Positions 1 to 32,723 of a stretch of 32,723 nucleotides of DNA are shown here, in pieces (position 1 is the stretch's first letter; each line of letters begins with the position of its first letter). This DNA comes from SAR324 cluster bacterium (GTDB lineage: Bacteria; SAR324; NAC60-12), in contig JADFZZ010000045.1 of assembly GCA_015232315.1 (NCBI GenBank), forward strand, positions 1-32,723, read 5' to 3'. The position numbers and the translations under genes were made by a program. The notes beneath the pieces are model-generated. The model had not been told where the DNA came from, ran no database searches, and saw only the letters and a program-made list of their open reading frames with translations.

Positions 1-665
1 GCGGTTTGAGCGTTTGACGGTTTGCCGTTGATAGAGTTTTTTTGCCCCATGGCTTTGAGCACATCATGGAACTTTCGTCGGGAATGAGCCCAGCAACCCG
101 CATGAATGATGGCTTGTTCCAAATCCAGAAAGTCGTAACCGGCATAACCATCGGTCTGTACCACGCCCCGATATCCCTGGAGCAAATCTCTGGCGATCCC
201 GGCCGACCGGGTTTCACTATAATGAAAGAATACCACCGGACAAGCGCGCGTACCACCCCGCATCACCCAGATATAAGATTTTGTGGAAGGGGCGCGTCCG
301 GCTTCTTTCAAGACCTGGAGTGTGGTTTCGTCCATTTGAATCAAAGGCCCTAAGAGCGTACTGTTTTTCAGCAAAGCCAGCAGAGGTTCACAGACTTTGG
401 CCGTATGGATCGCCCATTGACTCATCGAAGTTCTGGACAATTCCACGCTCAGACGGGCAAACTGCTTTTCCTGACGATAAAAGGGCAACGCGTCCACAAA
501 TTTGGACGTCAGAATATGCGCCAGCAGTCCGGAACTGACCCGGCTTTTGGGCAGGATTTGTGGAAGAACCGGAGCCATGGACACCGTCGGACCGGGATCG
601 TCCACCCCTTCACAAGTTTTACAGGCATACTTGGGACGAATATGCACCAGCACCTGAAGTTTGGC
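1..665 (-). pseudogene. IS66-family transposase fragment (5'-truncated, runs off window)
   Basis: The minus strand is open from position 689 to the left edge. Its translation reads like the central part of an IS66 TnpC transposase: VHIRPKYACKTCEG, then SGLLAHILTSKFVDALPFYRQ, then QMDETTLQVL and QTDGYAGYDFL, which carry the first two acidic residues expected of the DDE site, then GCWAHSRRKFHD. The third catalytic residue would lie beyond the window. The N-terminal zinc-finger part is missing: upstream of about position 665 the frame runs into a palindromic repeat containing an in-frame TAG at 692-690, and no start codon or TnpA/TnpB partner is seen. I therefore call it a dead remnant. Family assignment is confident; whether the left part is intact cannot be seen. 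Confidence 0.85.
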
Positions 666-693
666 GGTAGGGAGACCGGCGGGTCGCCCCTAC
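666..693. repeat. GTAGGG-type imperfect palindrome
   Basis: An imperfect palindrome beginning GGTAGGGAGACC and ending GGTCGCCCCTAC. It abuts the exact point where transposase similarity stops. A related sequence beginning GTAGGGGCGGACC lies at 24651. The form resembles dispersed REP-type elements. Confidence 0.6.
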
Positions 694-739
694 AACCTTT
701 TGTCTTCGCAACCAGAAGATGTGTTTGCCCCCTACTACG

Positions 740-763
740 ACCTGTGAATATGATAAAACAGGT
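740..763. promoter_or_regulatory. Inverted repeat ACCTGT-N12-ACAGGT, possible operator
   Basis: Perfect 6-base arms separated by 12 A/T-rich bases, about 120 bases upstream of the large lipoprotein gene. The symmetry suits a dimeric regulator, but no regulator is encoded nearby. Could be chance. Confidence 0.25.
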
Positions 764-884
764 GGACATTTATTCCATGACTTGTCACAACTAATCATGT
801 CTTGATTCCATCTGTTTGAACAGGATGCGGATGTCTTTATTCAAGCCATCTTATCGGATTATAACTCATAACAAGGGGGAGGTT

Positions 885-3800
885 ATGCCAGCCATTAAAT
901 CATTCATTCAGCTCATTTCAATCATCATGCTTCTGTGGAGCACCACTGCCTGTGATTTTGAGCAGAAAACAGTAAAGGTTGACCCCCCCCAAACGCCGGA
1001 CGCAATCCAGACCGACAGTATGAACAAAACGGTCGAACCATCCGGACCCGTCGAACTTTCTGATAAATACAGTGGTAAATACAGCATTGCCTTCCACTTC
1101 CAGGGCCGGGTCACAGCCATTGTGGATCTGATCATTGAACTGGGCGCGTTTGAAGGAATCATTCAGGATACCCAGGGGCAGGTTGTCAAAGCCAGGGGAT
1201 TTGTTCTGGATGATGGGAAAATGCAATTTTCAGAACTCAAACTGCTCAATGACACCAATGCGCCTGTCACAGGCGAAGGACAAATTGCTGAAAACGGATC
1301 GGTAACCGGTAGCTTTACCATCAACGGTTATAACGGAACTTTCGATGGCTTCCGCTACTCTGACCAGAAAACCTCGGTGTATAACGGACGCTATCAGGTC
1401 GAATTCAAGAAAGCCGGGGATATTGTCGCAACCGGAACCATTGACATCACCGATGAGGGAATTGCCGGAACCTTGAAGGACAAAGATCAATACACAGTCC
1501 GTATTGTCGGGCGTGTGAATGAAAATGGAAAAATCGTGTTGAACACCGCATCTTTCAGCAGTGGCATATTGATGACCATCACTGGAAATGTCCAAAATGG
1601 AAATATTGAAGGGACCCTTTACACTCAGGAAGGTTCTGTTGGTGAACTCAAAGGCGCATCTGTTCAAGCCTCCGAAACAGGAACCGCTGATTATCTTTCC
1701 ACAACGACCAGCACATTGATCCAGTCTTCCACAGCCAGCGATTCTTCGACAAAACTTTTGGCGCTGCCAAGAGATTTTCTGCTTCAGACTCCTCCAGATC
1801 TCCCTGTGTCGATTGATGGTTTAGGCAGTGCACCGGATGGTTCAGGGGTTGATTTCAAGTGGGCGATTATTGAAAAACCTGAGCAAAGTGATCCGGTGTT
1901 GACTGGCACCAAAACATCCCAACCTTCATTTTTCTCAAACAAGCCCGGTGTTTATAAAGTAGAAATGACTGTCAGCAATTCACAGGACACCGGTAAAGCC
2001 ATCATCACCATCATTGTGCTGGAAAAAGAAACCGGCACAAACAAAACTTCCACGACAGGTCCCAACTCACAAAAATCAGCCATTGTGCTGGATGCGAACT
2101 CTTATGCGGTTGGAGATTTTGCGGTAACCTGGACTCCTTCGCTGAACGTAGCGTTTGTGATTCGGCATCAGCAGGCTCCAGAAAAAATTCTGTTCAGCGC
2201 AGACCCCCTGAAATTTCTGGCCATTGGGAAATCATCGTTGAACGCCCACGAAAAACGGGGATCATTCACCATTGATGAAAACATTCAGATGACCTGTAAA
2301 TCGCCAGCCATCGAAAAAATTGTGAGCGAAGGTGCCGATCTGGTGGTGTCAGGCCGTTTCAGGGATGATGTCGAGGCCTGTCATCAAACATTCAAGGTCC
2401 GATTCAAACAGATTCAACCGGGGCATCTTCAGTTTGCGGTCACTCCTGAAAACAAGGATTTCAATTACATCGAACTGAATTATGATTCCAATCCCGCAGA
2501 AAAATTCTATGGATTTGGCGAGCAGTTCACTTATCTCAATCTCAAGGGCCAAAATGTTCCAATCCTGTCGCAGGAAGGCGGAGTGGGTCGAGGACGCACG
2601 GAAATCAGCAATCTGATCAACATAGCGTCGCCAGGTGCTGGTGGCAATACGTTCACCACCTACTATGGCGTGCCTCAATACATCACCAGTCAGAACAGGT
2701 CTGTGTTGCTCGAAAATACAGAATATGTGGTGTTTAATCTGGAAAATCCGGCGCAGGTCAGGATCCGATTATTTGCGAATCAAATGACCGGACAGGTGTT
2801 ATACGGTGACAGTATGCTGAAACTGATTGAACGGACCACCGAATACACCGGGCGTTTTCCCGTACCCCCTGAATGGGTGAACAACGGCGCCATTGTCGGC
2901 ATCCAGGGGGGAACTGATTTTGCCCGTAAAGTTCTGAATGATCTGAAACAGAATGACACGCCTGTCGCCGGATTCTGGGTTCAGGACTGGGTTGGAAAAC
3001 GAAAAACCATTGCCGGTTCTCAGCTCTGGTGGAACTGGGAAGTGAGTGAATCCCGTTATCCGGGATGGAAACAACTGGTGGATGATCTGAACCGGGAAAA
3101 CATTCAGGTGTTGGGATACATCAACACGTTTCTGGTCGATGCCACTACCCGTGAAGGCGGTGTGAAACGGAATCTGTATCAGGAAGCAAAAGACAACGAT
3201 TATCTGGTGCATAATGAGTCAGGCGATGTGCTGGCTGTCACCAATACCGATTTTGACGCGGCGATGGTCGATCTGACGAATCCAGAAGCCAGACAATGGC
3301 TGAAAGAGGTGATCAAAACAGAAATGCTGGATAAGGGATTGCGCGGCTGGATGGCAGATTTTTCAGAAGCTCTGCCGTTTGAGGCAGAATTGCATTCCGG
3401 TGAATCAGCCGCGAGTTATCACAACAGATACCCCATGGAATTCGCCCAACTCAACCGTGAAGCCATCCGTGAAGCCGGACTGGAAAATCAGGTGCTGTAT
3501 TTCAATCGTTCAGGATATACCCGCAGTCCGCAATTCGGATCCATGTTCTGGGAAGGCGATCAGATGGTCACCTGGGATGGGCAGGATGGCTTGATCAGTT
3601 CAGTGAAAGGACTTCTCAGTGGCGGTTTTTCCGGACTCACACTCAATCATAGCGATATCGGGGGTTACACCTCACTGGCCGCCCAGGCACCGATCATCGG
3701 CTGGCAGGGATTCCGACGGGAAAAAGACCTCTTGCTGAGATGGATTGAAACCAACGCGTTCACTTCTGTGTTCCGTACCCATGAAGGCAATCAGCCTGAA

Positions 3801-6800
3801 GCCAACGCCCAGTTTTACAGCGACAAAGACAGCTATCAGCATTTCAGCAGATTTGCCAAAGTGTATAAAGCCCTCGGATTTTATCGCAAACAACTGTTTG
3901 AGGAAGCCGCCGCCAAAGGTTATCCGGTGGTTCGGCATCCGCTTTTGCATTATCCTGATGATCCTGTGTTTGCTGATATGAAAGACGCGACCATCCAGTT
4001 CATGCTGGGAAGCGAACTGATGATTGCGCCTGTGGTTCAGAAATACACCAGCACCCGCGATGTGTATCTGCCCAAAGGCCTGTGGGTGAATTTGTGGGAT
4101 CAGCAAACCTATGGCAATCCTTATGAAGGAATCTGGTTGAGAAACGTGCCTGCGCCCTTGGGCAAACCCCCGGTGTTTTATCCGGCGGAGTCCACCATTG
4201 GTCCTCAAATAGTCGCGGCGTTGCGTGCAGAAAAGATTCTTGGGCCAGACACCCCGGTTGAACTGAGCGAAGTGGATGAACGTGGATTCCGCATCAATGG
4301 ACAGTATAAAATTTTGCGTGGTGGAACCCTGCAATGGTTCAGAATCCCTGAAGAAGCCTGGGAAGACCGTATCAAACGCTTCAAAGCCATGGGCATGAAC
4401 ACGATTGATATGTATGTGTCATGGAACTTTTCCGAACCACAGGAAGGCGTATTCAATTTTGACAATCCCGGCATCACCCGTTTTCTGGAGCTGGTCAAAA
4501 AACATGGATTGTATGTTTATTTCAGGCCGGGGCCGTATATCACCAATGAAATTGATGGCGGCGGTGTTCCAGCGTGGTTGTTGACCAAAACCACCAAAAA
4601 AGACATCCGTGAAGACGGCAAACCCAATTTACGGACTCAGGATCCGGATTATCTGGACTATGTTGAAAAATACTATGACCGCTTGAACAGCGTCATCAAA
4701 CCTTATCTCATCAGCAATGGTGGACCCATCATTCTGTATGCCATTGAAAACGAATACAACTGGTTCAAGATATTCAGCGAAGTGGATAAGGCGTTTATGT
4801 ATGAGGGTGGACCCGAACGGGGACTGTTCCAGAACATTGATGTCACCGCTTATTTCAGTTCCCTGCGGGATATGCTCAGGGCTGACGGCATTGATGTGCC
4901 GATCACCACCTGTCCGGGAGACGGGAAACTTTCCAACATGGGCGACACTCCCGATGTGGTTCCCATGCCCAATGTGTATGACGGACTGGGTGGAGAGTTG
5001 CCTGAGGCCATCGGCTACAATTTGCTGACAGACATGCATGATACGTCCAAACACAACGGGGTGTATCTCAACATGCCAACAGGAACCACTGAAACCGACA
5101 GAGATCCTGTCAAACTCAAACGTCTGCTGGTCGGCGGACTGGATGGGATTTTTGCCTTCAATGTGATGGGATACCTGACCCCCGGATATCAAAACGCAAC
5201 GGTGCTGAGCAGTAAATCCGCCGATGCGATCTTCAGCGTCAATCAGCAGAATGTCTCCAATCTGTTTGTGGAACCCAAGGTGGGTTATTTCCACAATGTG
5301 GTTGATTTTTTCGGCATGGTGAGTCCTTCCGGATTGCATCGGGATTCCTTTTATGCCATGCGGCGTGACAATATGTTTTTTGATACGGTGGAAGCGATCT
5401 GGGCCAAAAGCATCATTCCGAATCGCAGTGGACAGGTGAAAAACGCTGATTCCAGGTTGAGCCTCAGCAATACCGAACTGGGAGCACGTGAAAATCAGGA
5501 CCGGATCCATTACTGGATTGAACCTGAACCGGGAATCCAGTTCATCAGTCTGATCAATCAATCGGGAAATCCACAGGTGATCAACAAAAACGGCATCACG
5601 CTGAACGGTTACCAGTTTCCACGATTCACCGATCTGACAATTCCCCTCCAGCGCTATGATTCTGACGGGCAGTTTTCACAGGCCTCCACCGACAACATTG
5701 TGGTGCTGGTCAATGGGTACCCTGTGCCTGAGATCGGGCAGATTGATTACACAACCAGCGACATGCTGACATTGCGCCCCTTCAATGACGGCACCCTGCT
5801 TGTCCTTTATGGTGAAAATGGACTGACCGGTGAGTTGTCCCTGAATGAATTGAATTCTGTCTGGGACGTCAAATACCGTGATTCCGGCATCACCCTGAAT
5901 GAAAACACAGCAGATCGTATTACCTTGAGTTATGCCTACACGCCCAATCAGTTTCTGGTGTTGCAGGACGCCTCAGGCAAAAAACTCAAAATCATGATCA
6001 CCACCAAGGATGAAGCCGGAAGAGTCTGGTTTGAGAAATGGAACAATCAGGACATGATGCTGACCGGTGTGGATTATGTGGATCCAAACAGCATACAATC
6101 CAGTTCAGACCAGTGGAACGTGATCATCGACCATGACACCAAAAACCGTCCATTCATGGTGATGGCGTCCGGACCACTGGTGTTGCGTGAAGGAATCAAC
6201 ACCCTTCAGCCGTATAATCCTGAAACAAACACAGTTGTTTATCAAAAACCGGTCAAGGTTGAACTTCCGCAACTTCCACAGACCCTGACCTCTGGAAAAT
6301 CAACATCAGATCTGGATGAAAGCCTGCCGGATTATGATGATTCAAGCTGGACTCACTGGGAAGGAGAACCAAAATTTCTGGAGGAAAACGGTATTCTCAG
6401 AGGACATGCCTGGTATCGTGTAGAAGTTGATCTGGATCATATTCCCGGCAAAACATTTTTAAAGCCTCTGGGTAATAGTGGGTTGTTCATCCGTCATGCC
6501 AGCGATATCGTTGGGATTTATGTCAATGGGCATTATGTCAGCACCATGGTTCCACTTGGCACAGAACTGCACAGTACCAGTGCCAATGGTTCCTACAAAT
6601 TTCCTGAAATCGCGCCCTGGCTGAAAATTGGAAACAATGTTCTGGCATTCCGTACAGAAATCTGGGGTCATGGCAGTTTCATGTGGCCGAGAGGAACCCT
6701 GTCGGCAACGCAGTTGCGTATGCCTGCATTGGGATTTGACAGCATGAAAGGACTTTCGGGTACTGCAGAAATTGGCAGGGTTGGTGATATGATTCCGGGA

Positions 6801-7364
6801 ATCTATTTAAGAAACTGGTCTGTCCGTGGAGACCTTGGCGGCGAGCAGAAAGGCTTCAATCAGCCCGGGTTGGATGATTCCCGCTGGGCAGGAACAAGCA
6901 TTCCGCTGAAACTCAACAAGGGGGATGTGCGCTGGTACAGAACCCGGTTTGACAATGCCGGTTTTCCTGATCCATCCCGGATCCATGCGCCTGTGGCACT
7001 GGAACTCAAAGGCCATAACGCCAAAGCTACCATTTTTCTGAATGGACTTTTGATTGGACGGTGGCTCAGTGATGACCAGTGGCTGAGCAGAGGTTTTTAT
7101 GGAAAAGGAATACGGGATATGTGGATGAACACCGAACCGGATCATTTTCCTGTTCCGATTGAATCCATCAAACCTGAAGGCAATGTGCTGAGCGTGGTGT
7201 TTGAAGACACTTCCCACTCATCTGATGCGGAAGGCGGAAAGATAGATTCGATCAAATGGGTTTATGCCCGCGAGAATAAAATAACACAGAATGATGGAAG
7301 TTCCGTCAAGGTCACGGCAGAAAAAGGTCGTCAGTCCCTGACTTTTATCCAGAATGCCCGTTGA
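885..7364 (+). CDS. Giant lipoprotein: GH31 (sulfoquinovosidase-like) fused to GH35 (beta-galactosidase-like)
   Basis: 2159 residues from the ATG at 885, which follows an AAGGGGGAGG ribosome site; an upstream TTG at 816 would spoil the signal peptide. Residues 1-23 form a lipoprotein signal (LLWSTTAC, Cys23). Two similar beta-rich modules start near 60 and 164, each opening with (S/N)G(K/R)Y. A PKD-like domain spans about 303-384. A GH31 domain covers about 400-1110, with FYGFGEQF, QDWVGKR, LWWNWE, nucleophile Asp825 in WMADFSE, acid/base Asp892 in WEGDQ, NHSDIGGYT and RTHEGNQ; these match the YihQ sulfoquinovosidase branch better than ordinary alpha-glucosidases. A GH35 domain begins near 1130, with FRPGPYITNE and acid/base Glu1290 in IENEY, followed by beta domains and jelly-roll modules from about 1800 to the end. 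It is probably anchored in the outer membrane and cleaves sugar chains or glycolipid headgroups. The fold calls are firm; the substrates are inferred. Confidence 0.88.
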   Translation: MPAIKSFIQLISIIMLLWSTTACDFEQKTVKVDPPQTPDAIQTDSMNKTVEPSGPVELSDKYSGKYSIAFHFQGRVTAIVDLIIELGAFEGIIQDTQGQVVKARGFVLDDGKMQFSELKLLNDTNAPVTGEGQIAENGSVTGSFTINGYNGTFDGFRYSDQKTSVYNGRYQVEFKKAGDIVATGTIDITDEGIAGTLKDKDQYTVRIVGRVNENGKIVLNTASFSSGILMTITGNVQNGNIEGTLYTQEGSVGELKGASVQASETGTADYLSTTTSTLIQSSTASDSSTKLLALPRDFLLQTPPDLPVSIDGLGSAPDGSGVDFKWAIIEKPEQSDPVLTGTKTSQPSFFSNKPGVYKVEMTVSNSQDTGKAIITIIVLEKETGTNKTSTTGPNSQKSAIVLDANSYAVGDFAVTWTPSLNVAFVIRHQQAPEKILFSADPLKFLAIGKSSLNAHEKRGSFTIDENIQMTCKSPAIEKIVSEGADLVVSGRFRDDVEACHQTFKVRFKQIQPGHLQFAVTPENKDFNYIELNYDSNPAEKFYGFGEQFTYLNLKGQNVPILSQEGGVGRGRTEISNLINIASPGAGGNTFTTYYGVPQYITSQNRSVLLENTEYVVFNLENPAQVRIRLFANQMTGQVLYGDSMLKLIERTTEYTGRFPVPPEWVNNGAIVGIQGGTDFARKVLNDLKQNDTPVAGFWVQDWVGKRKTIAGSQLWWNWEVSESRYPGWKQLVDDLNRENIQVLGYINTFLVDATTREGGVKRNLYQEAKDNDYLVHNESGDVLAVTNTDFDAAMVDLTNPEARQWLKEVIKTEMLDKGLRGWMADFSEALPFEAELHSGESAASYHNRYPMEFAQLNREAIREAGLENQVLYFNRSGYTRSPQFGSMFWEGDQMVTWDGQDGLISSVKGLLSGGFSGLTLNHSDIGGYTSLAAQAPIIGWQGFRREKDLLLRWIETNAFTSVFRTHEGNQPEANAQFYSDKDSYQHFSRFAKVYKALGFYRKQLFEEAAAKGYPVVRHPLLHYPDDPVFADMKDATIQFMLGSELMIAPVVQKYTSTRDVYLPKGLWVNLWDQQTYGNPYEGIWLRNVPAPLGKPPVFYPAESTIGPQIVAALRAEKILGPDTPVELSEVDERGFRINGQYKILRGGTLQWFRIPEEAWEDRIKRFKAMGMNTIDMYVSWNFSEPQEGVFNFDNPGITRFLELVKKHGLYVYFRPGPYITNEIDGGGVPAWLLTKTTKKDIREDGKPNLRTQDPDYLDYVEKYYDRLNSVIKPYLISNGGPIILYAIENEYNWFKIFSEVDKAFMYEGGPERGLFQNIDVTAYFSSLRDMLRADGIDVPITTCPGDGKLSNMGDTPDVVPMPNVYDGLGGELPEAIGYNLLTDMHDTSKHNGVYLNMPTGTTETDRDPVKLKRLLVGGLDGIFAFNVMGYLTPGYQNATVLSSKSADAIFSVNQQNVSNLFVEPKVGYFHNVVDFFGMVSPSGLHRDSFYAMRRDNMFFDTVEAIWAKSIIPNRSGQVKNADSRLSLSNTELGARENQDRIHYWIEPEPGIQFISLINQSGNPQVINKNGITLNGYQFPRFTDLTIPLQRYDSDGQFSQASTDNIVVLVNGYPVPEIGQIDYTTSDMLTLRPFNDGTLLVLYGENGLTGELSLNELNSVWDVKYRDSGITLNENTADRITLSYAYTPNQFLVLQDASGKKLKIMITTKDEAGRVWFEKWNNQDMMLTGVDYVDPNSIQSSSDQWNVIIDHDTKNRPFMVMASGPLVLREGINTLQPYNPETNTVVYQKPVKVELPQLPQTLTSGKSTSDLDESLPDYDDSSWTHWEGEPKFLEENGILRGHAWYRVEVDLDHIPGKTFLKPLGNSGLFIRHASDIVGIYVNGHYVSTMVPLGTELHSTSANGSYKFPEIAPWLKIGNNVLAFRTEIWGHGSFMWPRGTLSATQLRMPALGFDSMKGLSGTAEIGRVGDMIPGIYLRNWSVRGDLGGEQKGFNQPGLDDSRWAGTSIPLKLNKGDVRWYRTRFDNAGFPDPSRIHAPVALELKGHNAKATIFLNGLLIGRWLSDDQWLSRGFYGKGIRDMWMNTEPDHFPVPIESIKPEGNVLSVVFEDTSHSSDAEGGKIDSIKWVYARENKITQNDGSSVKVTAEKGRQSLTFIQNAR

Positions 7365-7389
7365 GAGAGCAGGAAAAAGCCACAAAAGC

Positions 7390-7417
7390 AGGGCGATCCT
7401 GTGTGTTCACCCCTACA
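7390..7417. repeat. Possible degenerate GTAGGGG-type repeat
   Basis: Read on the minus strand, this starts GTAGGGGTGAAC and ends GGATCGCCCTG, a weak palindrome of the same style as the elements at 666 and 24651. It sits just after the lipoprotein gene and has no T-run, so it is not a convincing terminator. Confidence 0.3.
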
Positions 7418-7460
7418 ACTTGGGGCCGAAAATATGACCAACCCCTAAAAATTCCAGATA

Positions 7461-7564
7461 TATAGTATTCCAGAAAACTAATTTGGTCGGAGGGAGGGCA
7501 AGATGCCCTCCAAATGCGGGCGGGACGCCCGCGCTCCCAGGAAATAATTATCTGGAACACTATA
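7461..7564. mobile_element. 104-bp MITE-like palindromic element with TATAG...CTATA ends
   Basis: The left end reads TATAGTATTCCAGAAAACTA; the right end, on the other strand, reads TATAGTGTTCCAGATAATTA. The two ends are imperfect inverted repeats of about 25 bases. Inside are two further G/C-rich hairpins, GGGAGGGCAAGATGCCCTCC and GCGGGCGGGACGCCCGC. No transposase is encoded. With the element at 7736 it makes up most of the 521-base gap between the lipoprotein and maf, where I see no gene; the open frames across it look like by-products of the palindrome. Confidence 0.65.
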
Positions 7565-7735
7565 GCTCACATTACATGTACAAATTGTGCAATCAATGGG
7601 TTTCTGTTGAGGGACAGGGGCAGGAGATCATTCTTTCAGGGCGACCGCCGGTGTTGAACCATTCTTAGCCCGCCGTCGTGGCGTTTTTCTAGGAGTTTGT
7701 CTGACTTAAAAACTCGAGTTGTGCAGGTACTTTTT

Positions 7736-7866
7736 GTAAGCGTTTAGCCGTCAGCTATCAGTTTTCAGGAATTCTCAAGGCCTGGAGGCCAAACGATATT
7801 TTCTAATATTGAGTCATAATGCTTCTGAGGCGCATAAACACTGAAAGCTGAATACTGAACGCTTAC
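7736..7866. mobile_element. 131-bp element with GTAAGCGTT inverted ends
   Basis: The left arm begins GTAAGCGTTTAGCCGTCAGC; the right arm, on the other strand, begins GTAAGCGTTCAGTATTCAGC. The ends share the terminal nine bases and most of a 25-base stretch. The interior is A/T-rich and non-coding. It lies 20 bases downstream of the maf stop codon and is unlike the 7461 element in sequence. Confidence 0.55.
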
Positions 7867-7885
7867 GAACAGTAAGCGGAAGGAA

Positions 7886-8494
7886 TCAGGGCACGCTCGG
7901 AAAAATTCTGCAAGACAGCCATTCATGCTGAATGAGGTGGGGCAGAATTTCTTCCACAGGAAAGCCAATCACATTGTTATAGGAACCGTCAATGCGTTCT
8001 ACCAGAAAACCGCCTAAGCCCTGAAGTGAATAAGCACCCGCCTTGTCCATCGGATCTCCGGTTCTGACATAGCTTTCAATGCAGGAATCATCCAGGGTGC
8101 GGAATTTTACCATGGTCTGAACAAGACCTTCCACACACTTTCCTGTTTTAGCGTCAAGGATCGCATAAGCTGAATAAACCACATGGATTTCACCGCTCAA
8201 ACGATGTAGCATCTGGATCGCCTGCGCTCTGGATTCTGGTTTTCCAATGATGTCATGGTTATGATAAACGGTGGTATCACCGGCAAGAATAATGGCTTCG
8301 GGAAAATGCTGAGACGCATCGGTTGCTTTGTCTTTAGCCAGTCGTGTTACATAATTTTCTACGGATTCTCCAGGCAGAGGTGTTTCATCCACCAGAGGTT
8401 TCCAGCATTCAAATTGCAACCCGTAGCGTTCCAGAAATTCTTTTCTACGGGGTGAGGTCGAAGCTAGACAAAGAAGACGATGTTGGTGGAACAT
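7886..8494 (-). CDS. maf: Maf-family nucleotide pyrophosphatase
   Basis: 202 residues from the ATG at 8494; a longer frame reaching back into mrdA has no support. Maf proteins hydrolyse non-canonical or excess nucleoside triphosphates to monophosphates in the cytoplasm and were first linked to septum formation. Family landmarks are visible in order: LASTSPRRKEFLERYGL at the N-terminus (phosphate-binding loop), VDETPLPGES, ILAGDTTVYHNHDIIGKP, and AGAYSLQGLGGFLVERIDGSYNNVIGFP near the C-terminus. The length is usual for the family. It starts 13 bases after the mrdA stop and is the last gene of the mreC-mreD-mrdA-maf run, so it is probably co-transcribed with the cell-elongation genes. Substrate preference (dTTP/UTP type or other) is not decided here. 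Confidence 0.93.
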   Translation of the reverse strand: MFHQHRLLCLASTSPRRKEFLERYGLQFECWKPLVDETPLPGESVENYVTRLAKDKATDASQHFPEAIILAGDTTVYHNHDIIGKPESRAQAIQMLHRLSGEIHVVYSAYAILDAKTGKCVEGLVQTMVKFRTLDDSCIESYVRTGDPMDKAGAYSLQGLGGFLVERIDGSYNNVIGFPVEEILPHLIQHEWLSCRIFPSVP

Positions 8495-8507
8495 GATACG
8501 TTTCAGA

Positions 8508-10388
8508 TCAGTTGTTGAAGGCGGCCTGTAACCGGTCTTTAAAAGGACTGGCAGGTGTGGAGGCTGTCTGGTGGTAGCGATGATTGATATAAAACTCAAA
8601 TATTTTACGCGCAATCGGCCCGGCGCCACTTGAACCGGCACCACCATGTTCGACCAGCACGGTCACTCCAATTTGTGGATCTTCTACCGGACCAAAAGCA
8701 ATGAACCACGCATGATTCTGGTATATTTCTTCAATTTCTTCACTTTCTTCCAGTTTTTTACTCATATTGGTATGCCCGATCACCTGGACCGTCGCTGTTT
8801 TTCCCGCAATTTTGAAATTGGAGAAGCGGGCAACACGGGCGGTACCACCGACTTCATTCACGGCGGCTTCCATCCCCTCGCGAATCAACGCCAGATAGTT
8901 CGGATTGAACTCCAGTGATTGCGGTTGCGGACCATTTTCCTGATCAAGAATCAACTTGGGTGGAATCCAGATGCCATTGTTGGCAATGATATTGACCACA
9001 TTCATCATCTGCAACGGAGTTACCAGCAAATATCCCTGGCCAATGCCAATCGGCGGCGTCTCTCCCGCATACCAACGTTCGCCATGCATCCGGAGTTTCC
9101 ATTCTTCATTGGGGATAATTCCTTCTTTTTCGTGTGGCAGTCGGAGTCCGATAGTGTTTCCCAATTTGAATTTCCGGGCATAATCATGCAATTTTTCAAT
9201 CCCTAATTCTTGCGCTACATGATAAAAATATACGTTGCAGGAACCTTTGATCGCATCCTTGAGGTTGACGGTGCCATGTCCGCCGAGTTTCCATCGCCAG
9301 CATTTGAAGGGAGTCTGACGGCCTTTGATGTAGTAAAAACCATTACAGGTGTAAGTGCTGTGTTCATTGATCACTTTCTGATCCAGTCCGGCATAGGCGG
9401 TAATCACCTTGAATGCTGAACCCGGAGGATATTGTCCCTGGATGACTTTGTTTTCCAGTGGATTATCCGGATTGTTGATCATTCTGTTCCAGTTTCTGCG
9501 TGAAATTCCAGCCGCGAATAAATTGGGATTGAATCCGGGAAAACTGCCCATTGCAAGCAGTTCACCGGATTTCAGGTCCATCACAATGACAGCGCCACTT
9601 TTGCCTTTCATGGTGTCATCCACAAGCTGTTGCATTTCAATGTCAATGGACAAATAAGCATCTTCACCGGGAATTGGATTGACTGGACGGTTCAGAATCT
9701 TCAGTTCACGGCCGACATGGTCCACCTCAATCTGCTTTCCGCCATCGGTACCGATCAAGGTGTCATTTTTAACCAGTTCCACCCCGGATTTTCCGACAAA
9801 CATTCCTGAGGTTCTTTTATTGGCAGGCATCTTTTCTTCCTGTTTTTCATCCCGAATTCCCACATAGCCCAAAATATGAGAGGCGATTTTATTGTTGGGA
9901 TAATAGCGACGCGATTGAACCACCACACTGACACCGGGAAAATCCTCCTGATAGGTTTCTACCAGGACAGCTCGTTTATGATCGAGATCTTCATCGAGAA
10001 TGATGGGTTTAAAACGCGCCTGATTTTGTTTTTCTTCTACTTTTTTCCGGAGAGACGCATAAGGAATTTTCAGGGATTCCGACAGATTTCTCAAGGTGAG
10101 TTCCAGATCTGGTGTATCTTCACGAATCAACTGAAGCTGATATGCCGGACGATTATAGGCCAGCGCTACGCCGTTGCGGTCATACAGCACACCACGAGGA
10201 GCGGCCTGCGGGATCAATCGAATTCTGTTACCCTTGGCAAATTCTGCATAACGACTGCCATTGAGTACCTGAAGAAACCATAGTCTGGAGGCCAGCAATG
10301 AAAATAACAGGGCAATGATGATTCCAATGACAATGGCCCGATTACGGAATAGTTGAATTTCTTCAGCTTGTAACGGATCGATGTTCAT
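8508..10388 (-). CDS. mrdA: Penicillin-binding protein 2 (peptidoglycan transpeptidase)
   Basis: 626 residues, a usual PBP2 length. It cross-links peptidoglycan during side-wall elongation, anchored in the inner membrane with its catalytic domain in the periplasm. One membrane helix lies near residues 17-39 (IVIGIIIALLFSLLASRLWFL), followed by the dimerisation region with APRGVLYDRNG. The transpeptidase domain carries the SxxK motif at Ser324-Lys327 (PPGSAFK) and SxN at Ser383-Asn385 (KGSCN). The third motif is K530-T-A, reading GKTATVQ, where the family usually has KTG. The gene overlaps mreD by four bases (ATGA), pointing to translational coupling, and maf follows closely. The PBP2 call rather than PBP3 rests on the mreCD context and the TPLQMMNVV and WFIAFGP regions. 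Confidence 0.95.
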   Translation of the reverse strand: MNIDPLQAEEIQLFRNRAIVIGIIIALLFSLLASRLWFLQVLNGSRYAEFAKGNRIRLIPQAAPRGVLYDRNGVALAYNRPAYQLQLIREDTPDLELTLRNLSESLKIPYASLRKKVEEKQNQARFKPIILDEDLDHKRAVLVETYQEDFPGVSVVVQSRRYYPNNKIASHILGYVGIRDEKQEEKMPANKRTSGMFVGKSGVELVKNDTLIGTDGGKQIEVDHVGRELKILNRPVNPIPGEDAYLSIDIEMQQLVDDTMKGKSGAVIVMDLKSGELLAMGSFPGFNPNLFAAGISRRNWNRMINNPDNPLENKVIQGQYPPGSAFKVITAYAGLDQKVINEHSTYTCNGFYYIKGRQTPFKCWRWKLGGHGTVNLKDAIKGSCNVYFYHVAQELGIEKLHDYARKFKLGNTIGLRLPHEKEGIIPNEEWKLRMHGERWYAGETPPIGIGQGYLLVTPLQMMNVVNIIANNGIWIPPKLILDQENGPQPQSLEFNPNYLALIREGMEAAVNEVGGTARVARFSNFKIAGKTATVQVIGHTNMSKKLEESEEIEEIYQNHAWFIAFGPVEDPQIGVTVLVEHGGAGSSGAGPIARKIFEFYINHRYHQTASTPASPFKDRLQAAFNN

Positions 10389-10888
10389 AGAGCGTTACGG
10401 GAATTGAGATGAAAAATCTGTTCACCTTTGATCAGCGCGAGAAAAATAACCGGTGACACCAGGGTGTGTAGCCCCGATACTGGTAAAACGGTGCCCAGAA
10501 ACAGGAAACTCCATGATTGCTCTTCATTGAAGATTCCCAACAGAAAGAGGCTCACCGCACCTTCAAAAGCTGACAGTACAAAGACAAAAAGCATGGTTGA
10601 AAAAATATTTTTTTCATAAAAAGCGTTACTCACAAATCTGGTCAGAATCAATGTTATAAAAAAAGAAGTTCCATAGATTCCCTGCATGCCATGTGAAAAC
10701 GAATCCAGCGTAATTCCCATGAAGATGCCCAGAAAAGCCAAAAACAAAGCCGGATGCTGCAACGTCATGACAAGCATGACGGTCAACAGGATATTGGGTT
10801 TCAAGCCAAAAACCGAGACATACTCACTAAGGATCACATTGAACCAGAGACCAAGTATTCCACAGATAAACCAGAATAAATATATCAT
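10385..10888 (-). CDS. mreD: Rod shape-determining protein MreD
   Basis: 167 residues, almost wholly hydrophobic, with about five membrane segments, as usual for MreD, an inner-membrane part of the elongasome. Recognisable pieces are FGLKPNILLTVMLVMTLQHP and the glycine-rich FLGIFMGITLDSFSHGMQGIYG. The sequence is poorly conserved in this family, so the call leans on size, topology and position. It overlaps mreC at its start and mrdA at its end by four bases each, so the three are very likely translated together. Confidence 0.9.
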   Translation of the reverse strand: MIYLFWFICGILGLWFNVILSEYVSVFGLKPNILLTVMLVMTLQHPALFLAFLGIFMGITLDSFSHGMQGIYGTSFFITLILTRFVSNAFYEKNIFSTMLFVFVLSAFEGAVSLFLLGIFNEEQSWSFLFLGTVLPVSGLHTLVSPVIFLALIKGEQIFHLNSRNAL

Positions 10889-11724
10889 TGACGGGACAGC
10901 AAGGAGGCGGTGTGTGTATTTTTCAGTATCACAAAAACTTCTTCAATCTTGTCAAAATCCACGACAGGGGTGATACGCGCAACCTGAAACAATTCATGTT
11001 CTTCATGTTCCACCTGGTTCACAATCCCCACCAGGAGTCCTTTGGGAAACAGACCGCTCAAGCCATTGGTGATCACACGGTCGCCCACCTGAACATCAGC
11101 GCGCAGGTCAATTCGCCTCAATTCAAGGCCCTCATTGATCCCATACACGATGCCTTTTGCTCTTGACCGCTGTACAATTGCCGGGAAACGGTTTCGCTGG
11201 TCGAGAATGAGTTGCACAGAAGCCTGATACGGCGAAACAGACTGAATCCGTCCCACAACACCTTCTTTCAGAATCACAGGGAAATTGCGCTGAATACCAT
11301 GTTCTGAGCCACGATTGATGAGGAGTACCTGATGGAAATTATCCACAGATTCCCCAATGACTTCCGCAAACACCTTTTTTTCCGGATTCTCTTCCGCAAA
11401 TTCGAGTTGAACTTTCAATCTGTTATAATGAATGGATTCTTCCAGATAATGGTTCAGTTCTTCTTTCAGGTGCTGGACTTCATTCTTGAGTTGTTCATTT
11501 TCCTTGTGAAGATTCACCAGATTGACATAGGACTGAATCACACCATTCACACTATTCACACTGTTATGAAACAGCATTTGAACCGGATAAGCCAGGAGAT
11601 GTGAGACTGTTTGAAGTTTAGGATTTTCAGAATATTGCCCGCTTTGAAATAAAAAACCGAGCAGAGTGATCAATGTGGCCAGAATGGCAAGGAATAGCCT
11701 GTATTTTTTTATAAGGTCCAGCAT
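10885..11724 (-). CDS. mreC: Rod shape-determining protein MreC
   Basis: 279 residues. MreC links the cytoplasmic MreB filament to periplasmic PBP2. A membrane helix lies near residues 10-27 (YRLFLAILATLITLLGFLF). A coiled coil follows at about 65-110 (LVNLHKENEQLKNEVQHLKEEL), then the two-barrel periplasmic domain with GSEHGIQRNFPVI, EGVVGRIQSVSPYQASVQLI and VQVGDRVITNGLSGLFPKGL. It is the first gene of the run. The 183 bases upstream contain no mreB; they lead to the end of hom, and I see nothing definite in that gap. The ribosome site is weak. Confidence 0.94.
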   Translation of the reverse strand: MLDLIKKYRLFLAILATLITLLGFLFQSGQYSENPKLQTVSHLLAYPVQMLFHNSVNSVNGVIQSYVNLVNLHKENEQLKNEVQHLKEELNHYLEESIHYNRLKVQLEFAEENPEKKVFAEVIGESVDNFHQVLLINRGSEHGIQRNFPVILKEGVVGRIQSVSPYQASVQLILDQRNRFPAIVQRSRAKGIVYGINEGLELRRIDLRADVQVGDRVITNGLSGLFPKGLLVGIVNQVEHEEHELFQVARITPVVDFDKIEEVFVILKNTHTASLLSRQ

Positions 11725-11907
11725 GGTGCGTTTGACCAGAATCAGAAATTAAACCATCCGGGTTTAGAAACAGTCGTTTTGAGGCTATGGATGCAGGATC
11801 ACGTCCAGCATGACACAGGTTCCTGCAAGGTTGTCATTCCGTGTTTGACACAGAAGCCTGAAGGTTCCGCAAAACCAGGTATTTCTAACCGGGTCGGTTT
11901 GTAAGGT

Positions 11908-13212
11908 TTATGAAAAATCTCCGGGGAGTTCCCGTAAAATAACAATAGACTCAGCGATATAATCCGCGTTTTCAATTTCTCTGACCGCATTTTGCAATAG
12001 CTCTTCTTTGCAGGGTTCCAGTGAAATTGTAAAGATGACAGTGTGTTTACCTTCCCTGTTCACCTGATGATATTTAGGCAGTTGTTCCAGCGCGTAAATA
12101 TTAATTCCATAGCGTGACAGAACCGTGCCAATATGCCCCACAATACCCGGTCGGTCATAGACATCCAGTCGCAAGGTATGTTTGAATTCATATTCCGGAA
12201 ATGGCAAAAATTTTAGTGAACTCGACGGATAGGGAATTTCAGCGATATGGGGATAACGGATGATTTTGTAGATATCGGCCAGAATCGCTGTCGCTGTCGG
12301 CAGTTTTCCAGCACCTTGTCCGGTCACCGCGATTTCTTTGGCGTTCTTTTCTTTGAGCACAATGATATTGGTTGCTCCCGATGTTTGGGCCAACGCATGA
12401 TTTTTGGGAACCAGCAACGGCAACACAAAAGCCTGTAGATTGCCGGCCTCCTGTTTCATACAGGCAATGAGTTTGATTTGCCGGTCCATGCGGGCCGCAT
12501 AATCAAAATCTTCTGCGTCCAGAAAGTCAATTCCTTCCACATGAATGTCATCTACATTCAGCCATATGCCTGTGATGAGCCATGTCAGGATGACCAGCTT
12601 GTAACGTGCGTCATAGCCTTTGATGTCATTGGTCGGATCTGGTTCGGCATAGCCTTTATGCTGGGCATCCGAGAGTGCCTGGGAAAAACCCACACCTTTG
12701 GAGGACATTTTACTCAGAATATAGTTGGTGGTGCCATTCACAATCCCCAATACTTCCTGAATGTCCCTGACATAAAAATAATCCTGTAACAACCGCAACA
12801 CCGGAATCGCTCCACCAACACTGGCTTCAAACAGCAGGTATCGTTGTTGTTTACCGGCAAGTTCCAGCAGTTCTTTTCCATGTGACGCGATCAGATCCTT
12901 GTTTGCCGTGACCACATGTTTACCATTTTCCAGCGCACGGGTGATCAGTTCACGGGCGAATGTTTTGCCGCCAATGGTTTCCACCAGAATATCGATCGAT
13001 GGATCCGAAAGGACTTTGTCCGCATCGGTGGTAAACAATGACGGATATTGTTCATGCAACACCTTGCAGTTGGGGGAATCGGGATATTTTTCCAGGATTG
13101 CCGCCAGTTGAAATGGCGCACCCTGTTCAATTTGTTTCAGTAAAACTTCAGCAACGCCGCTTCCGATTGTTCCAAGTCCGGCAATGGCGACACGAAAAAT
13201 ACGATTTGTCAT
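11908..13212 (-). CDS. hom: Homoserine dehydrogenase
   Basis: 434 residues, the usual length of the monofunctional ACT-containing type. It reduces aspartate semialdehyde to homoserine with NAD(P)H on the way to threonine and methionine. Seen in order: an N-terminal dinucleotide fold (VAIAGLGTIGSGVAEVLL), TANKDLIASHGKEL, GGAIPVLRLLQ, the catalytic-domain signature GIVNGTTNYILSKM with GYAEPDPTNDI and GYDARYKLVIL, and a C-terminal ACT domain near 350-430 (LRLDVYDRPGIVGHIGTVLSRYGINI), which usually allows threonine feedback. The start is backed by AGGA upstream. It begins 14 bases after ridA and is probably co-transcribed with it. No lysC or thrC is nearby. Confidence 0.96.
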   Translation of the reverse strand: MTNRIFRVAIAGLGTIGSGVAEVLLKQIEQGAPFQLAAILEKYPDSPNCKVLHEQYPSLFTTDADKVLSDPSIDILVETIGGKTFARELITRALENGKHVVTANKDLIASHGKELLELAGKQQRYLLFEASVGGAIPVLRLLQDYFYVRDIQEVLGIVNGTTNYILSKMSSKGVGFSQALSDAQHKGYAEPDPTNDIKGYDARYKLVILTWLITGIWLNVDDIHVEGIDFLDAEDFDYAARMDRQIKLIACMKQEAGNLQAFVLPLLVPKNHALAQTSGATNIIVLKEKNAKEIAVTGQGAGKLPTATAILADIYKIIRYPHIAEIPYPSSSLKFLPFPEYEFKHTLRLDVYDRPGIVGHIGTVLSRYGINIYALEQLPKYHQVNREGKHTVIFTISLEPCKEELLQNAVREIENADYIAESIVILRELPGDFS

Positions 13213-13226
13213 GGGGTTCCTGTTAA

Positions 13227-13613
13227 TTAGTCAATCAGTGTTATGGCTTCTATTTCAATGTCAACGCCTTTGGGTAAAGCACTGACTTCCACACAACTTC
13301 GGGCAGGTTTGGCCTCATTGAAATATTCGGCATAGATTTGATTGAACATTTCAAATTGACGCAAATCCTTCATGAAAACTGTAACTTTGAGCACTTTTCC
13401 CATGGTAGAATTTCCGGCCGTCACGACAGCCTTCAGGTTTTCCAGCACCTGACGGCATTGCGCGTCAAACGATTCCAGCACGAGTTTCCCTGTTGCCGGA
13501 TCAATTGCGATCTGACCTGATACGAATAACAGGTTACCCGTCCGGATCGCCTGGGAATAGGGACCTACCGGAGTGGGTGCGGTTGAGGTAAAAACCGGGG
13601 TTCTTTCTGACAT
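13227..13613 (-). CDS. ridA: RidA/YjgF-family enamine/imine deaminase
   Basis: 128 residues, the family length. RidA proteins hydrolyse reactive enamine/imine intermediates made by PLP enzymes such as threonine dehydratase, protecting other enzymes. Motifs seen are PVGPYSQAIRTGNLLFVSGQIAIDP, the Arg in ARSCVEVSALPKGVDIEIEAI that binds the substrate carboxylate, and the Glu after it. A strong AAGGA ribosome site precedes the ATG. Its place directly before hom fits the family's known tie to threonine and isoleucine metabolism. The 262 bases upstream hold a MITE-like element; no clear promoter was recognised. Confidence 0.95.
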   Translation of the reverse strand: MSERTPVFTSTAPTPVGPYSQAIRTGNLLFVSGQIAIDPATGKLVLESFDAQCRQVLENLKAVVTAGNSTMGKVLKVTVFMKDLRQFEMFNQIYAEYFNEAKPARSCVEVSALPKGVDIEIEAITLID

Positions 13614-13712
13614 AAATTTCCTTAAATCTGTTTGCTCATTGAGTTGTTTCGTTCATCAATTGGAAGCGACGGAGCCCCGCAACCAGTAATGTAATTAATC
13701 TACAGCGACTAG

Positions 13713-13879
13713 TTAACGTGAGTTCAGGATAAGAATTATCCTGGAATAGACATCCCCCTAACCCCCTTCCAAGGGGGAATTATGAAGCAATCCACCGAGA
13801 GAATCCCCCTTTGAGGGGGCTTGGGGGGTGTCAATGCGGATTGAATCCGCTTTAGTTTCTTATCCCGAACTCACGTTAA
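13713..13879. mobile_element. 167-bp MITE-like element with 23-base terminal inverted repeats
   Basis: Positions 13713-13735 and 13857-13879 are inverted repeats of 23 bases with one mismatch; both ends begin TTAACGTGAGTTC. Inside lies a second long palindrome built from CCCCCTAACCCCCTT and its partner AAGGGGG/GAGGGGGCTTGGGGGG. There is no coding capacity. The right end supplies the TAA that closes the HD-GYP regulator gene. Two-base or TTAA target duplication is possible but cannot be separated from the terminal bases. Confidence 0.85.
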
Positions 13880-15339
13880 TTAGGGAATTGTTCGCGAATT
13901 TTGTCGATGGTTCCATTTTCGACCAGTTCGAGAAAAGCCTCTACAACCGCAGGATCTAAATGAGAACCCGCGCTTCTGCGAAGTTCCTCGATCACCTTGC
14001 TTTCATCCCAGGCTTCTTTGTAGACCCGGCGAGAACACAGCGCGTCATACACATCGGCCACAGTGACAATCCGGGCGGCCATAGGGATATCTTCCCCTTT
14101 TAATTTTTTGGGGTAGCCCGTGCCATCATAGCGTTCATGGTGAAAATTCGCGATTTGGCGTGCCGCGAAAAAGAAGGGCCGATCCCCGAGAATTTTAGCA
14201 CCTTCAGTGGTATGCGTTCTCATGACAACCCATTCTTCGTCAGTCAATTTGCCGGGTTTATTGAGGATGTTGTCGGGAATCGCAATTTTGCCGACATCGT
14301 GCATCATACTGGAATAGCCAACTTCTTCCGCGGCAGCGGCATCATAGCCCAGTTTTGTCGCAAGCGCTTCCGAGTAAAACCTGACACGGCGTACATGGTT
14401 GGCCGTATCTTTATCCTTGGCATCACTGGCAAGAGCCAGCATGAAGATCGTATCCACGTTGGCATCCCGGATTTCACGGGTACGCTGGCGAACTTTTTCT
14501 TCCAGAACTTCATTGAGTTGGTGGAGTTCATGGTTGAGTTTTTCCTGATTTTCCATCAGCCGGCGTGTTCTCAGGTGCGAACTCACCCGGGCATTGAATT
14601 CCTCATGAGAAAACGGTTTGATGATGTAGTCATTGACACCGATCTGTAGCAGATTCTTGATCTGTTCTGTTTCACTCACGGTGGTGGACATGATGATTGG
14701 AATCTGATCAAACCGGGAATCACCTCTGACTTTGGTCACGAATTCAATCCCATTCATGTTGGGCATGTTGATGTCACTGACAATCAGATCAAGCGTTTTA
14801 TATTCATTCTGGAGTGTGTTCCATGCAATCTGGCCATCTTCACAGGGAATCAATTCACATTGAATCTGTGGCAGTAAAAATTTGTAGATTGCCATGATGG
14901 ACCGTGTGTCTTCCGCAACCAGAACCCGCTGAATGTCAACAGTTTCATCAGACTGAAACTGCTGTGGACGTGACGGTTGAAGGATGGACGTGACACGCTC
15001 CCGGAGATATTCAGGCGAAAAGGGCTTGACGACATATTCAATGGCCCCGGCTTCAAAAGCTCTGGTTTTTGTGGCGTCATCATCCACGGAGGTGATCATC
15101 ATGATGGGAATCAGACTGGTATTGGGAAGTTTTTTGATGAGTGAACAGGTTGTGATTCCATTGATCCCGGGCATCTGAATATCCAGCGTGATGAGATCCG
15201 GAAGCAGGTGTGAGGCTTTTTCCACACACTCTTCCCCATTGCTTGCCAGAATGATTTCGACCTCCAGAGGTGACAAAAATTCGGCAAGCAGGCTTCTCAT
15301 GGAAGGACTGTCATCAGTAATGAGTACTTTAACGGTCAT
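13876..15339 (-). CDS. Response regulator with two receiver domains and an HD-GYP phosphodiesterase domain
   Basis: 487 residues, cytoplasmic. Receiver 1 spans about 1-120, with Asp9/Asp10, phospho-acceptor Asp53 and Lys105 in VVKPFSP. Receiver 2 spans about 137-255, with phospho-acceptor Asp189 (DLIVSDINMP) and IIKPFSH. A coiled coil at about 262-290 leads into the HD-GYP domain, with His347-Asp348 (HDVGKI), HHE at 400-402, DGTGYP at 405-410 and RIVTVADVYDAL. All expected metal ligands appear present, so it should cleave cyclic di-GMP (known of the family). AAAGGA precedes the ATG. No histidine kinase is adjacent. It follows the flavin oxidoreductase gene by 21 bases. Its stop codon comes from the inserted repeat, so the original C-terminus may have been a little longer. 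Confidence 0.93.
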   Translation of the reverse strand: MTVKVLITDDSPSMRSLLAEFLSPLEVEIILASNGEECVEKASHLLPDLITLDIQMPGINGITTCSLIKKLPNTSLIPIMMITSVDDDATKTRAFEAGAIEYVVKPFSPEYLRERVTSILQPSRPQQFQSDETVDIQRVLVAEDTRSIMAIYKFLLPQIQCELIPCEDGQIAWNTLQNEYKTLDLIVSDINMPNMNGIEFVTKVRGDSRFDQIPIIMSTTVSETEQIKNLLQIGVNDYIIKPFSHEEFNARVSSHLRTRRLMENQEKLNHELHQLNEVLEEKVRQRTREIRDANVDTIFMLALASDAKDKDTANHVRRVRFYSEALATKLGYDAAAAEEVGYSSMMHDVGKIAIPDNILNKPGKLTDEEWVVMRTHTTEGAKILGDRPFFFAARQIANFHHERYDGTGYPKKLKGEDIPMAARIVTVADVYDALCSRRVYKEAWDESKVIEELRRSAGSHLDPAVVEAFLELVENGTIDKIREQFPN

Positions 15340-15360
15340 GGAATCCTTTGGTATCCTGTT

Positions 15361-16335
15361 TCACATGGTAAGCATTTTTTTTCTGAGAAACTGGTACCAT
15401 TGCGGGCGTGAAAAGAGTGTCCGGTCAATGGCATAAAACTGAGCGATTTTCAGTGCGTAAATATCCTTGAGCACCTGTGGTGATTTGATGTTTCCTTCCG
15501 CCAGCAGACACTGTTTGGTGCGCCCTGATAACCATTCCAGAAAACTTTGATCCGTTTCCAGAAATTTGTTCATCACATGGATGGTTACCGGATGAAAAAT
15601 ATCCACGCCGCTATTGGCCAGGATCGTGATCATTTCTTCCAGGTCTTCCAGTGTGTAGTTGTCTTCCAGTTTGTCATGCACGGTGAAATAATAACTGATC
15701 GGCATTTTTTTGGAAACACGCTGTTTGATCGACTGGATGATATCCGTAGTCAATTTCAGCCGCGTGGGCATGGACTGGATGCCATAGTCATCATCGCGGT
15801 TGTTGAAGCGGGTTAACATGCATTGATCCAGTAACCAGTTCTGGGACGCGTTGATTTCAATAAAATCAAAACCGACTTCTTCAGCACGTTCTGCGGCATG
15901 GGTAAAAAACAAGCGGATTTCCTCACAGTCCCCCTCGTCAAACTCACGACTGGTATCATAATCTTTGCCAAAGCTGATCACGGAAGGTCCAACAGGTTGT
16001 TCTCCACAGATCTCCTCTGATGTTTTCGCACCACTGTGCACCAGACGAATACCGGCAACACAGCCTTCTTTTTTCAGGCCTTTGATCAGTTTTTCCAGTC
16101 CGTCCAGATGTTCTTCATCTGAAATACCGAGTTGGGTGACATGCGCCCTGCCCTGCCGGGCAACATAGGCCGATTCCACAATGATCATGCCCACTCCCTG
16201 CCGGGCAAGACTGAGGTAATGCCGGATCAGTTCCGCATTGATGGTTCCGTCCGTGTTTGCCTGATTCGAAAGCATCGGTGACGCAAGGATACGGTTTTTA
16301 AATTCCATTCCCAATAAATTGAACGATGTAAACAT
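15361..16335 (-). CDS. Old-yellow-enzyme-like NADH:flavin oxidoreductase, divergent active site
   Basis: 324 residues, the single-domain length without the C-terminal iron-sulfur part of larger relatives. The (beta-alpha)8 FMN fold is shown by FKNRILASPML at the start, RLVHSGAKTS near 97-105 (usually QLxHxGR), LLDQ...RFNNRDDDYG at 168-185, AEGNIKSP and IDRTLFSRPQW near the end (FMN phosphate region). The substrate-binding stretch usually reading HAAHGYL is NASQNWL at 162-168, so both histidines are replaced. The enzyme may therefore act on an unusual substrate or not be an ene-reductase. AAGGGA precedes the ATG. It lies 31 bases after hisE and 21 before the HD-GYP regulator. Confidence 0.85.
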   Translation of the reverse strand: MFTSFNLLGMEFKNRILASPMLSNQANTDGTINAELIRHYLSLARQGVGMIIVESAYVARQGRAHVTQLGISDEEHLDGLEKLIKGLKKEGCVAGIRLVHSGAKTSEEICGEQPVGPSVISFGKDYDTSREFDEGDCEEIRLFFTHAAERAEEVGFDFIEINASQNWLLDQCMLTRFNNRDDDYGIQSMPTRLKLTTDIIQSIKQRVSKKMPISYYFTVHDKLEDNYTLEDLEEMITILANSGVDIFHPVTIHVMNKFLETDQSFLEWLSGRTKQCLLAEGNIKSPQVLKDIYALKIAQFYAIDRTLFSRPQWYQFLRKKMLTM

Positions 16336-16366
16336 ACTTTATAATCCCTTGTTAATATTCAGCAGA

Positions 16367-16705
16367 CTATGCTCCACGACTGGCTTTTTCTTCCAATCCG
16401 GAACGTCCAAACCGTTTTTCAAACTCTTGTGCGATATCTTCCAGCGAAAGACCCAGTTGAACCATCAGCACCATGCTGTGAAACCATAAATCGGTCACTT
16501 CATGGATGCAATCTTTCGTCGTTCCATTTTTTGCGGCAATGATCACTTCGGCGGATTCTTCCCCCACTTTTTTTAAAATGGAATCCAAACCTTTATCCAT
16601 CAATCGTGCCACATACGAATTTTGAGTGTCCCCTTGCTGTTTTCTTTCCAGAATTATCTGAAATATTTTTTCGAATGTACCGGAGGGTGTCATTGGATCT
16701 TTCAT
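16367..16705 (-). CDS. hisE: Phosphoribosyl-ATP pyrophosphatase
   Basis: 112 residues, the usual size for stand-alone HisE, which makes the second step of histidine synthesis (PR-ATP to PR-AMP). An all-alpha MazG-like fold is shown by FEKIFQIILERKQ, SYVARLMDKGLDSILKKVGEESAEVIIAAKN with the metal-binding EESAE, and HEVTDLWFHSMVLMVQLGLSLEDIAQEFEKRFG. The Met at residue 5 is an alternative start. It is the first gene of a minus-strand run with two genes unrelated to histidine synthesis; no other his gene is in view. Confidence 0.95.
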   Translation of the reverse strand: MKDPMTPSGTFEKIFQIILERKQQGDTQNSYVARLMDKGLDSILKKVGEESAEVIIAAKNGTTKDCIHEVTDLWFHSMVLMVQLGLSLEDIAQEFEKRFGRSGLEEKASRGA

Positions 16706-16774
16706 TGAAACAAATCAGTCCTGTTGAGAGTTGACTTGAAATTTTCATTTGTCTATTGAAGATACGCTCTTCAA

Positions 16775-16791
16775 CAAGGCTTTGAGCCTTG
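16775..16791. repeat. Small perfect hairpin between divergent genes
   Basis: CAAGGCT-TTG-AGCCTTG is a perfect 7-base stem with a 3-base loop in the 212 bases between hisE and the acyl-CoA synthetase. It is followed by only a weak T tract on the plus strand. It could be a short dispersed palindrome or an operator. Confidence 0.35.
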
Positions 16792-16917
16792 CCTGTCCCT
16801 TTTATAAAGAATTAGGGATAACTACTTTTGTCTGAAAACACAACATGGTTTCTCACACTGAATTGATATTCAATGCGGCGGAATCATCACTCTTCAACAC
16901 AGCACCGAAGGATCATT

Positions 16918-18822
16918 ATGAATCTGTCAAATTTGCGCGATCACCTCCCTGAAATCACTTCGAAAACAAGAGAAATCCTGAATTCACTGCCAGAACTCAC
17001 GACTCAGGCAAAAAATATTGTGGACCACTTGCCCGAGATTTCTGATAAAGCACAGGGCGTCGCACGCAGGTTTTCGTTTATTAAATCCGGATTAAAATTT
17101 TTAGGAAAAAGCGATAAAACAGAAATCCTGTCGATCGGAACTTTTCTGGAACGGAATGCCGCGGAATATCCACACCGAACCGCTCTCCTGTTTGAAGAAC
17201 AACGTTATACCCATTATGAATTCAACGCCGCGATCAACCGCTATGCCCATTATTTCATTTCGAAAGGTTTGAAAAAAGGCGATGCTGTTACCGTGTTTAT
17301 GGAAAACCGCCCTGAAATTCTGATTTGTACCGGCGCTCTGGCTAAAATCGGAGCCATCACCGCCCTGATCAATACCACCCAACGAAGCAATGCGCTGATT
17401 CACAGTTTTACCCTGAGCAATCCGAAATTGTTTGTGATCGGTGAAGAACTGGTGGAAGCGTTTCAGGAAGTCAAGACTGAGCTGAAGCCGGGCGAGGGTA
17501 CCTTGTTTTTTGTCAAGGACAAGGGCGACCATGCCGCACCCGAAGGGTTCATTGATCTGGCAGACGTGACCAGAGAAATGGCATCTCACAATCCAGGAAC
17601 CACTAAAACCGTACAGTTGGGAGATCCCTGCTATTACATTTACACTTCAGGCACCACTGGACTTCCCAAAGCCTCCATCATGACCCATTACCGCTGGGTC
17701 AAGGCCGCTGGAGCCTTCGGCATGGCGGCTCTGGCCATGAAACCGGAAGACACCATTTATGTATCCCTGCCGTTTTATCACAACAACGCGCTGACCGTCG
17801 CTTGGTCTTCTGCTGCCTCAGGAGGCTCCGCCATTGCGATCCGGAGAAAATTCAGTGCCAGTAATTTCTGGGATGATACCCGAAAATTCAACGCAACCGC
17901 ATTTTGTTATATCGGCGAACTTTGCCGGTATCTCATGAATCAGCCTGTCAAACCTGATGATGCCAATAACCCGGTCTACAAAATCATTGGTAACGGTCTT
18001 CGACCAGACATCTGGAAAGGCTTCAAACAACGTTTCGGAATCACCGAAGTTTATGAATTTTATGCCGCAAGTGAAGCCAACATCGCCTTTGTCAATCTGC
18101 TGAACCTGGACGAAACCATTGGTTTGTGTCCTGCTCCCTATGCCATTGTGAAATATGACATTGACCGTGATGAACCCGTCAAGGACGAAGATGGTTATCT
18201 GATCAAGGTCAAACGTGGTGAAATTGGTTTGTTGCTGGGGGAAGTCAGCGCAAAATATGGATTTGATGGCTACACCAACAAGGAAGCCAGTGAGAAAAAA
18301 CTGATGCGCAATGTCTTCAAAGCCGGTGATGTATGGTTCAACTCAGGCGATTTGCTCAAGGATCAGGGCTTTCGACATGCCCAGTTCGCCGATCGTTTGG
18401 GCGACACTTTTCGCTGGCAGGGTGAAAACGTCTCAACCACTGAGGTGTCCGAAGTCATCACTGTATCCAATCAGGTTGCGGAAGCCACCGTTTATGGAGT
18501 GGAAATCCCCGGAACCGATGGCCGGGCCGGCATGGCGTCACTGGTGCTCAGTGTCCCTGTCAAAGATCTGGATCTGGATGAGTTGTTGAAGCTGATGACA
18601 CAGAATCTTTCGGCCTATGCGATTCCACGATTTATCAGGGTTCAAGAAGAGTTGGCCATCACTGGAACTTTCAAACATCAGAAAGGACAGTTGAAAAAAG
18701 AAGGTTATGATCTCAGCCTGATCAAGGATCCTATTTTTGTTCTGTTGCCCAAAACAGACAAATATGTAAGGCTGACCCGAAAAATTTATAATGAAATTCA
18801 GGAGAAAGAATACCGTTTTTAA
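16918..18822 (+). CDS. FATP-type long/very-long-chain acyl-CoA synthetase (paralogue 1)
   Basis: 634 residues from the ATG at 16918, backed by GAAGGA five bases upstream; an in-frame ATG at 16873 lacks this. It should activate fatty acids to acyl-CoA through an acyl-adenylate. ANL-superfamily motifs are YTSGTTGLPK at 242-251, FYAASEANIAF, WFNSGDL, and DRLGDTFRWQGENVSTTEV, the last typical of the SLC27/FATP branch. The C-terminal TGTFKHQK holds the expected catalytic lysine region. Residues about 1-50 form three similar amphipathic units (LPEITSK, LPELTTQ, LPEISDK) that could contact membranes. In the FYGASEGN motif both glycines are alanine here, unlike the second copy at 22569. It ends about 120 bases before the thioredoxin gene. 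Confidence 0.9.
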   Translation: MNLSNLRDHLPEITSKTREILNSLPELTTQAKNIVDHLPEISDKAQGVARRFSFIKSGLKFLGKSDKTEILSIGTFLERNAAEYPHRTALLFEEQRYTHYEFNAAINRYAHYFISKGLKKGDAVTVFMENRPEILICTGALAKIGAITALINTTQRSNALIHSFTLSNPKLFVIGEELVEAFQEVKTELKPGEGTLFFVKDKGDHAAPEGFIDLADVTREMASHNPGTTKTVQLGDPCYYIYTSGTTGLPKASIMTHYRWVKAAGAFGMAALAMKPEDTIYVSLPFYHNNALTVAWSSAASGGSAIAIRRKFSASNFWDDTRKFNATAFCYIGELCRYLMNQPVKPDDANNPVYKIIGNGLRPDIWKGFKQRFGITEVYEFYAASEANIAFVNLLNLDETIGLCPAPYAIVKYDIDRDEPVKDEDGYLIKVKRGEIGLLLGEVSAKYGFDGYTNKEASEKKLMRNVFKAGDVWFNSGDLLKDQGFRHAQFADRLGDTFRWQGENVSTTEVSEVITVSNQVAEATVYGVEIPGTDGRAGMASLVLSVPVKDLDLDELLKLMTQNLSAYAIPRFIRVQEELAITGTFKHQKGQLKKEGYDLSLIKDPIFVLLPKTDKYVRLTRKIYNEIQEKEYRF

Positions 18823-18850
18823 TCACGGATCTTTCACTGACAACAATCCT

Positions 18851-18875
18851 GGTTCCCTGCATCAGGCGGGGAACC
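18851..18875 (+). terminator. Possible hairpin terminator after acyl-CoA synthetase 1
   Basis: GGTTCCC and GGGAACC form a 7-base stem with an 11-base loop, 28 bases after the stop codon. The following TTGCCTTTAT is T-rich but broken, so termination may be weak. Confidence 0.4.
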
Positions 18876-18944
18876 TTGCCTTTATCACACCGTGAATGCC
18901 TGTAATCCCAAATAACGTTACGATTCCTGCCAACCTGGAGAATC

Positions 18945-19502
18945 ATGAAAAAACTTCTTTCCATACTGGTTCTGTTTTGTTGGAGCAGTGTACTTTGGGC
19001 ACAGACGTCACCGCTCACAGACGATGAACAAAACCTCCTCAAAAAACAAAATATCGAACTTGCCAAATATCCCATCAATGCGGAAAATTTTGAAGGAACC
19101 TTACCCGATGGAACGTTGGTTCACTTGTCCGATTACAAAGATAAAATCGTGTTTTTAAATTTTTGGGCCACGTGGTGCGGACCCTGTCTGAAAGAACTTC
19201 CCGACATGGAAAAGCTGAATCAGGAATTCAAAGACAAGGGGGTGGTGATTCTGGCCGTTGGCATGGGGGAATCCACCGAAAAAATTCAAAATTTTTTACA
19301 GAAAAAACCGTTCTCCATGAAATTTATCGCTGACCCGGAAATGCAAATCACACAATTGTACGGTGTGCAAAATATCCCTGTCACGTATTTGATTCATCCC
19401 GGCGGAGAAGTTTTTGCCAGAGCAGTCGGCCCCAGAGACTGGTTCAGTTCAGAGATCCGAACATTTTTTTCCAACCGTAGCAAACTCCTCAATTCACACT
19501 AA
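18945..19502 (+). CDS. TlpA/ResA-like periplasmic thioredoxin
   Basis: 185 residues with a signal peptide (MKKLLSILVLFCWSSVLWA, probable cleavage after residue 19). A thioredoxin fold of the TlpA/ResA group follows, with NFWATWCGPCLKELP and active-site Cys78 and Cys81, then VILAVGMGES and the cis-proline loop QNIPVTYLI. Such proteins reduce disulfides in the periplasm, often the haem-binding cysteines of apocytochrome c. The twelve-haem cytochrome at 27934 gives it a possible client, but the genes are not adjacent and that link is inference. GGAG precedes the ATG. No DsbD or Ccm gene is in view. Confidence 0.92.
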   Translation: MKKLLSILVLFCWSSVLWAQTSPLTDDEQNLLKKQNIELAKYPINAENFEGTLPDGTLVHLSDYKDKIVFLNFWATWCGPCLKELPDMEKLNQEFKDKGVVILAVGMGESTEKIQNFLQKKPFSMKFIADPEMQITQLYGVQNIPVTYLIHPGGEVFARAVGPRDWFSSEIRTFFSNRSKLLNSH

Positions 19503-19570
19503 GGAACGTTCAAAAAATAACATAGGAAACTTTCTGGTTATGCACGTCCCGTTCGTAACCGTTCCATGAC

Positions 19571-19638
19571 CCACCTCCGGTGGTTGCGAAGCAGAGCTTC
19601 GCCTGGTGGATAACGTGCCCCACGGGTCGTAGGGCACG
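19571..19638. repeat. Paired palindromic repeats
   Basis: Two palindromes lie in the 297-base gap before phoH. The first nests CCACC/GGTGG around GCGAAGC-AGA-GCTTCGC. The second, at 19614-19638, pairs CGTGCCC with GGGCACG. Neither is followed by a T-run in the plus direction. No gene was found in the gap. Confidence 0.55.
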
Positions 19639-19799
19639 AGCAAACTTTTACAACTTATTCTTTTGCCGTTCCCAAATGGATTGCCTGATTAACTTTTCGT
19701 TAAATTGAATTGCGTCTATCCAGCAGGTTTGCTTTGCTGGCAACGGTTTTCTTTTTGGTGAGATATTTTCTGAAACACACTCAAGGAACCTGTGATTCT

Positions 19800-21107
19800 A
19801 TGCCTGAAAACATGACATTTGTGATTGATACCAATGTGTTGCTCTATGATCCTGACGCACTCAACGCCTACCCCGAAGAGGAAATTGTCCTGCCCATTGT
19901 TGTCATTGAGGAAATTGATAAATTCAAGGGAGTGCTGAGTGAAACCGGCAGGAACGCACGAAAAGTGTCTCAACTTCTGGATCAATATCGACAATTGGGA
20001 AACTTGTCAGAAGGCATCACCTTGCCCAACAATGGTCGCCTCAAAGTCATGTTCACCGCCAGAATGAAAACTGAAGAATTCCGTGATCTGGATCTCAATC
20101 GCGCATCCAATCAGGTGCTGGCCGCGGCTTATCAACTCCATTCCCAGGGAAAACCACTGGTGCTGATCACCCAGGATGTCAATCTGAGAGTCAGGGCCAA
20201 CGCACTGGGGATCCGGGTGGCGCCCTATGAGGAACACCCGGTTGAGTCCATTTTTTACAAAGGCATCATCCGTCATGAAGTCTGTCACAGCGAACTGGAA
20301 TCCTATAGAAAGGGCCGAATCTTTGAACATGAAGCCGGTTTTCATCCCAATGAAGGGGTCTTGCTGGTGAATGAAAATGATGCTGAGGATTTTGAACTTT
20401 GGCGGTTTGACGCAGAACAAGGCTTGACAGCCGTTTCACAGAACGATGTTGTCTGGGGCACTTCTCCCAGAAACCCGGAACAATGTCTGGCGCTGGATCT
20501 TCTGTTGAATCCCGAGATACCGGTTGTGACTATGGTGGGAAAGGCTGGAACCGGAAAAACACTGTTGGCCCTGGCGGCTGGTCTGCAAATGACACTGATG
20601 GAAAATCTCTACAATAAATTGCTGGTGTCCCGTCCGATTTTTCCCATGGGCCGCGATCTGGGATATTTACCCGGTGAAATTCAGGACAAACTGGCTCCCT
20701 GGATGCAACCAATTTTTGACAATCTGGAACTTCTGATCGGCTCACCTTCCAAGGAGCACAAACCCCGCACCAAAGGCTATCAGGAATTGCTGGATCAATC
20801 GGTGCTTGTGATCGAGCCGCTGACCTATATTCGGGGAAGAAGCATTCCGCACCAGTATATGATTGTGGACGAGGCTCAAAACCTGACCCCGCATGAAATT
20901 AAAACAATCATCACCCGGGCTGGTGAAGGCACCAAGATTATTTTGACCGGAGATCCACATCAAATTGACAATCCTTATGTGAATGTGGCCTCAAACGGAT
21001 TGAGCTATGTGGTGGAACGCTTTAAATCTCACAAACTCGCGGGCCATGTCACCCTGCTCAATGGTGAGCGTTCCTCTCTGGCGGAACTGGCCGCGAATAT
21101 CCTTTAG
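19800..21107 (+). CDS. PhoH-family protein with N-terminal PIN domain (PhoH2 type)
   Basis: 435 residues from the ATG at 19800 (AAGGA 11 bases upstream); the longer frame from 19710 starts with a non-conserved hydrophobic tail that I discount. The PIN-type nuclease domain covers about 1-140: FVIDTNVLLYDPDAL supplies the first acidic residue, VVIEEIDKFKG the next, and LVLITQDVNLRVRANALGI the last cluster. The PhoH ATPase domain follows at about 225-435, with Walker A VGKAGTGKT, RDLGYLPGEIQDKLAPWMQPI, Walker B MIVDEAQNLTPHEIKTIITRAGEGTKIILTGDPHQID, and NERSSLAELA-like residues at the end. Characterised PhoH2 proteins unwind and cut RNA; the cellular role here is not shown. It appears to be a single-gene unit with its own terminator. 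Confidence 0.93.
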   Translation: MPENMTFVIDTNVLLYDPDALNAYPEEEIVLPIVVIEEIDKFKGVLSETGRNARKVSQLLDQYRQLGNLSEGITLPNNGRLKVMFTARMKTEEFRDLDLNRASNQVLAAAYQLHSQGKPLVLITQDVNLRVRANALGIRVAPYEEHPVESIFYKGIIRHEVCHSELESYRKGRIFEHEAGFHPNEGVLLVNENDAEDFELWRFDAEQGLTAVSQNDVVWGTSPRNPEQCLALDLLLNPEIPVVTMVGKAGTGKTLLALAAGLQMTLMENLYNKLLVSRPIFPMGRDLGYLPGEIQDKLAPWMQPIFDNLELLIGSPSKEHKPRTKGYQELLDQSVLVIEPLTYIRGRSIPHQYMIVDEAQNLTPHEIKTIITRAGEGTKIILTGDPHQIDNPYVNVASNGLSYVVERFKSHKLAGHVTLLNGERSSLAELAANIL

Positions 21108-21140
21108 TGTCTGACACTCTGACGAAAGGCTTGATTTTAT

Positions 21141-21169
21141 ACCTGATACAGGTGAATTTTTATTTTTTT
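21141..21169 (+). terminator. Rho-independent terminator after phoH
   Basis: ACCTG-ATA-CAGGT makes a 5-base stem, followed by GAATTTTTATTTTTTT. The stem is short but the T-run is long; it lies 33 bases after the stop codon of the PhoH gene. Confidence 0.5.
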
Positions 21170-21281
21170 CATCCTGAAGAAACTGACTTATCTGTTTGAA
21201 ATGGTTTGGAGTTCTCGCTTCACTCAGAATAACGAACTGGATGTTACCTGTTTATATTGAATCCAAAATGATCGAGACGCT

Positions 21282-21707
21282 ATGAATGAACTGCTATGGA
21301 CTGAGGAAGATACGGTCTTTGATGAAAAAATGGATGCACAACACCGGGATTTGTTCAAAATGATCGGGGTCTTCAGTCTTGCTGTGGCAGGAAAACTTGA
21401 GGATCAGCTCAATAATCTGTTCAAGTTTCTGGAACGCTATGTGGAATATCATTTCACAGCGGAAGAAGAATTGATGCGTCAATACAATTATCCGGGACTC
21501 CAGAGTCATGTTATCCAGCACCAGGCACTTCGAAACAAGGTTCATCTGGAATATGAGGATTTTCTTCGTGACAAAAACATATCCCCCGACCTGGTGGAAT
21601 TTCTTCAATCATGGCTCAAAGACCATATCAAGGGAAGTGACCGTCAATATGGTGAATTTATCAGGGATTTGAGGAATTCGACTAACGATGAGGATTTGGG
21701 AAAATAA
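21282..21707 (+). CDS. Bacteriohemerythrin
   Basis: 141 residues, a single hemerythrin four-helix bundle. The complete di-iron ligand set is seen: His21 (DAQHRDLF), His57 and Glu61 (HFTAEEELM), His76 and His80 (SHVIQHQ), His115 and Asp120 (DHIKGSD). The protein is soluble and cytoplasmic; family members bind oxygen for storage, sensing or delivery to oxygen-using enzymes and are common in microaerophiles and anaerobes that meet oxygen. Its last 26 bases overlap the end of the convergent lipase gene. No sensor domain is attached. Confidence 0.95.
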   Translation: MNELLWTEEDTVFDEKMDAQHRDLFKMIGVFSLAVAGKLEDQLNNLFKFLERYVEYHFTAEEELMRQYNYPGLQSHVIQHQALRNKVHLEYEDFLRDKNISPDLVEFLQSWLKDHIKGSDRQYGEFIRDLRNSTNDEDLGK

Positions 21708-22482
21708 TTTTTTTAAGCAAGGTCCGTTCAAATGGACGCCATTCCCCTTCAGGCTGAGCCAAACGTTCAGCCACCACATACAAGGCCATCGGATTGAAAC
21801 ATAATCCGGAATGACTGCCGATGACTTCAATATTTTCTGTCAATGGTGTGAGCATTTCGCACGCCCCCTGCCAGGCGACAATTCCATCCGTTCGTGTGAA
21901 AATCGAGGTAGAAGGTACTGGCGGTGGAATCCGGCGTTTTTTCAGGGTTTCCAGGTTGACGGTGGCTTTGTTGTGCGGATTGAATAAATGAAAGATCGTC
22001 TCGATGTTGTTGGCTTGGGGTGGGCCACTCATCGGGCTACCCATGGTGATGACCTGCCGGACAAATTCCGGGGCGTCTTTCGCCAGTTCCCTCGCAAAAA
22101 TTCCACCCAGGCTGTGACCGACCAGACTGACTTTTTTACCATAAACGGTTGACAGATTTTCTATGCGTTTCAACAACCGTTTTCTCAACGGTGGCCTCAT
22201 TCCCAGATTTCGTCCCTGATCCCAGCCATAAACTTCATAGCCCAGTCGGATCAATAAACGGCGTAAGGGCAGCGTCGATGCGTCTGTTGTTCCAAATCCG
22301 GGCAAGACTACCACCGGATGTGATCCATGAGGCGCAAAGGTTTCCAGTGCTTTTTTCCAGAGATAATAGGCGCCCATCTCTGGAACGATTCTGGTTTCCA
22401 GCAACAGCAGCCACAAAGACGGAGCGCGTATGTCGTCAAACGAGTGATTGTCCTGATGATTTTGGAACATTGTTGAACCCAT
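21682..22482 (-). CDS. Alpha/beta-hydrolase, triacylglycerol-lipase-like
   Basis: 266 residues from the ATG at 22482. ATGs at 22533 and 22470 and a TTG at 22551 are also in frame, none with a good ribosome site; this choice leaves room for promoters between the divergent genes. The catalytic triad can be proposed from sight: Ser124 in VGHSLGGIFA, Asp in FTRTDGIVAW and His in GSHSGLCFNP. Other landmarks are VVVLPGFGTTD, LRRLLIRLGYEVYGWDQGRN and ITMGSPMSG. No signal peptide is seen, so the protein may be cytoplasmic or membrane-associated. It is divergent from acyl-CoA synthetase 2, whose start lies 87 bases away, which suggests, but does not prove, release of fatty acids for activation. Confidence 0.82.
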   Translation of the reverse strand: MGSTMFQNHQDNHSFDDIRAPSLWLLLLETRIVPEMGAYYLWKKALETFAPHGSHPVVVLPGFGTTDASTLPLRRLLIRLGYEVYGWDQGRNLGMRPPLRKRLLKRIENLSTVYGKKVSLVGHSLGGIFARELAKDAPEFVRQVITMGSPMSGPPQANNIETIFHLFNPHNKATVNLETLKKRRIPPPVPSTSIFTRTDGIVAWQGACEMLTPLTENIEVIGSHSGLCFNPMALYVVAERLAQPEGEWRPFERTLLKKIIFPNPHR

Positions 22483-22568
22483 TAGTAACTTGCGATCGTG
22501 TTTTTTATTGTGTACGGAGTTTGAAGAAACCATACCTGCAACACAATCCAATTGATCAAGGGGGGAGC

Positions 22569-24386
22569 ATGTTTATCAATTCTGAAACAGTTGAGCAGAT
22601 CCAGAAAAGCACAAAACTTGCGTTACGAAAAATACCGGTGCTGGCCGGAAGTTTAGGAATGCTGCTTAAAAAGAACAAGACCGAACGTTATTCGATTGGT
22701 AAACTGATAGAACAAAACGCCCGTTTATATGCCGGGTTTCCCGCGATTAAATTTGAAAACCGGACCATCAGCCATAAAACCTTCAATGAAGAATCCAATC
22801 GCTATGCCCACGCCTTGAGCAACGCTGGCATCAAAAAAGGGGATGCTGTGGCGGTTCTCATGGAAAATCGGCCTGAAATGCTGTTTTGCATTGTCGGCAT
22901 TGTGAAAATTGGCGGCATTGCCAGTCTGATCAATACCAATCAACGGAAAAATGTGCTGACACACAGCTTCAAACTTTGCAATCCTGCCCTGTATCTCATC
23001 GGTGAAGAGCTCACGGAAGCCTTTCAGGAAATTCGTGGAGATCTGGATTTTTCAAAGCAACAACCTGTGTGGCATGTCGCGGATCACGGCACGGAATCTT
23101 GTCCTGATGGAATGCTATCGGCTGAAGCCTTTTTAAAAACAGCTTCGACTGACAATCCGTCTCAGCTCAGGGATGTTTGTCTGGGCGATCCCTGTTTTTA
23201 TATCTATACCTCCGGAACAACCGGTCTTCCCAAAGCGTCCATCATGAGCCATCTCCGCTGGATCAAGGCCGCTTCAGGTCTGGGAGGTGTGTGCCTTGAA
23301 CTCAAACCGGGAGATACCATGTATGCCCCGTTGCCCTTGTATCACAACACAGCCTTGACTGTAGCCTGGGGGGCGACCACCTATGCTGGTGCCGCCATTG
23401 CGCTTCGCCGTAAATTCAGCGCGTCCCATTTCTGGGAAGATACGATCAAGTTCAATGCCGTTGCTTTTTGCTACATTGGTGAATTATGCAGATACCTGCT
23501 CAATCAGGCCCCCCAACCCCATGATTCGCAAAACCCGGTCAAAAAAATGGTGGGCAATGGATTACGGCCTGATATCTGGAAAACTTTCAAAAACCGGTTT
23601 GATATTGCCGAAATATACGAATTTTATGGTGCCAGTGAAGGCAACATCGCATTTGCCAATCTATTGTCGCTGGAAAACACCGTCGGATTTTGTCCTGCGC
23701 CCTATGCGATTGTGGAATTTGATATCAATACGGAAGAACCCGTCAGGGATGGCAAAGGTTACATGCGTCGGGTCAAATGGGGCGGAACCGGATTGTTGCT
23801 TGGAGAAGTTTCTGAACGATACGCGTTTGATGGTTATACCGATCAATCCGCCAGTGAAAAAAAGCTGTTCAGGAATGTGTTCAAGAAAGGCGATGTATGG
23901 TTCAATACTGGCGATCTCATGAAAGATCAGGGTTTCCGCCATGCCCAGTTTGTGGATCGGGTGGGCGACACGTTCCGCTGGAAATCAGAGAATGTTTCCA
24001 CAACGGAAGTATCTGAAGCGATCAATCAGTTTGCTGGTGTCCAGGAATCCACCGTATATGGTGTGGAAATTCCAGGATGCGTTGGCCGGGCCGGCATGGT
24101 CGCCGTTGTTCTTTCTGTTCCCATGGAAGCCTTTGATCTCAAAGGTTTTTACCAGCACCTTAAAAGTGAATTGCCGTCTTATGCGATTCCGGTTTTTCTG
24201 AGATTCCAGAAAGAACTTGAAATAACGGGAACCTTCAAACACCGTAAAGTGGAATTAAAAAAGGAAGGTTTTGATATTCACACCGTCACGGATCCCCTGT
24301 TTGTTCTGTTTCAAAAAGCAAAAAGCTATGTTGCTATCACTGAAGAAGAACATGCCGCAATCATGAGCGGTTCCCGATCTTTTTAA
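22569..24386 (+). CDS. FATP-type long/very-long-chain acyl-CoA synthetase (paralogue 2)
   Basis: 605 residues from the ATG at 22569, after a GGGGGAG ribosome site. A longer open frame from 22149 reads antisense through the lipase gene and is rejected. Motifs are the same as in the copy at 16918 and closely similar throughout: YTSGTTGLPK at 213-222, FYGASEGNIAF with both glycines kept, WFNTGDLMKDQGFRHAQFVDRVGDTFRWKSENVSTTEV and TGTFKHRKVELKKEG. It lacks the triple LPE repeat of the first copy; its N-terminus is a shorter basic amphipathic stretch. The expected reaction is ATP-dependent thioesterification of long fatty acids with CoA. The DUF2283 gene follows after 12 bases, probably in the same transcript. 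Confidence 0.91.
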   Translation: MFINSETVEQIQKSTKLALRKIPVLAGSLGMLLKKNKTERYSIGKLIEQNARLYAGFPAIKFENRTISHKTFNEESNRYAHALSNAGIKKGDAVAVLMENRPEMLFCIVGIVKIGGIASLINTNQRKNVLTHSFKLCNPALYLIGEELTEAFQEIRGDLDFSKQQPVWHVADHGTESCPDGMLSAEAFLKTASTDNPSQLRDVCLGDPCFYIYTSGTTGLPKASIMSHLRWIKAASGLGGVCLELKPGDTMYAPLPLYHNTALTVAWGATTYAGAAIALRRKFSASHFWEDTIKFNAVAFCYIGELCRYLLNQAPQPHDSQNPVKKMVGNGLRPDIWKTFKNRFDIAEIYEFYGASEGNIAFANLLSLENTVGFCPAPYAIVEFDINTEEPVRDGKGYMRRVKWGGTGLLLGEVSERYAFDGYTDQSASEKKLFRNVFKKGDVWFNTGDLMKDQGFRHAQFVDRVGDTFRWKSENVSTTEVSEAINQFAGVQESTVYGVEIPGCVGRAGMVAVVLSVPMEAFDLKGFYQHLKSELPSYAIPVFLRFQKELEITGTFKHRKVELKKEGFDIHTVTDPLFVLFQKAKSYVAITEEEHAAIMSGSRSF

Positions 24387-24398
24387 GGGAATAGAACA

Positions 24399-24632
24399 AT
24401 GAAAGTACATTACGATGAAGAAATAGACGCTTTGTATTTACAGCTAAGTGATCAACCCCCTGATGGGGTTATTGAAATCACTGAAGGTGTAAATCTTGAC
24501 ACAACCAATGATGGGAAACTTACAGGCATAGAAATACTCAAAGCCTCCCAGAAAATTAATATTAACACAATTTTGTCCTATACTTTAGAATTGGATCACG
24601 GCATTTTGAAGCAAAAAGCTGTTGGACAATAA
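24399..24632 (+). CDS. DUF2283 family small protein
   Basis: 77 residues. The pattern MKVHYDEEIDALYLQLSD...GVIEITEGVNLDTTNDGKLTGIEIL is that of DUF2283, small beta-rich proteins of unknown role, often found as single genes or beside toxin-antitoxin-like loci. No toxin-like partner is visible here. GGGAATAG upstream is a fair ribosome site. It begins 12 bases after acyl-CoA synthetase 2, so it may simply ride on that transcript. Confidence 0.85.
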   Translation: MKVHYDEEIDALYLQLSDQPPDGVIEITEGVNLDTTNDGKLTGIEILKASQKININTILSYTLELDHGILKQKAVGQ

Positions 24633-24650
24633 GTATTCAGTCATCAAATG

Positions 24651-24676
24651 GTAGGGGCGGACCAGCCGGTCACCCT
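24651..24676. repeat. GTAGGGG-type palindrome, degenerate
   Basis: GTAGGGGCGGACC...GCCGGTCACCCT is an imperfect palindrome related to the one at 666-693. It lies between the DUF2283 gene and the gamma-carbonic-anhydrase-like gene, 19 bases before the latter's start codon, so it occupies that gene's leader. Confidence 0.55.
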
Positions 24677-24694
24677 GACTCAAAAAAGGATTTT

Positions 24695-25216
24695 ATGAGC
24701 ATTTACACCTTGCAGGGGCAGACTCCCCGGATTGATTCCACTGTCTATGTGGCGCCTGATGCCAACGTGATTGGAGATGTGACGATTGGTCCCAGATCCT
24801 CAGTCTGGTTCAGCACCACGTTGAGAGGCGACACCGCGCCGATCACTATTGGTGAAGAAACCAATATCCAGGATTTATCCATGGCCCATGCCGATCCGGG
24901 AAAGCCACTCATCATTGGCAATCGGGTCACAATTGGTCATCGTTGTGTGGTGCATGGTTGTGTGATTGAAGATGATTGCCTGATCGGCATGGGCGCCATT
25001 ATCATGAACGAAGCGCGTATTGGCCGGGGAAGCATTGTAGGGGCAGGTGCCATCATTCTGGAAAAAACGGTGATTCCGCCATTTTCATTGGTGGTGGGTT
25101 CTCCCGGACAAGTTAAGAAAACCTATGACGAAACAATCCTGGCCACCATTTATCGCACCGCCAAAGTTTATATGGAACGGGGTGCTTTTTATCAGGAGCA
25201 TCTTCAGATTCTCTGA
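24695..25216 (+). CDS. Gamma-carbonic anhydrase-like hexapeptide-repeat protein
   Basis: 173 residues, the typical length of the YrdA/PaaY/gamma-CA group. A left-handed beta-helix of hexapeptide repeats (VIGDVTIGPRSSVWF, IGNRVTIGHRCVVHG, IGRGSIVGAGAIILEKTVIP) ends in a helix. Three histidines fit the zinc ligands: His65 in MAHAD, His82 and His87 in GHRCVVHG, with the five-residue spacing of the last two as in Methanosarcina Cam. The protein may be a cytoplasmic carbonic anhydrase or a hydrolase/acyltransferase-like relative; sequence alone does not settle this. The SPGQVKK motif after the helix is usual for the group. It runs convergent to the beta-barrel gene. Confidence 0.93.
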   Translation: MSIYTLQGQTPRIDSTVYVAPDANVIGDVTIGPRSSVWFSTTLRGDTAPITIGEETNIQDLSMAHADPGKPLIIGNRVTIGHRCVVHGCVIEDDCLIGMGAIIMNEARIGRGSIVGAGAIILEKTVIPPFSLVVGSPGQVKKTYDETILATIYRTAKVYMERGAFYQEHLQIL

Positions 25217-25250
25217 TTTCCCTTTTCCCTTTCCCCTTTTCCCTTTCCCC
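25217..25250. repeat. Polypyrimidine tract between convergent genes
   Basis: Thirty-four bases made almost only of C and T, with repeating CCCTTTTC-like units, fill the gap between two stop codons. It is a candidate for slippage, triplex formation or transcription interference. No hairpin is present. Confidence 0.6.
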
Positions 25251-26510
25251 TTAAAAAGTACTGGCGGCCAGCATGATGGTGAGGGTTTCCCGGGTGAGAT
25301 CGCGTGATTCATTTGATCCCTGAAACACATGGGCTGTTCCACGTCCAAGTGAATAAACCAGCCCGATTGTGAACGATGACGCATGGGTGTAGGAAGCATA
25401 ACCAAAACTGAGGCCTTCCATGTTCAGATATTCATGAGGGCTGGTGGTATTCGCGTCCGGAGCCAACTGGTTGGTTCTGTTGGTGAAATATCCCGCACGG
25501 AGCGCATGGCCTTCATTCAGAAAATATTCAGTCCCCATCGATAAATTCCAGACAGCATTCAAATCAGCATCAGTTGCTGTGAAATAATCAATATCCATCG
25601 TGAACAGCATGAATGGCGAAGGGTACCAGGCTATTCCCAAACTCGTCTGAAGTGGTGTTTTACGTTTGTCAAAATCACTGGGGATTGGTGTGTAAGTCAC
25701 CTGGCTGAGATCCCTGGCCGGCTCCAGAACCGCCTCTGACACAGCGGGTTTATAGCGTGAGGACGTGATGAGTGTTTTACTGAACGTCAATCCGAAGGTC
25801 AACGGTTCAACAGGTGAAAACTGAATCCCCAGTTTAGGCACATAGCCACGTTCCTTGAATTCAACATTCTGGTGGCTCCAATACACATCTCCATTGGAAA
25901 ATGCCAAAAACTCATCCTGTTGCAAACGCAAGTCGCGTTCATGACGGAACAGACTGAGGCCCACTGAAAAAGAGGGTTGCGCCTGATACGCCCATGAAAA
26001 TCCGGTTTGAGTGGTTATGTCCTGAAGATTCACATTCAGCACATAACGGTCGATGGGGGATGCCAGATTGTTGAGTTGGGTGAAGGTCTGATCCTGATGC
26101 TCAATCAAAATATCAGGCACCACATAAGAAAATGCCATGGCTACATGTCCAAATTTTTTAACAAAACCAAAAAAGTTGGGCAACGAAGAATCGCTTTTGC
26201 GAATCCAGTCATGGTTTTCAATGGTGTTCTGATACACTGTTTCCGAAGAATGCCTCGAAATCGCACTGCCTGAAACATTGTTTCCGGGCGCATACACCAA
26301 ACCTGCGGGATTGTAATAGCCTCCGGATGCGTCGTCCGCAATCGCCACATAACTGCCGCCCATCGTTGCGGCCCGGTCGCCCACCAGTACATTTTTATAA
26401 TGAACATCGTCTGCGTGAAGTCTGCCTGCCTGAACCAGCAAGAGCATGATTCCCACAAACAGTACAAAATAGAATTGACAGGGAAATTTATTGTTGATGG
26501 AGCGTGTCAT
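25251..26510 (-). CDS. FadL/PorV-like outer-membrane beta-barrel protein
   Basis: 419 residues. A signal peptide (about 1-33, VLFVGIMLLLVQAGRLHA) leads into YKNVLVGDRAATMGGSYVAIADDASGGYYNPAGL, the N-terminal signature shared by FadL/OmpP1 and PorV-type barrels. Alternating amphipathic strands follow to a C-terminal Phe, as expected for BAM-dependent insertion. FadL proteins carry long-chain fatty acids across the outer membrane, but the resemblance visible here is to the wider superfamily, so the substrate is not settled. Its first 23 bases overlap the end of the M48 protease gene, so translation is probably coupled. The two acyl-CoA synthetases and the lipase within 10 kb make a lipid role plausible. 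Confidence 0.82.
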   Translation of the reverse strand: MTRSINNKFPCQFYFVLFVGIMLLLVQAGRLHADDVHYKNVLVGDRAATMGGSYVAIADDASGGYYNPAGLVYAPGNNVSGSAISRHSSETVYQNTIENHDWIRKSDSSLPNFFGFVKKFGHVAMAFSYVVPDILIEHQDQTFTQLNNLASPIDRYVLNVNLQDITTQTGFSWAYQAQPSFSVGLSLFRHERDLRLQQDEFLAFSNGDVYWSHQNVEFKERGYVPKLGIQFSPVEPLTFGLTFSKTLITSSRYKPAVSEAVLEPARDLSQVTYTPIPSDFDKRKTPLQTSLGIAWYPSPFMLFTMDIDYFTATDADLNAVWNLSMGTEYFLNEGHALRAGYFTNRTNQLAPDANTTSPHEYLNMEGLSFGYASYTHASSFTIGLVYSLGRGTAHVFQGSNESRDLTRETLTIMLAASTF

Positions 26511-27318
26511 AAAATCGCTTCTGATTGATTTTTCCAGGGGTTGTATTCACATTTTCAGCAATACTCCATTCCTGAAGTTTCAACACTCTTTGTGCGGGGG
26601 ACGGATGCGTTTTACTCAGCACAGTCACAGTGTTTCCTGAAACCGGGGTTAATTTTTCCAGATAATCCAGATAAGGCTGAACCTGGTAGTTGGTGGACAC
26701 CAGCGATTGTGCCGCATAAGAATCAGCCTCAAATTCATCCTTCTGCTCCAACCCCTGCTCAAACAGAAGTTTGTAAGCCTGCTCTGTCAGTTGATCAAAG
26801 ACAACACGAAACGATTCGGTGCTACCACCAATCAGTTGTGCTAAGGTGGCGGATGTTGAATCATTTTTGCCCTTGATGTTCAGAGCCTGTACCACATGAC
26901 GCAAATTGACGTGTCCGATTTCATGCGCGAGAACACCGGCCAATTCGGCTTCGTTGGTCATTTTCTGAATTGCTCCCCGCGTGATGAACACATATCCGCC
27001 GGGACAGGCATACGCATTGATGTCATCGGTGTCCAGCACGCCGAAATGCCAGGTCAGTTCATTTCGTCCGAGTTGAGCGGCAAGTCCGGAACCCATCAAG
27101 GCCACATAACGGTTCATGCGTTCCTCCTGATTCATCTTATAGCGTGATAAAATCCGGGCGGCGAGGTTCCGTCCAAACTGAATTTCAGCCCGGATATCAT
27201 TTTCAGAAAAAGCATATTGCTGTTGCCATGCCCGTTGCCGAAAGGATTGAGCCTCTTCGGCATACAACAATCCATATCCCAGCAACAGCACCAATAACAA
27301 ACCTGCCCGGACTTTCAT
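26488..27318 (-). CDS. M48-family zinc metalloprotease, secreted
   Basis: 276 residues. A signal peptide (MKVRAGLLLVLLLGYGLLYA) precedes a peptidase M48 domain: INAYACPGGYVFITRGAIQKM, zinc-binding HEIGH at 132-136, the Glu-rich EFEADSYA near 195-202 supplying the third ligand, and KTHPSPAQRV, a conserved His. This is the LoiP/BepA-like periplasmic type without the TPR tail of BepA. Relatives cut misfolded outer-membrane proteins. Its gene overlaps the SH3 gene by four bases before it and the barrel gene by 23 bases after it. A protease guarding the assembly of that barrel is a reasonable inference. Confidence 0.92.
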   Translation of the reverse strand: MKVRAGLLLVLLLGYGLLYAEEAQSFRQRAWQQQYAFSENDIRAEIQFGRNLAARILSRYKMNQEERMNRYVALMGSGLAAQLGRNELTWHFGVLDTDDINAYACPGGYVFITRGAIQKMTNEAELAGVLAHEIGHVNLRHVVQALNIKGKNDSTSATLAQLIGGSTESFRVVFDQLTEQAYKLLFEQGLEQKDEFEADSYAAQSLVSTNYQVQPYLDYLEKLTPVSGNTVTVLSKTHPSPAQRVLKLQEWSIAENVNTTPGKINQKRFYDTLHQQ

Positions 27319-27803
27319 CGTGCCTCCTCAAATTCGATAAATTGAATGGCTTCGGCTTCAGCAATCTGCTGTTTTTCAAGTTGTTCCACGGCGTCAAAAT
27401 CAGTTCCTTCTTTGGAATTGATCCGTTCCCGTCCGGATTCAGTCAATCCTCTGGCCGCCGCTGTGCTACTGAAACTGGAGGCTCTGCGGCGTGCGCTGTC
27501 CGCAAGTTCGGAATTTTCATCCAGCAAAGAAACCTTGCCCGTCGGTGGTTGGGCCGCAAGCACCATTTTTGAAATCCAGCCCTGCTTTCCCTCAATCGCT
27601 ACTTTCACCCACAGGCCTTGCGTTTCCAGTGATTCCACGGCCGCCCCCTGCGTGATCGTCAATATTTTTGTGGAATTCCCCTGTGGTTTTTCCAACAAAA
27701 ATGCTTTAAAACTCCGGACATACAGCGTGTCCGCCTTGAGATCGCTGATGATTCCGCACCAGAAAATTCCCAGAATCGACAATACTTGACAATAACGTTT
27801 CAT
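27315..27803 (-). CDS. Secreted bacterial SH3-domain protein
   Basis: 162 residues. A signal peptide covers about 1-24. An SH3-like domain follows at about 27-87: LYVRSFKAFLLEKPQGNSTKILTITQGAAVESLETQGLWVKVAIEGKQGWISKMVL, with the usual closing GW(I/V) motif. The rest is charged, probably disordered, then helical (EQLEKQQIAEAEAIQFIEFEEA). Such periplasmic SH3 domains commonly bind cell-wall peptides or partner proteins. It is the first gene of the operon with the M48 protease (ATGA overlap) and the outer-membrane barrel, so it may be an adaptor for them. Confidence 0.85.
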   Translation of the reverse strand: MKRYCQVLSILGIFWCGIISDLKADTLYVRSFKAFLLEKPQGNSTKILTITQGAAVESLETQGLWVKVAIEGKQGWISKMVLAAQPPTGKVSLLDENSELADSARRRASSFSSTAAARGLTESGRERINSKEGTDFDAVEQLEKQQIAEAEAIQFIEFEEAR

Positions 27804-27933
27804 GAGGCCCCCCTGTTGAACTTTAAAATTTCAGATATTTTGATACCTATCTTCCAATTTATCTATTACGTTGCTCTGCACAAAGTCCAGATATTCAGCT
27901 TTAAAAATTTATTAGTCTATCGTTCCACAAACC

Positions 27934-29610
27934 ATGAAACATGATTACTACACCGGAATCCTTGTCGGTATCGTACTGATGCTCGGGGTATCCGCAACAC
28001 AGGCCCAAGCTCAGGAAAAATGCCTCACATGCCATAAAGAAACCATCAACTTATCTGTATTTCATAATCCGGATTCGATTGGTTGTGTTGCCTGTCATTT
28101 GGGGGATGCGATGGCCACAACCCTTGAGCTGGCACATGTCAATCTTGAAGCTTATCCGGGGCAATGGAACACGATTGACCAAACTTGCGGGAAATCAGGC
28201 TGTCATGCGGACTTGGCAAAAGTGGTCCAAACTTCGTTGATGAACACGATGCATGGTGTGATCAGCAAAACCCGCAGGATTCTTGACGGCAAAGAGACAT
28301 CAAGCAGGAATTCACCAGATCAGCTTACCGCTGAAGGGGTTGATGACTATCTGAGAAAAATGTGTGTGTCCTGCCATTTGGGAAATAAACGGTCGCATCA
28401 TCAGCAAACCCTGCTGGATCGTGGTGGCGGATGCGCCGCATGCCATCTCAAGGCAGGGCAGACCCGTGCCGCTTCTCAGAAAAACGTTAGAACCGGAAAA
28501 CATCCTGAACTATCGCTGGCTGTGGACAACGACCGCTGTTTTGGCTGTCACAGTCGCTCCGGGCGAATTTCTCTCAATTATGTGGGATTGGCAGAAACGA
28601 GTGAACTCGATCCAAAACGACTGGCTGATTTTGGAACACTGCCTGATGGACGACTTGTGGAAAAACTGGCACCAGATGTTCACAGTTCGGCAGGAATGGC
28701 CTGTATTGATTGCCACACGGCCGATGAAGTGATGGGCGATGGCAAATCACACGCCACTCTTCAGACGCAACTGGATATTCAATGCGCAGACTGTCATGCG
28801 CCACAATTAACCTGGAAACCTGCGGAAGCCCTGACTCCAAGGGAACGACTGTATCCAGTGTTGTACAACCAGTCTGAGTTGTTGTCTCAGTCCAGGTTTA
28901 TTGTGACATCCAAAAATAAGACCCCCCTGTTCCACGTATCCGAAAACTCAGGGAAACGTGTGCTGACTTCAAAAATTACAGGAAAAGCGCATCTCGTTCC
29001 GGTGATGAAAACGGGCAAGCATCATAATTTTACCCGGCATCAGCGGCTTTCCTGTGACAGTTGTCACAGTTCATGGGTTCCGCAATGTTATGGATGCCAC
29101 ATTTCACAGGATCCGGATCAAACCCAATGGGATCATATTTCTGCCAAACCCACTCCGGGCCGATGGCTTGAAAACGCATGGGCCATCAAGCATGGTCTGC
29201 CAGCGTTGGGAGTGGGGAACAATCAAAAAATCATTCCGTTTATTCCCGGAATGAATTTAAGCTTTAAACATCCTGAAACAGGAAAAACCATCAGCAGGAA
29301 TCTGTTTGCCGCCATTTCGCCTCATACGACAAGAAACAGCCGCACCTGCAAAAGCTGTCATCAGAATGATCAGGCCCTGGGAATTATTACAAAACTGGAA
29401 ACGTCTCCACAGAATAAAGATTGGAAAACGCCTGATGGATGGATTTTTGCCGAAAGTGACCTTCCGGGCAAAGCAACCAATCCCGGTGACAGGAGTTTCA
29501 ACAGCCTGGAAATTCAGAAAATCAGGCAGGTTGGAAAATGTCTGGAATGTCATGCAGAAACCTACCGTGATTTTGATAGCACTTTGCCTCGACCTTCACG
29601 CCATCCTTGA
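27934..29610 (+). CDS. Periplasmic twelve-haem cytochrome c
   Basis: 558 residues with a signal peptide (MKHDYYTGILVGIVLMLGVSATQAQA). Eleven CxxCH sites start at Cys30, 51, 144, 167, 202, 257, 284, 374, 385, 472 and about 537; a CX4CH site starts at Cys85 (CGKSGCH), giving twelve probable covalent haems. The haem pairs CDSCHSSW/CYGCHISQ are closely packed, while about 80 residues between the eighth and ninth sites have none. It should shuttle electrons in the periplasm or at the cell surface. No porin, quinol oxidase or NrfA-type partner lies beside it, and I recognise no named family. No clear ribosome site precedes the ATG. Convergent or co-directed neighbours are separated by more than 120 bases on each side. 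Confidence 0.9.
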   Translation: MKHDYYTGILVGIVLMLGVSATQAQAQEKCLTCHKETINLSVFHNPDSIGCVACHLGDAMATTLELAHVNLEAYPGQWNTIDQTCGKSGCHADLAKVVQTSLMNTMHGVISKTRRILDGKETSSRNSPDQLTAEGVDDYLRKMCVSCHLGNKRSHHQQTLLDRGGGCAACHLKAGQTRAASQKNVRTGKHPELSLAVDNDRCFGCHSRSGRISLNYVGLAETSELDPKRLADFGTLPDGRLVEKLAPDVHSSAGMACIDCHTADEVMGDGKSHATLQTQLDIQCADCHAPQLTWKPAEALTPRERLYPVLYNQSELLSQSRFIVTSKNKTPLFHVSENSGKRVLTSKITGKAHLVPVMKTGKHHNFTRHQRLSCDSCHSSWVPQCYGCHISQDPDQTQWDHISAKPTPGRWLENAWAIKHGLPALGVGNNQKIIPFIPGMNLSFKHPETGKTISRNLFAAISPHTTRNSRTCKSCHQNDQALGIITKLETSPQNKDWKTPDGWIFAESDLPGKATNPGDRSFNSLEIQKIRQVGKCLECHAETYRDFDSTLPRPSRHP

Positions 29611-29685
29611 TCATCAAAATCAAGTAAGGATCATTCAAAAAATTAAATAAATAATTTTCAAAAATCCATTTCCTGCTGTGAATGC

Positions 29686-29713
29686 GTAGAGACGTGCTAT
29701 AGCGCGTCTCTAC
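29686..29713. repeat. GTAGAGACG...CGTCTCTAC palindrome
   Basis: Perfect 9-base arms around a 10-base centre that is itself nearly palindromic (TGCTATAGCG). It lies in the 258-base gap after the cytochrome gene. There is no T-run, so a REP-like element is likelier than a terminator. Nothing else is recognised in the gap. Confidence 0.6.
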
Positions 29714-29868
29714 AGACCTGAGAATATCTGTTTAAAATCTCCTCCAGCCAACCTTGTAACTGGTCAGTAGCAAATCTTGTAAAAAGAAATGGAATCCGCT
29801 AACTTACTTAACTCAAGGCCAGCTAAATACTTGAATTATAATTCTGGTACTCACGGAGAAGGATACTT

Positions 29869-30219
29869 ATGCACGGTTTCATGAACTTTAGATTTTTATG
29901 GCTCATTCCTCTGGTGTTTTTAGTGATTCTTCTGTTCCGCAAGATTTTTCTCCAGAGCAGAAAATTGAATTCTCCAAAGGAACAGTCACTCCCCGGGATG
30001 GATCATCCGACGTCTGTCAAAAGCACTTCTTCAGAAAAAATACCTGAAGAACTAAAACAGGCTGGACTACAGGTGTTAGACAGCCTGGATTGGGACATTC
30101 GATTTTTGGAGAAGCAACGTTTAGAGGAAACAGACCCCATAAAACGACAGGAGCTTGAAGAAAAACTAAAACAAAAAAAAGCGGAATATCACACCACGGT
30201 AGAGCGGTTAAATCTCTGA
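29869..30219 (+). CDS. Small membrane-anchored coiled-coil protein, unknown function
   Basis: 116 residues from the ATG at 29869, after GAAGGA. An N-terminal membrane helix (about 7-25, FRFLWLIPLVFLVILLFRKIF) leads to a polar linker and a charged helix at about 55-115 (LKQAGLQVLDSLDWDIRFLEKQRLEETDPIKRQELEEKLKQKK), a probable coiled coil. I do not recognise a family. It ends 61 bases before the sigma-54 activator on the same strand and could be a membrane partner of it or of the small proteins beyond. The minus-strand frames across it are shadows. Confidence 0.7.
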   Translation: MHGFMNFRFLWLIPLVFLVILLFRKIFLQSRKLNSPKEQSLPGMDHPTSVKSTSSEKIPEELKQAGLQVLDSLDWDIRFLEKQRLEETDPIKRQELEEKLKQKKAEYHTTVERLNL

Positions 30220-30280
30220 TGATACTTGATGCGAATGTATTAAAGAGCAGGCAAAAAACATCACAACCGGGTTTATCCTC

Positions 30281-31657
30281 ATGACTGAGAAAAACATAAA
30301 ACAACCAAACGCTATCAATATCCCGACGGATAGCATTTTAGAGAGCATTTCTGATGGTGTCTTCACGGTGGACGATAGATTGAAAATCACTTTTTTCAAC
30401 CGCTCCGCCGAGAAAATTACTGGAGTGTCACGTGAAGACGCCATGGGTATGTCTTGTGCCGAAGTCTTTCGCTCCAGCATGTGTGAAACAGAATGCGCCT
30501 TGAAACAAACAATGGACAGCAATAGACAGATCGTCGATAGACATGGGTATATTGTCAATTCTGCGGGTGACAAAATCCCCATTAGTCTTTCGACAGCCGT
30601 ATTGCGTGAAAGCAATGGTAAAATTATTGGCGGAGCGGAAACGTTTCGAGATCTTAGCGAAATTGAGGCCCTGAAACAGGAAATCAAAGGCCGGTTTAGT
30701 CTGGGCGATCTGATCAGCCACAGTTCAACCATGATGAAAGTTTTTGAACTTGCCTCTGCGGTCTCAGTCAGTTCCAGCACCGTGGTCATTCAAGGCGAAA
30801 CAGGAACAGGAAAAGAACTCCTGGCCAGAGCAATTCATAATTTAGGCTCCCATGCCAAAGCCCCTTTCATTGCGGTCAATTGTGGAGCAATACCAGATAC
30901 ACTGTTGGAATCCGAATTGTTCGGTTATAAAAAAGGAGCCTTTACCGGAGCAGATAAGGACAAACCCGGACGATTTGCGCTGGCGGAAAATGGAACTCTG
31001 TTTCTGGATGAAATCGGTGAGATCAGCCCGGCTCTTCAAGTTCGATTGCTCAGAGTGTTGCAGGAGCATTGCTACGAACCCCTTGGAGCGACAACTTCAG
31101 TACAGACTGAGGCTCGAATTATCGTTGCGACCAATCGTGACCTGGAATCCATGGTACAAAAAGGCGAATTTCGCCAGGATCTGTTTTATCGACTCAATGT
31201 GATCACGATAGAACTTCCTCCTCTTCGACAGCGCAAGGAGGATATCCCCGCGCTTGTGGATCATTTTGTCAAGAGCTTCAACGTCTTGCAGAATAAAACT
31301 GTTTCCGGGGTCACCGAGGAGGTTCTTGTACTGCTCATGAGCCATGACTGGCCCGGTAATATCAGGGAGCTTGAAAATGTGATCGAGCGGGCCTTTGTGC
31401 TGTGTTCAACCAAATGGATCAGTGTGGAGCATCTTCCCAAAACGTTGACCGGCTTGAAATCACCTGTGGCCGATGTCCCGAATATGGAGTCTGTGAAACA
31501 TATCGCTGAAGAACAATCCATCCTGAAGGCGCTTCAACGGAATCACTATAACAGAGCCGCGGCGGCTCGGGAGCTTGGCATCCACAAAACAACGCTTTAC
31601 CGAAAAATCAAAAGTCTGAATATTTCTATTCCTGATGAGAACAACAGTCCTAAGTAA
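30281..31657 (+). CDS. Sigma-54-dependent activator: PAS + AAA+ + Fis-type HTH
   Basis: 458 residues. The PAS domain (about 15-125) senses an unknown signal and carries Cys59, Cys68 and Cys72 in MSCAEVFRSSMCETECAL. The AAA+ domain (about 145-375) has Walker A GETGTGKE at 172-179, the sigma-54 contact loop GAFTGA at 219-224, Walker B FLDE at 241-244 and NRDLESMVQKGEFRQDLFYRLNV with the arginine fingers. A Fis-type helix-turn-helix closes the protein (LQRNHYNRAAAARELGIHKTTLYRKIKSL). There is no receiver domain, so it is likely controlled directly through the PAS rather than by phosphorylation. The ribosome site is weak. A paired direct repeat and a promoter-like GG-N10-GC site lie just downstream, before two small genes that are its likeliest targets. 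Confidence 0.94.
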   Translation: MTEKNIKQPNAINIPTDSILESISDGVFTVDDRLKITFFNRSAEKITGVSREDAMGMSCAEVFRSSMCETECALKQTMDSNRQIVDRHGYIVNSAGDKIPISLSTAVLRESNGKIIGGAETFRDLSEIEALKQEIKGRFSLGDLISHSSTMMKVFELASAVSVSSSTVVIQGETGTGKELLARAIHNLGSHAKAPFIAVNCGAIPDTLLESELFGYKKGAFTGADKDKPGRFALAENGTLFLDEIGEISPALQVRLLRVLQEHCYEPLGATTSVQTEARIIVATNRDLESMVQKGEFRQDLFYRLNVITIELPPLRQRKEDIPALVDHFVKSFNVLQNKTVSGVTEEVLVLLMSHDWPGNIRELENVIERAFVLCSTKWISVEHLPKTLTGLKSPVADVPNMESVKHIAEEQSILKALQRNHYNRAAAARELGIHKTTLYRKIKSLNISIPDENNSPK

Positions 31658-31668
31658 ACGTCACTGAC

Positions 31669-31717
31669 AGTTGCATTCGCGCTACTGTTTCATAAAAGAG
31701 AGTTGCATCCACGCTAC
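31669..31717 (+). promoter_or_regulatory. Two direct repeats, possible enhancer sites for the sigma-54 activator
   Basis: AGTTGCAT-TCG-CGCTAC at 31669-31685 recurs as AGTTGCAT-CCA-CGCTAC at 31701-31717. The copies start 32 bases apart, close to three helical turns, so they face the same side of DNA. They lie about 90-140 bases upstream of the candidate -24/-12 site, the usual range for sigma-54 enhancer sites. Confidence 0.45.
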
Positions 31718-31805
31718 CATTGCCCCCACCATCCATACTTCAGATAAATCTCCAACATACTGATTTGTTATCATATAGATGTTTATGCACGGCATCTGAT
31801 AGCAA

Positions 31806-31821
31806 TGGTCTATCTGATGCA
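31806..31821 (+). promoter_or_regulatory. Candidate sigma-54 (-24/-12) promoter
   Basis: TGGTCTATCTGATGCA fits the invariant GG-N10-GC spacing and matches the TGG and TGCA parts of the consensus TGGCAC-N5-TTGCA. It lies in the 325-base gap after the activator gene, with a leader of about 150 bases before the first small gene. The match is moderate; the context raises it. No other gene is seen in this gap. Confidence 0.4.
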
Positions 31822-31982
31822 GTTTTGTTGATACAAGAACAAAGCAGACATTGCAAAACATTGATTTTCCAGTTTCTTTGTTCAGAAGACAGTCGGTATC
31901 CCAAGGAACTGATGCTTGTATCAGAAATGAGATGCCGGATTCATCAAATACGGAAAATCACCATCATTGAAGGAGGAGTCGT

Positions 31983-32174
31983 ATGCCGCGTGGATTTGGT
32001 AGAGGATCTGGAGTTTGTCGTAGAGGGGGAATCGGGTCGATTTTCAGACCATTTCCCCTGTTGCTGGCTGGAGGTGTGGCAGGGTATTTTTTATCTAAAA
32101 ATAAACCCGCAACTGACAGAAAGTCAGAATCAGATGTTGAAGAGAAAAAGGTTACACCATCGGAAAATGTCTAG
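31983..32174 (+). CDS. Small glycine-rich membrane protein 1, unknown function
   Basis: 63 residues from an ATG preceded by AAGGAGGAG at ideal spacing. The N-terminus is Arg/Gly-rich with one Cys (RGFGRGSGVCRRGG), followed by one hydrophobic segment (IFRPFPLLLAGGVAGYFLSKNKP) and a charged tail. The core LLxAxGVAGYxLxxxKP is shared with the next small protein, so the two are probably paralogues. A longer frame starting at 31720 overlaps it in another phase, but lacks a comparable ribosome site. I do not recognise a family. The position, behind a sigma-54 activator and candidate promoter, suggests strong induced expression. Confidence 0.65.
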   Translation: MPRGFGRGSGVCRRGGIGSIFRPFPLLLAGGVAGYFLSKNKPATDRKSESDVEEKKVTPSENV

Positions 32175-32223
32175 TTTTTCGATGAGGTCGTGTAACTTCA
32201 ACATAACTTAAGGAGGTAGTGTT

Positions 32224-32454
32224 ATGAGTGCTCACAGAATAGTAGGGGCAAGAGGTATTGGTGTTGTTGGAAGACGAGTCGCAATTGGCGGTGCAGGTCT
32301 GGGTGCGGGAATGGGCGCGGGAATGGGCGCTGGAATGTGTATGGGATTGGGACCTGTCGTAAATATTTTGCTGGGTCCAATTGGTTTGTTAACTGCCGCA
32401 GGGGTTGCCGGATATTATTTATTGCGTGATAAACCCGAAGAAACCACCGAGTGA
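32224..32454 (+). CDS. Small Gly-zipper membrane protein 2, unknown function
   Basis: 76 residues from an ATG preceded by TTAAGGAGGTAG, close to a perfect Shine-Dalgarno. A GAGxGAGM tandem (GGAGLGAGMGAGMGAGMCMG) forms a glycine-zipper-like stretch, then NILLGPIGLLTAAGVAGYYLLRDKPEE, with the same core as the neighbour 49 bases upstream. Glycine zippers pack membrane helices or build oligomers. Small Gly/Leu-rich proteins of this general look occur among magnetosome, pore-forming and envelope-stress proteins; I see no specific match and claim none. It is a good candidate for an abundant membrane or compartment protein. Confidence 0.72.
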   Translation: MSAHRIVGARGIGVVGRRVAIGGAGLGAGMGAGMGAGMCMGLGPVVNILLGPIGLLTAAGVAGYYLLRDKPEETTE

Positions 32455-32466
32455 CAGGTAACAGAC

Positions 32467-32553
32467 ATGGACAACGTAAAACTTTTTCGTCCCAAACCGG
32501 ACTCGATGATAAATCACGGGGGTTGCTCACCCCCGGTGCCGAGGCAAGCCTGA
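32467..32553 (+). CDS. Possible 28-residue ORF, perhaps truncated by a palindrome
   Basis: An ATG 12 bases after the previous stop, with AGGTAA upstream, opens MDNVKLFRPKPDSMINHGG and then reads into the palindrome at 32518-32534, ending at TGA 32551. The first half could be the start of a third small gene whose end was replaced by the repeat. Equally, it may be chance. Confidence 0.3.
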   Translation: MDNVKLFRPKPDSMINHGGCSPPVPRQA

Positions 32554-32604
32554 TTTGGTGACGCGATTCGTCAAGGGATGATTCGCTAACCTCTAAACAG
32601 GCTT
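32516..32604. repeat. Palindromic repeats at the right end
   Basis: GGGGG-TTGCTCA-CCCCC (32518-32534) is followed by AAGCCTG (32546-32552) and its inverted copy CAGGCTT (32598-32604). No T-run follows the first hairpin. The remaining 119 bases to the window end are A/T-rich with no gene recognised. Confidence 0.45.
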
Positions 32605-32723
32605 AACTTTGGACACATTTTTTTGTTAAAAGTTAATGTTGATAAAGAGGAGTGTTGAACGATTATTTTTTTCAAAATTAAAGCAAATTTTTATCTGAAA
32701 CAATCCATCAACCGCTTCTGAGA

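Follow-up and report, generated by a model that had tools for sequence, protein, structure and literature searches.

The open reading frame at positions 885-7364 (plus strand) of the window, the 32,723-nucleotide stretch of DNA from a SAR324 cluster bacterium analysed here, encodes a single extracytoplasmic protein of 2159 residues in which a complete GH31 module is joined to a GH35-like half. The explanation that we favour, by somewhat more than even chances, is the fusion of two formerly separate proteins, into an active, retargeted GH31 enzyme and a GH35-like catalyst that would work without the standard nucleophile. The frame is uninterrupted, real and intact, and AGGGGGAGG lies upstream of it as a putative ribosome site. 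A putative lipobox, two beta modules, a PKD-like domain, the GH31 module and the GH35-like half follow in this order, and the features are:

885..7364, + strand: fused GH31/GH35-like putative lipoprotein, whole frame, 2159 aa (ORF and Pfam)
885..953, + strand: lipoprotein-type signal, MPAIKSFIQLISIIMLLWSTTA/C23, Asp at +2 (sequence, judged by eye)
1050..1364, + strand: beta module 1, around residues 56-160, without a Pfam match (sequence comparison)
1365..1679, + strand: beta module 2, residues about 161-265, no Pfam family (sequence comparison)
1788..2018, + strand: PKD-like domain, residues 302-378 (Pfam)
2091..4199, + strand: GH31 module, YihQ type, residues 403-1105, with beta-sandwich, barrel and C-terminal domain (Pfam, PRK10426)
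3021..3023, + strand: Gln713, at the place of the sulfonate-binding Arg301 of YihQ (alignment)
3357..3359, + strand: Asp825, GH31 nucleophile, equivalent to YihQ Asp405 (alignment)
3558..3560, + strand: Asp892, GH31 acid/base, equivalent to YihQ Asp472 (alignment)
4200..4268, + strand: junction, residues 1106-1128, where the C-terminal end of the GH31 relatives directly meets the mature start of the GH35-like ones (alignment)
4269..5414, + strand: GH35-like barrel, residues about 1129-1510 (Pfam, AlphaFold, Foldseek)
4752..4754, + strand: Glu1290, acid/base position in ENEYNWF, invariant (alignment)
5070..5072, + strand: Asn1396 at the nucleophile position, NxPxG for ExxxG, invariant in the subfamily (alignment)
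5091..5093, + strand: Glu1403 in TE[TS]DRDP, invariant, candidate replacement residue (alignment)
5706..6017, + strand: BetaGal_dom2-like all-beta domain, residues 1608-1711 (Pfam)
6843..7217, + strand: BetaGal_ABD2 jelly-roll domain, residues 1987-2111 (Pfam)

The first-pass annotation of this DNA had described one secreted protein joining a GH31 and a GH35 glycosidase, each with its acid/base motif. Indeed, the domain search by profile that it proposed assigns both modules and not just one (Pfam), and the acid/base motifs are found as Asp892 in the GH31 half and ENEY (Glu1290) in the GH35-like half. The frameshift or join between the domains that would have contradicted it was not seen, the frame being continuous in the assembled sequence.

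At the N-terminus, STTA/C23 was judged by eye to match the loose, general PROSITE lipobox pattern, without a Leu at -3. In E. coli, Asp at +2 is the rule for inner-membrane retention, and this residue could keep the putative fusion lipoprotein at the inner membrane. The two repeated beta modules and the PKD-like domain described earlier ahead of the glycosidases are present; the similarity between the repeats is weak (23% identity across 83 aa, with E about 4e-5 when the two sequences are compared with each other), neither module matched a family in a Pfam search, and the PKD-like domain (E 5e-5) scores 23.6 bits, slightly under the Pfam cut-off of 27.

By profile and alignment, the GH31 half is of the YihQ/sulfoquinovosidase type. 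Pfam recognises its N-terminal domain (residues 460-617), its barrel (PF01055, residues 680-982, 7e-37, 127.9 bits for a cut-off of 23.5) and its C-terminal domain (PF21365, residues 1012-1103, 60.5 bits for a cut-off of 24.4), while the PRK10426 model scores 730.8 bits (cut-off 553) and the nearest solved structures are 8r56 and YihQ. YihQ from E. coli and SftG from E. rectale share about 35% identity with the whole module; the two catalytic Asp are common to them, and so are four of the five pocket residues inspected. The difference lies at the sulfonate-binding Arg301, which is Gln in the window. The pocket positions compared were Gln/Lys262, Gln/Glu288, Arg301, Trp304 and Tyr508 (YihQ numbering); the window and five relatives have the signature QQQWY, in which the equivalents of Gln262, Gln288, Trp304 and Tyr508 are retained, whereas all 15 of the other YihQ-type sequences compared have Arg at position 301. 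Moreover, the Gln-bearing sequences form a clade apart from these 15 in the tree, with a support of 100/100. Because the replacement of Arg301 by Gln marks a separate, strongly supported clade, the GH31 half is probably not a sulfoquinovosidase; no described GH31 enzyme with Gln at this position was found in the literature searched. A genuine sulfoquinovosidase whose sulfonate pocket has varied would fit with YihQ as the closest characterised type and with the four retained pocket residues, but we consider it quite improbable given the loss of an Arg found in all other YihQ-type sequences compared; reading the gene neighbourhoods by eye also revealed no sulfoglycolysis gene. YihQ itself belongs to a sulfoglycolysis cluster, whereas the GH31 of the window is extracytoplasmic and fused. 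In the fusion that we favour, this half would be an active retaining exo-alpha-glycosidase, with Asp825 as nucleophile and Asp892 as acid/base, whose C6 pocket, with Gln713 in place of Arg301, would have changed from accommodating a sulfonate to accommodating a neutral group; the enzyme would therefore remove a terminal neutral alpha-hexosyl residue and not sulfoquinovose.

The GH35-like half is assigned by PF01301 (residues 1135-1305, 2.5e-50, 172 bits for a cut-off of 27), but only model positions 1-160 of 319 are covered, and the match likewise stops early in all four full-length GH35-like relatives; the second half of the barrel is unlike the Pfam GH35 family. The AlphaFold model (mean pLDDT 66, pTM 0.75; a single-sequence model with pLDDT 29.6 was left unused) matches whole large GH35 beta-galactosidases in Foldseek, with TM scores of 0.60-0.62. 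Such enzymes from Penicillium (1tg7), Aspergillus niger (5ift) and Desulfurococcus (8qqh) correspond over their whole length (TM 0.60-0.66), sharing the acid/base ENE and the trailing all-beta and jelly-roll domains at 15-17% structural-alignment identity, and differ in their ExxxGW nucleophile motif, replaced here by NxPxG. The top sequence matches are archaeal exo-beta-D-glucosaminidases of GH35 type (5gsl, 5gsm and 8oug), with a common GGTLQ-FR motif; they extend over the first 190 residues and end before the nucleophile half.

The catalytic residues were compared with those of 79 other GH35 proteins. The acid/base, a Glu in all 79, is kept as Glu1290 (ENE, end of beta4). At the nucleophile position (end of beta7), 78 of the 79 have Glu and all five subfamily members have Asn, within the motif NxPxGxTExDRDPV. 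Since hhalign of the subfamily against the 79 GH35s scattered gaps over the beta7 region and MAFFT slid the loop there, this position was set mainly by motif spacing, with NxPxG placed on ExxxG by counting backwards from the helix that precedes beta8; in addition, no Glu lies near it other than Glu1403, seven residues past the expected nucleophile place. The AlphaFold model has low confidence in the beta7 region (pLDDT 25-37), so that the structural place of Asn1396 and Glu1403 is provisional. Owing to the match limited to positions 1-160 of 319 and to the absent canonical nucleophile, the GH35 domain is incomplete in the family sense. Of the two complete-looking glycosidases first described, the GH31 stands as complete; the second has no family nucleophile and much of its second barrel half is remodelled, and the implied GH35 beta-galactosidase activity is not supported. 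The GH35-like half belongs to a tiny, unstudied group that has lost the usual family nucleophile.

Three readings of this half were weighed. It could be an ordinary retaining GH35 with a misaligned beta7, Glu1403 being a displaced nucleophile, in a standard two-activity enzyme as first proposed. The fold match to GH35 enzymes and the invariance of Glu1403, seven residues after its expected place, would agree with this, but NxPxG fits ExxxG without gaps right before the helix leading to beta8, the loop bearing Glu1403 is shortened, and the Pfam match ends ahead of the beta7 region in all full-length members; we regard it as unlikely. A pseudo-glycosidase that binds a glycan, and aims or holds the active GH31, has a real though secondary chance. 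Every member has Asn for the nucleophile Glu, and other conserved residues around the GH35 sugar pocket are altered too (consensus RPGPYVCAEWDFGG versus RPGPYITNEIDGGG); yet ENEY and the new block NxPxGxTExDRDPV are retained among proteins of about 50% identity, and the relatives, secreted on their own, have no partner domain to aim. We favour a half that keeps the GH35 fold and the acid/base Glu1290, in which the standard nucleophile would be unusable, and which most likely would still be a catalyst, relying on Glu1403 or an Asp next to it in the invariant TExDRDP loop. It would act on a sugar, beta-linked or linked in another way, of the glycan that the GH31 half also attacks. More tentatively, and as a possibility rather than an expectation, the NxPxGxTExDRDPV proteins may form an undescribed clan GH-A group without the standard Glu nucleophile, joined here to a GH31 clade of new specificity in a two-step exo-enzyme for a single glycan.

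The same two proteins are made separately, in secreted form, by distant bacteria: a Fluviicoccus MAG and a second genome of its gammaproteobacterial family have both. The Fluviicoccus relative was found by a search with the GH35 alignment. Unfused GH31 relatives were found in genomes G052 (two copies) and G231 with 49-52% identity, and unfused GH35-like relatives in G052, G229, G231 and G250 with 46-50%. Over each entire half, the three GH31 and four GH35-like proteins of Fluviicoccus-type Gammaproteobacteria share 46-52% identity and the same residue changes with the window; their genes, however, are separate and unlinked, their signal peptides are ordinary and they have no beta/PKD spacer. 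The GH31 relatives end, and the mature GH35-like relatives begin, exactly at the junction, where no signal peptide or start codon remains, which speaks for a true fusion of genes rather than a join made in assembly. Two adjacent genes wrongly joined might be suspected in a draft genome of 88 contigs, and the GH31-GH35-like fusion was found in no other genome searched; however, 6.5 kb are in frame without a stop, a mature start for the GH35-like half is unexpected from a misjoin, and both halves have a similar GC content (0.50 and 0.49), making such an artefact highly improbable. A literature search found no GH31-GH35 fusion, a scan of the genome contigs with the whole protein gave no match, and the viral contigs searched held no relatives, the phage records searched yielding partial GH35 matches only. 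The earlier statement that GH31 and GH35 enzymes are normally separate holds for this pair, but GH35 fusions as such are not unusual: the same search found GH20-GH35 and GH43-GH35 proteins, which also carry another glycosidase ahead of the GH35 and, unlike the window, have a canonical GH35 and another partner family. In the fusion that we favour, two extracytoplasmic proteins would have been joined behind a lipoprotein anchor and spacers of beta and PKD type, keeping both activities together at the membrane.

That two linkages would be processed on one substrate, as initially proposed, is what we infer, and it gains some support from the two relatives, each of which has both halves in unfused form. 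Two of 349 genomes hold the GH31 and both also hold the GH35-like protein, a co-occurrence with a probability of 2.5e-4 if the holders were independent, a figure that leaves the relatedness of the two genomes out of account. The functional link is weak, because the separate genes are unlinked and at least two genomes with the GH35-like protein are without the GH31; the unfused genes lie amid unrelated genes, in neighbourhoods without a substrate hint. In the xyloglucan locus of Cellvibrio japonicus, the alpha-xylosidase CjXyl31A and CjBgl35A, a GH31 and a GH35 exo-enzyme, cooperate in the periplasm on one glycan (PMC4285296). There, the GH31 and GH35 enzymes are separate proteins of one gene cluster, whereas they are fused in the window, and the GH31 is an alpha-xylosidase whereas that of the window is of YihQ type.

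By suggesting a shared glycan for both halves, the fusion narrows the hunt for their substrate. The YihQ-like GH31 clade with its swapped sulfonate-binding Arg offers a handle on the gain or loss of sulfosugar specificity, and the small GH35-like set with a conserved Asn at the nucleophile place is a second testable group. For these NxPxG proteins, automatic GH35 or beta-galactosidase labels are unsafe.

The fusion gene forms a single unbroken frame of 2159 codons, opening with an ATG preceded by a good ribosome site, and a whole-genome search found it once in the source genome, free of internal stops. Its product begins with a short hydrophobic signal ending STTA/C23, and Pfam detects in it GH35, the three domains of GH31 and two all-beta domains of the beta-galactosidase kind, with a PKD-like domain scoring just below the cut-off. 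Two beta modules (residues ~56-160 and ~161-265) share weak similarity (23% over 83 aa); neither matched a Pfam family. The first-pass annotation had described one protein with a lipoprotein-type signal, beta modules, a PKD-like domain and both a GH31 and a GH35 domain, and the intact frame, domain matches and beta-module similarity confirm this; profiles assign both enzyme domains rather than one. The source genome holds a single GH35 gene, namely the fusion, and two GH31 genes, of which the fusion is one.

Genes in the window
3-653, reverse strand: incomplete IS66-family transposase on the edge of the contig, lying 230 bases upstream of the fusion gene
885-7364, forward strand: fusion gene
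7886-11724, reverse strand: cell-shape cluster resembling mreC, mreD and mrdA (PBP2), then maf (longest ORF overlapping the end of mrdA)
16873-18822 and about 22572-24386, forward strand: a pair of paralogues resembling long-chain acyl-CoA synthetase genes; between them lie an alpha/beta hydrolase gene and a PhoH-like gene
27934-29610, forward strand: multihaem c-type cytochrome (558 aa, many CxxCH motifs)

Scanning of genome contigs with a GH35 alignment revealed a protein from a Fluviicoccus MAG (G052) 49% identical over the entire GH35-like half, and three further full-length members from the same family among 349 genomes, all of them secreted, free-standing and about 1045 aa long. Separate GH31 proteins, two in G052 and one in a related genome (G231), are 49-52% identical to the GH31 half. 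These end at ...NLR.LGVK (window residues about 1112-1119), and the mature GH35-like relatives start at L.NG.PY.VS (about 1119-1128). Because these ends and starts abut in the alignment, the protein consists of the two mature proteins joined end to end, the second signal peptide lost and the first replaced by a putative lipobox, beta modules and PKD domain. An assembly join or frameshift near the junction had been raised as an alternative; none is seen in the assembled sequence, where the frame is intact and the junction matches the relatives' ends, and so neat a signal-peptide deletion would not be expected from misassembly.

The GH31 half belongs to GH31 and matches the NCBIfam YihQ model PRK10426 (730.8 bits, cut-off 553); among solved structures it is closest to 8r56 and to three sulfoquinovosidases, YihQ, SftG (6pnr) and the one from A. 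tumefaciens. The two catalytic aspartates, Asp825 and Asp892, line up with those of YihQ, and equivalents of the sulfoquinovose-pocket residues Gln262, Gln288, Trp304 and Tyr508 are retained. A residue that defines YihQ-type sulfoquinovosidases, Arg301, which binds the sulfonate in YihQ structures, is replaced by Gln713, and the separate relatives carry the same Gln. An alignment of 21 YihQ-type sequences took in those from 398 sampled Pseudomonadota genomes, to which the window, E. coli YihQ, G031 and G231 were added; in it, residues at positions 262, 288, 301, 304 and 508 read QQRWY in seven, KERWY in eight and QQQWY in six, window included, the last forming one clade (support 100/100). We infer that the GH31 half is probably an alpha-glycosidase for a neutral sugar and not a sulfoquinovosidase. 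The two QQQWY genes of G052 are paralogues, and one (L092) has the same neighbours as the single copy in G231.

The claim of two glycosidase domains with acid/base motifs holds as to profile assignment and Glu1290, retained in ENEY, but the GH35 nucleophile is replaced, and the Pfam match covers only model positions 1-160 of 319, ending at the same place in four full-length relatives. At the nucleophile column, where 78 of the 79 other GH35 sequences have Glu within ExxxG, the window protein and its four relatives have NxPxG followed by an invariant TE[TS]DRDP, an equivalence based on motif spacing, automatic alignment being unstable over this short loop. The sugar-pocket block reads RPGPYVCAEWDFGG in other GH35s versus the consensus RPGPYITNEIDGGG in this subfamily. 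The AlphaFold model of this half (54-row alignment; mean pLDDT 66, pTM 0.75) matches large GH35 beta-galactosidases across their whole length (TM about 0.6); the missing-nucleophile region is modelled with low confidence (pLDDT 25-37), so its geometry is tentative. Since fold and acid/base are those of GH35 and the nucleophile is not, we call it GH35-like.

In the genomes sampled from the relatives' class and phylum, matching open frames reach at most 784 aa (GH31) and 1082 aa (GH35-like), and no other fusion was found there; among 52 genomes of the window's own phylum, the source alone carries either the GH35-like protein or the fusion. The GH31-GH35 order, suggested earlier as worth seeking in other genomes, thus occurred nowhere else in these sets, and a search of the available literature found no such fusion. 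Fusing GH35 to another glycosidase is not new in kind, because a sequence search in this analysis also returned GH20-GH35 (L042:3513-7124, Bacteroidales MAG) and GH43-GH35 (L072:3934-8205, Verrucomicrobia MAG) proteins, both with canonical GH35 domains. The GH35-like proteins may be a group with a changed mechanism; the joint reading, in which a GH35-like group lacking the standard Glu nucleophile is fused to a GH31 clade of new specificity, we consider possible but rather doubtful.

In E. coli, Asp at +2 keeps a lipoprotein at the inner membrane. The window protein would be exported and membrane-anchored, and its own Asp at +2 may place it on the inner membrane, facing the periplasm. Its GH31 module would cleave off a terminal alpha-linked neutral hexose, and the GH35-like module would act on, or bind, the next sugar through a pocket containing Glu1290 together with the new TExDRDP loop. 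Cellvibrio japonicus has, in its xyloglucan locus, a GH31 and a GH35 exo-enzyme that cooperate on one glycan as separate proteins (PMC4285296), whereas here both modules lie in one chain. The fusion, and the presence of a GH35-like protein in both GH31 holders among the 349 genomes (2.5e-4 if independent), support a shared pathway; this is suggestive only, because some genomes have the GH35-like protein without GH31 and the unfused genes sit among unrelated neighbours. Carrying both modules on one chain would concentrate them on one glycan.
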